Source of the DNA: Terrabacter sp. Ter38
Lineage (GTDB): Bacteria > Actinomycetota > Actinomycetes > Actinomycetales > Dermatophilaceae
DNA length: 64,000 nt
Direction of reading: 5' to 3'
NCBI RefSeq assembly: GCF_024519435.1
Contig: NZ_JALJRZ010000005.1
Location: forward strand, 186,001-250,000
A program made the translations under genes and the position numbers. The notes under the pieces are model-generated. The model was not told where the DNA came from, made no database searches, and saw nothing but the letters and a program-made list of their open reading frames with translations. Positions 1 to 64,000 of this stretch are shown piece after piece (position 1 is the first letter of the stretch; each line of letters starts with the position of its first letter).

Positions 1-78
1 CCGGAGCCGCGGCACCGCCTGCGGCCGGCCGACCTCGGCGCCGCCGCGGCCTCCCAGCGACCGACCGGGAGGTGAGGC
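1..78. other. short unassigned left edge
   Basis: This GC-rich stretch precedes the stop codon of the TetR gene. I see no start codon with a ribosome binding site and no recognisable protein fragment. It may be the end of a spacer or of a gene lying to the left of the window. Confidence 0.3.
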
Positions 79-672
79 TCAGCCGGCCTCGACGACGCGA
101 CGCACGAGGTCGGTCCACGTCGCCAGGATGCGCTCGCGGGTCACGCCGGCCTCGAGCTGTGGCAGCACGAAGGCCACGTCGAGCGGGGCGAGGAGGGACA
201 AGGCCAGGACCGGCAGGTCCCCGGTCACGTCGAGCTCGGCGAGCAGGTGGCGCACGTGGGCCACGAGGAAGCCGACCGCGGGCAGCGACCGGCCGTGGCG
301 ACCGGCAGCGGCGACCATGAGGTCGCCGCTGACGAGAGTCCGCTCGAGCCGGGACTCGCCGAACGCGAGGAGCCGGTCGAGCGCGGGCGCGCCGGGTCCG
401 AGGGGCGGTGGACCGGAGATGACCCGGCCCTGCCACCGTGCCTCCCCGTGGTCGAGCAGGGCCGACATGAGGCCGGCGCGGCTGCCGAAACGACGGAAGA
501 CGGTGCCCTTGCCGACCCCGGCCTCGGCCGCGACGGCATCCATCGTCACGGCGTCGACCCCGTCGCGGTCGACGAGCCGGTGCGCGGCGTCGAGGAGGAG
601 CTCGCGGTTGCGTGCCGCGTCACGCCGCTCGGGGCGGCTGCGCAGGTCGAAGAGCGGTGGCTCGGTGGACAC
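79..672 (-). CDS. TetR/AcrR family transcriptional regulator
   Basis: This 197-residue one-component repressor has an N-terminal TetR helix-turn-helix at about residues 17-63, including RELLLDAAHRL, VTMDAVAAEAGVGKGT and VFRRFGSRAGLM. The rest is the variable ligand-binding helical domain. I chose the GTG at 672 because homology begins there; the longer frame upstream to 900 runs antisense across the next gene. A TAGGAT box lies seven bases before this GTG, so the transcript may be leaderless. The gene is divergent from an FMN reductase, and a perfect palindrome (741-762) sits in the spacer, so the inferred role is repression of that gene and of itself. The ligand cannot be read from sequence. 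Confidence 0.9.
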   Translation of the reverse strand: MSTEPPLFDLRSRPERRDAARNRELLLDAAHRLVDRDGVDAVTMDAVAAEAGVGKGTVFRRFGSRAGLMSALLDHGEARWQGRVISGPPPLGPGAPALDRLLAFGESRLERTLVSGDLMVAAAGRHGRSLPAVGFLVAHVRHLLAELDVTGDLPVLALSLLAPLDVAFVLPQLEAGVTRERILATWTDLVRRVVEAG

Positions 673-740
673 GGTCGTGATCCTAGGTCGGACGGCGGCC
701 GGTGCAGGGCGACCGCGATGACCTGTCCAGCTCGGGAATA

Positions 741-762
741 GAAACGGACTGCGGTCCGTTTC
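741..762. promoter_or_regulatory. palindromic operator, likely TetR binding site
   Basis: Two perfect 9-base arms, GAAACGGAC and GTCCGTTTC, are separated by four bases (TGCG). The element lies in the divergent spacer and ends seven bases before the reductase ATG at 770. This is the usual geometry for a TetR operator that blocks the target promoter. The pairing of regulator and site is inferred from position and symmetry. Confidence 0.8.
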
Positions 763-769
763 GAACCCC

Positions 770-1324
770 ATGACCACTGCTGCCACCCCCCGCACGCGCG
801 TCGCCGTCCTCGTCGGAAGCCTGCGCACCCAGTCCGTCAACCGTCGCATCGCCGAGTCCCTGCGCGACCAGGCGCCCGAGGGTGTCGAGATCGACATCAT
901 CGACGGCCTCGGCGCCCTCCCGTTCTACAACGAGGACATCGACGGCGACGACGTGCCTGCCACCGCTGCCCAGCTGCGCGAGAGCGTCGCTGGCGCCGAC
1001 CGCGTGCTCGCCGTGACGCCGGAGTACAACGGCACCATGCCGGCCGTGCTCAACAACGCCATCGACTGGCTGTCCCGTCCCTACGGTCAGGGCGCCATCA
1101 CCGGCAAGCCCTTCGCCGTCGTCGGCGCGACCCCGACCCCCTACGGCGGCAAGTGGGCCCACGACGACACCCGTCGGTCGGCTGGCATCGCCGGTGCCGT
1201 CGTGCTCGACGAGGTCATCGTGTCGCAGACGACCATCGACACCGACGTGCTCGGCGACCCGGAGGTCTTCGGGCGCCTGCAGGACGCGCTCAGCGCCCTC
1301 GTCGACCACCGGCCCGCCGCCTGA
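770..1324 (+). CDS. NAD(P)H-dependent FMN reductase
   Basis: This 184-residue cytoplasmic flavoprotein belongs to the NADPH-dependent FMN reductase family (flavodoxin-like fold). Visible landmarks are the N-terminal phosphate-binding loop GSLRTQSVNRRIAESL, the flavin-contacting TPEYNGTMPAVLNNAIDW and a conserved glycine-rich GKPFAVVGATPTPYGG segment. Family members reduce flavins, quinones, azo dyes or chromate using NAD(P)H. Control by the divergent TetR protein suggests a response to a quinone-like or electrophilic compound, but this is inference. The length is normal for the family. A strong hairpin lies downstream at 1369-1402. Confidence 0.93.
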   Translation: MTTAATPRTRVAVLVGSLRTQSVNRRIAESLRDQAPEGVEIDIIDGLGALPFYNEDIDGDDVPATAAQLRESVAGADRVLAVTPEYNGTMPAVLNNAIDWLSRPYGQGAITGKPFAVVGATPTPYGGKWAHDDTRRSAGIAGAVVLDEVIVSQTTIDTDVLGDPEVFGRLQDALSALVDHRPAA

Positions 1325-1368
1325 GCACCTGCCCCGCACCCGACCCCGGCTCGCGACGAGCCGACGAG

Positions 1369-1402
1369 CCGCTGGGCCCGGACCGATGTCCGGGCCCAGC
1401 GG
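1369..1402. terminator. bidirectional terminator hairpin
   Basis: A perfect 14-base-pair stem (CCGCTGGGCCCGGA against TCCGGGCCCAGCGG) with a 6-base loop lies between the convergent FMN reductase and OhrR-like genes. There is no U tract, as is common in high-GC actinobacteria. The 3' arm runs directly into CGGCATAC, so on the minus strand the element reads GTATGCCGCTGGGCC, which recurs at two other hairpins in this window. Confidence 0.8.
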
Positions 1403-1435
1403 CATACCAGGGTCGTCGTGCTCGGCCGGGCGCGC

Positions 1436-1948
1436 TCAGTCGGTCGCCGTCGTCGCGGCGATGATCCGGCTGAGCGAGGCGTGCAGGGCCTGGAGGTCCT
1501 CGACCCGCACGCCGAGCCGCTCGACGATCTGCGGCGGAACGTCGAGCGCCTGCTCGCGCAGCTGCCGGCCGCGCGGCGTCAAGGTGATGGCGAGGGCGCG
1601 CTCGTCGTCGGGGTGGCGGTCGCGCCTGATGAGACCTGCCGCTTCGAGCCGCTTGAGCAGGGGCGAGAGCGTGGCCGGCTCGAGGCTGAGCAGACGGCCG
1701 ATCTCGCGGACGGTGAGCGGTGACCGCTCCCAGAGGGCGAGCATCACGAGGTACTGCGGGTGGGTGAGCCCGAGGGGGTCGAGCACCGGGCGGTAGAGCC
1801 CGATGACGTTGCGGGCCGCCACGGCGAGGGCGAAGCAGACCTGCTGGTCGAGCTTGAGCAGGTCGTCGGGGGACATGGAGGACACGGCGGTCTCCGCGGG
1901 GCGGGTGGTCGGTCGCGGCGTGGTGCGGGAGGTGGCGCTGCGGGTCAT
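1436..1948 (-). CDS. MarR-family regulator, OhrR-like
   Basis: This 170-residue winged-helix regulator contains LDQQVCFALAVAARNVIGLY, which aligns with the peroxide-sensing N-terminal region of OhrR. Cys38 corresponds to the reactive Cys15 of Bacillus subtilis OhrR and Tyr52 to Tyr29, but the residue matching Tyr19 is alanine (Ala42). The DNA-binding segment LTVREIGRLLSLEPATLSPLLKRLE and the wing DDERA are typical. A GAGG five bases upstream supports the ATG at 1948; an internal ATG at 1876 would give a protein starting like OhrR itself but has no ribosome binding site. No Ohr peroxidase gene is adjacent. The divergent neighbour is a 64-residue protein, and overlapping palindromes lie between them. 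Confidence 0.88.
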   Translation of the reverse strand: MTRSATSRTTPRPTTRPAETAVSSMSPDDLLKLDQQVCFALAVAARNVIGLYRPVLDPLGLTHPQYLVMLALWERSPLTVREIGRLLSLEPATLSPLLKRLEAAGLIRRDRHPDDERALAITLTPRGRQLREQALDVPPQIVERLGVRVEDLQALHASLSRIIAATTATD

Positions 1949-1983
1949 CGAGGCCTCGTCGTCGGTGTGGCGGGACCTGTGTA

Positions 1984-2005
1984 CACTAACAGTTAGTGCA
2001 CTAAC
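1984..2005. promoter_or_regulatory. overlapping palindromic operators for the OhrR-like protein
   Basis: Two inverted repeats share an arm. CACTAAC-A-GTTAGTG spans 1984-1998, and the perfect 14-base palindrome GTTAGTGCACTAAC spans 1992-2005. This AT-rich island is striking in such GC-rich DNA. It lies between the OhrR-like gene and the divergent small gene, just upstream of that gene's ribosome binding site, so it should control both. Confidence 0.8.
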
Positions 2006-2022
2006 TAATTGGAGGCAGCAAC

Positions 2023-2217
2023 GTGTCGAGATCGACGCCCCGTGACGGACTCTCGATCGGGTACCGCATCGGCTACCGCCTGCGCCTGGTCGCCCTGACC
2101 GTCTTCGGCCCGGCGCAGCTGGGCGAGGGCAACGACCCCACGGCCCGGCTCGCGCGCGAGCGCGCGGCGAAGGTCGCAGCGGCCCGGGCCGCCCGCGACT
2201 CCCGCGACTCCCGCTGA
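2023..2217 (+). CDS. uncharacterised 64-residue basic protein
   Basis: The GTG at 2023 has a strong GGAGG seven bases upstream, which makes this small gene convincing. The product begins with RDGLSIGYRIGYRLRLVALT, continues VFGPAQLGEGNDPTARL and ends in a basic alanine/arginine tail. There is no signal peptide, and the central hydrophobic stretch is too short for a clear membrane helix. I do not recognise a named family. Its divergence from the OhrR-like regulator across shared operators suggests it is the regulated target, possibly part of an oxidative-stress response. Confidence 0.7.
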   Translation: MSRSTPRDGLSIGYRIGYRLRLVALTVFGPAQLGEGNDPTARLARERAAKVAAARAARDSRDSR

Positions 2218-2380
2218 CTGGGGCGCACCGAGCGGCCCCGAGCGGCCCCGAGCGGCTTCTGGCCGCGTCCTCCCGCTTCGAGGAGCGCCACCCGGCTGAC
2301 ATCCGTTCGCGCACAACAGGCCCGGCCCGGAGCCGACGGGAGTACCGTCGTGAGTGCCGCATCGGACCCTGGAGGTGCTC

Positions 2381-2707
2381 ATGGGTGATCGTGTTGGACT
2401 CATCGTCATGCTGGCCGTCGTCATCGTTCTCGTGATCGGGCTCCTCGTCGTCGGACCCCGTCGAGCCGGACGCGACTCCAGCGAGTCCCTCAACAAGCAT
2501 CGCGACGACACCGAGCAGGCGCGTCGCGACCACCCGGAGGGAGCCGAGCGCTCCCACCTCGTCGGCAACCCGCCCGTCGACACCATCACGCCGGACGGCT
2601 GGGGCGTGGCCCGCCCGGGCGAGGGTGCCGAGCCCGAGGAGCTGCCCGAGGACGTCCATCCCGAGCTGCACGAGGACCGCAGCCACCGCCGGCGCCACCA
2701 GACCTGA
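2381..2707 (+). CDS. small single-pass membrane protein
   Basis: The 108-residue product starts at ATG 2381, which has GGAGGT four bases upstream; the frame is open further upstream but without support. Residues 5-25 form one strongly hydrophobic helix (VGLIVMLAVVIVLVIGLLVV). A polar, charged tail rich in Asp, Glu, Arg and His follows. This looks like a small membrane-anchored protein of the type common in actinobacteria. No catalytic motif is visible and I assign no function. Confidence 0.75.
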   Translation: MGDRVGLIVMLAVVIVLVIGLLVVGPRRAGRDSSESLNKHRDDTEQARRDHPEGAERSHLVGNPPVDTITPDGWGVARPGEGAEPEELPEDVHPELHEDRSHRRRHQT

Positions 2708-2749
2708 TACCGCCGACCTCCTTTCGAGCCGTGGGGGCAGACTGAGGCC

Positions 2750-3994
2750 ATGGCGGAGACGAACTGGGCCGGCACCCACACCTACCGGTCACCGATCGAG
2801 CGGGTGCGCTCGGTCGAGCACCTGCAGGAGCTCGTCGCGGCGGCCCCGCGCGTGCGCGCCCTCGGGTCGCGGCACAGCTTCACCGACCTGACCGACATCA
2901 CGGACGCCGACGACGGCGTGCTCGTCTCGCTCGTCGACCTGCCCACCGCCGTGGACGTCGACCCGGCGACCCGCACGGCCCGCGTGACCGGGCATGCGGC
3001 ATACGGCCAGGTGGCGACCCAGCTGCACGCGGCGGGGTGGGCCCTCGGCAACCTCGCGTCACTCCCGCACATCTCGGTCGCGGGTGCCGTGGCCACCGGC
3101 ACCCACGGCTCGGGCACCGGGAACGGCTCTCTCGCAACGGCCGTCGCCTCCGTCGACCTCGTCGGTCCCGACGGTGAGCTGCGCACGGTCAGTCGCGGGG
3201 ACGCCGACTTCGAGGGCAGTGTCGTGGCCCTCGGTGCGCTCGGGATCGTCACCTCGGTCACCCTCGACGTCGAGCGCACGTACGAGGTCCGACAGGACGT
3301 CTTCACCAGCCTGTCGTGGGACGCGCTCACCTCCGGGCTCGACGCGGTCACGAGCAGCGCCTACAGCGTCAGCCTCTTCACCCGGTGGGGCGAGTCGGGC
3401 ATCGACCAGGTCTGGCTCAAGAGCCGCGGCGAGCAGGCGCCGAACGCGCCGTTCGGCGCGGCCCCGGCGACCACGACGATGCACATGCTCGACGGTGCGG
3501 ATCTGGACTCGGTGACGGCCCAGGGTGGCGTGCCGGGGCCGTGGCTCGACCGGCTGCCGCACTTCCGGATGGGCTTCACCCCGAGCCGCGGCGCGGAGCT
3601 CCAGAGCGAGTACCTCCTGCCCCGCGAGCACGCCCTCACCGCGATAGCGCGCCTGCGCGGCCTCCGGGACCGCATGGCCCCGGTGCTCCAGGTCTCGGAG
3701 CTGCGCACCGTCGCCGCGGACGACCACTGGCTCAGCGGCTCGCACGGACACGACGTCGTGGCCGTGCACTTCACGTGGGTCCGTGACGTCGAGCGGGTGT
3801 ATGCCGTCCTGCCGGAGGTCGAGGCAGCCCTCCTGCCGCTCGGCGCGCGCCCGCACTGGGGCAAGTGCTTCGTCGCGGGCGTCGAGCAGCTCGAGCCGCT
3901 CTATCCGCGGATGGCCGACTTCCGGTCGCTGCGAGCGAGGGTCGACCCGCAGCGCGTCTTCGGCAACACCTTCCTCGACCGCGTCATCGGCTGA
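2750..3994 (+). CDS. FAD-dependent alditol oxidase-like protein
   Basis: This 414-residue protein matches the vanillyl-alcohol-oxidase/AldO flavoenzyme family along its whole length, close to the 418 residues of Streptomyces coelicolor alditol oxidase. The N-terminal FAD-binding domain contains RVRALGSRHSFTD, where His42 aligns with the histidine that carries FAD covalently in AldO. LASLPHISVAGAVATGTHGS and ALGALGIVTSVTLDVE follow. The C-terminal substrate domain ends with the family-typical RVDPQRVFGNTFLDRV. AldO enzymes oxidise the terminal hydroxyl of xylitol or sorbitol to an aldehyde and release H2O2. The exact substrate here is inferred, and an aldonolactone oxidase is the alternative. 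No signal peptide is seen. Confidence 0.88.
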   Translation: MAETNWAGTHTYRSPIERVRSVEHLQELVAAAPRVRALGSRHSFTDLTDITDADDGVLVSLVDLPTAVDVDPATRTARVTGHAAYGQVATQLHAAGWALGNLASLPHISVAGAVATGTHGSGTGNGSLATAVASVDLVGPDGELRTVSRGDADFEGSVVALGALGIVTSVTLDVERTYEVRQDVFTSLSWDALTSGLDAVTSSAYSVSLFTRWGESGIDQVWLKSRGEQAPNAPFGAAPATTTMHMLDGADLDSVTAQGGVPGPWLDRLPHFRMGFTPSRGAELQSEYLLPREHALTAIARLRGLRDRMAPVLQVSELRTVAADDHWLSGSHGHDVVAVHFTWVRDVERVYAVLPEVEAALLPLGARPHWGKCFVAGVEQLEPLYPRMADFRSLRARVDPQRVFGNTFLDRVIG

Positions 3995-4022
3995 GTCGCG
4001 ACCCGTCCGGACGACGCCGCGC

Positions 4023-4502
4023 TCAGTGGCGCCTGCGGCGACCGGGGCTGGACGGGTGCGAGGCGTCGATCCGGGTGGTGACCTCGCGCAGCGAGGCGGC
4101 GAGGGTCCCGAGCGTGGCGGCCACGTCGTGGAGGTCGTCCCCGTCGAACGCGTCGAAGGCCTGGGGGAGCCAGTCCCTGACCTCGCGAAGCCGGATCGCA
4201 CCGGACTCGGGGATCTCCACCGAGCTGCGCCGCCGGTCGCTCGGGTCGGGGACGCGTCGCACCATCTCGCGCTGCTCGAGGCGGTCGAGGAGCGTCGTCG
4301 TCGAGCTCGTCGTCAGGCCGAGGGCGGTCGAGAGCTCGGTCTGGCCCATGGGACCCCGGGCCAGGAGGTAGCTGATGGTCCGGCTCTCGTTGACCGTGAG
4401 GTCGAGCCGCGCAGCCACCGCGATGCGGTAGCGCTCGCCGGCGAGGATCAGCTCTCTCAGGGCGACCGTCGCGTCGTCGCGGGCCTGGGCGGGGGGGCTC
4501 AT
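4023..4502 (-). CDS. MarR family transcriptional regulator
   Basis: The 159-residue protein carries a MarR winged helix: LTVNESRTISYLLARGPM, then the recognition region TELSTALGLTTSSTTTLLDRLE, then the wing DPSDRRRSSVEI. It has no cysteine sensor. The ATG at 4502 lacks a ribosome binding site, but a TAGATT box ends six bases before it, so the mRNA may be leaderless. The gene converges on the alditol-oxidase-like gene and is divergent from the BldC-like gene. Its target is unknown. Confidence 0.9.
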   Translation of the reverse strand: MSPPAQARDDATVALRELILAGERYRIAVAARLDLTVNESRTISYLLARGPMGQTELSTALGLTTSSTTTLLDRLEQREMVRRVPDPSDRRRSSVEIPESGAIRLREVRDWLPQAFDAFDGDDLHDVAATLGTLAASLREVTTRIDASHPSSPGRRRRH

Positions 4503-4545
4503 GCGCCCAATCTACTGAGGCCATCTCGCCCGTTGGCCTGATCGC

Positions 4546-4574
4546 TTGATTGTCGAATGACCTACCCGTACCGT
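4546..4574 (+). promoter_or_regulatory. predicted promoter of the BldC-like gene
   Basis: TTGATT (4546-4551) and TACCGT (4569-4574) are separated by 17 bases, a good housekeeping-sigma match. Transcription would start near 4581 and give a leader of about 127 bases before the ATG at 4708. Confidence 0.6.
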
Positions 4575-4632
4575 GACAGTGTCGGGAGCCCGGCGACGAA
4601 CCGTCCCAGGGCGTGCCGCGATCGGGATCCTT

Positions 4633-4666
4633 CGGACTCGGGGTTGAGCAGCCAGCCCCGAGTCCG
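4633..4666 (+). promoter_or_regulatory. hairpin in the BldC-like gene leader
   Basis: The arms CGGACTCGGGG and CCCCGAGTCCG form a perfect 11-base-pair stem with a 12-base loop inside the predicted 5' leader. No U tract follows. It could stabilise the leader or regulate the gene. Confidence 0.5.
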
Positions 4667-4707
4667 TGACCCTCCACTGAGGCTGCGATCGCGCGAGGCG
4701 GACTGAC

Positions 4708-4899
4708 ATGGACGGACCTGAGACAGCGGTCGAGAGGCTGCTGACCCCGGCGGAGGTCGCGACGATCTTCCGCGTCGACCCCAAGACCGTCAGCCGGTGG
4801 GCACGGGCCGGTCGCCTCCACGCGCTGCGGACGCTCGGCGGACATCGCCGCTACCCGGAGAGCGAGATCCGGGCCCTCGTCGACCGACAGCAGGACTAG
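4708..4899 (+). CDS. bldC: BldC-like MerR-family DNA-binding protein
   Basis: The 63-residue protein is almost only a winged helix-turn-helix: LLTPAEVATIFRVDPKTVSR, then WARAGRLHALRTLGGHRRYP. It is very close to Streptomyces BldC, which binds direct repeats cooperatively and holds back developmental genes. It lacks the effector domain of classical MerR proteins. A GAGGCGGA lies upstream of the ATG. In non-sporulating actinobacteria the role of this family is less clear. The last codons overlap the end of the convergent epimerase gene by four bases. Assignment to the family is firm; orthology to bldC is likely. Confidence 0.88.
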   Translation: MDGPETAVERLLTPAEVATIFRVDPKTVSRWARAGRLHALRTLGGHRRYPESEIRALVDRQQD

Positions 4900-6146
4900 G
4901 CGGTCCGAGCCGCCCGCAGGTGCCCATCCCTGAGGGCCCCGGCGAACGACGTGATCTCGCCGAGCGCGCCGACGAGGCAGGCCTGGTAGGCGTGGTAGAC
5001 GTCCGGGCGTCCCTGCCAGACGACGCTCGACGGCGCGAGCTCGGGTGAGAGCTCGTGGCGCCACGACCCCTGCGCGGGGTCGACGAACCACGCGTGGGCG
5101 TGCTCCCACCACCGGTCGTACCAGGCGGCATACGTCGGGTCGCCGGTCGCGAGGTGGAGCGTGCGGGCGGCGCCGATGGCCTCGGTGACCACCCAGTGCA
5201 GCCGGTCGCGCACGACGGGCCGACCCTCGAAGTCGGTCGTGTAGACGAAGCCCTCGTGCCCGTCGACGTCCCAGCCCTCGTGCACCGCGACGTCGAAGAG
5301 TGAGCGCGCCTCGTCGAGCAGCCACGCCGGCGCCTCGTCCCCGAGGGCATGGCGCAGGTGCAGCGACAGTCGCGACCACTCGAGGAGGTGGCCCGGCGTC
5401 ACGCCGAACGGGCGGAACTTGTCGGTCGGACGGTCGCGGTTGTAGTCGGGGCGCGGCTCCCAGGACGAGTCGAAGTGCTCGGGGAGCCGGTAGTTCCACG
5501 AGCGGGCGAAGCCGTGCACCACGCGCTCGGTGATCCGGAGCGCGTGACCGAGCCACCGCGGGTCACGCGTCACGTCCCACGCCGCGAGCAGGGCCTCGAG
5601 CGAGTGCATGTTGGCGTTGACGCCGCGGTAGTCCTCGAGGTCGGTCCACGTGCGGTCCCAGACGTCGAGGGCGAGCCCGTCGGACTCCCGCCAGAAGCGC
5701 TGCTCGTAGGTCTGCAGCGCCCGGTCGAGCAGGTCGTCGGCCCCGGGACGCCGGGCGGCCGACGCGGAGGTCGCGGCGAGCACGACGAACGCGTGCTCGT
5801 AGGCGCGCTTGTCGGACACGTCGGGCGTGCCGTCGCCGTGGACCGACGCGAACCAGCCGCCGTGCTCGGGGTCGTGGAGCAGGCCGCCGGGGGCGAAGGT
5901 CGCGACGCCGTGGTCGACGACCGCCTCGAACGACGTGTCGCCCTCGAGCACCGCCAGGGCGGCGACGTGGGTCATCCGCGCCGTGATCCACACCTCGACG
6001 CCGTATGCCGGGTCGAGCCTCCCGTCGTCGCCGAGCCATCCGAACCCGCCACCGGGCCGCTGCGCGGCGCGCGCGAGGTCGCGCAAGGACCGCCGCTGCT
6101 GCGCCAGACGCTCGAGATGGTCCGGGGGCAGCGGGGTGTCGGGCAT
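4896..6146 (-). CDS. AGE-family sugar isomerase (YihS/mannose isomerase-like)
   Basis: The 416-residue protein belongs to the N-acylglucosamine 2-epimerase superfamily, an (alpha/alpha)6 barrel. The segments VEVWITARMTHVAALAVLEG, KRAYEHAFVVLAATSA, ANMHSLEALLAAWDVT and FGVTPGHLLEWSRLSL match the aldose-ketose isomerase branch (YihS, D-mannose isomerase), including the arginine and histidines of its active site. Members interconvert mannose, fructose and glucose, and some act on sulfoquinovose. There is no signal peptide and the length is usual. It stands alone with no sulfo-sugar or transporter genes nearby, so mannose or lyxose isomerisation is the more cautious guess. Confidence 0.85.
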   Translation of the reverse strand: MPDTPLPPDHLERLAQQRRSLRDLARAAQRPGGGFGWLGDDGRLDPAYGVEVWITARMTHVAALAVLEGDTSFEAVVDHGVATFAPGGLLHDPEHGGWFASVHGDGTPDVSDKRAYEHAFVVLAATSASAARRPGADDLLDRALQTYEQRFWRESDGLALDVWDRTWTDLEDYRGVNANMHSLEALLAAWDVTRDPRWLGHALRITERVVHGFARSWNYRLPEHFDSSWEPRPDYNRDRPTDKFRPFGVTPGHLLEWSRLSLHLRHALGDEAPAWLLDEARSLFDVAVHEGWDVDGHEGFVYTTDFEGRPVVRDRLHWVVTEAIGAARTLHLATGDPTYAAWYDRWWEHAHAWFVDPAQGSWRHELSPELAPSSVVWQGRPDVYHAYQACLVGALGEITSFAGALRDGHLRAARTA

Positions 6147-6204
6147 GCCCCCAGTCTGCCGAGGTCGCGCCCCGGCCGCTGCCGGTCCGCGTAACGAACT
6201 GGGG

Positions 6205-6774
6205 TCAGAAGTCGCCCGCGTCGCGTCGCAGCCGGGTCAGCACGTCGACGAGCGACCGGACGTCGGTGGCCCCGAGGTCGGGCTGCTCGAAGACCTCGGC
6301 GTTGAGGGCCTTGGTGGCCCGCTCCGCGAGCTCGCGGCCGGCCGGGGTGAGGGCGACGAGCATCGCGCGGCGGTCCTCGGGGTGCGTCGAGCGTGTCACG
6401 AGCCCGGCGTCCTCGAGGCGGTCCACCGCGTTGGTCACGCTCGTGGGGTGCACCTGCAGGCGGCTGCCGATCACCTTCATCGGGAGCGACCCGCGCCTGC
6501 TGAACCACAGCAGCATGAGGACCTCGTAGCGGGCGAAGGTCACCCCGAGCGGCCGGAGCGTCGCCTCGACGCGGGCGAGCACGATCTGGTGCGCGCGCAT
6601 GAGCGAGGTGATGGCGGCCATCCCGTCCGCGGCCGGGCCCCAGCCCTGCTCGACCCACTGCTCCCGCGCGCGGGCGATCGGGTCGAAGCCGAGGCCGGAC
6701 CCGGCGGCGACGCCGGCGCTCACCCCGCCACCCGCTCCGGCGCTCATGCCGCCCGCGTTGGTCTGCGCACTCAT
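6205..6774 (-). CDS. MarR family regulator divergent from icmF
   Basis: The 189-residue protein has a glycine/alanine-rich N-terminal tail of about 30 residues. A MarR winged helix follows: LGVTFARYEVLMLLWFSRRG, SLPMKVIGSRLQVHPTSVTN and the wing HPEDRRAMLVAL. I chose ATG 6774 because TGGACG and TACGAT boxes spaced by 17 bases place the transcription start exactly on it, as a leaderless mRNA. A start at 6810 is possible in frame but would remove the promoter. An 18-base palindrome in the spacer is the probable binding site, so it likely represses icmF and perhaps itself. Its ligand may be an acyl-CoA, by analogy only. Confidence 0.88.
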   Translation of the reverse strand: MSAQTNAGGMSAGAGGGVSAGVAAGSGLGFDPIARAREQWVEQGWGPAADGMAAITSLMRAHQIVLARVEATLRPLGVTFARYEVLMLLWFSRRGSLPMKVIGSRLQVHPTSVTNAVDRLEDAGLVTRSTHPEDRRAMLVALTPAGRELAERATKALNAEVFEQPDLGATDVRSLVDVLTRLRRDAGDF

Positions 6775-6780
6775 GGCGTC

Positions 6781-6809
6781 ATCGTAGGACGCTGACGCGT
6801 TGACGTCCA
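6781..6809 (-). promoter_or_regulatory. predicted leaderless promoter of the marR gene
   Basis: On the minus strand, TGGACG (6809-6804), a 17-base spacer and TACGAT (6786-6781) are followed by six bases and then ATG at 6774. Its -35 box overlaps the -35 box of the icmF promoter on the other strand. Confidence 0.6.
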
Positions 6810-6829
6810 TTAGTAGGAAGTCCTACTAT
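6800..6829 (+). promoter_or_regulatory. predicted leaderless promoter of icmF
   Basis: TTGACG (6800-6805) and TACTAT (6824-6829) are spaced by 18 bases. The expected start site coincides with the ATG at 6836, and no ribosome binding site is present. The -10 box lies in the right half of the operator palindrome. Confidence 0.7.
6811..6828. promoter_or_regulatory. palindromic MarR operator
   Basis: TAGTAGGA, two bases (AG), then TCCTACTA make a perfect inverted repeat. It fills the space between the icmF -35 and -10 boxes and abuts the marR -35 box, so occupancy should block both promoters. Confidence 0.85.
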
Positions 6830-6835
6830 TTTTCC

Positions 6836-9800
6836 ATGTCCGACGCAGCGAAGCGCGATCATCACCAGCCCTCCCACCACGTCCGCCTCGTCACGGCGAG
6901 CAGCCTCTTCGACGGGCACGACGCGTCGATCAACATCATGCGGCGCATCATGCAGACGCAGGGGGCCGAGGTCATCCACCTCGGGCACAACCGCTCGGTC
7001 CAGGAGGTCGTCGACGCGGCGATCGAGGAGGACGTCCAGGGCGTCGCGGTCAGCTCCTACCAGGGCGGCCACGTCGAGTACTTCGAGTACCTCGTGAAGC
7101 TGCTCGAGGAGAACGGCGCCGGCCACATCCGCGTCGTCGGCGGGGGCGGCGGTGTCATCGTCCCCGAGGAGATCGCGCGGCTGCGCGAGTCCGGCGTCAC
7201 GATCTTCAGCCCCGAGGACGGCCAGCGCCTCGGTCTGGCCGGCATGATCAACACCGTCGTCGCCGACTGCGACTTCGACCCGTGGGAGCTCGGTGCGCCG
7301 GCGCTCGAGGCCGTCCTCGCCGGCGAGCGGGCCGCCGTGGCGCGCGCCATCACCGGCGCGCAGGAAGGCGACATCGACGACGCCATGCTGTCGGGCATCC
7401 GCGAGGCCGCGGGCCGTCGTCGCGTGCCGGTCCTCGGCATCACCGGCACGGGTGGCTCCGGCAAGTCGAGCCTCACCGACGAGCTGATCCGCCGCCTGCG
7501 CCTCGACCAGCAGGACAAGCTGCGCGTCGCCGTCCTCGCCGTCGACCCGACGCGCAGCCGTGGCGGCGGTGCGCTGCTCGGCGACCGCATCCGGATGAGC
7601 TCCCTCGACGGTGACCGCGTCTTCTTCCGCAGCCTCGCGACGCGCGGCGGATCCCAGGTGCCGACCCACCTCGACGACGTCCTCGCGGTCGTCCGCGCTG
7701 CGGGCTTCGACCTCGTCATCCTCGAGACGCCGGGCATCGGTCAGGGCGACGCGGCCGTCATCGACTACGCCGACGTCTCGCTCTACGTCATGACGCCGGA
7801 GTTCGGCGCCAGCAGCCAGCTCGAGAAGATCGACATGCTCGACCGCGCCGACGTCGTCGCCATCAACAAGTTCGAGCGCCGCGGCGCCGAGGACGCCCTG
7901 CGCGACGTCGGCCGCCAGATGGTGCGCAACCGCGAGGCCTTCGGCAAGAGCCCGGCCGACATGCCCGTCTACGGCACCTCGGCGGCCACCTTCAACGACG
8001 ACGGCGTCACGGCGCTCTACCAGGAGCTGCGCGCGCTGCTCTCGGAGCAGGGGATGCCCGTCGAGGAGGGCGTGCTGCCGCGCGTCGCCACGAGGCAGTC
8101 CACCCGCATCGCGACCATCGTGCCCGCGTCCCGGGTGCGCTACCTCGCCGAGATCAGCGACACCGTCCGCGGCTACCACGAGGCCACCGAGCGGTATGCC
8201 GCCGCGGCCGCCAGGGCGCAGCGGCTCGAGTCCGTGCGGGGCGAGCTCGCGGCCGCAGCGGCGGCCGACGACCTCGACAGCGCCGAGAGCGCGGTCGACG
8301 CCGTCGAGGCGCTGCTCGACCGGGCCCGCACCGACGTGCCGACCGACGTGGCGAGCGCGCTGGAGGACTGGCCCTCCGTCGTCGAGTCCTACTCCGGCGA
8401 CGAGCAGGTCGTCACGATCCGGGGCAAGGAGATCCGCAACACCCTGACCCGGGAGTCGCTGTCGGGCAACAAGATCCCCCGCGTCTCACTGCCCCGGTAC
8501 CGCGACCACGGTGAGCTCGTCAGCTTCCTGCGCCGCGAGAACCTCCCCGGCTACTACCCCTTCACGGCGGGCGTCTTCCCGTTCAAGCGCGAGGGGGAGG
8601 ACCCGGCGCGCATGTTCGCGGGGGAGGGCGACCCGTTCCGCACCAACCGTCGCTTCAAGCTCGTCTCCGAGGGGCAGCCGGCCACCCGCCTGTCGACGGC
8701 CTTCGACTCCGTGACCCTCTACGGCCGCGACCCGGACCCGCGCCCCGACGTCTACGGCAAGGTCGGCACCTCGGGCGTCTCCGTCGCCACGCTCGACGAC
8801 ATGAAGGCCCTCTACGACGGCTTCGACCTCGTCTCGCCGACGACGAGCGTCTCCATGACGATCAACGGTCCGGCGCCGACGATCCTCGCCTTCTTCCTCA
8901 ACACCGCCATCGACCAGCAGGTCGACGCCTTCCGGGCGCGGGAGGGCAGGGAGCCGGGCGACGTCGAGCGCGAGGAGCTCACGGCATACGCCCTCGCCAA
9001 CGTCCGCGGCACGGTGCAGGCCGACATCCTCAAGGAGGACCAGGGCCAGAACACCTGCATCTTCAGCACGGAGTTCAGCCTCAAGATGATGGCCGACATC
9101 CAGGAGTGGTTCATCGAGCGGAAGGTCCGCAACTTCTACTCCGTGTCGATCTCCGGCTACCACATCGCCGAGGCCGGGGCGAACCCCATCAGCCAGCTCG
9201 CCTTCACCCTCGCCAACGGCTTCACCTACGTCGAGAGCTACCTCGCGCGCGGCATGGCGGTCGACGACTTCGCGCCCAACCTGTCGTTCTTCTTCAGCAA
9301 CGGCATGGACCCCGAGTACTCCGTCCTCGGACGTGTCGCCCGTCGCATCTGGGCCGTGGCGATGAAGGAGAAGTACGGCGCGGGGGAGCGGTCCCAGAAG
9401 CTGAAGTACCACGTGCAGACGTCCGGCCGCTCGCTGCATGCGCAGGAGATGGACTTCAACGACATCCGCACGACGCTGCAGGCACTCATCGCGATCTACG
9501 ACAACGCGAACTCCTTGCACACCAACGCGTTCGACGAGGCCGTGACGACGCCGTCGGAGGAGTCGGTGCGCCGCGCGCTCGCGATCCAGCTCATCATCAA
9601 CCGTGAGTGGGGGCTCGCGATGAACGAGAACCCGCTCCAGGGCTCGTTCGTCATCGACGAGCTGACCGATCTCGTCGAGGCAGCCGTCCTCAAGGAGTTC
9701 GACCGCATCACGGAGCGCGGTGGCGTGCTCGGCGCCATGGAGACCGGTTACCAGCGGGGTCGCATCCAGGACGAGTCGATGCTCTACGAGCACCGCAAGC

Positions 9801-10105
9801 ACGACGGCAGCCTGCCGATCGTCGGCGTCAACACCTTCCGCAACCCGCACGAGGGCGAGGTGCCCCGCACGGTCGTGCTCGCCCGCGGTACCGAGGAGGA
9901 GAAGCAGAGCCAGCTCTCGCGCGTGCGCGCCTTCCGGACGGCCCACGAGGTCGAGGCGACGGCAGCGCTCGAGGAGCTCAAGGCCGTCGCCATCGAGGGC
10001 GGCAACGTCTTCGACGTCCTCATGCGGGCGGCGCGGGTGTGCTCGCTCCAGCAGGTGACCGAGGCCTTCTTCGAGGTCGGCGGCCAGTACCGCCGCAACG
10101 TCTGA
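6836..10105 (+). CDS. icmF: fused isobutyryl-CoA mutase IcmF (B12-dependent)
   Basis: This 1089-residue protein fuses three units. An N-terminal B12-binding domain has DGHDAS near residues 26-31, with His28 as the cobalt ligand. A MeaI-type GTPase chaperone has a P-loop GITGTGGSGKSSLTDEL near 201 and NKFE near 343. A C-terminal TIM-barrel mutase spans about 540-1089. IcmF interconverts isobutyryl-CoA and n-butyryl-CoA with adenosylcobalamin. FTAGVFPFKRE and KEDQGQNTCIF resemble classical IcmF rather than the pivalyl-CoA form, by recollection of those families. The length is normal. The start at 6836 fits a leaderless promoter. Control by the divergent MarR is inferred. A BtuF-like protein follows 94 bases downstream. 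Confidence 0.95.
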   Translation: MSDAAKRDHHQPSHHVRLVTASSLFDGHDASINIMRRIMQTQGAEVIHLGHNRSVQEVVDAAIEEDVQGVAVSSYQGGHVEYFEYLVKLLEENGAGHIRVVGGGGGVIVPEEIARLRESGVTIFSPEDGQRLGLAGMINTVVADCDFDPWELGAPALEAVLAGERAAVARAITGAQEGDIDDAMLSGIREAAGRRRVPVLGITGTGGSGKSSLTDELIRRLRLDQQDKLRVAVLAVDPTRSRGGGALLGDRIRMSSLDGDRVFFRSLATRGGSQVPTHLDDVLAVVRAAGFDLVILETPGIGQGDAAVIDYADVSLYVMTPEFGASSQLEKIDMLDRADVVAINKFERRGAEDALRDVGRQMVRNREAFGKSPADMPVYGTSAATFNDDGVTALYQELRALLSEQGMPVEEGVLPRVATRQSTRIATIVPASRVRYLAEISDTVRGYHEATERYAAAAARAQRLESVRGELAAAAAADDLDSAESAVDAVEALLDRARTDVPTDVASALEDWPSVVESYSGDEQVVTIRGKEIRNTLTRESLSGNKIPRVSLPRYRDHGELVSFLRRENLPGYYPFTAGVFPFKREGEDPARMFAGEGDPFRTNRRFKLVSEGQPATRLSTAFDSVTLYGRDPDPRPDVYGKVGTSGVSVATLDDMKALYDGFDLVSPTTSVSMTINGPAPTILAFFLNTAIDQQVDAFRAREGREPGDVEREELTAYALANVRGTVQADILKEDQGQNTCIFSTEFSLKMMADIQEWFIERKVRNFYSVSISGYHIAEAGANPISQLAFTLANGFTYVESYLARGMAVDDFAPNLSFFFSNGMDPEYSVLGRVARRIWAVAMKEKYGAGERSQKLKYHVQTSGRSLHAQEMDFNDIRTTLQALIAIYDNANSLHTNAFDEAVTTPSEESVRRALAIQLIINREWGLAMNENPLQGSFVIDELTDLVEAAVLKEFDRITERGGVLGAMETGYQRGRIQDESMLYEHRKHDGSLPIVGVNTFRNPHEGEVPRTVVLARGTEEEKQSQLSRVRAFRTAHEVEATAALEELKAVAIEGGNVFDVLMRAARVCSLQQVTEAFFEVGGQYRRNV

Positions 10106-10119
10106 CCCACCCGGCAACC

Positions 10120-10197
10120 GTCGAAAGGCCACGAATGGCCCCTTCTCACCCGTCGAAAGGCCACGAACGGCCCCTCGCCGACCTTCGACAGGTCACG
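10120..10197. repeat. short direct repeats before the BtuF-like gene
   Basis: GTCGAAAGGCCACGAA occurs at 10120-10135 and again at 10152-10167, and a degenerate third copy (CTTCGACAGGTCACG) ends at 10197. The same motif in inverted orientation occurs after the next gene, at 11002-11089. No protein-coding role is likely. Confidence 0.75.
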
Positions 10198-10199
10198 TC

Positions 10200-10964
10200 T
10201 TGCCCGCAGTGACTCTCGCTGACGACCTGGCGTATGCCGTGTCCCTCCCGCGAGCGCCCCGCCGGGTCGTGTCCCTGGTGCCGTCGATCACCGAGGCGCT
10301 GGCGACGACGTGCCCGGAGCGGCTCGTCGGTGCCACCGACTGGTGCACCCACCCGGAAGGTCTTGCGGTGCAACGGGTCCGGGGCACGAAGAACCCCGAC
10401 CTCAAGGCGATCGCAACCCTGGCGCCCGACCTCGTCGTGGCCAACAAGGAGGAGAACCGCGAGCTCGACGTCCGGCGACTGCGGGCTGACGGCATACCCG
10501 TCTGGGTCACCGACATCGAGACGGTGCCGGGGGCGCTCGACTCGCTCGAGCGACTCTTCGTCGAGGTGCTCGAGGTCGGCACGCCCGACTGGCTCGTCTC
10601 CGCACGGCGCGAGTGGGACGGGCCCGTGACCGAGCCCACCGTCGACGTGGCCGTGGCGATCTGGCGCGACCCCTGGATGGCCGTGGGGCGCGACACCTTC
10701 ACCGGTGACCTCGTGTCGCGGCTCGGCTGGCGCAACGTCCTCGCCGACGACGCGGACCGCTATCCGCACGTCGCGGTGGCCGACCTCGACCGTGAGGGCG
10801 TGACGGTCCTGCTGCCGGACGAGCCCTACGTCTTCTCGGCGACCGACGGCCCGGAGGCCTTCACGCAGGCCCGCACGGCTCTCGTCAGCGGACGGCTGCT
10901 CACGTGGTACGGCCCGAGCCTCGTCGGTGCCAAGGCGGCCCTGACCACGGCCGTCAACGCCTGA
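10200..10964 (+). CDS. BtuF-like helical-backbone ligand-binding protein, no signal peptide
   Basis: The 254-residue protein has the periplasmic-binding-protein-like helical-backbone fold used by BtuF and iron-siderophore receptors. PRRVVSLVPSITEALATT and TKNPDLKAIATLAPDLVVAN are diagnostic, and a conserved VGATDWCTHPE follows. There is no signal peptide or lipobox, so it is probably cytoplasmic, unlike a transporter receptor. I list the TTG at 10200; a GTG at 10209 is an alternative and neither has a strong ribosome binding site. Its place after the B12 enzyme IcmF suggests corrinoid binding or trafficking, but no ABC permease genes are nearby and this remains inference. Confidence 0.75.
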   Translation: MPAVTLADDLAYAVSLPRAPRRVVSLVPSITEALATTCPERLVGATDWCTHPEGLAVQRVRGTKNPDLKAIATLAPDLVVANKEENRELDVRRLRADGIPVWVTDIETVPGALDSLERLFVEVLEVGTPDWLVSARREWDGPVTEPTVDVAVAIWRDPWMAVGRDTFTGDLVSRLGWRNVLADDADRYPHVAVADLDREGVTVLLPDEPYVFSATDGPEAFTQARTALVSGRLLTWYGPSLVGAKAALTTAVNA

Positions 10965-11001
10965 GCCTCGGGCGCCCACTGGCCTCTCACGGGTTTGGAC
11001 C

Positions 11002-11089
11002 CGGCCGAACGTGGCCTCTCGACGGTTCGAACTCGGCCGAACGTGGCCTCTCGACGGTTCGGCCGCCGCTTCACAGTCGAGAGGCCACG
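11002..11089. repeat. 28-base direct repeats plus inverted copy, likely terminator
   Basis: A 28-base unit containing CGTGGCCTCTCGAC is present at 11002-11029 and 11034-11061. The inverted copy GTCGAGAGGCCACG at 11076-11089 can pair with 11042-11055 in a perfect 14-base-pair stem with a 20-base loop. The element lies between convergent genes, so a bidirectional terminator is likely. The core matches the repeats at 10120-10197, so the BtuF-like gene is flanked by a dispersed repeat family. Confidence 0.7.
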
Positions 11090-11095
11090 CAGGGC

Positions 11096-12343
11096 TCAGT
11101 CGTCGGCGACGACGAGCAGCCCGGCGAGCATGAGCCGCCGCGCGAGGTCGAGACCGACCATGTCGGCACGCAGCACCCCGCCCGCCACGAGCGCGACGAA
11201 GGTCCCGACCTCGTGCGGCTCGACCGCGAAGTCGGCGAGCCGGCTGCGCAGCATCGCCGGACCAAGACCCGTGGGAACGAGACGGGGGGCCACGTGCGGC
11301 CGGAGGTGGAGCAGCGTGTCGTCGCGCAGCGCCTCGGCGGCGGCCACCTGAGCCAGGGGGCCGATGGGTGCGGGTCGCTGGGCGCCGCGCGCCCGCGCCT
11401 CGAGCGCGTCGACGATGGTGGCCGTGTCGATCTCGCCGAGAGCCCGCACGAGTGCGGTTCGCACGAGCTCGACGTCCGGGGCGATGGCCTCGTGGTCGAA
11501 GCCCGTCGGTGCGACGTCGAGCGAGGCGCGCACCCTCTCGTCACGGCTGATGTCGGCGAGCGCGATCGACACGAGCTCGTCGGCCACGTGACGTCGCGTC
11601 CAGACGTGGATGCCCAGGGTGAGGTGTGTGCTGACCCCGCCGAGCGCGGTCGCGGCGTGCACCCAGCCGCGCGGTAGGTAGAGCACGTCCCCCGGGCGGA
11701 GCGTGAACTCGTGGTCGGGTGCCCGCCGTCCCGCGTCCTCGACCTCAGCGCGGTGGTCGGTCCAAGGCTCGTCGCGCAGCGGTGAGTCGTGCACGGGCGG
11801 CCGGACGCGCCAGCGCTTCTCGCCGCCCATCTGGAGCACGAAGACGTCGTGGACGTCGTAGTGGTCGCTGAAGCCGGTGTTCTGGCTGGGGGTGACGTAC
11901 GCGTTGGCCTGGACCGGGTGCCCCAGCTCCTCCGCGAGCTGCTGCGTGAAGTCGATGAGCGGACCCCACGTGCGGTGCAGTCCCTGCAGGACGATGGTGG
12001 CGCCGTCGGCGACGAGCCCGAGCAGCTTGTCGTCGCTCACCTGGTCGGCGACGGAGGCACCGACACCCCCGCCCTGGGTGAACTCCCGGTCCCCGAGGGT
12101 GCGGCCGCCCTTGGCGACCCGCAGGAAGGGGGCGCGCAGCCCGCGTCGGGAGACGAGCTCGTCGACGGAGTCCTCGCCGAAGAGGTCGAGCAGCCCGGCC
12201 GGCAGGTCGGCTGCCCGGGTGATGATCGGCGTGTGCGCCCAGTGGTCCCTGGCGAACTCGTCTGCGGGGAAGGGGACGAGACGAGCGAGCGCCGAGCGCC
12301 CACGTTCGTGCGTGGGCACCCGGCTCGTCGTGCCAGCGGTCAT
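11096..12343 (-). CDS. JmjC/cupin Fe(II)/2-oxoglutarate oxygenase, ROX-like
   Basis: The 415-residue protein resembles the ribosomal-oxygenase (YcfD/NO66/MINA) branch of JmjC cupins. The iron triad is visible as His161 and Asp163 in SDHYDVHDVFVLQMGG and His229 in LYLPRGWVHAATALGG. FSDHYDVHDVF and the GDVLYLPRG turn are family signatures. A C-terminal winged-helix-like region of about 150 residues follows, as in ROX proteins. Known members hydroxylate arginine or histidine side chains of proteins. Its ATG overlaps the stop of the upstream repeat-peptide gene in an ATGA, so the two are translated together. That coupling suggests the peptide as substrate; a ribosomal protein substrate is the alternative. 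Confidence 0.9.
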   Translation of the reverse strand: MTAGTTSRVPTHERGRSALARLVPFPADEFARDHWAHTPIITRAADLPAGLLDLFGEDSVDELVSRRGLRAPFLRVAKGGRTLGDREFTQGGGVGASVADQVSDDKLLGLVADGATIVLQGLHRTWGPLIDFTQQLAEELGHPVQANAYVTPSQNTGFSDHYDVHDVFVLQMGGEKRWRVRPPVHDSPLRDEPWTDHRAEVEDAGRRAPDHEFTLRPGDVLYLPRGWVHAATALGGVSTHLTLGIHVWTRRHVADELVSIALADISRDERVRASLDVAPTGFDHEAIAPDVELVRTALVRALGEIDTATIVDALEARARGAQRPAPIGPLAQVAAAEALRDDTLLHLRPHVAPRLVPTGLGPAMLRSRLADFAVEPHEVGTFVALVAGGVLRADMVGLDLARRLMLAGLLVVADD

Positions 12344-12615
12344 CAGATCGAGCTGGTCGGGTCCGCTCCGGCCCCACCGTCGGCGCCGCCGTCGTGGCTG
12401 CTCGTGTCGGCTCCGCCGTCAGCGGGGCCCTCGGTGTCGGCGCCACCGTCGGCGCCGCTGTCGTGGCTGCTCGTGTCGGCTCCGCCGTCAGCGGGGCCTT
12501 CCGTGTCGGCGCCACCGTCGGCGCCGCCGTCGTGGCTGCTCGTGTCGGCTCCGCCGTCAGCGGGGCCCTCGGTCGTCGGGTCGTCGCTCACGGGGTCCAG
12601 CGGGTTGTCGCTCAT
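12343..12615 (-). CDS. acidic three-repeat peptide coupled to the JmjC oxygenase
   Basis: The 90-residue product starts at ATG 12615 with GGAGGAG six bases upstream. After a 14-residue leader (MSDNPLDPVSDDPT) come three tandem 23-residue repeats at 15-37, 38-60 and 61-83, then GADPTSSI. Each repeat reads TEGPADGG, ADTSSHDG and GADGGAD in order; the copies differ only at one Gly to Ser (residue 53) and the last residue. The protein has no Lys, Arg, Cys or aromatic residues, and exactly one His per repeat (28, 51, 74), always as SSHD. The stop overlaps the oxygenase start. It is not a known family to me; a modified-peptide precursor or dedicated oxygenase substrate is a reasonable hypothesis. 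Confidence 0.8.
   Translation of the reverse strand: MSDNPLDPVSDDPTTEGPADGGADTSSHDGGADGGADTEGPADGGADTSSHDSGADGGADTEGPADGGADTSSHDGGADGGAGADPTSSI
12367..12573. repeat. 69-base tandem repeat, three copies
   Basis: Three consecutive 69-base units encode the 23-residue repeats of the acidic peptide. The word GTCGTGGCTG recurs at 12391, 12460 and 12529, exactly 69 bases apart. The units are nearly identical at DNA level including wobble positions, which points to recent duplication or gene conversion. Confidence 0.92.
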
Positions 12616-12727
12616 GGCTTCTCCTCCACGGGGTGTGGCGCGGCGCCGGACGACGCCGTCGCCTGTGCACCTACCCGCTCCCGACCCGTCTGGCACAGAC
12701 CCTCCGTCCCGTGGTCTGATCGTCGAC

Positions 12728-12928
12728 ATGGCGATATCCACGGGTGACACCGTCCACTGGAACACCTCCCAGGGCCGTACGACCGGGAAGGCCGTCGAGA
12801 AGCGCGTCGTGGAGTTCACCTTCGAGGGCCAGACCTTCAGGGCGTCGAAGGACGAGCCGTACTGGATCGTCGAGTCGAGCAAGACCGGCGCCAGGGCCGC
12901 CCACAAGGAGTCCTCGCTCGAGGGCTGA
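12728..12928 (+). CDS. DUF2945 (hypervirulence-associated TUDOR-domain) protein
   Basis: The 66-residue protein starts MAISTGDTVHWNTSQGRTTG and contains FRASKDEPYWIVESSKTGA and the terminal HKESSLEG. This is the small SH3/Tudor-like DUF2945 family, known from fungi and bacteria and of unknown biochemical role. The ATG at 12728 has no obvious ribosome binding site. It is divergent from the repeat-peptide gene and ends 12 bases before a convergent gene. Confidence 0.8.
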   Translation: MAISTGDTVHWNTSQGRTTGKAVEKRVVEFTFEGQTFRASKDEPYWIVESSKTGARAAHKESSLEG

Positions 12929-12940
12929 CCGAGGCCACCC

Positions 12941-13762
12941 TCACGTCAGGTGGTCGAAGTCGCCCCGCGTCCAGGCCGCATGGCGGTCGGCGGACCGGCG
13001 CAACATGGCCTTGGCCCCTGAGGGCACGACGGTGCCGAAGTTGTTGTAGAGGCGGTCGAAGTGCAGTCCCTCCAGCTGGCCGGCAACGCGCTGGACGACG
13101 TTGCCCGACAAGGGAATCCGGTTCGGATAACTTCGCATGAAGCTCATCGACCGACGATCTGGGTTGGGGAAGACGGCGTCGCCCGCCAGCAGCACTCCGC
13201 GTCCCTCGGCGCCTGCCGTCCACTCGACGACGGCCTGCCCGCGGAAGTGCCCGCCGACGCGGTGCAGGGTCAGTCCCGGCGCGACCTGCCGCTGCTCGTC
13301 GTAGAGCTCGACCAGCGGGTCTCGGCGCCGCACCCACTCGGCGTCGGGTGCGGCCACGAGCACCGGGACGTCGCCGAGCGCCCGGGCCCACTCCGTCTGC
13401 ACGCCGTACATGTGCGGATGGCTCGCGGCCACCGCGAGCGTAGGCCCGAGCGATCGCACGAGCTCGACGGAGGCGTCGTCGATGTAGCCGACGCAGTCGA
13501 AGAGGAGCACCCCCTCGGGCACACGCACGGCCATCGTCTGCTGCCCGATGCCGACCTCGGGCTCCGCGCGCAGCCCCCAGAGGTCGTCCTCGACGGCCTC
13601 GACGCGGATGCGCGTCCCGGCCTCCCGCAGCTGGTCCACCGTCGTCCAGCGCTGGCCCTGCTCGGGCACCCACTGTCGCTCGTCCTCGCAGACGGTGCAC
13701 GCGTCCGGAGGCCCGGTCAGGTCATCGGTCTCGACGGCGCACGTCGCACAGATCCAGATCAC
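12941..13762 (-). CDS. metallo-beta-lactamase-fold protein with N-terminal zinc ribbon
   Basis: The 273-residue protein opens with a probable zinc ribbon (WICATCAVE and DACTVCEDERQWVP, four cysteines). A metallo-beta-lactamase fold follows. The canonical HxHxDH metal motif is reduced to ASHPHMYG, lacking the Asp-His half, while the later LLAGDAVFPNPD is retained. The fold is clear, but a full dinuclear centre is doubtful. I chose the GTG at 13762 because WICATC lies directly after it; a GTG at 13795 is also open. A hydrolase role is possible, and a binding or redox role is the alternative. Confidence 0.75.
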   Translation of the reverse strand: MIWICATCAVETDDLTGPPDACTVCEDERQWVPEQGQRWTTVDQLREAGTRIRVEAVEDDLWGLRAEPEVGIGQQTMAVRVPEGVLLFDCVGYIDDASVELVRSLGPTLAVAASHPHMYGVQTEWARALGDVPVLVAAPDAEWVRRRDPLVELYDEQRQVAPGLTLHRVGGHFRGQAVVEWTAGAEGRGVLLAGDAVFPNPDRRSMSFMRSYPNRIPLSGNVVQRVAGQLEGLHFDRLYNNFGTVVPSGAKAMLRRSADRHAAWTRGDFDHLT

Positions 13763-13821
13763 GGCCCCAGCCTGCCCGTCCCGCGCGGGCCGCACCAGCG
13801 GGTTTGCGGGAGGATGCAGGG

Positions 13822-14727
13822 GTGATCCTGCACCTGCGCGCCGCCGTCGAGCAGCTGTATGCCGCCCCGCCCGCTCGCTTCACCCCGCTGCGTTCCGAGC
13901 TGGTGGCCGAGGCGAGGTCCGCGGGCGAGAAGGACCTCGCCGCCTCGGTGGGGGCCCTGCGCAAGCCGACCCTCGCCGCCTGGGCGGTGAACCACTTCGT
14001 GCGCGAGCACGCGGGCGAGCTCGAGGAGCTCCGGTCGTTCGCCGAGCTGCTCCGTGAGGCCCAGCGCACCCTCGACGCCGACCAGCTGCGGCTGCTCGGC
14101 CGGGAGCGCGCCACCCGCGTCGACGCCCTGGCCGACCGCATCGCCGAGGTCGCGGCCGAGGACGGCCAGAAGCTCGGCGCCGGTGCGGCCCAGGAGGTGC
14201 GCGAGACGCTGACCGCGCTCATCGCCGACGAGGACGCCGAGGCCTCGGTCCTCACCGGCGCGCTCGTCAAGGCACTCAGCTACTCCGGTTTCGGCTCGGT
14301 CGACGTGGCCGACGTCGTCGCTGTCACGGACCCCCGGGACCTCGGCTCCTCGGAGCCCGACCGCGCCCGACCGTCGCTCTCGGTCCTGCCCGGCGGGGGA
14401 GGGGGAGACCCCGTCGACCTCGAGGAGCGACGACGGGGCCGGCGCGCCGCCGAGCGGGCGCGGCTCCAGTCGGCGCTCGAGTCCGCACGGGCCGACCTCC
14501 GGGCCGCCGACCGAAAGGTGGCAGTCCTCACGGCCCGCCAGGAGGAGGTCATCGAGGGCATCGCTGACCTCGAGCGGCGGCTCGCGACGGCGAGGTCCCG
14601 GCTCGAGAAGGTCACGGGTGAGCTCGACGAGGCGGGCGGCATACGCCATCGACGTGAGGAGGAGGAGGCGACGGCCCAGCGGGCGCTGGACGCCCACGAC
14701 GCGCACGACGCGCACGACGGAGAGTGA
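13822..14727 (+). CDS. uncharacterised alanine-rich coiled-coil protein
   Basis: The 301-residue product starts at GTG 13822, and a GGGAGG lies shortly upstream. Residues 1-130 are helical and include RKPTLAAWAVNHFVREHAGE. A proline/glycine linker SVLPGGGGGDPVD follows near 200. The last 100 residues form a long heptad-rich coiled coil ending in a short AHDAHDAHD repeat. No catalytic motif is visible. It has no signal peptide. I assign no function; similar coiled-coil proteins are common in actinobacteria. Confidence 0.7.
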   Translation: MILHLRAAVEQLYAAPPARFTPLRSELVAEARSAGEKDLAASVGALRKPTLAAWAVNHFVREHAGELEELRSFAELLREAQRTLDADQLRLLGRERATRVDALADRIAEVAAEDGQKLGAGAAQEVRETLTALIADEDAEASVLTGALVKALSYSGFGSVDVADVVAVTDPRDLGSSEPDRARPSLSVLPGGGGGDPVDLEERRRGRRAAERARLQSALESARADLRAADRKVAVLTARQEEVIEGIADLERRLATARSRLEKVTGELDEAGGIRHRREEEEATAQRALDAHDAHDAHDGE

Positions 14728-14755
14728 CAGCAGCCGTCGGGGCGGCGGGTGCCGG

Positions 14756-16132
14756 CTACGTCTCCGGGCCGGACGGGTCGTGCCGGGAGAACCAGTGGCG
14801 CAGCGTCGCGCGCAGACCCGTCGGCTTCGGCGCGGCCTCGGGTGCCGGCGGGGCGACCGCATTCGCCCGTGGCCCGGTCAGCACGGGGAGGCGGGCGGTG
14901 AAGGACGCATGCTGGTGGTCGGCGTGCTGGCGCTCTCCGGGCTGCGGAGCGGCCAGCTGGGGGAGCAGCTCGTACTTGCGCGAGTAGATGTCGAAGAGGG
15001 CGAGCATCAGCGCTGCCACGGGCACCGCCACGAAGGCCCCCGCGACGCCGAAGAGCGCCGCGCCGAACATCACGGCTGCGAAGGACACCGCAGGGTGCAC
15101 GTCGACGGCGTCGGCCGAGATGCGCGGCTCGATCGTCACGTTCTCGATCTGCTGGTAGACGAGGGCGAAGCCGAGCAGCGCCACTCCCTGCCACGGCTCG
15201 GGCCCGACGAGGCCGACGAAGACGGGCAGCGCGATCGCGATGTAGGTCCCGATGGTCGGCACGAACTGGGCCACGAGGCCGGTCCAGATGCCCAGGGCCA
15301 GCCAGTAGTCCATGCCGATGATGAGCATGAACAGGCTGGAGAGGCCGCCGCAGATCGCGGCGAGCACGAGTCGCGCCGAGACGTAGCCGCCGGTCTTGAT
15401 CACCGCGAGGTCCCACGCGACTCCGATGACCTGCTGCTGGCGCGGCGGCGCGAGCTGGGCGACCCAGCGGCGCAGGCGCAGGCTGTCGGCGGAGAAGTAG
15501 AAGGTGAAGAAGAAGAAGGTGATCGACGAGAAGAAGGCGCCGAGCACGGCGGCGATGGCACCGATGAGGCCGCCGGCCACGCTGCCGGCGAGGCTGCTCA
15601 GGCCGCCGACGTCGCTCGTGAACTGGGCCAGCAGCTTGTCGGTGCTGAGCTCGGCACCGAAGGTCTCGTTGGCCCACGTCGTCGCCTTCTGGACGAGCGC
15701 CGGGATCGAGGCGACGAAGGTGGCGAGCTGGTCGGCCAGCAGGTTGCCGAAGGCGAGCATGAAGACGATGCAGAAGACGAGCACGCCGAGCATGACGATC
15801 ATGGTCGCCATGCCGCGCCTCATCCTGCGCGAGAGCCGCGCCACGGCCGGCTCCATCGCGATCGAGGCAAGCATGGCCATGGTGAGCGTGAAGATGACCG
15901 AGCCGCCGTCGTCGATGACGAACTTGCCGAGCGCGGCGATCGCGACGATGGCGACCGCGAGCCACCCGGCACGCCACACGCTGCGCCGGTCGAAGCGCAC
16001 CTGCACGTCGACCAGGCGGGTGTCCACGTCACCGACGTCGGTGACGCGCGGCCCGTCCCCGGACCCGACCGATGGGTCCGGGGGTTCGGTGGCCGGACCC
16101 GTGTCGTGCTGGCCGTCGAGGAGACCGCTCAT
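14756..16132 (-). CDS. AI-2E family transporter (PerM-type permease)
   Basis: The 458-residue integral membrane protein has a cytoplasmic N-terminus of about 60 residues, a first group of helices, a long extracytoplasmic segment, and a later group including GAFFSSITFFFFTFYFSADS. WTGLVAQFVPTIGTYIAIAL followed by ALVYQQIENVTIEPRIS is the signature of this family. Members include TqsA and Na+/H+ antiporter-like proteins, so the substrate is uncertain. The ATG at 16132 has GGGAGG nearby; an ATG at 16171 is in frame but unsupported. The C-terminal 70 residues are hydrophilic. Confidence 0.9.
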   Translation of the reverse strand: MSGLLDGQHDTGPATEPPDPSVGSGDGPRVTDVGDVDTRLVDVQVRFDRRSVWRAGWLAVAIVAIAALGKFVIDDGGSVIFTLTMAMLASIAMEPAVARLSRRMRRGMATMIVMLGVLVFCIVFMLAFGNLLADQLATFVASIPALVQKATTWANETFGAELSTDKLLAQFTSDVGGLSSLAGSVAGGLIGAIAAVLGAFFSSITFFFFTFYFSADSLRLRRWVAQLAPPRQQQVIGVAWDLAVIKTGGYVSARLVLAAICGGLSSLFMLIIGMDYWLALGIWTGLVAQFVPTIGTYIAIALPVFVGLVGPEPWQGVALLGFALVYQQIENVTIEPRISADAVDVHPAVSFAAVMFGAALFGVAGAFVAVPVAALMLALFDIYSRKYELLPQLAAPQPGERQHADHQHASFTARLPVLTGPRANAVAPPAPEAAPKPTGLRATLRHWFSRHDPSGPET

Positions 16133-16176
16133 GCCCTGATCCTCCCAGTTGGGGCGCCCGCCGTCGGTCATCTGCT

Positions 16177-16210
16177 CGATTTCGTATCCGCGCCGCCGAC
16201 CGTGTAGTCT
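16177..16210 (+). promoter_or_regulatory. predicted promoter of the tRNA-Thr/tRNA-Met genes
   Basis: CGATTT (16177-16182) lies 28 bases before TAGTCT (16205-16210). The layout matches the ribosomal promoters at rplJ and rpsL in this window. Transcription would begin about 50 bases before tRNA-Thr. Confidence 0.45.
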
Positions 16211-16269
16211 CACCGTCGCACAACAGGTCGTCCTGAAGGCGTTCTCGCAGCGTTTCTCGGTGTCGGCGC

Positions 16270-16342
16270 GCCCCAATAGCTCAGTCGGCAGAGCGTTTCC
16301 ATGGTAAGGAAAAGGTCTAGGGTTCGATTCCCTATTGGGGCT
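16270..16342 (+). tRNA. tRNA-Thr(GGT)
   Basis: A full cloverleaf can be drawn. The acceptor arms are GCCCCAA and TTGGGGC, the D arm is GCTC/GAGC, the anticodon stem is TTTCC/GGAAA around ATGGTAA giving anticodon GGT, and the T arm is TAGGG/CCCTA around TTCGATT. The discriminator is T, and CCA is not encoded. The gene has 73 bases. Confidence 0.95.
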
Positions 16343-16401
16343 CTGGTCGGTCGGTCCCCGGTCCCGTCGCTTCTGCGGCGGGTCGGGGGACGGCAGCCCA
16401 T

Positions 16402-16478
16402 GGCGGGGTAGCTCAGCTGGTTAGAGCGCACGACTCATAATCGTGAGGTCGCGGGATCGAGCCCCGCTCCCGCTACCA
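16402..16478 (+). tRNA. tRNA-Met(CAT), elongator type
   Basis: The acceptor arm GGCGGGG pairs with TCCCGCT using G-U at both ends. The D arm is GCTC/GAGC, the anticodon stem CACGA/TCGTG encloses CTCATAA (anticodon CAT), and the T arm GCGGG/CCCGC is complete. CCA is encoded at 16476-16478. It lacks the GGG/CCC anticodon stem of an initiator. A tRNA-Ile with modified CAT cannot be excluded by eye. Confidence 0.92.
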
Positions 16479-16497
16479 CTTCCGCGTGCACCCGGTT

Positions 16498-16531
16498 CGA
16501 TTTCTCGAATCATCGGGGTGTCGCGTAACCT
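16498..16531 (+). promoter_or_regulatory. predicted rpmG promoter
   Basis: CGATTT (16498-16503) is followed 28 bases later by TAACCT (16526-16531). This repeats the layout of the other translation-gene promoters here. It lies directly after tRNA-Met. Confidence 0.4.
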
Positions 16532-16647
16532 TGGACGTCGCGCCTGCGTGTCACCCCGGGATGCCGCCCGGAACGCGTGCCGCGCCGCGCGACACCCGTC
16601 GCAAGACGACCGAACACCCAAGTACGTTCCCGAAAGAGCAGGTTGCC

Positions 16648-16818
16648 GTGGCCAGCAAGAGCAGCGACGTCCGTCCGAAGATCACGATGGCGTGTGTGGA
16701 CTGCAAGGACCGCAACTACATCACCAAGAAGAACCGTCGGAACAACCCCGACCGTCTCGCGATGAACAAGTTCTGCCCGAAGTGCGGCAAGCACACGGAG
16801 CACCGCGAGACCCGCTGA
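16648..16818 (+). CDS. rpmG: 50S ribosomal protein L33
   Basis: The 56-residue protein (GTG start at 16648) is a complete L33 of the zinc-binding type. Two CxxC pairs are visible, in [16 protein letters not shown] and [17 protein letters not shown]33 sits near the E site of the large subunit. Its position upstream of hadA, hadB and near secE is the usual actinobacterial order. Zinc-free paralogues are typically induced under zinc starvation; none is in this window. Confidence 0.98.
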
Positions 16819-16832
16819 ACCATCGCGTTCCT

Positions 16833-16867
16833 CGACGCTCCCTCGGCCACCGGCCGGGGGAGCGTCG
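16833..16867 (+). terminator. rpmG terminator
   Basis: The arms CGACGCTCCCTCGGCC and GGCCGGGGGAGCGTCG form a 16-base-pair stem with one G-U pair and a 3-base loop, followed by TCGTTT. It lies 14 bases after the rpmG stop. Confidence 0.85.
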
Positions 16868-16930
16868 TCGTTTGCGGACGCCCACCGGGCGGCGCGGGCG
16901 GCGGTCGGCGGCGGTCGATAGGCTGCCCGT

Positions 16931-17377
16931 ATGCCGGTGAACGCAGACTTCCAGGGCCGGGTCTACCCGCCCACCGAGACCTATCGGGTCAGTGCCGCCA
17001 AGATCCGCGAGTTCGCCGAGGCCGTCGGCTCGGACGACCCGGTGCACGTCGACGCCGAGGTCGCCCGGGCTCGTGGCTACGCCGACGTCATCGCGCCGCC
17101 GACGTTCGCGGTCCTCATCGCCCAGCAGTGCGACGGCCAGCTGATCCGCGACCCCGAGGCCGGCATCGACTTCTCCCGCGTCGTGCACGGCGAGCAGCGC
17201 TTCGTCCACCACCGCCCCCTGACGGCCGGCGACGCCGTCGTCGGCACGCTCCACGTCGACACCGTGCGCGAGGCCGGAGGCCACGCCATGGTGACGACGC
17301 GCACCGAGCTCGCCACCGAAGCGGGCGAGGCCGTCTGCACGGCCACGTCGACCATCGTCATCCGAGGAGCCGAGTGA
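16931..17377 (+). CDS. hadA: (3R)-hydroxyacyl-ACP dehydratase-like subunit HadA
   Basis: The 148-residue protein has a FAS1-like hot-dog domain. The segments YRVSAAKIREFAEAVGSDDP, DVIAPPTFAVLI and VVHGEQRFVHHRPLTAGD are typical of mycobacterial HadA and its relatives. It is the non-catalytic, substrate-binding partner of HadB. The pair dehydrates 3-hydroxyacyl thioesters; outside mycolic-acid producers the in vivo substrate is uncertain. Its stop overlaps the hadB start (TGATG), so the two are co-translated. The ATG also forms part of a GTATGCCG word. Confidence 0.88.
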   Translation: MPVNADFQGRVYPPTETYRVSAAKIREFAEAVGSDDPVHVDAEVARARGYADVIAPPTFAVLIAQQCDGQLIRDPEAGIDFSRVVHGEQRFVHHRPLTAGDAVVGTLHVDTVREAGGHAMVTTRTELATEAGEAVCTATSTIVIRGAE

Positions 17378-17853
17378 TGAGCACCCAGCCGAGGACTCCA
17401 GGCACGAGCACTCCGCGCACGACGCCGGCCTCCGTGCGGTCCTTCTCCGAGGTCTCCGTCGGTGACGCGCTGCCCGCGACGACCGTCCACGTCGACCGTG
17501 CGCGCCTCGTGCAGTACGCCGGCGCCTCCCTCGACCGCAACCGCATCCACTGGGACGAGCCCTTCGCCAAGGCGGTCGGGCTGCCGGACGTCATCGCCCA
17601 CGGCATGTTCACGATGGGCTCGGCCGTCACGCTCGTCACCGCCTGGGTCGGCGACGCCGGCCGCGTCGTCGAGTACGGCGTGCGCTTCACCCGCCCCGTC
17701 GTCGTGCCCTACGACGCCGGGGCCGACATCGAGGTCTCGGGCGTCGTCAAGTCCGCCGACCCCGAGACGAAGCGGGTCACCGTCGAGCTGACCGCCACGG
17801 CGGCCGGCGAGAAGGTCCTCGGCCGGGCGCTCGCCGTCGCGGTCCTCGACTGA
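17377..17853 (+). CDS. hadB: MaoC-like (3R)-hydroxyacyl dehydratase subunit HadB
   Basis: The 158-residue protein carries the hydratase-2 motif: NRIHWDEPFAKAVGLPDVIA followed by HGMFTMGSAVTLV, which includes the catalytic Asp and His. An extra N-terminal tail of about 20 Thr/Pro-rich residues precedes the fold. It is the catalytic partner of HadA, whose gene overlaps it by one base. The order rpmG, hadA, hadB, murB is widely conserved in actinobacteria, which supports the names. Confidence 0.9.
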   Translation: MSTQPRTPGTSTPRTTPASVRSFSEVSVGDALPATTVHVDRARLVQYAGASLDRNRIHWDEPFAKAVGLPDVIAHGMFTMGSAVTLVTAWVGDAGRVVEYGVRFTRPVVVPYDAGADIEVSGVVKSADPETKRVTVELTATAAGEKVLGRALAVAVLD

Positions 17854-17870
17854 GCCGGCCGGTCCACCGC

Positions 17871-18944
17871 GTGCAGGAGCAACACGACGTCCCCTTCTCG
17901 ACCCTCACGACGATGCGGGTCGGCGGCCCTGCCGCGCGCGTCGTCACGGCCACGACGACCGACGAGATCGTCGACGCCGTCCGCGAGGTCGACGACGCGG
18001 ACGAGCCGCTGCTCGTCGTCTCGGGAGGGTCCAACCTCCTCGTCTCCGACGACGGGTTCGAGGGTACGGTCGTGCGCGTCGCCACGTCGGGCATCACGCC
18101 CGAGTCCGCCGACCACTGCGGGGGCGCGGTGGTCCGGGTCGCTGCGGGTGAGGTGTGGGACGACGTCGTGGCCCACGCCGTCGCGCAGGGATGGGCGGGC
18201 GTCGAGGGGCTGAGCGGCATACCCGGCCTCACGGGGGCCACGCCCATCCAGAACGTCGGCGCCTACGGCCAGGACGTCTCGCAGACCGTCGCGCAGGTGC
18301 GCACGTGGGACCGGCAGGAGCAGGCCGTGCGCACCTTCATGAACGCCGACTGCGCCTTCACCTACCGACACTCGCGCTTCAAGGGCCACTCGCGCTACGT
18401 CGTGCTCGACGTGCTGTTCCAGTTCGAGGTCGCCGACCTCAGCCGCCCGGTGGCGTATGCCGCCCTGGCGAAGGGTCTCGGGGTCGAGCTCGGCACGCGC
18501 GTGCCCCTCCAGGACGCCCGGGAGGCGGTCCTCGAGCAGCGCCGGTCCCGCGGCATGGTGCTCGACGACGCCGACCCCGACACGTGGTCGTGCGGGTCGT
18601 TCTTCACCAACCCCATCCTCAGCCGGCACGAGTTCGACGACCTCGTCGAGCGCGTGGGGGAGCGGCTCGGGTGGGAGGGGCCGATGCCTCCGCGCTTCCC
18701 CGAGCCCGACGGCCGGGTCAAGACGAGCGCCGCCTGGCTCATCGACCACGCCGGGTTCACCAAGGGCTTCGGCCTGCCGGCGCCGGCGGCGCTGTCGACG
18801 AAGCACACCCTGGCCGTGACCAACCGGGGAGGTGCCACCACCGCTGACGTGCTCGCCCTCGCCCGCCAGGTGCGCGACGGGGTGCACGACGCCTTCGGTG
18901 TCACCCTCGTCAACGAGCCGGTCATCGTCGGCGAGCGGCTCTGA
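17871..18944 (+). CDS. murB: UDP-N-acetylenolpyruvoylglucosamine reductase MurB
   Basis: The 357-residue FAD enzyme reduces UDP-GlcNAc-enolpyruvate to UDP-MurNAc with NADPH in peptidoglycan precursor synthesis. FSTLTTMRVGGPAARVV and VVSGGSNLLVSDDGFEG form the flavin site. GIPGLTGATPIQNVGAYGQ and YRHSRFKG follow, and CGSFFTNPIL near residue 243 holds the catalytic serine. AAWLIDHAGFTKGF lies in the C-terminal substrate domain. It is a type I MurB by length. The GTG at 17871 lies 17 bases after the hadB stop. Confidence 0.97.
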   Translation: MQEQHDVPFSTLTTMRVGGPAARVVTATTTDEIVDAVREVDDADEPLLVVSGGSNLLVSDDGFEGTVVRVATSGITPESADHCGGAVVRVAAGEVWDDVVAHAVAQGWAGVEGLSGIPGLTGATPIQNVGAYGQDVSQTVAQVRTWDRQEQAVRTFMNADCAFTYRHSRFKGHSRYVVLDVLFQFEVADLSRPVAYAALAKGLGVELGTRVPLQDAREAVLEQRRSRGMVLDDADPDTWSCGSFFTNPILSRHEFDDLVERVGERLGWEGPMPPRFPEPDGRVKTSAAWLIDHAGFTKGFGLPAPAALSTKHTLAVTNRGGATTADVLALARQVRDGVHDAFGVTLVNEPVIVGERL

Positions 18945-18971
18945 CGGCTGGTCCCCGTCCCGAGCAGCACG

Positions 18972-19004
18972 AAGGCCTCGGTCCCGTCGGGAACCGAGGC
19001 CTTT
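18972..19004. terminator. terminator after murB
   Basis: AAGGCCTCGGT and ACCGAGGCCTT form a perfect 11-base-pair stem around a 10-base loop that can pair further (TCCC with GGGA). TTT follows. It separates murB from a convergent lipoprotein gene and can work in both directions. Confidence 0.88.
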
Positions 19005-19026
19005 CGCGTGACGCGGGGCGCTGCCG

Positions 19027-19719
19027 CTACTTCGCCAGGACGACGGAGAAGGTCTTGGCCGGGATGCTCTTGTCCGTCGTGCTCACGGCGTAGGCCGGCC
19101 GGTTGTAGGCCAGGCGCAGGGCGCTCGTCGTGCCCTTGTCGACCTTGAAGAAGACCCAGCCGCGCGTCCGGTCCCCGCGCTTCGTCGTCGTCAGCGGACC
19201 GGCCGTGTACGGCTTGCCGAGCTCGAAGCTCGGGGCCACGTTCTGCTTCGGGCTGGCGGCGACGAGCGAGAGCATCTTGGGCTCCAGGGTCGCCGAGTAG
19301 CGCGAGCCGGACTGGAAGTCGACCCAGACACCGACGATCTCGAAGGCCTCTGCGCCGACGGGCTGGTTCTGCGGGAAGGGCAGTTTGCGCGAGAGGCGGA
19401 GCGCCGTGATGGTGTGGCCGAGCTCGGGATCCCGGATCACGGCATTGATGGAGCGCGTCGAGGGGGCGGTGGACGTTGCTGCAGGCTTCGCGGTCGTCGC
19501 GGTCGTCGCGGTCGTCGTGGCCGGCGCTGTCGTCGTCGACGTGCTCGTCGCGGCCGGGGTCGTGCCGACCGGGGCCATCGGGTCGGCGGTCACGGGCGAC
19601 TCCCCGCTGCACGCCGCGAGCGCGACGACGGGGGCGACGAGACCGACCACGGCGAGTCGTCGCAGACGGGCGCCGGAGGCGGTCGATGGGCGGGTGGTGG
19701 TGGGGGCAGAAGTCTTCAT
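19027..19719 (-). CDS. secreted lipoprotein of unknown function
   Basis: The 230-residue precursor has a twin-arginine-adjacent basic region (RLRRLAVVGL), a hydrophobic core and a lipobox ending LAAC, so Cys37 should be lipidated. A Thr/Ala-rich linker of about 45 residues follows. The remaining domain, from about residue 90, contains AFEIVGVWVDFQSGSRYSAT and looks beta-rich, like the immunoglobulin-like domains of many actinobacterial lipoproteins. The ATG at 19719 lies almost directly after GGGAG, and an upstream TTG is a weaker option. No function is assigned. Confidence 0.8.
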   Translation of the reverse strand: MKTSAPTTTRPSTASGARLRRLAVVGLVAPVVALAACSGESPVTADPMAPVGTTPAATSTSTTTAPATTTATTATTAKPAATSTAPSTRSINAVIRDPELGHTITALRLSRKLPFPQNQPVGAEAFEIVGVWVDFQSGSRYSATLEPKMLSLVAASPKQNVAPSFELGKPYTAGPLTTTKRGDRTRGWVFFKVDKGTTSALRLAYNRPAYAVSTTDKSIPAKTFSVVLAK

Positions 19720-19844
19720 CTCCCGACCAGCATGACCGGGCGCACCGATCCTGAGCAAACCCGGTGGGGGTGGACGAGGAGGTCTGCTCCGTGGTGAGCG
19801 GCCCGTTATGACCGGTTACGACCCGGTCCGGCGTGTGCTCGGTG

Positions 19845-20873
19845 TCACGTCGGACCGGCGAGCCAGGCGTCCACGTCAGCGAGCGCGGCCTTGCGCAGAC
19901 GGTCGGGCATCCGGCTGCCCTCGAGGGAGCCGCGGGCGAGCGCGGCGAGGCCCTCGTCGTCGAAGCCGAGCTCGCGGGCCGCGGTGTACTGCGCGGCCAG
20001 GCGGGACCCGAAGAGGAGCGGGTCGTCCGCGCCGAGCGCCACGCAGATGCCGGCCTCGACGATCCGGCGCAGCGGAACGTCGCTCGGGTCGGCGTAGACC
20101 CCCAGGGCGACGTTGCTGCCCGGGCACACCTCGAGCGTCACGCCGGCCTCGGCGACGGCGTCGAGCACCTGTGGGTCCTCGACGCTCCGCACGCCGTGCC
20201 CGATGCGGTCGGGGTCGAGGTGCTCGAGCGTCTCCATGACGGACTGGGCACCGAGGAGCTCGCCGCCGTGCGGCACGAGGGCCAGACCGGCCCGCCGTGC
20301 GATGGCGAAGGCCGGCGCGAAGTCGGCGACGGCCCCGCGCCGCTCGTCGTTGGACAGGCCGAAGCCGACGACGTCGCCCGCCTCCTCGCCCGCGTGGTGG
20401 GCGGCGAGGCGAGCGAGCGTGCGGGCCTCGAGAGGGTGGCGCATGCGGCTCGCCGCGACGACGACGCCGACCCCGATGTCGCCCGCGGCCGACACGGCCC
20501 GTGCCTCGTCGAGCACGATCTCGAGCGCCGGCGTGATGCCGCCGACGAAGGGGGCGTACGACGTCGGGTCGACCTGGATCTCCAGCCAGCGCGACCCCTC
20601 GGCCGCGTCGTCGGCCGCGGCCTCGCGCACGATCCGGCGCATGTCGTCCTCGCCGCGGACGCAGGACCGGGCGGCGTCGTAGAGGCGCTGGAAGCGGAAC
20701 CAGCCGCGTTCATCGGTGGCCCGGGCGAGTCGGGGCGGCCAGCCCGTCACGAGGGCGTCGGGCAGGCGGATGCCGTGCCGGGCGGCGAGGTCTCGCACCG
20801 TGTCGATGCGCATCGAGCCCGTGAAGTGCAGGTGCAGGTGCGCCTTGGGCAGGTCCTGCACCGCACGCGTCAT
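19845..20873 (-). CDS. add: adenosine deaminase
   Basis: The 342-residue zinc amidohydrolase converts adenosine to inosine in purine salvage. Metal ligands His12 and His14 appear in LPKAHLHLHFTGS. VPHGGELLG carries the later zinc His and catalytic Glu; the motif is usually HAGE and here is HGGE. DRIGHGVRS carries the catalytic His, and ALGADDPLLFGS the last metal Asp. CPGSNVALG is also typical. The length is normal. An adenine deaminase or another member of the family is possible because of the HGGE change. Confidence 0.88.
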   Translation of the reverse strand: MTRAVQDLPKAHLHLHFTGSMRIDTVRDLAARHGIRLPDALVTGWPPRLARATDERGWFRFQRLYDAARSCVRGEDDMRRIVREAAADDAAEGSRWLEIQVDPTSYAPFVGGITPALEIVLDEARAVSAAGDIGVGVVVAASRMRHPLEARTLARLAAHHAGEEAGDVVGFGLSNDERRGAVADFAPAFAIARRAGLALVPHGGELLGAQSVMETLEHLDPDRIGHGVRSVEDPQVLDAVAEAGVTLEVCPGSNVALGVYADPSDVPLRRIVEAGICVALGADDPLLFGSRLAAQYTAARELGFDDEGLAALARGSLEGSRMPDRLRKAALADVDAWLAGPT

Positions 20874-20902
20874 GCGCGCCAGTCTGTCACCGGCTCATCT
20901 TG

Positions 20903-20933
20903 TTTCGCGCGCTCGACGTTCGAGCGCGCGAAA
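20903..20933. terminator. terminator hairpin between DUF5709 and adenosine deaminase genes
   Basis: TTTCGCGCGCTCGA and TCGAGCGCGCGAAA form a perfect 14-base-pair stem with a 3-base loop. Both neighbours are on the minus strand, so it should end the aminotransferase-DUF5709 transcript before the deaminase gene. Confidence 0.85.
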
Positions 20934-20988
20934 CGGGCCGGTCGGGGCCGGTCGGGAGTGGCGGGTCGGGCGTCGGGCCCGGCGGGAC

Positions 20989-21510
20989 TCAGTCCTCGTC
21001 GGGCTCGTCGGCGATCTCGTCGACGATGTGCATCGCGGCCTCCTCGGCCGACGCGCCGGCCCCGTCGACGCCGACGTCGCTGGCCCAGGCCTGCTTCTCG
21101 TCGTCGTCGTGCGCGCCCTCGTCGTCGGCCACGAGGCGACCGGCGCGGGCGTCGCCCACCTCGTGGTCCCCCAGCCAGTCGTCCTCGGCGTCGATGGCGT
21201 CGGGGTCGTCGCCCCCGACGCGGTCGCCGTCGAGGCCGCTCTCGTTGTCGGGTGCGCCGTAGGCGGAGTCGGGGTCCGGCACCTCCTGGCGGATGCGCTC
21301 GTCGATGGTCTCGTCGACGGACTCCTCGTAGGCCGTCGTGCCGTGAGCGGTGACCCCCATCGGTCGGTCGTTGGGCGAGTAGCCGCGGTCGAGCACGTCC
21401 TCGAGGTCGCCGTCGTCGAGGGTGTCCTCGGGCTGGAGCTGGTCCTCGTCGTCGACGCTGTACGTCGTCAGGTCGTCGTCGATGGTCTCGTTGGGATCCT
21501 GGTCGCTCAT
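20989..21510 (-). CDS. DUF5709 family acidic protein
   Basis: The 173-residue, strongly acidic protein contains QLQPEDTLDDGDLEDVLDRG followed by YSPNDRPMGVTAHG, the core of the actinobacterial DUF5709 family. No catalytic residues or membrane segments are seen. The function of the family is unknown. GAAGGAG lies eight bases before the ATG, and the ATGA overlap with the aminotransferase stop indicates co-translation. Confidence 0.88.
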   Translation of the reverse strand: MSDQDPNETIDDDLTTYSVDDEDQLQPEDTLDDGDLEDVLDRGYSPNDRPMGVTAHGTTAYEESVDETIDERIRQEVPDPDSAYGAPDNESGLDGDRVGGDDPDAIDAEDDWLGDHEVGDARAGRLVADDEGAHDDDEKQAWASDVGVDGAGASAEEAAMHIVDEIADEPDED

Positions 21511-22889
21511 CGCGAGGCTCCTTCGGTGGCGGTGTGCGAGGGGTTCGTGGCGTCCACGGCCGACGGCGTCGTACCGTCGCCCTCTGCTCCTACCCCCGTG
21601 GCGCGGTCCTGCGTCAGCCTCTCGGCAGCGGCGAGGGCGACGCACGTCGCGACGCCGGCCATGGCCGTGCGCACCTCGTCGAGCACGGGAAAGGTCGGGG
21701 CGAGGCGGATGTTGCGGTCGCGCGGGTCGTGCCCGAGCGGGAAGGACGCGCCCGCGGGCGTCAGCGAGATGCCGGCCTCCTTGGCCAGCGCCACGACCCG
21801 CGACGCGGTGCCGTCGAGCACGTCGAGGTTGACGAAGTAGCCTCCGGTCGGGTGGCTCCACTCGGCGACCCCGAGACCGGCGAGGCCGTTCGCCAGGGCC
21901 TCGTCGACCGCCGCGAACTTCGGCGCGATGATCTCGCGGTGCCGCCGCATGTGGGCTCGCACGCCGTCGGCGTCGCGGAAGAACTCGACGTGGCGCAGGT
22001 GGTTGACCTTGTCGGGTCCGATGGAGCCCATCGCGAGGTGGCTGAGGTACCACGTGACGTTGGCCTCGCTCGCGGCGAGGACGGCCACGCCGGCGCCGGC
22101 GAAGGTGATCTTCGAGGTCGACGCGAACATGATCGGCCGGTTCGGGTGCCCGGAGGCGGCAGCGAGGCTGAGGATGTCGGCGCTCTTGGCCTCCTCCTCG
22201 GTGAGGTGGTGGAAGGCGTACGCGTTGTCCCAGAAGATCGTGAAGTCGGGCGCCGCGGCGGGCATGGCCGCCAGGCGCGCGGCGATCTCCTGGGAGACGA
22301 CGGCACCGGACGGGTTGGCGTAGGTCGGGACGATCCAGATGCCCTTGACGCTCGGGTCGTCCTTGACGAGCGCCTCGACGGTGGCGATGTCCGGCCCGTC
22401 GTCGTGCATCTCGACGGTCACCATCTCGATGCCGAACGACGCGAGCATGGAGAAGTGCCGGTCGTAGCCGGGCACGGGGCAGATGAAGCGGACCGTCTCC
22501 TCCTGGCTCCAGGGCCGGGGAGAGTCGACTCCGCCGAAGAGGAGGAAGTCGACGATGGTGCTGTACATCATCGTCAGGCTCGAGTTGCCGCCCGCGATGA
22601 CCTGGCTCGGCTCGACCCAGAGCAGCTCGGCGAAGAGCTCCCGCAGCTCGGCGAGGCCCTCGAGTCCGCCGTAGTTGCGCACGTCGACCCCGGCACGGTC
22701 CTTCGTCGTGGTCGGCAGGCGCAGGAGGTCGTCGGAGAGGTCGAGCTGCGCGGCGGACGGCTTGCCCCGCGTCAGGTCGAGCCTGAGACCTCTGGACTGC
22801 AGGGCCGCGTAGGCTTCACGCTGCTCGGCGAGGAAGCCGGCCAGGTCGTCGTCGGACAGGGACGCGAGGGGGGTGCGCGGGTTCGTCAC
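21507..22889 (-). CDS. aspartate aminotransferase, MocR-like (type Ic)
   Basis: The 460-residue PLP enzyme belongs to the atypical aspartate aminotransferase group found in Corynebacterium glutamicum (AspT) and mycobacteria. LDLTRGKPSAAQLDLSDDLL, NYGGLEGLAELRELFAELL, GGNSSLTMMYSTIVDFLLFG and FWDNAYAFHHL are characteristic. The PLP lysine is in FASTSKITFAGAGVAV. It transfers the amino group between aspartate and 2-oxoglutarate. The GTG at 22889 begins the conserved protein; the upstream open frame runs towards tRNA-Trp. It is translationally coupled to the DUF5709 gene. Confidence 0.9.
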   Translation of the reverse strand: MTNPRTPLASLSDDDLAGFLAEQREAYAALQSRGLRLDLTRGKPSAAQLDLSDDLLRLPTTTKDRAGVDVRNYGGLEGLAELRELFAELLWVEPSQVIAGGNSSLTMMYSTIVDFLLFGGVDSPRPWSQEETVRFICPVPGYDRHFSMLASFGIEMVTVEMHDDGPDIATVEALVKDDPSVKGIWIVPTYANPSGAVVSQEIAARLAAMPAAAPDFTIFWDNAYAFHHLTEEEAKSADILSLAAASGHPNRPIMFASTSKITFAGAGVAVLAASEANVTWYLSHLAMGSIGPDKVNHLRHVEFFRDADGVRAHMRRHREIIAPKFAAVDEALANGLAGLGVAEWSHPTGGYFVNLDVLDGTASRVVALAKEAGISLTPAGASFPLGHDPRDRNIRLAPTFPVLDEVRTAMAGVATCVALAAAERLTQDRATGVGAEGDGTTPSAVDATNPSHTATEGASR

Positions 22890-23068
22890 CTCTCGATCCT
22901 GCCACTGCGTCGGCCGGGTGGGGCGGCCGAGTCCGTATGCCGGGTCGCACGGTCCCCACCGCGGGCGCGGCAGGTGCCCAGCGGGTGTCTGGTGGGTGCC
23001 CCGTGGGTGACGGAGGAGAACCGCGGAAGGGGTTTCGGGTCGGTTCGCGTTGGGGCGCATCCGTCCCG

Positions 23069-23074
23069 TATGAT
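23069..23074 (+). promoter_or_regulatory. probable -10 box of tRNA-Trp/secE
   Basis: TATGAT is a strong -10 box 72 bases before tRNA-Trp. The -35 region is not clear; CGGTTC begins 28 bases upstream of the -10, the distance seen for CGATTT at the tRNA-Thr and rpmG promoters (27 at rplJ and rpsL). Confidence 0.4.
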
Positions 23075-23145
23075 CGTCCCTCGGACGGCTTCGCTGGCCA
23101 TGCTGACGCATGCCGTCCCGCCGTGGAACCCAACGTCCCCGGCGA

Positions 23146-23218
23146 AGGGCAATAGCTCAATTGGTAGAGCACTGGTCTCCAAAACCAGCGGTTGGGGGTT
23201 CGAGTCCCTCTTGCCCTG
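23146..23218 (+). tRNA. tRNA-Trp(CCA)
   Basis: The acceptor arms AGGGCAA/TTGCCCT, the D arm GCTC/GAGC, the anticodon stem CTGGT/ACCAG around CTCCAAA (anticodon CCA), and a G-rich T arm complete the cloverleaf. The discriminator is G, and CCA is not encoded. Its place just before secE is conserved across bacteria. Confidence 0.95.
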
Positions 23219-23334
23219 CGCATCCCAGTGATGTGGTCGTCGTGCAAGGCGGCACGCGGCTTCTGCCCTGACGTGGGACTCCACGGTCCGGGTGTGGCGC
23301 CCGCGGGCCGACACCCAGGCAGAAAGTAGGAATC

Positions 23335-23604
23335 GTGACGGAGACGAGCGCCAAGCGCGGGTCCGGCCGTGCCGACAAGGCTCGCGGCGGCAACCCCGTA
23401 TCGCGCCTCTTCGGCGCGATCAGCCTCTTCGTGCGCCAGATCCTCGACGAGCTGCGCAAGGTCGTGCGGCCGACGGGTCCTGAACTCGTGCGCTACACGA
23501 CCGTCGTGGTCGTGTTCGTCGTGATCATGATGGCGCTCGTGTCAACGCTCGACTTCGGTCTGAGCCGACTGGTCTCCTGGGTCTTCACCGGCTCGGCCAC
23601 CTGA
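23335..23604 (+). CDS. secE: preprotein translocase subunit SecE
   Basis: The 89-residue protein has a basic N-terminal 35 residues, the conserved amphipathic segment [20 protein letters not shown], and one membrane helix [20 protein letters not shown]. SecE clamps SecY in the translocon. The GTG start at 23335 is preceded by a weak AGAAAGTAGG. It is followed 80 bases later by nusG, the universal pairing. Confidence 0.97.
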
Positions 23605-23640
23605 GGCACGAGCCACCGGCACCCCACCGGGATGTCACTG

Positions 23641-23657
23641 CCGGCCGTCACGGCCGG
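23641..23657 (+). other. short hairpin between secE and nusG
   Basis: CCGGCCG and CGGCCGG form a perfect 7-base-pair stem with a TCA loop. It lies 28 bases before the nusG start and has no U tract, so it may affect translation or mRNA stability rather than terminate. Confidence 0.4.
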
Positions 23658-23684
23658 TCCACGAGCAAGGAAGTAGGTCAGAGC

Positions 23685-24572
23685 GTGTCCGAGCAGTTCG
23701 CCCACGAGGGCGCCCCGAACGGCGAGAGCACCGAGAGCGACGTCGTCGACCCCGCGGTCGAGACCGACGACCTCTCGGCCTCCGATGTCGAGTCGGGTGC
23801 TGAGGACGACGCCACCGACCTCGACATCGTCGACGAGGCCGAGACGGCGGACGACACGTCCGACGAGTCCGACGACGAGTCCGACGACGAGTCCGAAGAC
23901 GTCGACGCCGCCGTTGCCTCGGAGGACGACGAGGACGGCGAGCCGGTGGCCGAGGGCAGCGGCGACCCGGTCGCCGACTTCAAGGCCGACCTGCGCACGC
24001 GCTTCGGTGACTGGTACGTCATCCACTCCTACGCCGGTTACGAGAACCGCGTGAAGGCCAACCTCGAGACGCGCATCCAGACCCTCAACATGGAGGACTT
24101 CATCTTCGAGATCGAGGTCCCCATGGAGGAGGTCACCGAGATCAAGAACGGCCAGAAGAAGCAGGTCCGTCGCGTCCGGATGCCCGGCTACGTCCTCGTC
24201 CGCATGGACCTCACCGACGAGAGCTGGGGCGCGGTGCGCCACACGCCCGGTGTCACCGGTTTCGTCGGCAACGCCCACCAGCCGGTGCCGCTGTCGATCG
24301 ACGAGGTCTTCACGATGCTCGCCCCGAACTTCGAGGCCGCTGCGGCCGCCGACGGCTCCGGTGCGTCGTCGAGCTCGAGCGCCGGCAAGGACGTGCGGGT
24401 CGTCGACTTCGAGGTCGGCGAGTCCGTCACTGTCATGGAGGGCCCCTTCGAGACCCTTCCCGCGACGATCTCCGAGATCAACCCCGACACCCAGAAGCTC
24501 AAGGTGCTCGTCTCCATCTTCGGCCGGGAGACCCCGGTCGAGCTCTCCTTCGCCCAGGTCGCCAAGATCTGA
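23685..24572 (+). CDS. nusG: transcription termination/antitermination factor NusG
   Basis: The 295-residue protein starts at GTG 23685. Residues 1-100 form an acidic extension rich in Asp, Glu and Ser, with repeated [13 protein letters not shown]. The NGN domain follows ([40 protein letters not shown] and [11 protein letters not shown]). A Ser/Ala linker and the KOW domain ([20 protein letters not shown]) complete it. NusG binds the RNA polymerase clamp and links it to Rho or to ribosomal S10. The extension makes it much longer than the ~180-residue E. coli protein, as is common in actinobacteria. Confidence 0.97.
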
Positions 24573-24587
24573 TCGAGGGTCGTACGA

Positions 24588-24611
24588 CCTCGTGCGGCTG
24601 ACCGCACGAGG
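24588..24611 (+). terminator. hairpin between nusG and rplK
   Basis: CCTCGTGCGG and CCGCACGAGG form a perfect 10-base-pair stem with a CTGA loop, 15 bases after the nusG stop. There is no U tract, so it may be a partial terminator or processing site. Confidence 0.6.
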
Positions 24612-24669
24612 ACATGCAACCGGGTCATCGCCCAAGGCGTCGGCCCAGCAACACAGAAGGTAGGCACCC

Positions 24670-25101
24670 ATGCCCCCCAAGAAGAAGGTCTCCGGCTTCA
24701 TCAAGCTGCAGATCCAGGCCGGTCAGGCCACCCCCGCCCCGCCCGTCGGCCCCGCCCTCGGTCAGCACGGCGTCAACATCATGGAGTTCGTCAAGGCGTA
24801 CAACGCCGCGACGGAGTCCCAGCGCGGCAACGTCATCCCGGTCGAGATCACGGTCTACGAGGACCGCTCGTTCACCTTCGTGACGAAGACCCCGCCGGCC
24901 GCCGAGCTCATCAAGAAGGCCGCCGGCGTCGCCAAGGGCTCGGGCGAGCCGCACAAGACCAAGGTCGCCAAGCTCTCGCGCGACCAGGTCCTCGAGATCG
25001 CCCGTCAGAAGATGGAAGACCTCAACGCCCACGACGAGGAGATGGCGGCGCGCATCATCGCCGGCACCGCCCGCTCGATGGGCATCGACACCGAGCTCTG
25101 A
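24670..25101 (+). CDS. rplK: 50S ribosomal protein L11
   Basis: The 143-residue protein shows the N-terminal domain [20 protein letters not shown] and [20 protein letters not shown], then the rRNA-binding C-terminal domain ending [19 protein letters not shown]11 forms the GTPase-associated centre that binds thiostrepton and activates RelA. AGAAGGTAGGC lies before the ATG. It is followed by rplA, the standard L11 operon. Confidence 0.98.
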
Positions 25102-25153
25102 GGAGCTCGGTCCACCAGACCTCGGGACGCCCGCCCTCCACATGAGGGCGGGC
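25091..25153 (+). promoter_or_regulatory. tandem hairpins in the rplK-rplA spacer
   Basis: CCGAGCTC-TGAG-GAGCTCGG (25091-25110) is a perfect 8-base-pair hairpin whose loop contains the rplK stop codon. GCCCGCCCTC-N5-GAGGGCGGGC (25129-25153) is a perfect 10-base-pair hairpin. A smaller CACGGC/GCCGTG hairpin at 25172-25187 contains CGGCATAC. L1 represses its own operon in other bacteria by binding mRNA, so a regulatory role is plausible. Confidence 0.55.
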
Positions 25154-25249
25154 CACCCCGAACCGGGCCACACGGCATACGGCCGTGAGGCCCCGTGGGA
25201 GACCAGCGCACGGTCGCACCACGACTCCACGAAGAAAGCAGGAGCAGTC

Positions 25250-25966
25250 ATGAAGCGCAGCAAGAACTACCGCGCAGCCGCCGAGCTCGTCACGCCCGGC
25301 AAGGTCTACGCCCCGCTCGAGGCCGTCCGCGTCGCCAAGCAGACCGCCAAGGCCAAGTACGACGAGACGGTCGAGGTCGCCATGCGCCTCGGCGTCGACC
25401 CCCGCAAGGCCGACCAGGCCGTCCGCGGCACGGTCAACCTGCCGCACGGCACGGGCAAGACCGCCCGCGTCCTCGTCTTCGCCAACGGCGACAAGGCCGA
25501 GGCCGCCCGTGAGGCCGGCGCCGACCACGTCGGCTCCGACGACCTGCTCGAGAAGGTCCAGGGCGGCTGGCTCGACTTCGACGCCGTCGTCGCCACGCCT
25601 GACCTCATGGGCAAGGTCGGTCGTCTCGGCAAGGTCCTCGGCCCGCGTGGTCTCATGCCGAACCCGAAGACCGGCACCGTGACGATGGACGTCGCCAAGG
25701 CCGTCGCCGACATCAAGGGCGGCAAGATCGAGTTCCGCGTCGACAAGCACGCGAACCTCCACTTCATCATCGGCAAGGCCTCCTTCGACGAGACGAAGCT
25801 CGTCGAGAACTACGCCGCTGCCCTCGAGGAGATCCTGCGTCTGAAGCCGGCCAGCTCCAAGGGCCGCTACATCGAGAAGGCCACCGTCTCCACGACGATG
25901 GGCCCGGGCATCCCGCTCGACTTCTCCAAGACGCGCAACCTCCTCGCCGAGGAGGAGCAGGCCTGA
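25250..25966 (+). CDS. rplA: 50S ribosomal protein L1
   Basis: The 238-residue protein begins [14 protein letters not shown] at ATG 25250, preceded by AGCAGGAG. The diagnostic segment [20 protein letters not shown] and the closing [20 protein letters not shown] are present. L1 forms the mobile stalk at the E site and binds its own mRNA in several bacteria. The open frame extends upstream to 25142 but without homology. Confidence 0.98.
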
Positions 25967-25985
25967 TCGCCTGACCCAGCAGTTC

Positions 25986-26020
25986 GAGAGCCCGTCACCC
26001 CTCGTGGGTGGCGGGCTCTC
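25986..26020 (+). terminator. rplKA terminator
   Basis: GAGAGCCCGTCACCC and GGGTGGCGGGCTCTC form a 15-base-pair stem with one G-U pair and a 5-base loop, 20 bases after the rplA stop. Confidence 0.88.
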
Positions 26021-26255
26021 GTCGTCTGGGCGCAGCGCCACCAGCTGTTGCACGCCGGTTGGGTCGCTCCCTGCACCGACGGTCAGGAGCGGTGTGGGGT
26101 CGCTCCCGTCGCCGACGCCACTCGCTTCGAGCCCCACCTCCACTCGAGTGAGCGCCTGGTCCCGTCGACTGGCCCTGTGGTCACGCCTGTCTCGGGCCTC
26201 GGATCGGCGGGGTTCTCGGCGCGATCTGGGGCGTTTGCGCGGGTACGGTCGAAAG

Positions 26256-28136
26256 ATGAGTCGTCACAGCGCATGCACCACGACACGTTCCCGATGGGTC
26301 CTCGGCGCTCTCGTCGTCGGGCTCCCTCTGTCCCTGTTGCCGGCCACGGCCGGCGCGCAGCCGGCGGCGGCTCCAGCCGCGGCTGCGTCCGACCGTGGCT
26401 GGCACGGCCGGCCCACCACCTTGCCCAAGGTCCCCGTCATGACCGGCTCCGGAGGCGCCGTCAGCTCCGTCGACCGCGATGCCTCGCAGGTCGGCATCGA
26501 CGTGCTGGCCCGGGGTGGCAACGCGGCCGACGCCGCTGTCGCGACGGCTGCGGCCCTCGGCGTCACGGAGCCCTACAGCGCCGGCATCGGCGGCGGTGGC
26601 TTCCTCGTCTACTACGACGCTCGCAGCCGGAAGGTCTCGACCGTCGATGGCCGCGAGACGGCGCCCGCGACCTTCACGGAGAACACCTTCCGCAACCCCG
26701 ACGGTTCGCCCATGGTCTTCAACACCGTCGTGAACTCGGGGCTGTCGATCGGCGTGCCCGGCACACCCGCCCTGTGGGCCAAGGCGTTGCGCGACTACGG
26801 CACGTTGTCGCTCAACGCGGCGCTCAAGCCGGCCGAGCGGCTCGCCGCCAAGGGCTTCGTCGTCGACCAGACGTTCCACGACCAGACCGTCCAGAACGCC
26901 GACCGCTTCTCCGTGTTCCCCGAGACGGCGAAGGTCTTCCTGCGAGGCGGTCAGGCTCCGGCCGTCGGTTCCGTCTTCACCAACCCCGACATGGCGAAGG
27001 CGTACCGGACGCTGCGCACCCAGGGCACGGGGGCGCTGTATGCCGGCGCGCTCGGACGGGCGATCGTCGCAGAGGCCCGGGCGCCGCACACCAAGGCGGG
27101 TTCCTCGGTCATGGGTGGGCAGATGACGACGCGCGACCTCGCCGCGTACCGCGCGCTGACGAAGGCGCCGATCCACTCGCAGTACAAGGGCTACGACGTC
27201 TACGGCATGCCGGTCCCGAGCTCGGGCGGTATCGCGGTGGCCGAGATCCTCAACCTCGTCCAGGCCTACGAGGACCGCACCGGCGTCTCGACGTCCGACC
27301 TGTCGGACGTCGACTACCTGCACCGGTTCTCGGAGGCGTCGGCGACGGCCTTCGCCGACCGCAACCGCTGGGTCGGTGACGTCCCGGGCGTGCCGGTCAA
27401 GGAGCTGACCGATCCGGCCTTCGCCGCGGAGCGCGCCTGCCTCTTCGACCCGAAGAGGGCCCAGCCTCGTCCGATCCCGTTCGGCTCGCCCGACGGTGCC
27501 TACACCCCCTGCGCGCCCGGCACGGTCGTGCAGAGCGAGCCCTACGAGGGGCAGTCGACGACGCACCTGACGGCCACCGACCGCTGGGGCAACGTCGCGT
27601 CCTACACCCTCACCATCGAGCAGACCGGTGGCTCCGGCATCACGGTCCCCGGGTACGGGTTCCTGCTCAACAACGAGCTCACCGACTTCAACTTCACGCC
27701 GCTGACCAAGGGCGTCCCGGACCCGAACCTTCCGGGCCCCGGCAAGCGTCCGCGGTCCTCGATGAGCCCGACGATCCTGCTCGACGGCGGCAGGCCCTTC
27801 CTCGCGGTGGGTTCGCCTGGCGGCGCCACGATCATCACGTCGGTGTCGCAGACGATCCTCGGCTACCTCGACCGCGACCTGTCGCTCGTCGACGCGATCG
27901 CGGCGCCGCGCCTCAGCTCGCGCAACGGTTCCAGCGAGGGCGCGGAGCCGGCGATCCTCAGTGGTCCCACGGGCGCCGCACTGACGGCGATGGGCCACGC
28001 GCTCGCCTCGGCCGGCACGCCCAACGAGATCGGTGCCGCGACGGCGATCCGCAGCCTGCGCGGGGGCCTGTTCGAGGCCGCCGCGGAGACGACGCGTCGT
28101 GGCGGCGGCTCGGCCATGGTCGTCCACCCGCGCTGA
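26256..28136 (+). CDS. ggt: secreted gamma-glutamyltransferase
   Basis: The 626-residue precursor has a signal peptide (basic RSRW, hydrophobic VLGALVVGLPLSLLPATAGA). The large-subunit segment ARGGNAADAAVATAAALGVT, then EPYSAGIGGGGFLVYYDA and DGRETAP, is present. The autoprocessing site GQSTTHLTATDRWGNV near residue 434 supplies the N-terminal nucleophile Thr of the small subunit. VGSPGGATIITSV is the C-terminal signature. The enzyme cleaves gamma-glutamyl bonds such as glutathione's outside the membrane; since actinobacteria use mycothiol, imported glutathione or poly-glutamyl peptides are possible substrates. It is not part of the ribosomal operons around it. Confidence 0.95.
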   Translation: MSRHSACTTTRSRWVLGALVVGLPLSLLPATAGAQPAAAPAAAASDRGWHGRPTTLPKVPVMTGSGGAVSSVDRDASQVGIDVLARGGNAADAAVATAAALGVTEPYSAGIGGGGFLVYYDARSRKVSTVDGRETAPATFTENTFRNPDGSPMVFNTVVNSGLSIGVPGTPALWAKALRDYGTLSLNAALKPAERLAAKGFVVDQTFHDQTVQNADRFSVFPETAKVFLRGGQAPAVGSVFTNPDMAKAYRTLRTQGTGALYAGALGRAIVAEARAPHTKAGSSVMGGQMTTRDLAAYRALTKAPIHSQYKGYDVYGMPVPSSGGIAVAEILNLVQAYEDRTGVSTSDLSDVDYLHRFSEASATAFADRNRWVGDVPGVPVKELTDPAFAAERACLFDPKRAQPRPIPFGSPDGAYTPCAPGTVVQSEPYEGQSTTHLTATDRWGNVASYTLTIEQTGGSGITVPGYGFLLNNELTDFNFTPLTKGVPDPNLPGPGKRPRSSMSPTILLDGGRPFLAVGSPGGATIITSVSQTILGYLDRDLSLVDAIAAPRLSSRNGSSEGAEPAILSGPTGAALTAMGHALASAGTPNEIGAATAIRSLRGGLFEAAAETTRRGGGSAMVVHPR

Positions 28137-28160
28137 CCTGACGACGAGACCCACGAGAGC

Positions 28161-28193
28161 GGTGAGGTCGGTCCCGACGGGGCCGACCTCACC
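28161..28193 (+). terminator. terminator after ggt
   Basis: GGTGAGGTCGG and CCGACCTCACC form a perfect 11-base-pair stem with an 11-base loop, 24 bases after the ggt stop. The 174 bases that follow, up to the convergent DUF3152 gene, hold nothing I recognise. Confidence 0.85.
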
Positions 28194-28367
28194 TGCGTCC
28201 CAGGAGCCGGCCGGTGCGTGAAACAGCATCGGCGCATCACCACACGAACGTGGACCAGCGGCGCGGTCAACCTCCTCGGCGGGCTCGTCCGGGCCGACGC
28301 CGTCAGCGGAGCCGACCGCGGCCTCGTCACGAGGGGAGAGGGCGTGTGCCGGCCGCGACGAAGGGGG

Positions 28368-29294
28368 TCAGGCCGGCTTGGGCGTCGGCCAGGGCCACGC
28401 CGTGCAGCCCTTGAGGCCGTAGGTCTGCTGCATCATGACCGGAGCCGCCTTGCCCGGCCCGCCGCAGTAGGCGTGCGCGTGCCCGATGCCGTGACCGACC
28501 TCGTGGTTGACGAGATAGGTGCGGTAGCCGGCGGTGTCGCTGCCATAGGCCTCCGCGCCGAGGACCCACCGGCGCAGGTTGAGCACGACCCGTCCGGAGT
28601 TGTGGCAGCTGACCTGGCCTCGGGTCTGCAGCGGTGCGCAGAGCCGGTCGGTCGTGTCGGGGCTCGCGAGGGTGATGCGCAGGTCGACCGCGGCTCCCTT
28701 GGCGGCCGCGGCGGGGGAGACGTTGACGAAGCGGACGCCGTCCTTCGCCTGCCAGCCCCGCGGGTCGGTCAGCACGCTCCCCACCGTCGTGGCGAGGTCC
28801 GCGGCCTTGATGTCGAGACCACCCTCGAGCTCCACGGTGTAGCGCACCGTGCGGCCGCTCGTGGGGGCCGGGCGCAGGGCGGCCGCGGGCATCGCCACGA
28901 CCGTGAACCGGCCGGAGCCGGCCTGGATGACCGCGCCCTTGTCGTCCTTGCCGTCGTTCTTCCCCGCGGCCGTCGCGTCGTCCGATCTCGTCGAGCCCGT
29001 GGTGCCCGTCGCGCTGGTCGAGGCGGAGCCGTCGACCTGCGAGTCGGTCGCAGCCTCGGGTATCCGCTCGACCTGGTCGAGGGGGACCGCAGGTGCCGTC
29101 CCTGCCGTGACGGAGACCCGCGCGGCGCGTGAGACGGCGCCCTCGGCGACCGGCTCGTCGGCGCCGGCCGACGTCACGATCCAGAGGTCGGCGGTCACGC
29201 ACAGCACGACGGCCAGACCCGCCCACGTCCGGCGGCGGCGGGTCGCCTGCCGCTCTGACGGGGTCGGGCGGCGGACTGCGCTGCCACTCGCCAT
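28368..29294 (-). CDS. DUF3152 secreted metalloprotease-like protein
   Basis: The 308-residue protein has a basic N-terminus (RRRRTW), one hydrophobic segment (AGLAVVLCVTADLWIV) acting as anchor or signal, and a low-complexity linker. A DUF3152 domain covers the second half. YLVNHEVGHGIGHAHAYCGG contains an HExxH-type zinc motif with a third histidine, as in metzincin-like peptidases. VMMQQTYGLKGCTAWPWP closes the domain. Function in the family is largely unproven. I prefer ATG 29294; the GTG at 29303 is equally open. Confidence 0.85.
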   Translation of the reverse strand: MASGSAVRRPTPSERQATRRRRTWAGLAVVLCVTADLWIVTSAGADEPVAEGAVSRAARVSVTAGTAPAVPLDQVERIPEAATDSQVDGSASTSATGTTGSTRSDDATAAGKNDGKDDKGAVIQAGSGRFTVVAMPAAALRPAPTSGRTVRYTVELEGGLDIKAADLATTVGSVLTDPRGWQAKDGVRFVNVSPAAAAKGAAVDLRITLASPDTTDRLCAPLQTRGQVSCHNSGRVVLNLRRWVLGAEAYGSDTAGYRTYLVNHEVGHGIGHAHAYCGGPGKAAPVMMQQTYGLKGCTAWPWPTPKPA

Positions 29295-29369
29295 GGGGAT
29301 CACGCTAGGTCACGTACCCGGTGTGGTGGGGGATCGTGCGTCGGACCCGCCGACGGGCCCGGGCTCGAT

Positions 29370-29398
29370 TTGGTCCTCAGCGGTCAGGCCCGTACTCT
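29370..29398 (+). promoter_or_regulatory. rplJL promoter
   Basis: TTGGTC (29370-29375) and TACTCT (29393-29398) are spaced by 17 bases. The -35 lies in CGATTTGGTC, a 10-base word that recurs exactly at the rpsL promoter. Transcription should start near 29405. Confidence 0.7.
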
Positions 29399-29404
29399 GG
29401 TGCA

Positions 29405-29612
29405 CGACCAATGACCGCCGGTTGGAGGACGTGGGCAACCACGATCTCCCGAAGGTCCCGCACGATGCGGGCAGCCAGCGCAGGACACTCAGCCTCACGG
29501 CATACGTCGAGTATGCCGCACCGAGCCCCGAGCGCCCTGCGCCGGGGCTCTTTTCGTGCAGGCCCTCCGGGCCCCTTCGACAGGCGGCACCACGCAAGGG
29601 AAGGAGGCCCAG
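29405..29612 (+). promoter_or_regulatory. L10-type mRNA leader with attenuator-like hairpin
   Basis: A leader of about 208 bases precedes rplJ. It contains the inverted repeat CGGCATAC-N5-GTATGCCG (29498-29518). A classical intrinsic-terminator shape follows: GAGCCCCG and CGGGGCTC arms (29523-29550) with a 12-base loop and TTTT. L10 or L10-L12 complex binds such leaders in other bacteria to repress rplJL. The terminator-like hairpin suggests control by premature termination rather than translation alone. Confidence 0.65.
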
Positions 29613-30200
29613 ATGGCGAACTCCGAGAAGACGGCTGCCATTGCCGAGATCGCGGACAAGTTCCGTGAGTCCGGTGCGGCCGTTCTCACCGAGTACCGCG
29701 GTCTGACCGTGGCCCAGCTCTCGCAGCTGCGCACCTCGATCCGGGAACACGCCACCTACGCCGTGGTCAAGAACACGCTCACGGAGCGCGCCGCCAAGGA
29801 GGCCGGTATCACGGCCTTCGACGGTCACCTCCAGGGCCCGTCGGCCATCGCCTTCATCACCGGTGACCCGGTCGAGGCGGCCAAGGGTCTGCGTGACTTC
29901 GCCAAGGCACACCCCCTCCTCGTGATCAAGGCTGGCGTCCTCGACGGCAAGACCTTGTCCCCCGAGGAGATCACGAAGCTCGCGGACCTCGAGTCCCGCG
30001 AGGTTCTCCTGGCCAAGCTTGCGGGCGCCATGAAGGGCTCCCTCAACAAGGCCGCCTACCTCTTCGTCGCTCCTCTGTCGCAGACGGCCCGCGTGGTCGA
30101 CGCCCTGCGTCAGAAGGTCGAGGCGCAGGGTCCCGCCACGGAGGCCGCTCCGGTCGCCGAGGCAACCACCGACGTCGCCGAGGGTGGCGACGAGAGCTGA
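29613..30200 (+). CDS. rplJ: 50S ribosomal protein L10
   Basis: The 195-residue protein starts [20 protein letters not shown] after AAGGAGG at ATG 29613. The rRNA-binding N-terminal domain ([17 protein letters not shown]) and the C-terminal helix that carries L7/L12 dimers are present. An Ala/Glu-rich tail closes the protein. L10 is the base of the stalk and normally the autoregulator of its operon. rplL follows after 69 bases. Confidence 0.98.
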
Positions 30201-30269
30201 TTGCGCTCCTGCGCAGCAGCTCGATTCAACAACACGCCACTCACGGCAATATCTAGGAAGGAAGCCACC

Positions 30270-30656
30270 ATGGCGAAGCTCAGCACCGACGAGCTCCTTG
30301 ACGCTTTCAAGGAGATGACCCTCATCGAGCTCTCCGAGTTCGTGAAGCAGTTCGAGGAGACCTTCGAGGTCACCGCTGCTGCCCCCGTTGCCGCGGTTGC
30401 CGCCGCTGCCGGTGGCGGCGCTGCCGCCGTCGAGGAGGAGGAGAAGGACTCGTTCGACGTCGTTCTCACCGCCGCGGGCGAGAAGAAGATCCAGGTCATC
30501 AAGGAGGTCCGCGCGCTCACGAGCCTCGGCCTCAAGGAGGCCAAGGACCTCGTTGACGGCGCCCCCAAGCCCGTCCTCGAGGGTGTCGACAAGGCTGCGG
30601 CCGAGAAGGCCAAGGAGCAGCTCGAGGGCGCCGGCGCCACCGTCGAGCTCAAGTGA
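30270..30656 (+). CDS. rplL: 50S ribosomal protein L7/L12
   Basis: The 128-residue protein has the N-terminal dimerisation helices ([20 protein letters not shown]) and an Ala/Gly-rich hinge at about 40-60. The conserved C-terminal factor-binding domain contains [20 protein letters not shown]. It recruits translation GTPases such as EF-G and EF-Tu, both encoded at the right of this window. AGGAAGGAAG precedes the ATG. Confidence 0.98.
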
Positions 30657-30692
30657 TCTGACCCGGCTCAGCCGGGATCACTGCTGTACCGC

Positions 30693-30726
30693 AAGGCGGG
30701 TCCGACCTCTGGTCGGGCCCGCCTTT
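30693..30726 (+). terminator. rplJL terminator
   Basis: AAGGCGGGTCCGACC and GGTCGGGCCCGCCTT form a 15-base-pair stem (one G-U) with a TCT loop, followed by T. It lies 36 bases past the rplL stop. The 217 bases beyond it, up to the convergent gene, contain two GTATGCCG words and nothing else I can identify. Confidence 0.9.
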
Positions 30727-30943
30727 CGCTGTCCCTGGTGGCGCGGTCGCGGGGTGCGACGGCGCTCGCGGCGTGGAGCGTCGGCGGCCGTCCCAGCCCA
30801 CCCGCCGCTTGCGTATGCCGTGTGGCCGCCGCCGATGCCGCGACCACCGTCACGCCCCGCGCCCTCGTCGACGCCCCGCACCGGGTGGGTCGAGGTGATG
30901 CTCTGGGCGCTCCGGCATACCTCGAACGGGGGAGGGGCTGGCG

Positions 30944-32071
30944 TCAGGCGGCGTGAGCGAGGGCGTCCTTCAGGGCGGCGAGGACGAGCGCGACGCGGTC
31001 GGGGCGCGCGTTGTGGCCCATCAGGCCGATGCGCCAGACGGTGGCGGCGAACTCGCCCACACCGGCGCCGATCTCGAGGTTGTGGCGCTCGAGGAGGCGG
31101 GCGCGGACGGCGGCCGAGTCGACGCCGTCGGGGACGCGGACGGTCGTCAGCTCGGGGAGGCGGGCACCCTCGGCGGCGAAGAGCGACAGGCCCATCTCCT
31201 GGAGGCCGTCCTGCAGGAGGCGGCCGGCCTCGGCGTGGCGGTCCCAGACCTTCTCGAGGCCCTCCTCGGCGATGCGCTGGAGGCCGGCGTGGAGGCCCGC
31301 GACCATCGCGGTCGGGGCCGTGTGGTGGTAGGTGCGCTTGCCGGAGCCGGAGGCCTCACCGACGTAGCCGCCGAGCAGACCGAGGTCGAGGTACCAGGAC
31401 GACGGCTTCTCGACGCGCCGCTCGAAGGCACGGTCGCTGATGGTGAAGGGAGCGAGGCCGGGGGCGACGCCGAGGCACTTCTGGGTGCCCGCGTATCCGA
31501 TGTCGATGCCCCAGTCGTCGGCGCGCAGCTCGATGCCGCCGATGCTCGTCACGGCGTCGACGAGCAGCAGGGCGTCCCCCTTGACCGCGCCGAGCGCGGC
31601 GATGTCGGACCGGACGCCGGTGGACGTCTCCGCATGGACCGCGGCGATGATCTTCGGCGAGGGATGGGCGGCAGCGACGCGCGCGGCGTCGACGGGCGTG
31701 CCCCACTCGTGGTCGACGCGGACCACCTCGGCGCCGTGGCGGCTCGCGACGTCGACCATGCGCTCCCCGAACAGCCCGTTGACGGCCACGACGACGACGT
31801 CGCCGGGGGAGACGGTGTTGACGAACGCGGCCTCCATGCCCGCTGAGCCGGTCGCCGAGAGCGGGAGGGTGCGGCGGTTGTCGGTGCCCCAGACGTAGCG
31901 GAGCAGGTCGCAGGTCTCGTCCATGATCGCGAGGAAGTCGGGGTCGAGGTGTCCGAGCAGAGGCGCCGCCAGAGCGAGGGTCGCCTCGGGGTAGGGGTTG
32001 CACGGGCCGGGACCGAAGAGGTGCCGGTCGGCGATCGCGCGGCGGGTCGTCACGGGCGGGGTCGCGGTCAT
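30944..32071 (-). CDS. class V aminotransferase, alanine/serine-glyoxylate type
   Basis: The 375-residue PLP enzyme matches the AGXT family. RHLFGPGPCNPYPEATLALA, then LGHLDPDFLAIMDETCDLLR, LSATGSAGMEAAFVNTVSPG and the PLP lysine in YAGTQKCLGVAPGLAPF are visible. VVHAETSTGVRSDI matches the AVHAETSTG region of the family. It should transaminate glyoxylate to glycine using alanine or serine. Its ATG overlaps the TGA of the upstream GlcD-like gene (ATGA), so glyoxylate made by that oxidase could be handed on directly. Confidence 0.9.
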   Translation of the reverse strand: MTATPPVTTRRAIADRHLFGPGPCNPYPEATLALAAPLLGHLDPDFLAIMDETCDLLRYVWGTDNRRTLPLSATGSAGMEAAFVNTVSPGDVVVVAVNGLFGERMVDVASRHGAEVVRVDHEWGTPVDAARVAAAHPSPKIIAAVHAETSTGVRSDIAALGAVKGDALLLVDAVTSIGGIELRADDWGIDIGYAGTQKCLGVAPGLAPFTISDRAFERRVEKPSSWYLDLGLLGGYVGEASGSGKRTYHHTAPTAMVAGLHAGLQRIAEEGLEKVWDRHAEAGRLLQDGLQEMGLSLFAAEGARLPELTTVRVPDGVDSAAVRARLLERHNLEIGAGVGEFAATVWRIGLMGHNARPDRVALVLAALKDALAHAA

Positions 32072-33462
32072 CAGAATCCAGCTCCGGGGTTGAGGATGCC
32101 CTGCGGGTCGAGGGCGTTCTTGATGCGGTGGGTGAGGGCCATGACGTCGGGCCCGAGCTGCTCGGGCAGGGCCGCCCGTTTGAGGCGGCCGACTCCGTGC
32201 TCGCCCGTGATGGTCCCGCCGAGCCCTATGGCGAGGCTCATGACCTCCGAGAAGGCCTGTGCCGCACGGGAAGCGGCATCCGCCTCGCCTGCCGGATAGA
32301 CGATCACAGGGTGCGTGTTGCCATCGCCGGCGTGGGCCACGACGGGGATCTCGAGGCCGTGACGGCGCGCGATGTCGGCGATGCCGGTCAGCAGGTCGGG
32401 GAGCCGCGGCACCGGCACGCCGACGTCTTCGAGCATGATCGCGCCTCGCCGCTCGATGGCCACGATGGCGGCCCTGCGGGCCGCGACGAACAGCTCGCCC
32501 TCGGCGGCATCCGTGGTCGTGAAGCACTCGCGTGCGCCGCCGTCCCGGCACAGCCGCTCCATCACGGCGATCTCCTCGCCGCGGGCCGCGCCGGGGGCGT
32601 CGGACTGCGCGAGGAGCATCGCACCGGCCTGGCGGTCGAGGCCCATGCTGCGGTGGTCCTCGACGGCGTTGACCGACACCTGGTCCATGAGCTCCATCAT
32701 CGACGCGCGGAGGGTGTTGCCGATGGCGACGACGACCCGGGCCGCGTCCTCGACGGTGTCGAACGTGGCCACGAGGGTGGCGGGCGGCGCCTGAGCCGGG
32801 ACGAGCCGCAGCGTCGCTCGGGTCACGACGCCCAGGGTCCCCTCGCTGCCGACGAAGAGCTTGACGAGCGAGAGGCCTGCGGTGTCCTTGACGCGCTGGC
32901 CACCGAGGTGCACGAGCGTCCCGTCGGCGAGGACGACGTCGAGGCCGAGCACGTAGTCGGTCGTCACGCCGTACTTGACGCAGCACAGCCCGCCCGCGTT
33001 CGTCGCGACGTTCCCGCCGATCGAGCAGATCTCGAAGGACGACGGGTCGGGCGGATACCAGAGCCCGTGCTCGGCGGCCGCGCGCTTGACCTCGACGTTG
33101 AGGGCCCCGGCCTCCACGACCGCCGTCCGCGTGGTCGGGTCGATCTCGACGGCGCGCATCCGCTCGAGGCTCAGCACGATGCAGCCGTCGACGGCGTTCG
33201 AGCCCCCCGAGAGCCCGCTACCGGCCCCGCGGGGCACGACGGCGACCTCGTGCTCCCCGGCCCAGCGCACCGTGGCCTGGACGTCGGCCGCGCTCGTCGC
33301 GCGGACCACGGCGAGCGGCATACCGGCTCCGGCGTCAGCCGTGTAGTCGAAGCGGTACGCCGAGACACTGTCGGGGTCGGTCAGCAACGCACCGGCCGTC
33401 AGGGACTCGGCGAGCCCCTCGAGGGCGCGCAGGTCGGGAGCGTCCTTGCTCACTGTCGTCAC
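32071..33462 (-). CDS. FAD-linked oxidase, GlcD/D-lactate dehydrogenase type
   Basis: The 463-residue flavoprotein has the PCMH FAD-binding domain: VVPRGAGSGLSGGSNAVDGC, PPDPSSFEICSIGGNVATNA and LFVGSEGTLGVVTRATLRL. The C-terminal FAD-oxidase domain has VVAHAGDGNTHPVIVYP and TGEHGVGRLKR. Such enzymes oxidise glycolate, D-lactate or D-2-hydroxyglutarate. No GlcE or GlcF subunit is nearby. Coupling to a glyoxylate aminotransferase makes glycolate the favoured substrate. Two GTG starts (33462 and 33453) are possible; I list the longer. Confidence 0.88.
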   Translation of the reverse strand: MTTVSKDAPDLRALEGLAESLTAGALLTDPDSVSAYRFDYTADAGAGMPLAVVRATSAADVQATVRWAGEHEVAVVPRGAGSGLSGGSNAVDGCIVLSLERMRAVEIDPTTRTAVVEAGALNVEVKRAAAEHGLWYPPDPSSFEICSIGGNVATNAGGLCCVKYGVTTDYVLGLDVVLADGTLVHLGGQRVKDTAGLSLVKLFVGSEGTLGVVTRATLRLVPAQAPPATLVATFDTVEDAARVVVAIGNTLRASMMELMDQVSVNAVEDHRSMGLDRQAGAMLLAQSDAPGAARGEEIAVMERLCRDGGARECFTTTDAAEGELFVAARRAAIVAIERRGAIMLEDVGVPVPRLPDLLTGIADIARRHGLEIPVVAHAGDGNTHPVIVYPAGEADAASRAAQAFSEVMSLAIGLGGTITGEHGVGRLKRAALPEQLGPDVMALTHRIKNALDPQGILNPGAGF

Positions 33463-33564
33463 CGCTCCACCGTAACCACGACCGGCAGCCACGCGCGTCC
33501 CCGGCCGAGGAGATGGCGTATGCCGTCCCGCGATCCGCCGATGGGCCCCGGTAGGTTTGCCCGC

Positions 33565-34689
33565 ATGGGATGGCTGTCGCGCACCTTCAGGCCCGCTGCT
33601 GACGACGGTGCGGACACCGCTGCCCGGCAGGCGCCCCCCGTCGACGCCGCCGCGCCCGCGGTGCCCGCTGAACCGCACAGCCCCGCCGAAGTGCACCGCG
33701 CCGCCGTCGAGCCCGGCACTGCTGCGGCACCCGGCTCTCTCGGGGCGGCGACCCTCTCGACCCCGACGGCGCCGTCGACCCCGACGACCGACGCCTCGAG
33801 CCCGACGGGACGCTACGGGCCGCTCGTGTGCGTGACGCGCTTCGACACCGCTCCGCCCGAGCTGGAGTGGCAGCTGCCGCTCAACGGCGAGCTGTACCGG
33901 CTGATGCCCGGCTCCGACCGGCCGGACTACTCTCTGCTCGTCCTCGAACGCCCGCTCCACTTCTACCCCCGCGACGGCTTCGACCTGCGGCGTGTCGAGC
34001 CGGAGCAGCAGGTGCAGGACCGCAAGGGCCGGACGATGGTCCGCGTGCACGCCCTGCTGCTGTGTGCGCGCTTCGTCGGCCAGCAGCTGCACCCGGGGAT
34101 GGTCGACCTCGCCGTCAACCTCGCCTACGTCATCGACAACTCACTGGCCCGCGACGCCGAGGTCGACTTCGCCAAGATCCAGTTCGCCGCGATCGGCTTC
34201 CTCAGCGAGGGCCACGCCCCGCGCACGACGACAGAGCCGGCCACCGAGCCGGCCACCGAGCCGGCCACCGAGCCGGCCACCGAGCCGACCCCGCCGGCCC
34301 GTCCGGTCACGTCGGATGCCGCGGCGAGCGGGCGGCATACGCCCCCCGCGGTGCTCGACGGGCTGCTCGACGGGCTGCTCGAGGAGCTGGCGACGACCCT
34401 GCGCCGCGGCGTCGAGGAGCAGCGGGGTGCGCCGGTCCAGCGGATGACCGCTGCCCTGACCATGGACGCAGACCACCGACTGACCGGGCTGTCGGGCAAC
34501 GCCGACGGCCAGGCACCGGTGCCCAGCCCCGAGACCTTCGACCGCATCGCCGACGTGCTCGCCCGTCTCGTGGCCGTCGAAGGGGGCGACTGCGTCACCG
34601 CGGTCACCGTGCGCGTCGACGGGGACTCCGTGACCCACGACGTCACGGCCACGCTCGACCGAGGTCAGTCGCCGGAGACCTCGCGGTAG
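33565..34689 (+). CDS. uncharacterised protein with conserved core and PATE repeats
   Basis: The 374-residue protein begins MGWLSRTFRP, then a Pro/Ala/Thr-rich linker to about residue 90. A compact domain follows: GPLVCVTRFDTAPPELEWQL, then SLLVLERPLHFYPRDGFDLR and VNLAYVIDNSLARDAEVDFA. A second low-complexity linker of TEPA repeats leads into a C-terminal alpha/beta domain. No signal peptide, membrane helix or catalytic signature is seen. The last 25 bases overlap the convergent DUF4178 gene. I do not recognise the family. Confidence 0.7.
   Translation: MGWLSRTFRPAADDGADTAARQAPPVDAAAPAVPAEPHSPAEVHRAAVEPGTAAAPGSLGAATLSTPTAPSTPTTDASSPTGRYGPLVCVTRFDTAPPELEWQLPLNGELYRLMPGSDRPDYSLLVLERPLHFYPRDGFDLRRVEPEQQVQDRKGRTMVRVHALLLCARFVGQQLHPGMVDLAVNLAYVIDNSLARDAEVDFAKIQFAAIGFLSEGHAPRTTTEPATEPATEPATEPATEPTPPARPVTSDAAASGRHTPPAVLDGLLDGLLEELATTLRRGVEEQRGAPVQRMTAALTMDADHRLTGLSGNADGQAPVPSPETFDRIADVLARLVAVEGGDCVTAVTVRVDGDSVTHDVTATLDRGQSPETSR
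34234..34281 (+). repeat. 12-base tandem repeat, four copies
   Basis: GAGCCGGCCACC is repeated four times in tandem and encodes the TEPA repeats of the linker in the uncharacterised protein. A partial fifth copy continues to about 34290. Slippage-prone, so length may vary among strains. Confidence 0.9.
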
Positions 34690-35141
34690 CAGCGCACGAG
34701 TGCCGGATCGGCGAGGCGGCCGACGCTGATCTCCCACATGCCGCCGTCGAAGCTCTCGTAGACGAGCACGGCATCGGGTGAGTCCGTCGCGACGAACTCG
34801 ACGAACTCGCACGTGCCCCGGACGCCGAGACCTGTGTCGCCCTCGGCCGTGTAGGTGAGCGACCCCGCCTCCAGCAGCGTCCAGGCGCGGCCGTCGAGAC
34901 TCATGCCCCCGTGGTCCGGGTCGCCGAAGAGGTCGTCCCGGGTCCGCCAGTGGATGACGCACCCGGCGCCGCGCGGCTGGAGCGAGAGCCACTCCCGTGG
35001 ACCCGACGAGGTGATGCAGTGCTCGCCCCACCGGGTGCCGCCGAGGTCGAACCGGACGGACCCGACCACGCGGTACGTGCTGCCCTCGACCTCGAGGACA
35101 GCCCCCGGTGCGACCTGCGACGGCCGCAGTTCTGCGCGCAT
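34665..35141 (-). CDS. DUF4178 domain protein
   Basis: The 158-residue protein starts at ATG 35141 after AGGAGG. LEVEGSTYRVVGSVRFDLGG, EHCITSSGPREWLSLQ and AEGDTGLGVRGTCEFVEF fit the DUF4178 family. Beta-rich, no signal peptide, no catalytic residues recognised. Members often sit near small-membrane-protein or TIM44-like genes; none is here. It overlaps the convergent upstream gene by 25 bases. Confidence 0.75.
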   Translation of the reverse strand: MRAELRPSQVAPGAVLEVEGSTYRVVGSVRFDLGGTRWGEHCITSSGPREWLSLQPRGAGCVIHWRTRDDLFGDPDHGGMSLDGRAWTLLEAGSLTYTAEGDTGLGVRGTCEFVEFVATDSPDAVLVYESFDGGMWEISVGRLADPALVRCYREVSGD

Positions 35142-35291
35142 GCATCCTCCTGGCTCCCCATGACTCGCACAGGTTAGCCGCGGGGGAGCCGCCTGACCGG
35201 GAGAACCCGACTGACGCGTAACTTCCGCCCCGCGCCCTCGTTTCCCCCGTAGCCGAGTCGAGACGGCCAGGAAGACATAGGTGGATGCCAC

Positions 35292-36260
35292 ATGGGTGTG
35301 GAGATCGCGGTGCAAGGTCTGACCAAGACCTTCGGTTCGCAGACGATCTGGCGGGACGTGACCCTCACGCTTCCCGCGGGGGAGATCTCGGTCATGCTCG
35401 GGCCTTCGGGCACCGGCAAGTCCGTCTTCCTCAAGACGCTCGTCGGCCTGCTCAAGCCGGATGCCGGGTCGATCGTCATCAACGGACGTGACCTGACCCG
35501 TCTGCGCGAGGCCGACCTCTACGAGGTGCGCAAGCTCTTCGGCGTCCTCTTCCAGGACGGCGCCCTGTTCGGCTCGATGACCCTCTACGACAACGTCGCC
35601 TTCCCGCTGCGCGAGCACACGAAGAAGACCGAGGCCGAGATCAAGCGCATCGTGACCGAGAAGATGGACCTCGTCGGTCTCTCCGGTGCCGAGGGCAAGC
35701 TCCCGGGAGAGATCTCCGGCGGTATGCGCAAGCGCGCCGGGCTGGCCCGGGCGCTCGTGCTGGACCCCGAGATCCTTCTCATCGACGAGCCGGACTCCGG
35801 GCTCGACCCGGTGCGCACGAGCTACATCAACCAGCTCTTCGTCGACCTCAACGCGCAGATCGACGCGACGTTCCTCATCGTCACCCACGACATCAACACG
35901 GCTCGCACGGTGCCCGACAACATCGGCCTGCTCTACCACAAGCACCTCGCGATGTTCGGGCCGCGCGAGATGCTGCTCAGCTCGGAGGAGCCCGTCGTGC
36001 GGCAGTTCCTCAACGCGCAGACGATCGGCCCGATCGGCATGTCGGAGGAGAAGGACGCCGACGAGCTGGCCGCCGAGTCCGGTCAGGAGCTGCCGCCGCT
36101 GCCGCCGATCGCGCTCCAGCTCCCGACGAGCGACGGCACGCCGCGTCGCGCCGAGCGACCCGCCGGCGGCTGGTGCCGGGACAACGGCATCACCCCGCCA
36201 CCGGGGTCCTTCGAGTCGCGCAACGCCGGCATCCCCGGTGTCCGGGCGGGGGTGAGCTGA
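35292..36260 (+). CDS. mkl: MCE-type lipid transporter ATPase (MceG/Mkl/MlaF-like)
   Basis: The 322-residue ABC ATPase powers the downstream MCE system. Walker A is MLGPSGTGKSVFLKTLVGL, the Q loop is VLFQDGALFGSMTLYDNVAF, the signature is EISGGMRKRAGLARALVLDP, and Walker B is ILLIDEPDSGLDP, with VTHDINTARTV as the switch. The C-terminal extension of about 70 residues, ending EESRNAGIPG-like, is typical of actinobacterial MceG. In Mycobacterium tuberculosis mkl also lies between rplL and rpoB, so its place here is an old linkage. Spacing to the permease is one base. Confidence 0.94.
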   Translation: MGVEIAVQGLTKTFGSQTIWRDVTLTLPAGEISVMLGPSGTGKSVFLKTLVGLLKPDAGSIVINGRDLTRLREADLYEVRKLFGVLFQDGALFGSMTLYDNVAFPLREHTKKTEAEIKRIVTEKMDLVGLSGAEGKLPGEISGGMRKRAGLARALVLDPEILLIDEPDSGLDPVRTSYINQLFVDLNAQIDATFLIVTHDINTARTVPDNIGLLYHKHLAMFGPREMLLSSEEPVVRQFLNAQTIGPIGMSEEKDADELAAESGQELPPLPPIALQLPTSDGTPRRAERPAGGWCRDNGITPPPGSFESRNAGIPGVRAGVS

Positions 36261-36261
36261 C

Positions 36262-37032
36262 GTGGCCGCACCCCTCACGGGCGCCCTGCGTCAGTCCGGA
36301 TCGCTCTTCGCGCTCACCCTCGACGTGTTCCGGGCCCTGCCGAAGCGCCCCTTCCAGGTCAAGGAGTTCATCCAGCAGGCGTGGTTCATCGCGAGCGTCA
36401 CCATCCTGCCGACCGCCCTCGTCTCCATCCCCTTCGGCGCGGTCATCGCCCTCCAGCTCGGCACCCTGACCCGTCAGCTCGGCGCCCAGTCCTACACCGG
36501 CGCCGCAAGCGTCCTCGCCGTGCTGCGCGAGGCCAGCCCCATCGTCACGGCCCTGCTCATCGCGGGCGCGGGCGGCTCGGCCATCTGCGCCGACCTCGGC
36601 TCGCGCAAGATCCGCGAGGAGATCGACGCGATGGAGGTGCTCGGCATCAGCCCGATCCAGCGCCTCGTCGTGCCGCGCGTGCTCGCCTCGATGCTCGTCG
36701 CGGTCCTGCTCAACGGGCTCGTGTCGGTCGTCGGGGTCGTCGGCGGCTACGTGTTCAACGTCATCGTCCAGGGCGGCACCCCCGGCGCCTACATCGCGAG
36801 CTTCACGGCGCTGGCCCAGCTGCCCGACCTCTGGACCGCGGAGATCAAGGCCCTGATCTTCGGCGCCATCGCGGCCGTCGTCGCGGCCTACAAGGGGCTC
36901 AACGCAGGCGGTGGTCCCAAGGGCGTCGGCGACGCGGTGAACCAGAGCGTCGTCATCACGTTCATGCTGCTCTTCGTCGTCAACTTCGTCATCACAGCCG
37001 TGTACTTCCAAGTCGTCCCACAGAAGATCTGA
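36262..37032 (+). CDS. yrbEA: MCE permease YrbEA/MlaE
   Basis: The 256-residue membrane protein starts at GTG 36262, directly after the ATPase stop. FIQQAWFIASVTILPTALVS is the first hydrophobic block. ADLGSRKIREEIDAMEVLGI carries the MlaE coupling segment that contacts the ATPase. Five or so helices follow. It forms the inner-membrane channel of the MCE lipid importer together with the next gene. Confidence 0.94.
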   Translation: MAAPLTGALRQSGSLFALTLDVFRALPKRPFQVKEFIQQAWFIASVTILPTALVSIPFGAVIALQLGTLTRQLGAQSYTGAASVLAVLREASPIVTALLIAGAGGSAICADLGSRKIREEIDAMEVLGISPIQRLVVPRVLASMLVAVLLNGLVSVVGVVGGYVFNVIVQGGTPGAYIASFTALAQLPDLWTAEIKALIFGAIAAVVAAYKGLNAGGGPKGVGDAVNQSVVITFMLLFVVNFVITAVYFQVVPQKI

Positions 37033-37042
37033 GGAGAGGGCG

Positions 37043-37906
37043 ATGGCGACCAAGACCCAGAACCGGGCGCATCCGGGCTCGGAGCGGCTGCTCCACCTCG
37101 CGAGCCGGCCCTCACGCGCGCTCGACTCGCTCGGCGAGCAGATGCGCTTCTACGTGCGTTCCCTCGCGTGGAGCGGACGCACCATTCGCCGGTACAAGAA
37201 GGAGGTCATCCGGCTCCTCGCCGAGGTCTCCCTCGGCACCGGTGCACTCTCGGTCATCGGCGGCACGGTCGGCGTCATCGCCTTCCTCGCCTTCTTCACC
37301 GGCACCGAGGTCGGCCTGCAGGGCTACTCATCGCTCGAGCAGCTCGGCACCGGAGCCTTCACCGGCTTCTTCTCGGCCTACCTCAACACCCGTGAGATCG
37401 CCCCGCTCGTCGCGGGCCTGGCGCTCGCGGCCACGGTCGGCTGCGGCTTCACCGCCCAGCTCGGCGCCATGCGCATCTCGGAGGAGGTCGACGCGCTCGA
37501 GGTCATGGGCATCCCGTCGCTGCCGTTCCTCGTCACGACGCGCATGATCGCCGGCTTCATCGCCGTCATCCCGCTCTACGTCCTCGGGCTGCTCAGCTCG
37601 TATGCCGCCACGCGCTTCATCTCGACCGCGTACTTCGGGCAGTCGGAGGGCACCTACGACCACTACTTCCACCTGTTCCTGCCACCGGGCGACGTGTTCT
37701 GGTCGTTCGCCAAGGTCATGGTCTTCGCCGTCGTCATCATCCTCATCCACTGCTACTACGGCTACAACGCGTCCGGCGGCCCGGCCGGCGTCGGCGTCGC
37801 CGTCGGCACCGCGGTACGCACGTCGATCGTTGCCATCAACATCGTCGACTTCTTCCTCTCCCTCGCCATCTGGGGAGCCACGACGAGCGTGAGGATCGCC
37901 GGATGA
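37043..37906 (+). CDS. yrbEB: MCE permease YrbEB/MlaE
   Basis: The 287-residue permease has a basic N-terminal arm of about 60 residues, then MlaE-type helices. AMRISEEVDALEVMGIPSLP is the equivalent coupling segment. HCYYGYNASGGPAGVGVAVG near the C-terminus is typical of YrbEB. It has a strong GAGGAGAGGG before the ATG and overlaps mceA by four bases (ATGA). Confidence 0.94.
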   Translation: MATKTQNRAHPGSERLLHLASRPSRALDSLGEQMRFYVRSLAWSGRTIRRYKKEVIRLLAEVSLGTGALSVIGGTVGVIAFLAFFTGTEVGLQGYSSLEQLGTGAFTGFFSAYLNTREIAPLVAGLALAATVGCGFTAQLGAMRISEEVDALEVMGIPSLPFLVTTRMIAGFIAVIPLYVLGLLSSYAATRFISTAYFGQSEGTYDHYFHLFLPPGDVFWSFAKVMVFAVVIILIHCYYGYNASGGPAGVGVAVGTAVRTSIVAINIVDFFLSLAIWGATTSVRIAG

Positions 37907-39234
37907 GCGAGACCAGTCCCGGCCCGATCACCCAGCTGACGCGGTGGCGCATCGGCGTCAAGGCCTACGGCATCGTCTTCCTCGTCGTGCTGGCGCTGCT
38001 CGTGGGCCTGGCCATCGCCTCCTTCCAGAAGCGCTTCACGCCGGTCGTCATGGTCACGCTCGAGACCGACCGCCTCGGCAGCCAGCTGCAGGAGAGCTCT
38101 GACGTCAAGCTGCGTGGCCTGCTCGTCGGCGAGGTGCGCCACGTCGAGGCCACCCCCACGGGTGCGCGTCTCGAGCTGGCGCTCCAGCCCGACGAGGTCG
38201 CCAAGATCCCGTCGAACGTCAGTGCACGGCTGCTGCCCAAGACGCTCTTCGGCGAGCGCTACGTCGATCTCGTGACGGCCTCGTCGAACGCCCGGCCCAT
38301 CGAGGCGGGTGACACCATCCCGCAGGACCGCAGCCGGGTGTCGATCGAGCTCGAGACGGTCCTCGACAACCTCTACCCGCTGCTGCGCACCGTGCAGCCG
38401 GCCAAGCTCGCGACGACCCTCAACGCGCTGTCGACGACGCTCGACGGCCGCGGCGACGAGATCGGCCGCAACCTCGTGCTCGTCGACCGCTACCTCAAGT
38501 CGCTCAACCCCAGCATGCCGACGATCCAGCGGGACATCTCGCTGCTCGCCGACACCGCCGACCTCTACGCCGGCGTCGCTCCCGACTTCTTCCGACTCAC
38601 CGAGTCGCTGCGCGTCACGAACAGGACCATCGTCGAGAAGGACCAGCAGCTGGCGGCCTTCCTCGTCGGCACCGCAGGGTTCGCCAACGAGGCAGCCGGC
38701 TTCCTGCGCGACAACGAGGAGCGCATCATCCAGGTCGGCCAGGTCAGCAAGCCGACGCTCCAGCTGCTCGCCGAGTACTCCCCGATCTACCCCTGCGTGG
38801 CTTCGGGCCTGGTCAACTGGCTGCCGCGCGCCAACGCGGCCTTCGCCGGCGGCACCTTCCACATCACCCTCGAGGTCGTGCCTCCCCGACAGCCCTACCG
38901 GCCGGGGGAGGAGCCCCGCTGGGACGACAAGCGCGGACCCCACTGCTACGGCCTGCCCACGCCCGACGGTTCCCAGGCGAACCCCTTCGCGGGCCACCAC
39001 TTCGACGACGGCACCCAGCCCGCGAGCGACGCGACGCCCTTCTCGGCCGTGCCCCAGGCACTGCTCGGCGACGCCGCTGCGGCCGACTCCGGCAGCGCCG
39101 GCACGGTCGACGAGCAGCGCGTCGTCGGGGCGCTCCTGGGCCAACGCGGACAGCCGTCCGACGCAGGGGGGAGCGGCATCCAGACCCTGCTCGCCGGGCC
39201 GATGATGCGCGGCACGGTGGTGAGCACCCGATGA
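37903..39234 (+). CDS. MCE-family protein, MceA position
   Basis: The 443-residue protein has one N-terminal membrane anchor (AYGIVFLVVLALLVGLAIAS) and then the MCE domain (SSDVKLRGLLVGEVRHVEAT). The Mce4_CUP1-type helical tail carries VDRYLKSLNPSMPTIQRDIS. MCE proteins form the extracytoplasmic part of the lipid shuttle. A polar C-terminal tail of about 100 residues follows. It overlaps both neighbours by four bases. Confidence 0.92.
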   Translation: MSETSPGPITQLTRWRIGVKAYGIVFLVVLALLVGLAIASFQKRFTPVVMVTLETDRLGSQLQESSDVKLRGLLVGEVRHVEATPTGARLELALQPDEVAKIPSNVSARLLPKTLFGERYVDLVTASSNARPIEAGDTIPQDRSRVSIELETVLDNLYPLLRTVQPAKLATTLNALSTTLDGRGDEIGRNLVLVDRYLKSLNPSMPTIQRDISLLADTADLYAGVAPDFFRLTESLRVTNRTIVEKDQQLAAFLVGTAGFANEAAGFLRDNEERIIQVGQVSKPTLQLLAEYSPIYPCVASGLVNWLPRANAAFAGGTFHITLEVVPPRQPYRPGEEPRWDDKRGPHCYGLPTPDGSQANPFAGHHFDDGTQPASDATPFSAVPQALLGDAAAADSGSAGTVDEQRVVGALLGQRGQPSDAGGSGIQTLLAGPMMRGTVVSTR

Positions 39235-40262
39235 AGGTCAAGGGCTCGCTCATCAAGCTCATCGTCTTCGCGGCGGTCACGCTCTTCGCGACGAGCATCC
39301 TCGCGCTGACGATCGCCAACATCCAGCTCGGCTCCAAGGCGACCTACACGGCCGTCGTCACCGACGCGACGGGAGTCATCGCCGGGCAGGACGTCCGCGT
39401 CGCCGGTGTCAGGGTCGGCGAGGTGACCGACGTCCGCGTCGCCCACGACGCGACGTCCGAGGGCGCCACCGCCGAGATCGACTTCTCGGTGCTCAAGAGC
39501 TCGGTGCTGACGCAGGGCACCGAGGTGACGGTCAAGTACCGCAACCTCGTCGGCCAGCGCTACCTCGCGCTGAGCCAGGGCACCGGCGCCCCCGCCCCGC
39601 TCGCCGACGGCTCGACGATCCCGCTCTCGCGCACCCACCCCGCGCTCGACCTCACCGTCCTGTTCAACGGCTTCAAGCCGCTCTTCGCCGCGCTGTCGCC
39701 GAGCGACGTCAACGAGCTCTCTGGCCTGCTCATCCAGACGTTGCAGGGGGAGGGCGGCGACGTCAACACCCTGCTCGCCAAGACGGCCAGCCTCACGTCC
39801 GCCATCGCCGACCGCGACGCCGTCATCGGCCGCACCATCGACAACCTCAACACCGTTCTCGGCACCGTCGACGCCCACGACCAGCAGCTGCTCTCGCTCA
39901 TCGACCAGCTCCAGCGCTTCACGAGCGGGCTCGCGGCCGACCGCGAGACGATCGGCCGTTCGCTGTCCGGGATCAACACGCTCTCGGCCGAGACCGCCGA
40001 CCTGCTCGTCTCGACGCGCCCGCTCATCAAGGACGACGTCGCCCAGCTGCGCACGCTGGCCACGACGCTCAACAAGCCGGCCAACGTCAGGGAGTTCGAG
40101 GACTTCATCACCGGCGCGCCCGGGCGGATCGCCACGCTGACGCGCACGGCGACCTACGGGTCGTGGTTCAACTTCTACCTCTGCAAGTTCGACGCCTTGA
40201 GCCCGATCCTCCCGGGCGTCAGCCCCACCTACGACGTCTCGTCAGCGAGGTGCCAGCCATGA
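39231..40262 (+). CDS. MCE-family protein, MceB position
   Basis: The 343-residue protein starts in an ATGA overlap. The membrane anchor is KLIVFAAVTLFATSILALTI, and the MCE domain contains VIAGQDVRVAGVRVGEVTDV and KYRNLVGQRYLALSQG. The long helical region TIDNLNTVLGTVDAHDQQLL follows. The C-terminal GSWFNFYLCKFDA is characteristic of MceB-type subunits. Confidence 0.92.
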   Translation: MKVKGSLIKLIVFAAVTLFATSILALTIANIQLGSKATYTAVVTDATGVIAGQDVRVAGVRVGEVTDVRVAHDATSEGATAEIDFSVLKSSVLTQGTEVTVKYRNLVGQRYLALSQGTGAPAPLADGSTIPLSRTHPALDLTVLFNGFKPLFAALSPSDVNELSGLLIQTLQGEGGDVNTLLAKTASLTSAIADRDAVIGRTIDNLNTVLGTVDAHDQQLLSLIDQLQRFTSGLAADRETIGRSLSGINTLSAETADLLVSTRPLIKDDVAQLRTLATTLNKPANVREFEDFITGAPGRIATLTRTATYGSWFNFYLCKFDALSPILPGVSPTYDVSSARCQP

Positions 40263-41290
40263 GCATCCCCTTCCGAGAGCGCAACCCGGTCCCGATCGGT
40301 GCGATCGGCCTGCTCGTCATCGCGATGCTGCTCTACCTGGCGTTCAACGCCTCCAGCCTTCCGCTCATCGGCGGCGGGACGGCATACAGCGCGGCCTTCT
40401 CGGAGGCCGGCGGCATCAAGCCCGACGACGACGTGCGCATCGCCGGCGTCAAGGTCGGCAAGGTGACCGGCGTCGACCTCGAGGACGGCCACGTCCGCGT
40501 CGACTTCACCATCACCGAGGACGCGAGCTTCGGCCCGCAGACCGGTGCCTCGATCCGGATGAAGACCATCCTCGGTGAGAAGTACGTGGCCCTCGACCCC
40601 AAGGGCCGGGGGCAGCTCGACGCCGACGCGCAGATCCCCGTCTCGCGCACCGTCAGCTCCTACGACGTCATCAACGCCTTCCAGGACCTCACGACGACGA
40701 CCGAGCGCATCGACACCGACCAGCTCGCGAAGTCCCTGACGGTCATCGCCACGGAGTTCAAGGACAGCCCGCAGTACGTCAAGGCCACGCTGGACGGCCT
40801 CTCACGCCTCTCCCGCACCGTGGCGAGCCGGGACGCCGAGCTCGGCTCGCTGCTCCAGCGGGCCAACAACGTCACCGGCCTCGTCCGCAGCCGCAACGAG
40901 CAGGTCAGCACGCTCATCCGGGACGCCGACCTGCTCATGGTCGAGCTCGTCAAGCGTCGCGACGACATCCGCACGCTGTTCCGCAACACGTCAGCGCTCG
41001 CCAAGCAGCTGACGGGCCTCGCGCGCGACAACCGGGCCCAGCTGAAGCCGGCCCTCGCCCAGCTCGACACGACGCTCGCCATGCTCCAGAAGCACGACGC
41101 CGACCTCCAGAAGACGATCCAGGCGATGGCGCCCTTCACGCGGGTCTACGCGAACACGCTGGGCACCGGACGGTGGTTCGACACATGGGTCTCCAACCTC
41201 GTCGTGCCCGTCGGCACGCCCGGGCTCGCCCTACCGGGCACGAAGCTGCCCGACCTGCTCCTTCCCGGCACCTCCGGAGGTGGTCGCTGA
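40259..41290 (+). CDS. MCE-family protein, MceC position
   Basis: The 343-residue protein begins MSIPFRERNPVPIGAIGLLV with the anchor IGLLVIAMLLYLAF. The MCE domain has GGIKPDDDVRIAGVKVGKVT and SIRMKTILGEKYVALDPKG. A helical heptad-rich region (RNEQVSTLIRDADLLMVELV) follows, and the C-terminus contains NTLGTGRWFDTWVSNLV. It overlaps mceB by four bases and mceD by one. Confidence 0.92.
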   Translation: MSIPFRERNPVPIGAIGLLVIAMLLYLAFNASSLPLIGGGTAYSAAFSEAGGIKPDDDVRIAGVKVGKVTGVDLEDGHVRVDFTITEDASFGPQTGASIRMKTILGEKYVALDPKGRGQLDADAQIPVSRTVSSYDVINAFQDLTTTTERIDTDQLAKSLTVIATEFKDSPQYVKATLDGLSRLSRTVASRDAELGSLLQRANNVTGLVRSRNEQVSTLIRDADLLMVELVKRRDDIRTLFRNTSALAKQLTGLARDNRAQLKPALAQLDTTLAMLQKHDADLQKTIQAMAPFTRVYANTLGTGRWFDTWVSNLVVPVGTPGLALPGTKLPDLLLPGTSGGGR

Positions 41291-42504
41291 TGCCCGCGCC
41301 CGAGGGATCCCGTATGCCGTTCGGCCGCCTCCGCGGCCCCGCCACCGTGCTGGGCAAGGTCGTCACCGGCCTCGTCGTCGTCGCGCTCGTCGCGGCCGGC
41401 ATCGTCTTCTGGCCCCGCCAGGGCCAGACGTCGGTCAGCGCCGACTTCACCCGCGCCGTCGGTCTCTACCCGGGGTCCGACGTGCGCATCCTCGGGGTCA
41501 AGGTCGGCCAGGTCGACACGGTGACGCCCGAGGGCGACCACGTGCACGTCACCTTCAGCTACGACGACACGTACCGCGTCCCCGCGTCGGCCAAGGCCGC
41601 GATCGTCGCGCCGTCACTCGTCTCGGACCGCTACGTCCAGCTGCTCCCCGTCTACGAGGCGGGCCCGGCGCTGGCTGCCGGGACGCGGATCCCGCTGGAG
41701 CGCACGGCCGTTCCGGTCGAGCTCGACCGGGTGTCGCAGAGCCTCGACGACCTCATGGTGGCGCTCGGTCCTGACGGGGCCAACAAGGACGGTGCCCTCA
41801 ACGAGCTGCTGCGCACCTCTGCCGCCAACCTCGACGGCAACGGCGACAAGATCAACGGCACGGTGCACGACCTCTCGACCGCGCTCTCGACCCTGTCCGG
41901 CAGCCGCGACGACCTCTTCGGCACCGTGAAGAACCTGCAGTCCTTCACCTCGATGCTCGCGACGAACAACGCGCAGGTGCGGCGGCTCAACACCGACCTC
42001 GCGACCGTCGCGACCCAGCTGAGCGAGGAACGCGAGAACCTCAAGGCGACGCTCGAGAGCCTCGGGATCGCGGTCGACGAGGTGTCGGGCTTCGTCTCCG
42101 ACAACCGGGCGCTGCTCAAGAGCAACCTCGACCGCGCGGTCACCGTCACCCACGCCTTCGCGAAGAACCGGCAGGCCCTGGCCCAGCTCCTCGAGAACGC
42201 CCCGGTCGCGCTGTCGAACCTCCAGAACGCCTACCACCCCGAGACCGGCACCCTCGACACCCGCAACAACGCCAAGGGCCTCGACGACCCGCTGCTGCTC
42301 GTGTGCTCGATCCTCACCGGCCCGACGCACACCGGCAACACCCAGCTGTGCAACTCACTCAAGAAGGCGCTGCTGCCGAAGCTGCCCACCCTGCCGGCGC
42401 TCCCGAGCGGCACTGCGCTGCAGGGCACTCCGCAGTCGAGCGGCCTCGTCAACCTGCGTGGCGCCGACCCCACCCTCGGCGGACTGCTCGGAGGCTCCCG
42501 ATGA
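41290..42504 (+). CDS. MCE-family protein, MceD position
   Basis: The 404-residue protein starts at ATG 41290 (TGATG with mceC); an ATG at 41314 is an alternative. The anchor is VVTGLVVVALVAAGIVFWP and the MCE domain has LYPGSDVRILGVKVGQVDTV. The central coiled coil includes RRLNTDLATVATQLSEEREN. The C-terminal part has AYHPETGTLDTRNN and a terminal low-complexity region. Confidence 0.92.
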   Translation: MPAPEGSRMPFGRLRGPATVLGKVVTGLVVVALVAAGIVFWPRQGQTSVSADFTRAVGLYPGSDVRILGVKVGQVDTVTPEGDHVHVTFSYDDTYRVPASAKAAIVAPSLVSDRYVQLLPVYEAGPALAAGTRIPLERTAVPVELDRVSQSLDDLMVALGPDGANKDGALNELLRTSAANLDGNGDKINGTVHDLSTALSTLSGSRDDLFGTVKNLQSFTSMLATNNAQVRRLNTDLATVATQLSEERENLKATLESLGIAVDEVSGFVSDNRALLKSNLDRAVTVTHAFAKNRQALAQLLENAPVALSNLQNAYHPETGTLDTRNNAKGLDDPLLLVCSILTGPTHTGNTQLCNSLKKALLPKLPTLPALPSGTALQGTPQSSGLVNLRGADPTLGGLLGGSR

Positions 42505-43754
42505 CGTATGCCGTCCGCTCCCGTTCCCGACGCCGGTCCGCCGTCGTCGTGCTGGCCTCCCTCGCTCTCGGGGGCTGCAGCGCCTACGACCTCCCGCTCC
42601 CGGGTGGCGCCGGCACCGGCGACGACTCCTACACGGTCACCGCCGAGTTCGCCGACGTGCTCGACCTCGTGCCGCAGTCGTCGGTCAAGGTCAACCAGGT
42701 GACCGTGGGGTCCGTCGAGGACATCCAGGTGACCGGGTGGACCGCGACGGTCCGGCTGCGGCTCCCCGGCAACGTCGTGCTGCCCGACAACGCCACGGCC
42801 GAGCTCAAGCAGACCTCACTGCTCGGCGAGAAGTACGTCGCGCTGGCGGCCCCCACCGACGTGCCGGCCCAGGGCCGCCTCGGGCAGGGCGACCGCATCC
42901 CGCTGTCGCGCACGAGCCGCAACCCCGAGGTCGAGGAGGTCCTCGGCGCGATGTCGTTGCTGCTCAACGGTGGTGGTGTCGCACAGCTGAAGACCATCGA
43001 GGCCGAGCTCAACAACGCCCTCCGCGGTCGCACCGGCGACGTCAAGGACCTCGTCACGCAGCTGAACACGTTCGTCGGCGGACTCGACGCCCAGAAGGGC
43101 GAGATCGTCCGGGCCATCGACAGCATCGACCGGCTCTCCTCGACCCTGGCGCGCAACCAGGCCAAGATCGCCGCGGCACTGGACGAGCTGCCCAAGGGCC
43201 TGAAGATCCTCGCCGACCAGCGTCGGCAGCTGACGGCGATGCTGACGGCGCTGCGCGACCTCGGCGAGGTCGGCACCCGGGTGATCCGAGGGTCGCGCGC
43301 CGATCTCGAGGCCAACCTCCGGGCGGTGAGCCCGATCCTGCGCCAGCTCAACAAGGCCGGTGACGACCTGCCGAAGAGCTACCAGCTGCTCCTCACCTAC
43401 CCCTTCCCCAACAACGCCCAGAACACCATCAAGGGTGACTTCACGAACCTCTGGGCCACCCTCGACACCAACCTCGACACCATCGCCGGCAACCTCGGCG
43501 TCGGGAAGCTCCCGAACATCCCGGGCATCCCGGGGGTGCCGCTGCCCTCCGTGCCCCTGCCCTCGGTGCCCCTGCCCTCGGTACCGGTGCCACGGGTCCC
43601 GCTGCCGAGCGTCCCCGTCCCGTCGGTGCCCGGAGTGCCCCTGCCGACGACGCTGCCGGGCGGCCTGCTCGGCTCGAGCGGGCCCGGCTCAGCAGCCGGC
43701 ACGGCCGACGCGGCGTCGTGGTCCACGCTCTTCCCCACGGGAGGCTCCCGATGA
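42501..43754 (+). CDS. MCE-family lipoprotein, MceE position
   Basis: The 417-residue precursor has a lipobox, ASLALGGC, so Cys26 should be lipidated, as in MceE/LprK proteins. The MCE domain contains LVPQSSVKVNQVTVGSVEDI and SLLGEKYVALAAP. Helical repeats follow, including IKGDFTNLWATLDTNL. Near the C-terminus a proline-rich run repeats the unit PLPSV about six times, a plausible spacer across the cell wall. It overlaps both neighbours by four bases. Confidence 0.92.
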   Translation: MTYAVRSRSRRRSAVVVLASLALGGCSAYDLPLPGGAGTGDDSYTVTAEFADVLDLVPQSSVKVNQVTVGSVEDIQVTGWTATVRLRLPGNVVLPDNATAELKQTSLLGEKYVALAAPTDVPAQGRLGQGDRIPLSRTSRNPEVEEVLGAMSLLLNGGGVAQLKTIEAELNNALRGRTGDVKDLVTQLNTFVGGLDAQKGEIVRAIDSIDRLSSTLARNQAKIAAALDELPKGLKILADQRRQLTAMLTALRDLGEVGTRVIRGSRADLEANLRAVSPILRQLNKAGDDLPKSYQLLLTYPFPNNAQNTIKGDFTNLWATLDTNLDTIAGNLGVGKLPNIPGIPGVPLPSVPLPSVPLPSVPVPRVPLPSVPVPSVPGVPLPTTLPGGLLGSSGPGSAAGTADAASWSTLFPTGGSR

Positions 43755-45049
43755 TCACCCGCACCGTCCGGCTCCAGCTGGCCGCCTTCGCCCTGCTGTC
43801 CATCACCCTCGTCGCGATCCTGTCGGCCAACTACGTCGGTCTCACCGACAAGATCGCCGGCGGCAGCTACGTTGTGTCCGCCGACCTCGCCCAGTCGGGT
43901 GGAATCTTCGTCGGCGCCGAGGTCACCTACCGGGGTGTCACCGTCGGCAAGGTCGAGGGGATGCGTCTGTCGGGCGACGGCGTCGTCGTGGACGCGCGCC
44001 TCGACCGCGGCACGGAGGTCCCCAAGGACACGAAGGCCGTCGTCGAGAACCGCTCGGCGGTGGGGGAGCAGTACCTCGACCTCCAGCCCCGCACGCCTCT
44101 GGCTCCCTACCTGGCCGCCGGCGACGTCATCCCGCGGGAGCGGACCGCGTTCCCGCTTCGGATCGACCAGCTGCTCCAGCACGTCGACGACACGGTGTCG
44201 TCGGTGCCGCGCGACGCCCTCGTGACGACGGTCGACGAGCTGGCCGAGGCGTTCAAGGGTGGCGGCTCCGACCTGCAGCGGCTCATCGACTCGGGTGACG
44301 CCCTGACCGCGGCCGCCTCCGAGGCGCTCCCCGAGACGACTCGTCTCATCGACGACGCACGGATCGTCCTCGACACCCAGGTCAAGAGCGGCGACGACAT
44401 CCGCACCAGCGTGTCCGGCTTCGCCAACGTCGCAGACGCGCTCCGGCAGGCCGACCCCGACCTGCGCGTCGTCCTGGACCGAGGGTCCGTCGCGGTCGAG
44501 CAGCTCGACGCCCTCATCTCGGAGAACAAGCAGAGCCTGGCCGCGCTCCTCGCCAACTTCATCACCATCGGCAACGTGACGACGGCCCGGCTCGACGGCA
44601 TCGAGCAGCTGCTCGTCACCTACCCGGACGTCGTGACGGGTGGCTTCAGCGTCGTGCCCGGCGACGGCACCGCCCACTTCGGGCTCGTGCTCAACGTCGA
44701 CGATCCCAAGGCGTGCGAGGCCGGCTACGAAGGCACGACGAAGGTCGACCCCCACCGCACGACGGGTCTGCCACCCGTCAACCTCGACGCGCACTGCGCG
44801 GCCTCACGTGGCTCGGGGATCAACGTGCGCGGTGCCCAGAACGCCCCCAAACCCACCCGAGGGGGGCAGAGCGGGCAGAGCTACCCGATGTCGTTCGGCG
44901 CGACACCGGTCGCCCTCGGCAACCGGGCCGTGACCTCCGGCAGCCCTGCGTCGTTGTCAGTCCAGTCGCCGGTCGCTCCGGCCGGTGGCGACGAACGGAC
45001 CGACAACGGCACGAGCTGGCTCTGGATGATGCAGGAGGCGCTCCGCTAG
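43751..45049 (+). CDS. MCE-family protein, MceF position
   Basis: The 432-residue protein begins MITRTVRLQLAAFALLSITL, with anchor and MCE domain (SGGIFVGAEVTYRGVTVGKV, ENRSAVGEQYLDLQPR). The helical region QLLQHVDDTVSSVPRDALVT is typical of MceF. The C-terminal 90 residues contain conserved CEAGY and HCAASRGSGINVRGAQNAP. It is the last of six MCE subunits, expected to assemble as a heterohexamer. Confidence 0.92.
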   Translation: MITRTVRLQLAAFALLSITLVAILSANYVGLTDKIAGGSYVVSADLAQSGGIFVGAEVTYRGVTVGKVEGMRLSGDGVVVDARLDRGTEVPKDTKAVVENRSAVGEQYLDLQPRTPLAPYLAAGDVIPRERTAFPLRIDQLLQHVDDTVSSVPRDALVTTVDELAEAFKGGGSDLQRLIDSGDALTAAASEALPETTRLIDDARIVLDTQVKSGDDIRTSVSGFANVADALRQADPDLRVVLDRGSVAVEQLDALISENKQSLAALLANFITIGNVTTARLDGIEQLLVTYPDVVTGGFSVVPGDGTAHFGLVLNVDDPKACEAGYEGTTKVDPHRTTGLPPVNLDAHCAASRGSGINVRGAQNAPKPTRGGQSGQSYPMSFGATPVALGNRAVTSGSPASLSVQSPVAPAGGDERTDNGTSWLWMMQEALR

Positions 45050-45073
45050 CCGGTGACGGAAGGAAACCCCTCG

Positions 45074-45769
45074 ATGACGATGGTCACCCGCTCGGAGACC
45101 GAGCGACTGCAGCGTTCCCCGCGGTCGCCCGAGAGCTCCGCCGACCGCGAGCCCTACGAGCCACACGAGCGCCACGAGCGCCACGAGCGCCACGAGCGCC
45201 ACGTGCCTCGCGACCCCGCTGACGCCGCGGTGGGCTCCGGTCCCCCCGACGCGCCACGTGCGGGCCTTAGGGGTGTCCGCACGTGGCGTCCCACCCCGCG
45301 CCTGCTGTGGACCGTCGCGGCCGTGCTGCTGCTCGCGGCGGTCGCCGTCACGGCGACGTCGGGACGCTCGGCGTGGCAGCAGCAGCGCGACGCCGACAAC
45401 CGGGCGGCCGCCCTGGCCGCCGGGCGCCAGATCGCCGTCAACTTCGTGACGATGAACGCCGCGTCCTTCGACGCCGACACCCAGCGCGTCCTCGACGACT
45501 CGACCGGGGCCTTCCGCAAGGAGTACGCATCGACGCTGGCCCAGCTCAAGCCCGTCGTCACTGCCAACAAGACCGTCTCGACGGTCGAGCGCGCCGAGGC
45601 CTCGCTCGTGTCGGGCGACGACGACTCGGCCAAGGTCATCGTGGGCGTCGTCGCCCCGACCTCGAACGCCTCCACCCCGAAGCCCGAGAAGAAGACGTAC
45701 CGGCTCCGGCTCGACCTCGTGAAGGTCGGCGACGCCTGGAAGGTGAGCACCCTTGACTTCGTCAGCTGA
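45074..45769 (+). CDS. Mce-associated membrane protein (first)
   Basis: The 231-residue protein starts at ATG 45074, supported by GGAAGGAAA; an upstream GTG at 45053 is in frame. The cytoplasmic N-terminus carries a HERHERHERHERH repeat. One membrane helix (LLWTVAAVLLLAAVAVTATS) leads to a SnoaL/NTF2-like external domain (FVTMNAASFDADTQRVLDD). Such Mas/Mam proteins stabilise MCE complexes in mycobacteria. Confidence 0.88.
   Translation: MTMVTRSETERLQRSPRSPESSADREPYEPHERHERHERHERHVPRDPADAAVGSGPPDAPRAGLRGVRTWRPTPRLLWTVAAVLLLAAVAVTATSGRSAWQQQRDADNRAAALAAGRQIAVNFVTMNAASFDADTQRVLDDSTGAFRKEYASTLAQLKPVVTANKTVSTVERAEASLVSGDDDSAKVIVGVVAPTSNASTPKPEKKTYRLRLDLVKVGDAWKVSTLDFVS
45164..45199 (+). repeat. 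9-base tandem repeat, four copies
   Basis: CACGAGCGC is repeated four times and encodes the HER repeats of the first Mce-associated protein. Confidence 0.9.
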
Positions 45770-46634
45770 ACCGCGCCGTCCCCTCGCATCGTCGGCTGCC
45801 GCGACTGCCGGCCCGCGCAAGCGCGTGGCCGGTGCCCGCCGCCGACCGTCCGGCACCGAGGCCACAACGGCCTCCACGCTCGTCCTCGACCGAGGCCCCG
45901 CCACGACCGAGAACAGCCCTGCAGGCCCCTCCGGTGCCGCCAGCGACACCACCGACACCACCGACACCGCCACCGACACCGACACCGACACCGCCACCGC
46001 CACCGACACCACGAACACCACGAACACCACGAACACCACGACAGACGACCGCGAGGCACGGGTCGTCGCGCCCCGCGCGGCCCCGACCGGCGCCCAGGAG
46101 GTGGACGCGGACGACGGGCACACCGAGCGCGGCGCTCGATCCCGCGGCTCCGCCGGGCTCTGGGCGTCCGCCATCGGCGCCACCCTGGCGCTCGCCCTGC
46201 TCGGGGCCTCGCTCGTCTACGGCCTGCGCCCGGGGGTGTCCGACACCGACCGGACCGCGGCGGTGGGTTCGGCGCGGACCACTCTGGAGAGCCTGCTCAG
46301 CTACAGCGGCTCCGCGTTCGACAAGCACATCGGCGAGGTCACCCCGCAGCTGACCTCCCCGTTCAAGGACCAGTTCACCAAGGTGGCCGCCACCGACATC
46401 AAGCCGATGGCCGTCGAGAACGACGCCACCGTCCAGGCCAAGGTCTACGACGCCGGCGTCATGGACGCCGACGGCGACGGAGGCGAGGGCACGACCGTGC
46501 GGGTCATGGCGTTCGTCAACCAGGCCACGACCACCAAGGCACAGCAGGCACCTGCGATCGACCAGAACCGGGTCATCGCCACGATGCGGAAGGTGGGCGA
46601 CCGCTGGCTCGTCAGCGAGCTGTCCGCCTTCTGA
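45753..46634 (+). CDS. Mce-associated membrane protein (second)
   Basis: The 293-residue protein starts at TTG 45753, 17 bases inside the upstream gene; GGAAGGTGAG six bases before it supports this start. A Thr/Asp/Asn low-complexity stretch (about 65-98) precedes a membrane helix (GLWASAIGATLALALLGASL) and an NTF2-like external domain ending VGDRWLVSELSAF. It closes the MCE operon. The next gene begins 157 bases later. Confidence 0.88.
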   Translation: MTSSAEPRRPLASSAAATAGPRKRVAGARRRPSGTEATTASTLVLDRGPATTENSPAGPSGAASDTTDTTDTATDTDTDTATATDTTNTTNTTNTTTDDREARVVAPRAAPTGAQEVDADDGHTERGARSRGSAGLWASAIGATLALALLGASLVYGLRPGVSDTDRTAAVGSARTTLESLLSYSGSAFDKHIGEVTPQLTSPFKDQFTKVAATDIKPMAVENDATVQAKVYDAGVMDADGDGGEGTTVRVMAFVNQATTTKAQQAPAIDQNRVIATMRKVGDRWLVSELSAF

Positions 46635-46791
46635 CGGGGGAACAAGGGGGAAGGTCCCGGGCGCCCGAGAGGTCGTCCGGGACCGAGCGGCCCAGAGCGG
46701 CGAGCGCGGCGCTGCACCAGGAGAGGTGACCGGGGACGGCACCGGGGTCGGGCCCGGACCGCCCGCCGGACGCTGCGGCATACTGCACGCT

Positions 46792-47754
46792 GTGAAGCTC
46801 ATCCAGGCCAATGGCGTCCCAGAGTCCCTCGCCCGCGTCGACCAGCCGGAAGCGACGCCCGTGCGCGTCGGCGTCGTACAGCACGAATGGGTCGACGACC
46901 CAGCGGCCCTCGTCGAGACCCTCCGCGACGGCATCCGAACGGCCGCAGAGGCCGGCGCCGCCATCGTGTTCCTGCCCGAGCTGACCCTGTCTCGCTACCC
47001 GGCCGACACCCTCCCCGTGGGCACCCCGTCCGCGACGGCCGAGCACCTGGAGACAGGCCCCACGGTGACCTTCGCCCGCGATGCGGCCCGCGACTTCGAC
47101 GTCCACGTCCATGCCTCGCTCTACGAGCGTGCCGACGAGGGCGACGGGCTCGGTTTCAACACCGCGGTCGTCGTGGCCCCGAGCGGGGAGGTCGTGGCCC
47201 GCACTCGCAAGACCCACATCCCCGTCACGGCCGGCTACCACGAGGACAAGTACTTCCGTCCGGGTCCGTCCGAGGATGCGTATCCGGTGGTGGCACTGGG
47301 CGACCCGTCGCTCAGGCTCGGTCTGCCGACCTGCTGGGACGAGTGGTTCCCCGAGGTCGCTCGTCTCTACTCGCTCGGCGGCGCCGAGGTGCTCTGCTAC
47401 CCCACGGCGATCGGCTCGGAGCCCGACCACCCGGACTTCGACACGCAGCCGCTGTGGCAGCAGGTCATCGTCGGCAACGGCATCGCCAACGGCCTCTTCA
47501 TGGTCGTGCCCAACCGCTTCGGCACGGAAGGGCTCATCACCTTCTACGGCAGCTCGTTCATCTCCGACCCGTACGGCCGCGTCCTCGTCCAGGCCCCCCG
47601 TGACGAGGCCGCCGTCCTCGTCGCCGACCTCGACCTCGCGCAGCGTCGTGACTGGCTCGAGCTCTTCCCCTTCCTCGCCACGCGCCGTCCCGACTCGTAT
47701 GCCGCCCTGACCGCCCCCGTGCGCGCCGAGCACCGTCGCGAGGTGGCGCCGTGA
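46792..47754 (+). CDS. aguB: N-carbamoylputrescine amidase
   Basis: The 320-residue nitrilase-superfamily enzyme hydrolyses N-carbamoylputrescine to putrescine, CO2 and ammonia. The catalytic triad is Glu63 in FLPELTLSRYPAD, Lys140 in RKTHIPVTAGYHEDKYFRPG and Cys181 in GLPTCWDEWFPEVARLY. I list GTG 46792; GTG 46861 would begin at VRVGVVQHEW and is a fair alternative. It overlaps agmatine deiminase by four bases (GTGA), which fixes the pathway. Confidence 0.92.
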   Translation: MKLIQANGVPESLARVDQPEATPVRVGVVQHEWVDDPAALVETLRDGIRTAAEAGAAIVFLPELTLSRYPADTLPVGTPSATAEHLETGPTVTFARDAARDFDVHVHASLYERADEGDGLGFNTAVVVAPSGEVVARTRKTHIPVTAGYHEDKYFRPGPSEDAYPVVALGDPSLRLGLPTCWDEWFPEVARLYSLGGAEVLCYPTAIGSEPDHPDFDTQPLWQQVIVGNGIANGLFMVVPNRFGTEGLITFYGSSFISDPYGRVLVQAPRDEAAVLVADLDLAQRRDWLELFPFLATRRPDSYAALTAPVRAEHRREVAP

Positions 47755-48818
47755 CCGACGCCGCCACGGCGGAGGGTGGTGGGGGAGGGCCGGGGCCTGG
47801 CTGGATGATGCCGTCCGAGACCGCCCGGCACGACTGCACGTGGATGGCGTGGCCGAGCCAGGGCTACACCCTCGGCGAGACGACCGAGGAGGTGGCCGCG
47901 GCGCGTCGCACGTGGTCCGCCGTGGCCAACGCGGTCGTGGAGTTCGAGCCCGTGCGCATGGTCGTCGTCCCCGCCGACCTCGACGTGGCCGCCGGCCACC
48001 TGCACCCCGACGTCGAGCTCGTCCCGGCCGCCCTCGACGACGCGTGGATGCGCGACATCGGTCCGACGTTCGTCCGCTCGGCCGACGGCTCCCAGCTCGG
48101 TGCGGTCGACTGGGTCTTCAACGGCTGGGGCGCGCAGTCATGGGCCACGTGGGAGCACGACACCCGGATCGGCGCCTTCGTCGGCGGCCTGTCCGGGGCC
48201 GAGGTCGTCGGCTCCCCCCTCGTCAACGAGGGCGGTGGGATCCACGTCGACGGGCTGGGCACGGTGCTGCTCACCGAGACCGTCCAGCTCGACCCGGGCC
48301 GCAACCCGGGGCTGGCGCGCAGCGACGTCGAGGCGGAGCTCGCCCGCACCATCGGCGCCACGACGTGCATCTGGCTGCCCCGGGGCCTGACCCGCGACTA
48401 CGACGAGTTCGGCACCCGGGGCCACGTCGACATCGTGGCCACCATCGCCGGCCCGGGCCTCGTGCTGCTCCACGAGCAGCAGGACCCCTCCCACCCCGAC
48501 CATGCCGTGTCACGCACCCTTCGAGAGCTTCTCGAGGAGGCGCGGGACGCTCGTGGCGAGCGTTTCGAGGTCGTCGGCGTGCCGGCGCCCCGCACCCTGG
48601 CCGACGCCGAGGGGCCCGTCGACTGGTCCTACATCAACCACCTCGTCGTCAACGACGGCGTCATCGCCTGCACCTTCGGGGACGAGCAGGACGACGCGTC
48701 CCTCGGTGTCCTCGCCGACGCGTACCCGGGGCGACGGGTGGTCGGCGTCGACGCACGGCCGCTCTTCGACCGTGGCGGCGGCATCCACTGCATCACCCAG
48801 CAGCAGCCCTCCCTCTGA
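47751..48818 (+). CDS. aguA: agmatine deiminase
   Basis: The 355-residue enzyme of the guanidino-group-modifying superfamily converts agmatine to N-carbamoylputrescine and ammonia. WMMPSETARHDCTWMAWPSQ opens the protein. DDAWMRDIGPTFV and VDWVFNGWGAQ line the active site. GTRGHVDIVA supplies the catalytic His and RGGGIHCITQQQPSL the nucleophile Cys347. No arginine decarboxylase is nearby, so agmatine must come from elsewhere. The GTG start overlaps aguB. Confidence 0.95.
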   Translation: MTDAATAEGGGGGPGPGWMMPSETARHDCTWMAWPSQGYTLGETTEEVAAARRTWSAVANAVVEFEPVRMVVVPADLDVAAGHLHPDVELVPAALDDAWMRDIGPTFVRSADGSQLGAVDWVFNGWGAQSWATWEHDTRIGAFVGGLSGAEVVGSPLVNEGGGIHVDGLGTVLLTETVQLDPGRNPGLARSDVEAELARTIGATTCIWLPRGLTRDYDEFGTRGHVDIVATIAGPGLVLLHEQQDPSHPDHAVSRTLRELLEEARDARGERFEVVGVPAPRTLADAEGPVDWSYINHLVVNDGVIACTFGDEQDDASLGVLADAYPGRRVVGVDARPLFDRGGGIHCITQQQPSL

Positions 48819-48865
48819 GGCCGGCGCACGCGGCCCCGGTGCGAGGCGAGCCCCAGGCCGCGGAA

Positions 48866-48929
48866 GCCCTGCAACGCCGAGTGGGCGCGTCCGGGGGGAC
48901 GCGCCCACTCGGCGTGGTGATGCAGGGCG
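48866..48929. terminator. long bidirectional terminator
   Basis: The core is a perfect 18-base-pair stem (48875-48892 with 48897-48914) closed by GGGG. Outer arms GCCCTGCA and TGCAGGGC can extend it. It lies between the convergent aguA and DUF4282 genes and is the strongest hairpin in the window. Confidence 0.93.
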
Positions 48930-48941
48930 TCGCCCCGGCGG

Positions 48942-49445
48942 TCAGGCCTGGGGGAGGCGCTTGTGGATGTCCTCGCTCATCCGGACGACCGACAGGTAGA
49001 ACTCGAGGGTCATGCGGATGACGGCGAGGTAGATGATCACGAAGATCGGACCGAGGATGAGCGCGGCGAGACCGGTGCCGACGCTGTTGACGAAGCCGGC
49101 GAAGACGAAGATGAGCCAGCTCGCGACGAGCGCCACCGTCGCCAGCAGGTAGACGAAGCGCACGAGGATCGGCGTGACGAAGTTCGTGAAGCTGAAGTCG
49201 AAGAGGGCCGTGAAGAAGCCGGCCCCCTCCCGCGCGGGGTCAGGGATGCTCGACATCCCGCTCGGTCCACCGGCCGGTGCCACGGGCGGCGGCGGGGGAG
49301 GCGTGCTGCCGCCGAGGGGTGCGCCGGGTGCGCCGGGTGTGCCAGGCCCCGAGGAGCCGGGCCGGCTGCTGGGGATCGGCGTGGTCGGGTCGCTCCCGGC
49401 CGGCTGGTTGAAGGACGGTTGCTCGGGCGGGTTCGGATCGGACAT
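48942..49445 (-). CDS. DUF4282 membrane protein
   Basis: The 167-residue protein starts at ATG 49445 after GAGAGGGAAG. An N-terminal 75-residue Pro/Gly/Ser-rich tail is followed by FFTALFDFSFTNFVTPILVR and two membrane helices (LLATVALVASWLIFVFAG and GTGLAALILGPIFVIIYLAV). RMTLEFYLSVVRMSEDIHKR closes it. This is the DUF4282 family, of unknown role. It is divergent from rpoB across a 501-base spacer. Confidence 0.88.
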   Translation of the reverse strand: MSDPNPPEQPSFNQPAGSDPTTPIPSSRPGSSGPGTPGAPGAPLGGSTPPPPPPVAPAGGPSGMSSIPDPAREGAGFFTALFDFSFTNFVTPILVRFVYLLATVALVASWLIFVFAGFVNSVGTGLAALILGPIFVIIYLAVIRMTLEFYLSVVRMSEDIHKRLPQA

Positions 49446-49946
49446 GGCTTCCCTCTCGGAAGGAGACGTCAACGGATCTCTGGCGTGCTCCATGCTAGGG
49501 CGGAGGCCCTTCCGAGGGTCCTGGTCGAGGCCCGTCACCGCCGTGTTCGTGCAGGTCAGGGGGGTTCCGGGCGGTGCCGGGCGGCGTGTCGCGACGCGCC
49601 TGCGATGGCGTGGGTCTTGACGTCCGGCCCGCGGAGGGCCATATTCGTCGCGTTCGCATCGCGAGCTCCCGGTCCGGGGGGCGTGGCAGGTCACGTCGAG
49701 GGCGCCCGGTCGTTCGAGACCGGGTGGGCACCTCGGGAGACGATCTCCGTCCCTTGACCCGGCTGGACACTCCTGCCCTTTACCGGTAGGCTAGGCCTTT
49801 GCGCTGCCCCATGCCCACCCTTTCGCGACCTCGGTCAGGCCCAACACCATGCCATCCGGCATCCGGTATGACCTCGGGACCCGCGAGCGGAGCCATGCGG
49901 CAACGCGGATCTGAAGATTCGAAAAAGGCCCGTGGAAGGACCCTCC
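49446..49946. other. 501-base spacer upstream of rpoB
   Basis: No gene is convincing here; the frames that cross it lack ribosome binding sites. It holds the predicted rpoB promoter at 49764-49792 and a possible distal one at 49617-49645 (TTGACG, 17 bases, CATATT). The leader from about 49799 to 49946 shows no strong hairpin to my eye. Confidence 0.6.
49764..49792 (+). promoter_or_regulatory. predicted proximal rpoBC promoter
   Basis: TGGACA (49764-49769) and TAGGCT (49787-49792) are spaced by 17 bases, a good actinobacterial housekeeping promoter. The start site would be near 49799, giving a leader of about 148 bases. Confidence 0.6.
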
Positions 49947-52900
49947 TTGGCTGCCTCGCGTACTGCGACGAACATGTCCACCGCACAGACCCCTTCGGGG
50001 CGTCTGTCCTTCGCGAAGATTCGCGAACCACTCGAGGTCCCCGACCTCCTGGCGCTTCAGACGGAGAGCTTCGACTGGCTGCTCGGCAACGAGCGCTGGC
50101 AGGCTCGCGTCGCCGCGGCCAAGGCCGAGGGACGCACCGACGTCCCGGACCGGTCCGGGCTCGAGGAGATCTTCGAGGAGATCTCCCCGATCGAGGACTT
50201 CAGCGGCTCGATGTCGCTGTCGTTCCGCGACCACCGCTTCGAGGAGACCCGCAAGACGATCGAGTCGTGCAAGGAGCGCGACCAGACGTACGACGCACCG
50301 CTCTTCGTCACCGCCGAGTTCATGAACGCCCAGACGGGTGAGATCAAGAGCCAGACGGTCTTCATGGGCGACTTCCCGCTCATGACCGAGCGCGGCACCT
50401 TCATCATCAACGGCACCGAGCGTGTCGTCGTCTCGCAGCTCGTCCGCAGCCCGGGCGTCTACTTCGAGCGCACGCCGGACAAGACGTCCGACAAGGACAT
50501 CTACACGGCCAAGATCATCCCGAGCCGCGGTGCCTGGCTCGAGTTCGAGATCGACAAGCGCGACATGGTCGGCGTCCGCGTCGACCGCAAGCGCAAGCAG
50601 TCGGTCACCGTCCTCCTCAAGGCCCTCGGCTGGACCGAGGCCCAGATCCTCGAGGAGTTCGGCGAGTTCGAGTCGATGCGCCTCACCCTGGAGAAGGACC
50701 ACACCCAGGGCCAGGACGACGCGCTGCTCGACATCTACCGCAAGCTGCGCCCGGGCGAGCCGCCGACGAAGGAGGCCGCGCAGACCCTGCTCGACAACCT
50801 CTACTTCAACGGCAAGCGCTACGACCTCGCCAAGGTCGGCCGCTACAAGGTGAACAAGAAGCTCGGTCTCGACGCCTCGATCAACGACTCGACCCTGTCG
50901 ATCGACGACATCGTCAAGACGATCAAGTTCATCGTCACGCTCCACGACGGCCAGGACTCGATGAAGGGCGTCAAGAACGCCGAGGAGATCGACGTCCGCG
51001 TCGAGGTCGACGACATCGACCACTTCGGCAACCGTCGCCTGCGCTCGGTCGGCGAGCTCATCCAGAACCAGGTCCGCACCGGCCTGTCGCGCATGGAGCG
51101 AGTCGTCCGCGAGCGCATGACGACGCAGGACGTCGAGGCGATCACCCCGCAGACCCTGATCAACATCCGCCCCGTGGTGGCGTCGATCAAGGAGTTCTTC
51201 GGCACGTCGCAGCTCTCGCAGTTCATGGACCAGAACAACCCGCTCGCGGGTCTGACGCACAAGCGTCGCCTGTCCGCGCTCGGCCCGGGTGGTATCTCCC
51301 GTGACCGCGCTCAGATGGAGGTCCGTGACGTCCACCCGTCGCACTACGGCCGCATGTGCCCGATCGAGACTCCGGAAGGCCCGAACATCGGCCTCATCGG
51401 CTCGCTCGCGTCCTACGGTCGCATCAACGCGTTCGGTTTCATCGAGACGCCGTACCGCAAGGTCACCGGCGGTCACGTGACCGACGACGTCGACTACCTG
51501 TCCGCCGACGAGGAGGACCGCTACGTCGTCGCCCAGGCCAACGCGCCGCTCGACAAGCAGAACAACTTCACCGAGGACCGCGTGCTCGTGCGCACCAAGG
51601 GTGGAGAGGTCGAGCTCGTCCCCGGCGACGAGGTCGACTACATGGACGTCTCGCCGCGCCAGATGGTCTCGGCCGCGACCGCGATGATCCCCTTCCTCGA
51701 GCACGACGACGCCAACCGTGCCCTCATGGGCGCCAACATGCAGCGTCAGGCCGTCCCGCTCGTCAAGAGCGAGGCGCCCATCGTCGGCACCGGCATGGAG
51801 TTCCGCGCCGCCCTCGACTCGGGCGACGTCGTCCGTGCCGAGAAGGCCGGTGTCGTCCAGGAGGTGTCGGCTGACCTCGTCACCGTCGCCAACGACGACG
51901 GCACGTACCAGACGTACCGCATCGCCAAGTTCGCGCGCTCCAACCAGGGCACGAGCTACAACCAGGTCGTCGTCGTCAACGAGGGCGACCGTCTCGAGGC
52001 CGGTGGCGTCATCGCCGACGGTCCCGCGACCGAGGGTGGCGAGATGGCACTCGGGCGCAACCTGCTCGTGGCGTTCATGTCGTGGGAGGGCCACAACTAC
52101 GAGGACGCGATCATCCTCAGCCAGCGTCTGGTCCAGGACGACGTCCTCTCCTCGATCCACATCGAGGAGCACGAGGTCGACGCCCGCGACACGAAGCTCG
52201 GCCCCGAGGAGATCACCCGGGACATCCCGAACGTCTCCGAGGAGGTTCTCGCCGACCTCGACGAGCGCGGCATCATCCGCGTCGGCGCCGAGGTCCGCGA
52301 CGGCGACCTGCTCGTCGGCAAGGTCACGCCCAAGGGCGAGACCGAGCTGACGCCGGAGGAGCGCCTGCTGCGCGCCATCTTCGGTGAGAAGGCCCGCGAG
52401 GTCCGCGACACCTCGCTCAAGGTGCCCCACGGCGAGACCGGCACGGTCATCGGCGTCAAGGAGTTCCGTGCCGACCTGGGCGACGACCTGCCGCCCGGCG
52501 TCAACCAGCTCGTCCGCGTCTACGTGGCCAACAAGCGCAAGATCACCGATGGTGACAAGCTCGCCGGCCGCCACGGCAACAAGGGTGTCATCTCCAAGAT
52601 CCTCCCGGTCGAGGACATGCCCTTCCTCGAGGACGGCACGCCGGTCGACGTCGTGCTCAACCCGCACGGTGTTCCCCGTCGTATGAACCTCGGCCAGATC
52701 CTCGAGCTGCACCTCGGCTGGGCCGCCTCGCGCGGTTGGAAGATCGAGGGCAACCCGGAGTGGGCCAAGGAGATCGCGCCCGACGCGCACGAGGCCCCTG
52801 CGGGCACGCGCGTGGCGACGCCGGTCTTCGACGGTGCCTCCGAGGACGTCGTCACGGGTCTGCTCGACTCGACGCTCAAGACGCGCGACGGGGTTCGCCT

Positions 52901-53429
52901 CATCGACGCCTCGGGCAAGACGCGCCTCTTCGACGGCCGCTCCGGCGAGCCGTTCCCGGAGCCCGTCGCCGTCGGCTACATGTACATCCTCAAGCTCCAC
53001 CACCTCGTCGACGACAAGATCCACGCTCGTTCGACCGGTCCGTACTCCATGATCACCCAGCAGCCGCTCGGCGGTAAGGCCCAGTTCGGTGGCCAGCGCT
53101 TCGGTGAGATGGAGGTCTGGGCCCTCGAGGCGTACGGCGCCGCCTACACGCTCCAGGAGCTGCTGACGATCAAGTCGGACGACGTTCCCGGCCGCGTGAA
53201 GGTCTACGAGGCCATCGTCAAGGGCGAGAACATCCCCGACTCGGGCATCCCGGAGTCGTTCAAGGTCCTCCTCAAGGAGATGCAGTCCCTGTGTCTCAAC
53301 GTCGAGGTCCTGAGCAGCGACGGCACGACGATCGAGATGAAGGAGTCCGACGAAGAGGTCTTCCGCGCGGCGGAGGAGCTCGGCATCGACCTGAGCCGGC
53401 GTGAGCCGTCCAGCGTCGAAGAGGTCTGA
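49947..53429 (+). CDS. rpoB: DNA-directed RNA polymerase subunit beta
   Basis: The 1160-residue subunit starts at TTG 49947, preceded by GAAGGA, and begins [20 protein letters not shown] as in other actinobacteria; a GTG at 49932 is in frame. The rifampicin region (about residues 420-450) reads [20 protein letters not shown] then RLSALGPGG, with the Asp, His and Ser at the classical resistance positions unchanged. [13 protein letters not shown] and [20 protein letters not shown] are the catalytic landmarks. It is followed by rpoC after 121 bases. Confidence 0.99.
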
Positions 53430-53453
53430 GAAGGCCCCCTAACGACTAGCGGT

Positions 53454-53487
53454 GCGTATGCCGCTGGGCCCGCTCAGCGGCATACGC
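53454..53487 (+). other. hairpin between rpoB and rpoC
   Basis: GCGTATGCCGCTG and CAGCGGCATACGC form a perfect 13-base-pair stem with an 8-base loop. Both arms contain the GTATGCCG word and the 5' part reads GTATGCCGCTGGGCC. There is no U tract, so a processing site or partial terminator that tunes rpoC is more likely than full termination. Confidence 0.75.
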
Positions 53488-53550
53488 CCCCTGGTCAACG
53501 AACACCACTCAGACCAAAGACTTAACGAGAGTTACGAGAGAAGGAACCAC

Positions 53551-57447
<3,897 letters not shown>

Positions 57448-57499
57448 CCGGTCCCGTCCGCCGCGCCGGCGGCGGACGACGACCACCACGTATGCCGCT

Positions 57500-57529
57500 G
57501 GGCCGGCTCCCCGACCGGGGAGCCGGCCC
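57500..57529 (+). terminator. rpoBC terminator
   Basis: GGGCCGGCTCCCC and GGGGAGCCGGCCC form a perfect 13-base-pair stem with a 4-base loop. It is immediately preceded by GTATGCCGCT, giving GTATGCCGCTGGGCC from 57490. No U tract follows. Confidence 0.88.
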
Positions 57530-57652
57530 TCGGCGTTCCGGGACCGCCACCTGGTTTCAGCGCGCTGGAGACGGATATGTCGGACTAGTCTCTCGGGCGA
57601 GGTGAGAGTCGGCGGCGCCAGGGCCGGCCGGCGACACCCTCGGGAGGTCGTC

Positions 57653-59209
57653 ATGTTCGGTGCTCCTCGTTCGCTCAAGGTCGTCCGCGGCTCCGCCGGC
57701 GCGCCTCGAGCGGTCCGCTGGCCGTTCCTCGTCGCGGTGGTCACGCTCGCCGTGGCGGCGCCCGTGGCGACGGCTCCACCGGGTTCCGGCGCCACCGTCT
57801 ACTCCTCGCGCGACGCCGCCCTGCGCCGCGAGGTGGGCCGGCTCATGACCGACCCGAGCGTGACGGCCTCGACGGCACACGTCGGAGTCGTCGTGGCCGA
57901 CGCCTCCACGCGCACTCCGGTCTACGTCCGCTACGCCAACACCCCGCTCGCCCCGGCATCGACGCAGAAGACGTTCACGGCCGCCGCTGCGATGTACACC
58001 CTCGGCAGCGCGTACCGGTGGCGCACCGACGTCTACGCCCCGTCGGCGCCGAACGGGGGAGTGGTCTCACGGCTCTACCTCAAGGGCACCGGCGACCCGA
58101 CGCTGCTCGAGCGCGACCTGACGTCGCTGGCGAGCGCCCTGCGGGCCAAGGGGGTCACGCGGGTCACGGGTGACGTCGTCGGTGACGCGTCCGCCTTCGA
58201 CGAGGTGCGCTACAACCCCTCCTGGTCGACGTCGTACGCGTCGAGCTACTACGCCGCGCAGGTGTCGGCCCTGACGCTGGCACCCGACACCGACTACGAC
58301 GCGGGCACCGTCATCGTCACCGCGACGCCCGCCACGAGCACCGCGAGCGCGCCACGGCTCACCGTGACGCCGCCCTCCGCCGCCTCGCACGTGCGTCTGG
58401 TCAACCGGGCGCGCACCTCCGCCACCGGGTCCACGACCACGATCTCGGTGGCCCGGGCGGCCGGCACCAACACGCTGACGGTCACCGGCCAGGTGCCGCT
58501 CACGTCGTCGGCTGCCAAGAAGTGGGTGACGGTCGACGACCCCGCCCTCATGACCGCGCGAGCCCTGCGCGCGCGGCTCGTCGCCGCGGGGATCCAGGTC
58601 GACGGGACCGTCGTGCGCGGCAGGACGCCGGCCGGTCACTCGCTGCTGGCACGGCACACGTCGATGACCCTGGGGCAGCTGCTCGTGCCGTTCCTCAAGC
58701 TGAGCAACAACGGCCACGCCGAGGCCATCACGAAGACCCTCGGGGCGCGGTCGGGGCGGCCTGGCAGCTGGGCCGACGGCACGAAGGCGCTGCGCGACTA
58801 CGCGGCTCGCATCGGGATCCCCACCGCGGGGCTGCGGTTCGTCGACGGCTCGGGACTCGCCCGCGCAGACCGCCTGACCCCCAACCAGCTCGCGACCCTC
58901 CTCGACAAGGTCCAGCGCACGTCGTGGTGGCCCACCTTCCGTGCCGCGCTGCCGGTCGCCGGGACCGACCCGGTCCGGTGGACCGGCGGGACCCTGGCCA
59001 GCCGCATGCGGGGCACCGCCGCGGCGGGCAACCTGCGCGCCAAGAACGGGAGCCTGACCGGCGTGACGTCGCTCGCGGGCTACGTCACGGGCGCGGACGG
59101 CCGCCGCTACGTCTTCGTCATGATGGGTAACTACTCCGCCACCTCGCCGCGGCCGGTCGAGGACCGTCTCGGCGTGCTGCTCGCGCGCTGGCGGATGACC
59201 AACCGTTGA
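57653..59209 (+). CDS. dacB: D-alanyl-D-alanine carboxypeptidase/endopeptidase (PBP4, S13 family)
   Basis: The 518-residue exported enzyme starts at ATG 57653 after GGGAGG. A signal sequence (WPFLVAVVTLAVAAPVATA) precedes the mature protein. The penicillin-binding motifs are in order: SxxK as Ser103-Thr-Gln-Lys106 in APASTQKTFTAAAAMYTLG, SxN in FLKLSNNGHAEAI, and a KTG-type motif as AKNGSLTG. A large insert between the first two motifs is typical of the S13 family. It trims D-Ala from, and may cleave cross-links in, peptidoglycan. A beta-lactam would be its inhibitor. Confidence 0.93.
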   Translation: MFGAPRSLKVVRGSAGAPRAVRWPFLVAVVTLAVAAPVATAPPGSGATVYSSRDAALRREVGRLMTDPSVTASTAHVGVVVADASTRTPVYVRYANTPLAPASTQKTFTAAAAMYTLGSAYRWRTDVYAPSAPNGGVVSRLYLKGTGDPTLLERDLTSLASALRAKGVTRVTGDVVGDASAFDEVRYNPSWSTSYASSYYAAQVSALTLAPDTDYDAGTVIVTATPATSTASAPRLTVTPPSAASHVRLVNRARTSATGSTTTISVARAAGTNTLTVTGQVPLTSSAAKKWVTVDDPALMTARALRARLVAAGIQVDGTVVRGRTPAGHSLLARHTSMTLGQLLVPFLKLSNNGHAEAITKTLGARSGRPGSWADGTKALRDYAARIGIPTAGLRFVDGSGLARADRLTPNQLATLLDKVQRTSWWPTFRAALPVAGTDPVRWTGGTLASRMRGTAAAGNLRAKNGSLTGVTSLAGYVTGADGRRYVFVMMGNYSATSPRPVEDRLGVLLARWRMTNR

Positions 59210-59243
59210 GCCGCGAGACCCGCTGCCTCGGTAGGGTGGTCGC

Positions 59244-59873
59244 ATGACCGAGCCCACGGCCGACGTGCCGAACGCGCCCGAGCCCGCCGAACGTGCCGCG
59301 ACCGAGCCCATCACCGACACGCCTGGTGTCGAGTCCGCCTCGGCGCCCGTTGCCGGGCCGGCGGGCCGTCGCACGGATGAGACCGGCGGCGGTCCCGCAC
59401 CGACCATCATCGTGCTCACCGAGGAGGCGCTCAAGCCGGTCGACGTCGACAAGATCCTCGGGCTGCACGAGGACGACGCGCCGACGTACCGGGTCCTCGT
59501 CCCTGCCGACACGGAGCGCAACCTGCTCAGCTCCTTCCTCAACCACCTCAGCCTCTTCGAGATGCGCGAGGCGCTCGAGTCGCTGCGCCCGGTCGACCGG
59601 AGCGAGGCCCACACGGACGCCGACACCGCGCTCTCGAGGTCGCTGGCCGAGTTCGGGGGCCACGACGTCGTCGCGACCGGCGAGATCACCGCCGACGACC
59701 CCATGCCGACGCTCGTCGAGGAGGTGGCCCGCCTCGACGCCCTCGAGGTCGTCGTCGTCACCGAGCCGCACGCCGTCGAGGACACCTTCCACACCGACTG
59801 GGCCTCCCGGGCCCGGGAGACGCTCGGCGTGCCCGTGCTGCACATGTACGCCGGTGACTGGCGTCTGGGCTGA
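59244..59873 (+). CDS. uncharacterised protein with possible USP-like fold
   Basis: The 209-residue protein has a 50-residue disordered Pro/Glu/Thr-rich start. An alpha/beta region follows: TIIVLTEEALKPVDVDKILG, YRVLVPADTERNLLSSFLNH, and VARLDALEVVVVTEPHAVED ending VLHMYAGDWRLG. The alternation of strands and helices resembles the universal-stress-protein fold, but no ATP-binding GxxGxxxxG motif is visible. Function is not assigned. It lies between the carboxypeptidase gene and the rpsL promoter. Confidence 0.7.
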   Translation: MTEPTADVPNAPEPAERAATEPITDTPGVESASAPVAGPAGRRTDETGGGPAPTIIVLTEEALKPVDVDKILGLHEDDAPTYRVLVPADTERNLLSSFLNHLSLFEMREALESLRPVDRSEAHTDADTALSRSLAEFGGHDVVATGEITADDPMPTLVEEVARLDALEVVVVTEPHAVEDTFHTDWASRARETLGVPVLHMYAGDWRLG

Positions 59874-60256
59874 CCGGTCGCGTCGGTGCCGTGGCGGGGT
59901 ACGCGCCGGACGGCATACCGCATCGGACCCGCGGGGGCCGGTCTCACCGATTTGGTCGGCGTGCCGCACCCCGGTACGCTTGAACACTGTGTCTGAGGCA
60001 CGCACTCAGGCATGCGCGATGACGGCCACGGTGCCCTGTCCGCCCGCTCACCGCGGGACGTGACATCACTGCGGTCCAGAGCACACCTTTCGCCGGGCAA
60101 CCCTTCCCACCGACGGCCTCCCGGCCGTCGCCGAGCAGGGGAGTGCAGGGGGAAGTACCGGTTCCGACACGCCCGACCTCGGGGGTCGAGGGCCGAACAG
60201 TCAAGGAGTTGCCCGCCAGGGCGACTGACCACGAGCAACGTTATGGAGTAACCAGG
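59874..60256 (+). other. 383-base spacer and rpsL leader
   Basis: It contains one GTATGCCG word (59911-59918 as CGGCATAC), the rpsL promoter, and a leader of about 270 bases from near 59987. The leader holds several short GC-rich inverted repeats, such as CGACGGCCTCC near 60111, but no clear intrinsic terminator. No gene is supported here. Confidence 0.5.
59952..59980 (+). promoter_or_regulatory. rpsL-rpsG-fusA-tuf promoter
   Basis: TTGGTC (59952-59957) and TACGCT (59975-59980) are spaced by 17 bases. The -35 lies in CGATTTGGTC, identical to the rplJ promoter. Confidence 0.7.
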
Positions 60257-60631
60257 TTGCCTACCATCAACCAGCTGGTCCGCAAGGGCCGCCAGGACAA
60301 GGCCAGCAAGGCCAAGACCCCGGCGCTCAAGGGTTCGCCCCAGCGCCGCGGTGTGTGCACCCGCGTGTACACCACCACCCCCAAGAAGCCGAACTCTGCC
60401 CTCCGCAAGGTCGCCCGTGTGCGCCTCAGCTCGGGCATCGAGGTCACGGCCTACATCCCCGGCGTCGGCCACAACCTGCAGGAGCACTCGATCGTGCTCG
60501 TGCGTGGTGGTCGTGTGAAGGACCTCCCGGGTGTGCGTTACAAGATCGTCCGCGGCACGCTCGACACCCAGGGTGTCAAGAACCGCAAGCAGGCTCGTAG
60601 CCGTTACGGCGCGAAGAAGGAGAAGAGCTGA
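60257..60631 (+). CDS. rpsL: 30S ribosomal protein S12
   Basis: The 124-residue protein starts at TTG 60257 ([14 protein letters not shown] once initiated), with GGAG eight bases upstream; no ATG or GTG fits the conserved start. [18 protein letters not shown] and [20 protein letters not shown] are intact, so the lysines changed in streptomycin resistance (43 and 88) look wild type. It proofreads decoding at the A site. It overlaps rpsG by one base. Confidence 0.98.
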
Positions 60632-61101
60632 TGCCTCGTAAGGGACCCGCTCCGAAGCGCCCGCTCGTCGTCGACCCGGTCTACCAGAGCCCGCTCGTCA
60701 CGCAGCTCGTCAACAAGATCCTCCTCGACGGCAAGAAGTCGATCGCCGAGATGATCGTCTACGGCGCCCTCGAGGGTGCTCGCCAGAAGACCGGCACCGA
60801 CCCCGTCGCCACGCTCAAGCGCGCGCTCGACAACGTCAAGCCGGCCATGGAGGTCAAGAGCCGTCGCGTCGGTGGCGCGACCTACCAGGTGCCGATCGAG
60901 GTCAAGCCGAACCGCTCGACCACGCTCGCCCTGCGCTGGCTCGTCGGCTACTCGCGGCAGCGTCGCGAGAAGACGATGACCGAGCGCCTCATGAACGAGA
61001 TCCTCGACGCGAGCAACGGCCTCGGTGCCGCTGTCAAGCGCCGCGAGGACACGCACAAGATGGCCGAGTCCAACAAGGCCTTCGCGCACTACCGCTGGTG
61101 A
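60631..61101 (+). CDS. rpsG: 30S ribosomal protein S7
   Basis: The 156-residue protein starts at ATG 60631 in a TGATG overlap with rps[21 protein letters not shown], then [20 protein letters not shown] and [20 protein letters not shown] are the family core. S7 nucleates assembly of the 30S head and is the regulator of the str operon in E. coli. fusA follows after 132 bases. Confidence 0.98.
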
Positions 61102-61115
61102 CCCAGCGGTCCGGT

Positions 61116-61149
61116 CGGTGTGCCGGGGAGCTCGCTCCACGGCACACCG
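61116..61149 (+). other. hairpin between rpsG and fusA
   Basis: CGGTGTGCCG and CGGCACACCG form a perfect 10-base-pair stem, with an inner GGAGC/GCTCC pairing. It lies 14 bases after the rpsG stop. It may be a partial terminator or a regulatory structure in the str operon. Confidence 0.6.
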
Positions 61150-61233
61150 CCGGGCACGCGCCCGCCCGTCGCACGACGCGGCCCACGGCGCCCACGATTT
61201 TCACTCCACGACGAATGAGACGAGAAACCTGAC

Positions 61234-63351
61234 GTGGCACTCGACGTCCTGACGGACCTCAACAAGGTCCGCAACATCGGCATCATGGCGCACATCGACG
61301 CTGGCAAGACCACGGTGACGGAGCGCATCCTCTTCTACACCGGTGTCAACCACAAGATCGGTGAGACCCACGACGGTGCGTCGACGACCGACTGGATGGA
61401 GCAGGAGAAGGAACGCGGCATCACGATCACGTCTGCCGCCGTGACCTCCTTCTGGGAGGGCACCCAGATCAACATCATCGACACCCCCGGACACGTGGAC
61501 TTCACGGTCGAGGTCGAGCGCTCGCTGCGCGTCCTCGACGGTGCCGTCGCCGTGTTCGACGGCAAGGAGGGTGTCGAGCCGCAGTCCGAGACGGTGTGGC
61601 GTCAGGCCGACAAGTACGACGTGCCGCGCATCTGCTTCGTCAACAAGATGGACAAGCTCGGCGCCGACTTCTACTTCACCGTGGCGACCATCAAGGACCG
61701 CCTCGGCGCGGAGCCGCTCGTCATGCAGCTGCCGATCGGTGCCGAGAACGACTTCCTCGGTGTCATCGACCTCGTCTACATGCGTGCCCTCGTGTGGCCC
61801 GGCGACGCCAAGGGCGACGTGACCATGGGTGCCAAGTACGAGATCGCCGAGATCCCGGCCGACCTCCAGGCGAAGGCCGAGGAGTACCGGATGGCCCTCG
61901 TCGAGCGCGTCGCCGAGTCCGACGACGAGCTCATGGAGAAGTACCTCGGTGGCGAGGAGCTCACCCCCGAGGAGCTCAAGGCCGGCATCCGCAAGCTGAC
62001 GGTCAACTCCGAGCTCTACCCGGTCTTCTGTGGCTCCGCGTTCAAGAACCGCGGCGTCCAGCCGATGCTCGACGCCGTCGTCGACTACCTCCCGTCGCCG
62101 CTCGACGTGCCGCCGATGATCGGCCACAAGCCGGGCGACGAGGCCGTCGAGCTGACCCGTGCGCCGTCCACCGAGGAGCCGTTCTCCGCGCTGGCGTTCA
62201 AGGTCGCGACGCACCCGTTCTTCGGCACGCTGACCTTCATCCGCGTCTACTCGGGCCACATCAGCTCGGGCACGAGCGTCATCAACTCGACGAAGGGCCG
62301 CAAGGAGCGCATCGGGAAGCTCTTCCAGATGCACGCCAACAAGGAGAACCCCGTCGAGGAGGCCCTCGCCGGCCACATCTACGCGGCCATCGGCCTCAAG
62401 GACACGACGACCGGCGACACGCTGTCGGACCTCAACGAGCAGATCGTGCTCGAGTCGATGACCTTCCCGGACCCCGTGATCCAGGTCGCCATCGAGCCCA
62501 AGACCAAGGGCGACCAGGAGAAGCTCGGTACGGCCATCCAGAAGCTCTCGGCCGAGGACCCGACCTTCCAGGTCCACCACGACGAGGACACCGGCCAGAC
62601 GATCATCGCCGGCATGGGCGAGCTGCACCTCGACATCCTCGTCGACCGCATGAAGCGCGAGTTCAAGGTCGAGGCCAACGTCGGCAAGCCGCAGGTGGCC
62701 TACCGCGAGACGATCCGCCGCGCCGTGCTCAAGTACGACTACACGCACAAGAAGCAGACCGGTGGCTCGGGCCAGTTCGCCAAGGTCCAGGTCAGCTTCG
62801 AGCCCCTGGGCGAGACCGAGGACGGCTCGATGTACGAGTTCGTCAACGGTGTCACCGGTGGTCGCGTCCCGCGTGAGTACATCCCGTCGGTCGACGCCGG
62901 CATCCAGGACGCCATGCAGTACGGCGTGCTCGCCGGGTACCCCCTCGTGGGCATCAAGGCGACCCTGAACGACGGCGCCTACCACGACGTCGACTCCTCG
63001 GAGATGGCGTTCAAGATCGCCGGCTCGATGGTCCTCAAGGAGGCCATCAGGCAGGCGGACCCCGTCCTGCTCGAGCCGATGATGGCCGTCGAGGTCCGGA
63101 CGCCCGAGGACTACATGGGCGACGTCATCGGTGACATCAACTCCCGCCGTGGCCAGATCCAGGGCATGGAGGACATCAGCGGCGCCAAGGTCGTCAAGGG
63201 CCTCGTCCCGCTGTCCGAGATGTTCGGCTACGTCGGCGACCTGCGCTCCAAGACGCAGGGTCGCGCGAGCTTCTCCATGGAGTTCGACTCCTACGCAGAG
63301 GTCCCCAAGGCCGTTGCCGAGGAGATCATCAAGAAGACCCGCGGGGAGTGA
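61234..63351 (+). CDS. fusA: elongation factor G
   Basis: The 705-residue GTPase drives translocation. It starts at GTG 61234. G1 is [20 protein letters not shown], the switch region is [13 protein letters not shown]3 is [10 protein letters not shown] and G4 is [11 protein letters not shown]. Domains II to V follow, ending [19 protein letters not shown]. It works on ribosomes through the L7/L12 stalk encoded at 30270. It has full family length with no truncation. Confidence 0.98.
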
Positions 63352-63455
63352 CTGCGGGACATCCCGTAGTCTCTTCCATCGGAAACCACCCCAACAGCGC
63401 CACGTCCTGCCCTGGTCGTACGGCGTAACACGAGATAGTCCTGAGGAGGACCACA

Positions 63456-64000
63456 GTGGCGAAGGCAAAGTTCGAGCGGACCAAGCCGCACGTCAACATC
63501 GGCACCATCGGTCACATTGACCACGGCAAGACGACGCTGACGGCTGCGATTTCCAAGGTTCTGCACGACAAGTACCCCGACCTGAACCCCCAGTTCGCGT
63601 TCGAGGACATCGACAAGGCTCCCGAGGAGCGCCAGCGCGGTATCACGATCTCGATCGCGCACATCGAGTACCAGACGGAGGGTCGTCACTACGCCCACGT
63701 CGACTGCCCGGGCCACGCTGACTACGTGAAGAACATGATCACGGGTGCGGCTCAGATGGACGGCGCGATCCTCGTGGTCGCCGCCACCGACGGCCCCATG
63801 CCGCAGACGAAGGAGCACGTCCTCCTGGCCCGCCAGGTCGGCGTCCCCTACATCGTCGTGGCGCTCAACAAGGCCGACATGGTCGACGACGAGGAGATCC
63901 TCGAGCTCGTCGAGATGGAGGTCCGTGAGCTCCTGTCGCAGTACGAGTTCCCGGGCGACGACCTCCCGGTCGTGCAGGTCTCGGCGCTCAAGGCGCTCGA
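63456..64000 (+). CDS. tuf: elongation factor Tu (5' part, cut by window end)
   Basis: The first 181 codons of EF-Tu are present and the gene runs off the window. The GTG at 63456 has a strong TGAGGAGGA eight bases upstream. [21 protein letters not shown]1 [30 protein letters not shown]3 [20 protein letters not shown] and G4 NKADMVDD are intact. EF-Tu delivers aminoacyl-tRNA to the ribosome. The spacer of 104 bases after fusA holds no clear hairpin. Confidence 0.98.

Follow-up and report, generated by a model that had tools for sequence, protein, structure and literature searches.

When the gene of a single oxygenase overlaps that of a small repetitive peptide, the question arises whether the peptide is the substrate of the enzyme and, if so, which of its residues would be modified. 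Such a pair lies on the minus strand of the 64,000-nucleotide stretch of the Terrabacter sp. Ter38 genome analysed here (the window). The oxygenase resembles the JmjC_2 ribosomal oxygenases NO66, MINA53 and RoxA/YcfD, with which it has in common the domain, the iron triad and the lysine of the 2-oxoglutarate site. These enzymes modify His or Arg of ribosomal proteins (Arg according to the molecule name in the PDB), whereas here the gene of an Asp-rich repeat peptide adjoins. A preliminary description of the locus had read this arrangement as that of a multi-core modified-peptide precursor, with His as the residue that defines the target. In this paper, we have compared the pair across the Actinomycetota, and we consider it, with a probability of about 60%, to be a RiPP-like unit for multi-site peptide hydroxylation, which would consist of two genes here and of three in most relatives.

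The two genes

The ORF of the peptide (12615-12343, minus strand, 90 aa) is followed on the same strand by that of the oxygenase (12343-11096, 415 aa, ATG start). Base 12343 is common to the TGA stop codon of the peptide (12345-12343) and the ATG of the oxygenase (12343-12341), so the overlap of stop and start that had been described is confirmed. The peptide, a putative substrate or precursor, begins with the 14 residues MSDNPLDPVSDDPT (12574-12615), a short leader-like part, and continues with three units of 23 residues, TEGPADGGADTSSHDGGADGGAD (12505-12573), TEGPADGGADTSSHDSGADGGAD (12436-12504) and TEGPADGGADTSSHDGGADGGAG (12367-12435). They are delimited by the translation and by TRF, which reports a 69-nt unit in 3.0 copies with 94% matches. 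The earlier picture of three near-identical repeats therefore holds as to their number and length, except that the third unit has a degenerate end (GAGADPTSSI). The whole peptide contains 19 Asp, 21 Gly, 13 Ala and 3 His, while Lys, Arg, Phe, Trp, Tyr and Cys are absent; its units are made up mainly of Asp, Gly, Ala, Ser, Thr and Pro, and each has a single His, just as had been stated of its single His per repeat and of its lack of basic, aromatic and Cys residues. A further small ORF lies at 12728-12928.

No match for the peptide was found in Pfam (E up to 1), in NCBIfam (E up to 10), in the rest of its own genome at E < 0.05 (next best 0.056), or in plasmids at 1e-4, where low-complexity filtering may hide some. 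Its gene is under purifying selection. Among six peptide genes of the same length from close relatives, pN was lower than pS in all 15 pairs; for instance, seven synonymous changes and one non-synonymous change separate the window's gene from that of locus L037 (pS 0.107, pN 0.005), and for L040 and L044 the values are pS 0.42 and pN 0.11. Since synonymous change per site exceeds non-synonymous change among these relatives, the peptide ORF is not due to chance, and this codon-level selection, together with the counts of control ORFs given below, rules out a chance ORF in high-GC DNA.

The oxygenase (11096-12343) matches PF08007 (JmjC_2) with 96.3 bits, against a curated cut-off of 22, and is the only JmjC_2 protein encoded in its genome. 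Its predicted iron ligands in the HxD...H pattern, namely His161 (codon at 11861-11863), Asp163 (11855-11857) and His229 (11657-11659), do not vary in either of two alignments, one of 23 and one of 61 sequences, window included, so that the iron triad is indeed intact, as had been read from the sequence. Equally invariant is Lys176 (11816-11818), which aligns with the NO66 lysine in GRKLW and by homology would belong to the 2-oxoglutarate site. The nearest solved structures by profile are NO66 (E about 1e-29), MINA53 (3e-24) and the L16 arginine hydroxylase (6e-7). A C-terminal winged-helix domain is a feature of the ROX enzymes; the profile of the C-terminal part of the window's oxygenase, where a leader-binding domain might also lie, gave no significant match in the PDB, the best being a UPF0502 protein with E 0.4. 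Phages contained no match for the oxygenase. A defence system was also considered and set aside, as PADLOC had no match for the oxygenase, the peptide or one ferredoxin (see below).

Conservation of the pair

The preliminary description had made its proposal hinge on the pairing being conserved in related genomes. The JmjC gene is present in 47 of the 98 genomes searched, including the window's own and all eight other members of the genus. A scan of named genomes yielded 356 relatives, the best 80 of which were taken for locus analysis, and a locus was scored as paired when an ORF with at least four DGGA-type motifs ended between -450 and +80 of the JmjC start. This was the case at 76 of these 80 actinobacterial loci, compared with none of 15,577 control tails, which were those of other ORFs in the same flanks on both strands, plus-strand tails less than 900 bases from the start being excluded. 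Three of the four misses (L049, L061 and L102) lie at contig ends with fewer than 60 bases upstream. The fourth, L111 from Arsenicicoccus, has a non-repeat acidic peptide in the position of the repeat peptide, as has L121, and the two have the end DDPEL-x-GADL...GPT-x-EPGA in common. Twelve further loci, L121 among them, added six repeat peptides (L185, L187, L189, L190, L191 and L192); in four of the twelve the peptide is lacking, namely in L184 and L188, of the same GTDB family, and in the paralogues L193 and L194, and L186 was not assessable.

The pair also reaches into deep branches of the phylum. In a sample of 396 genomes, own included, a JmjC match at E 1e-40 or better was found in 53, and loci were taken for the best 30 of these. 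The test of distant loci comprised 37 rows from 24 genomes, 13 rows being longer fetches of genomes already in the set, and L161, which is of the DGGA type, was left out of the deep count. An Asp-rich small ORF lies upstream of JmjC in 33 of the 37 rows, corresponding to 21 of the 23 distinct deep genomes; L164 is counted among the 21, as its own repeat peptide is visible by eye, although the wrong ORF had been flagged. The control frequency was 4 in 3,520, and two of these four are one ORF counted twice. The two deep misses are L143, at a contig end, and L140, whose repeat is of another kind (SADGTDQGVEGGTYGPRDA). With the pair kept in 76 of 80 loci and in 21 of 23 deep genomes, the pairing of oxygenase and peptide is real, specific and conserved, and the condition that would have refuted the preliminary description did not arise. 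Across the Actinomycetota the two genes stay together, and in the Terrabacter group they overlap.

The number of repeats, which the preliminary description had suggested comparing, varies from two to at least five within the Terrabacter group. Terrabacter tumescens (L041) and T. aerolatus (L047) have two units each, the window and several other members have three, and Terrabacter sp. Root181 (L039), in whose sequence one stretch is masked, has five or more. A unit of 23 residues is frequent, e.g. EGPADGGADTSSHDGGADGGADT in Terrabacter, EGPADGGAAGTPGVHDGGADGGA in Streptomyces and EGPADGGAEGTPGVQDGGADGGA in Nocardioides; one Actinomycetes family has the repeat EGPADGGSNPEGHDGGADGTA. The repeats of the deep branches differ from the DGGA type, and are mostly DGDASDADA- or TDGDATDGTDGDA-like.

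Furthermore, the deep peptides open with a leader of the form L-x-D/E-x-D-I, for example LSDEDIETV. It is present in all 22 listed deep leaders, one of which starts with GTG, compared with 17 of 2,569 control 25-mers; as the expression was derived from the same 22 leaders, the former count is a description and the control 25-mers give the background. The motif occurs in one of the 62 DGGA-type leaders tested and is absent from the window's peptide. Four deep-type peptides found later are divided, with the motif in L189 and L190 and none in L191 and L192. A family linking both types (MALDDDDITTSGGGGEGPADGGSNPEGHDGGADGTA) has the leader together with DGGS/DGGA repeats. Judged by this motif, a putative recognition leader is clear in the deep branches and in one group of Actinomycetes, and is absent in Terrabacter. 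What stands of the leader claimed earlier for the window is a short N-terminal part, the first 14 residues of which lack the recognition motif of deeper relatives.

Neighbouring genes and upstream regions

To describe the surroundings of the pair, ORFs of at least 70 aa within 6.5 kb were clustered over the 80 loci, and the 40 largest clusters were listed. Besides the pair itself, the other widespread family is a protein encoded directly downstream of JmjC at 54 of the 80 loci, identified as PF06999 (Suc_Fer-like) in both of the two members scanned; a like protein is found downstream at 16 of 20 deep loci. Two of the 26 loci without it (L086 and L108) end within 250 bases of JmjC. The Terrabacter-Intrasporangium-Humibacillus group and a Knoellia-Janibacter group lack the gene next to the pair, and on the JmjC tree, which is a quick one, it switches between presence and absence at least five times. 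The one PF06999 protein of the window's genome is encoded on another contig and is a 37% paralogue. Other clusters among the 40 largest reach at most 17 of the 80 loci, and at the deep loci those among the 15 listed reach at most 4 of 20, antisense shadows aside. No exporter or protease family travelling with the pair was found among the widely conserved neighbours, a result that concerns wide conservation only and does not extend to lineage-limited clusters. The earlier remark that no transporter or protease is adjacent is in line with the 80 and 20 loci, where the Suc_Fer-like ferredoxin gene is the sole widespread neighbour. As far as these widely conserved neighbours go, the pair differs from most RiPP clusters, in which an exporter or a protease is common though not required, and the difference counts against a RiPP-like unit.

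Regulation by an iron or zinc box was rejected, since scans of the upstream regions with DtxR and Zur consensus sequences gave no excess over shuffles. The pattern GGGTA[CTG] occurs in 21 of 60 upstream regions, compared with a shuffle mean of 5.5. A SigB-like promoter is not claimed, as the two-part pattern was found in one of the 60 only. An RNA element was likewise dismissed: Rfam has no match within 10000-14000, and shuffled sequences fold as well as the 85-nt leader.

The proposed reaction and its alternatives

From the conserved pairing it seems likely to us that the oxygenase has the peptide as its substrate, and the repeat architecture and the variation in repeat number would suit a substrate modified at many sites. 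The enzyme would hydroxylate side chains at many positions of the repeats with Fe(II), O2 and 2-oxoglutarate. The main reaction would most likely take place at the beta carbon of Asp, the product probably being beta-hydroxyaspartate, and the neighbouring His may be an additional or lineage-specific site. In the deep branches, the L-x-D/E-x-D-I leader probably docks the enzyme, and in Terrabacter and Streptomyces the repeat itself may be bound. The multi-core precursor layout of the preliminary description keeps its conserved pair and its variable repeats, but in Terrabacter it loses the recognition leader. The Suc_Fer-like ferredoxin, where present, may act as an electron donor or maintain the iron in its ferrous state. 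A soluble polyanion able to chelate metal ions would result, perhaps an intracellular one, because no exporter or protease gene was seen to travel with the pair. A bolder version of this reading, which we put forward tentatively and regard as rather doubtful, is that ribosomally made poly-hydroxyaspartate peptides occur throughout the phylum, produced by a JmjC_2 enzyme and a thioredoxin-like ferredoxin as an iron- or calcium-binding polyanion kept in the cell, with no role as an exported antibiotic.

The choice between Asp and His is the main point on which the readings part. Asp occurs in every peptide examined, where it is spaced mostly by Gly, Ala, Ser or Thr as the constant feature of these sequences; it is the one candidate residue that all of them contain, and we give roughly even odds to its being the main site of hydroxylation. 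His, on the other hand, is absent from 14 of the 76 DGGA-type peptides (those longer than 130 aa being judged on their last 130) and from 19 of the 26 deep-type peptides. Of the 75 labelled rows of the JmjC tree, 55 have His ahead of DGGADGG, 10 have Gln there and no His, and 10 have neither, with at least 14 changes between these states on this quick tree; Gln takes the place of His in all three repeats of six peptides (L070, L077, L080, L090, L062 and L072), of which four are from Nocardioides and one each from Microlunatus and Aeromicrobium. The pocket residues checked do not follow these changes, Ser238 excepted, which is replaced by Thr in some: Asn147, Tyr149, Lys176, His161, Asp163 and His229 are identical across the three classes. 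In NO66, the counterparts of Asn147, Tyr149 and Ser238 contact the substrate His. These observations weaken a His-only model, and His as the defining target, the expectation of the preliminary description, is not upheld. His stays a candidate site, given that the nearest solved enzymes, NO66 and MINA53, hydroxylate His and that HD is found again in many repeats, including those of the deep peptides L191 and L192. An alternative in which the enzyme hydroxylates only the His of SSHD (or of GHD and GVHD), giving one hydroxyhistidine per repeat with the Asp context serving for recognition, would draw on the same two points and on the 55 rows with His ahead of DGGADGG; passages of one report place the ribosomal substrate His of NO66 and MINA53 in the Gly-rich stretches GGGNHQH and AGGLHHH (PMC8667043). 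In view of the His-free peptides, we judge it unlikely.

Two other alternatives do without hydroxylation of the peptide as the purpose of the pair. The enzyme might be a ribosomal oxygenase, acting on uL2, uL15 or uL16, with the peptide as an unmodified partner such as a regulator, an iron-delivery factor or a charge-mimicking inhibitor. Its membership of JmjC_2, with NO66, MINA53 and RoxA as the nearest characterised proteins, would fit this, as would the translation of the peptide immediately before the oxygenase from an overlapping gene; but the repeats and their variable number would suit a multi-site substrate, the JmjC gene is present in only about half of the genomes searched (47 of 98), and outgroup JmjC_2 genes stand in RiPP-like contexts, often behind small ORFs, so that we consider it improbable. 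Even less probable, in our view, is that the peptide is itself a metal-binding or phase-forming polyanion, for instance a buffer of Ca, Mn or Fe, to which hydroxylation is incidental, the ferredoxin and the oxygenase being merely iron-related neighbours. Asp every few residues, the lack of Cys from 76 of 76 DGGA-type and 26 of 26 deep-type peptides and the lack of an accompanying exporter or protease family would agree with such a role, yet it would leave the strict adjacency to one oxygenase family unaccounted for, and the DtxR and Zur scans speak against it. If, as we favour, the peptide is the substrate, the pairs would represent a RiPP-like class that several classes of Actinomycetota have in common, the deep branches as well as Streptomyces, Nocardioides and Terrabacter. 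The low complexity of the peptide, and the lack of any family model that matches the members scanned, would make such a class easy to miss. The JmjC_2 enzymes of bacteria would then have a further kind of substrate, and the many natural repeat variants would offer a simple system for multi-site hydroxylation of Asp or His.

Relation to known systems and outgroup loci

FIH, a JmjC enzyme as well, hydroxylates the beta carbon of Asn, Asp and His residues in ankyrin repeats; its profile similarity to the window's oxygenase is remote (E 0.008-0.15), and its substrates are eukaryotic. Closer in kind are BpmG and BipG of the biphenomycin pathways and the related PbsQ, JmjC-type enzymes described, in passages of two reports, as hydroxylating ornithine in a ribosomally made RiPP precursor (PMC12257519, PMC12707348). 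These enzymes act on one ornithine within multi-enzyme clusters that include a TldD-type protease, whereas here one oxygenase faces many repeats, with no such cluster. Bregman et al. (2025) have reported that fish and algae have fusions of RRE-like folds with PF08007, and their passages place the closest bacterial JmjC homologues of these fusions (about 30% identity) in RiPP-like contexts (PMC12710340). These passages name no peptide, repeat or operon like the window's pair. In the open-licence PMC literature, a scope outside which most subscription papers fall, we found no account of the repeat peptide or of the pair, which appears in print there only as this remark on RiPP-like contexts of bacterial JmjC_2 relatives (PMC12710340, as far as its passages go).

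Streptomyces plasmids provide an outgroup of JmjC_2 proteins (27-37% identity), of which 11 loci were examined from 51 plasmid records matched. At seven of the 11, as in the window, the JmjC_2 gene directly follows a small ORF that has Asp-Gly-Gly in its core, here ending in DGGGTG-x-x-DGND; these ORFs differ from the window's peptide in having a single short core without tandem repeats, and the next gene encodes an aldo/keto reductase at three loci and other proteins at four. The recurrence of Asp-Gly-Gly in these mini-ORFs points in the same direction, to Asp. Pseudanabaena and Rhizobium plasmids have JmjC_2 loci near a LanM gene and a radical SAM gene, respectively, with no annotated Asp-rich small ORF upstream (a 77-aa ORF in Rhizobium is not Asp-rich). 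Of the remaining Streptomyces loci, one has another mini-ORF without Asp repeats and one has no mini-ORF; at a further one of the 11, JmjC_2 adjoins a YcaO gene and a Cys-bearing mini-ORF, and one plasmid JmjC_2 locus adjoins a carbamoyltransferase gene. In most of the plasmid records seen, the JmjC_2 protein is annotated plainly as 'cupin'. The S. clavuligerus plasmid locus has an Asp-Pro-rich mini-ORF with SLEPDEIEVI.

JmjC loci in related genomes and plasmids

One genome (G014) was found to hold two lineages of the JmjC enzyme, i.e. a JmjC gene without a peptide gene at locus L184, and, at locus L192, a JmjC gene of the type seen in deeper branches of the Actinomycetota, which is accompanied by a peptide with DGTDGDSTDGTDGDSHDSDG repeats. 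In Streptomyces plasmids, a mini-ORF whose product ends in DGGGTG-x-x-DGND precedes the JmjC_2 gene at seven loci (L170, L172, L195, L196, L197, L201 and L202), and in three of these an aldo/keto reductase gene comes next after JmjC_2; these loci perhaps represent a separate, single-core RiPP-like system. In Terrabacter aerolatus (locus L047, 8001-9240), the JmjC frame appears to be in two pieces with the junction near residues 112-117, while the upstream peptide frame stays open; the split frame reflects either a pseudogene or a sequencing error.

Sequences flanking the pair

Upstream of the pair lies a divergent small ORF of 66 aa (MAISTGDTVHW...; 12728-12928, + strand), which matches the Pfam family Hva1_TUDOR (PF11160) with 70.4 bits against a cut-off of 24.1. 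It is followed by a protein gene (12941-13795, - strand) with a weak, sub-threshold metallo-beta-lactamase match; the start of its product, which bears a Cys pair, resembles by eye a rubredoxin or zinc ribbon.

At intergenic positions 10980-11075 and 10115-10210 of the window, a 32-nt sequence is tandemly repeated, as TGGCCTCTCGACGGTTCGAACTCGGCCGAACG and in a reverse version related to it. The core GAACGTGGCCTCTCGACGG occurs in 33 copies genome-wide at no more than one mismatch (control, 0), several times at 32-nt intervals; the units belong to a genome-wide interspersed repeat family.
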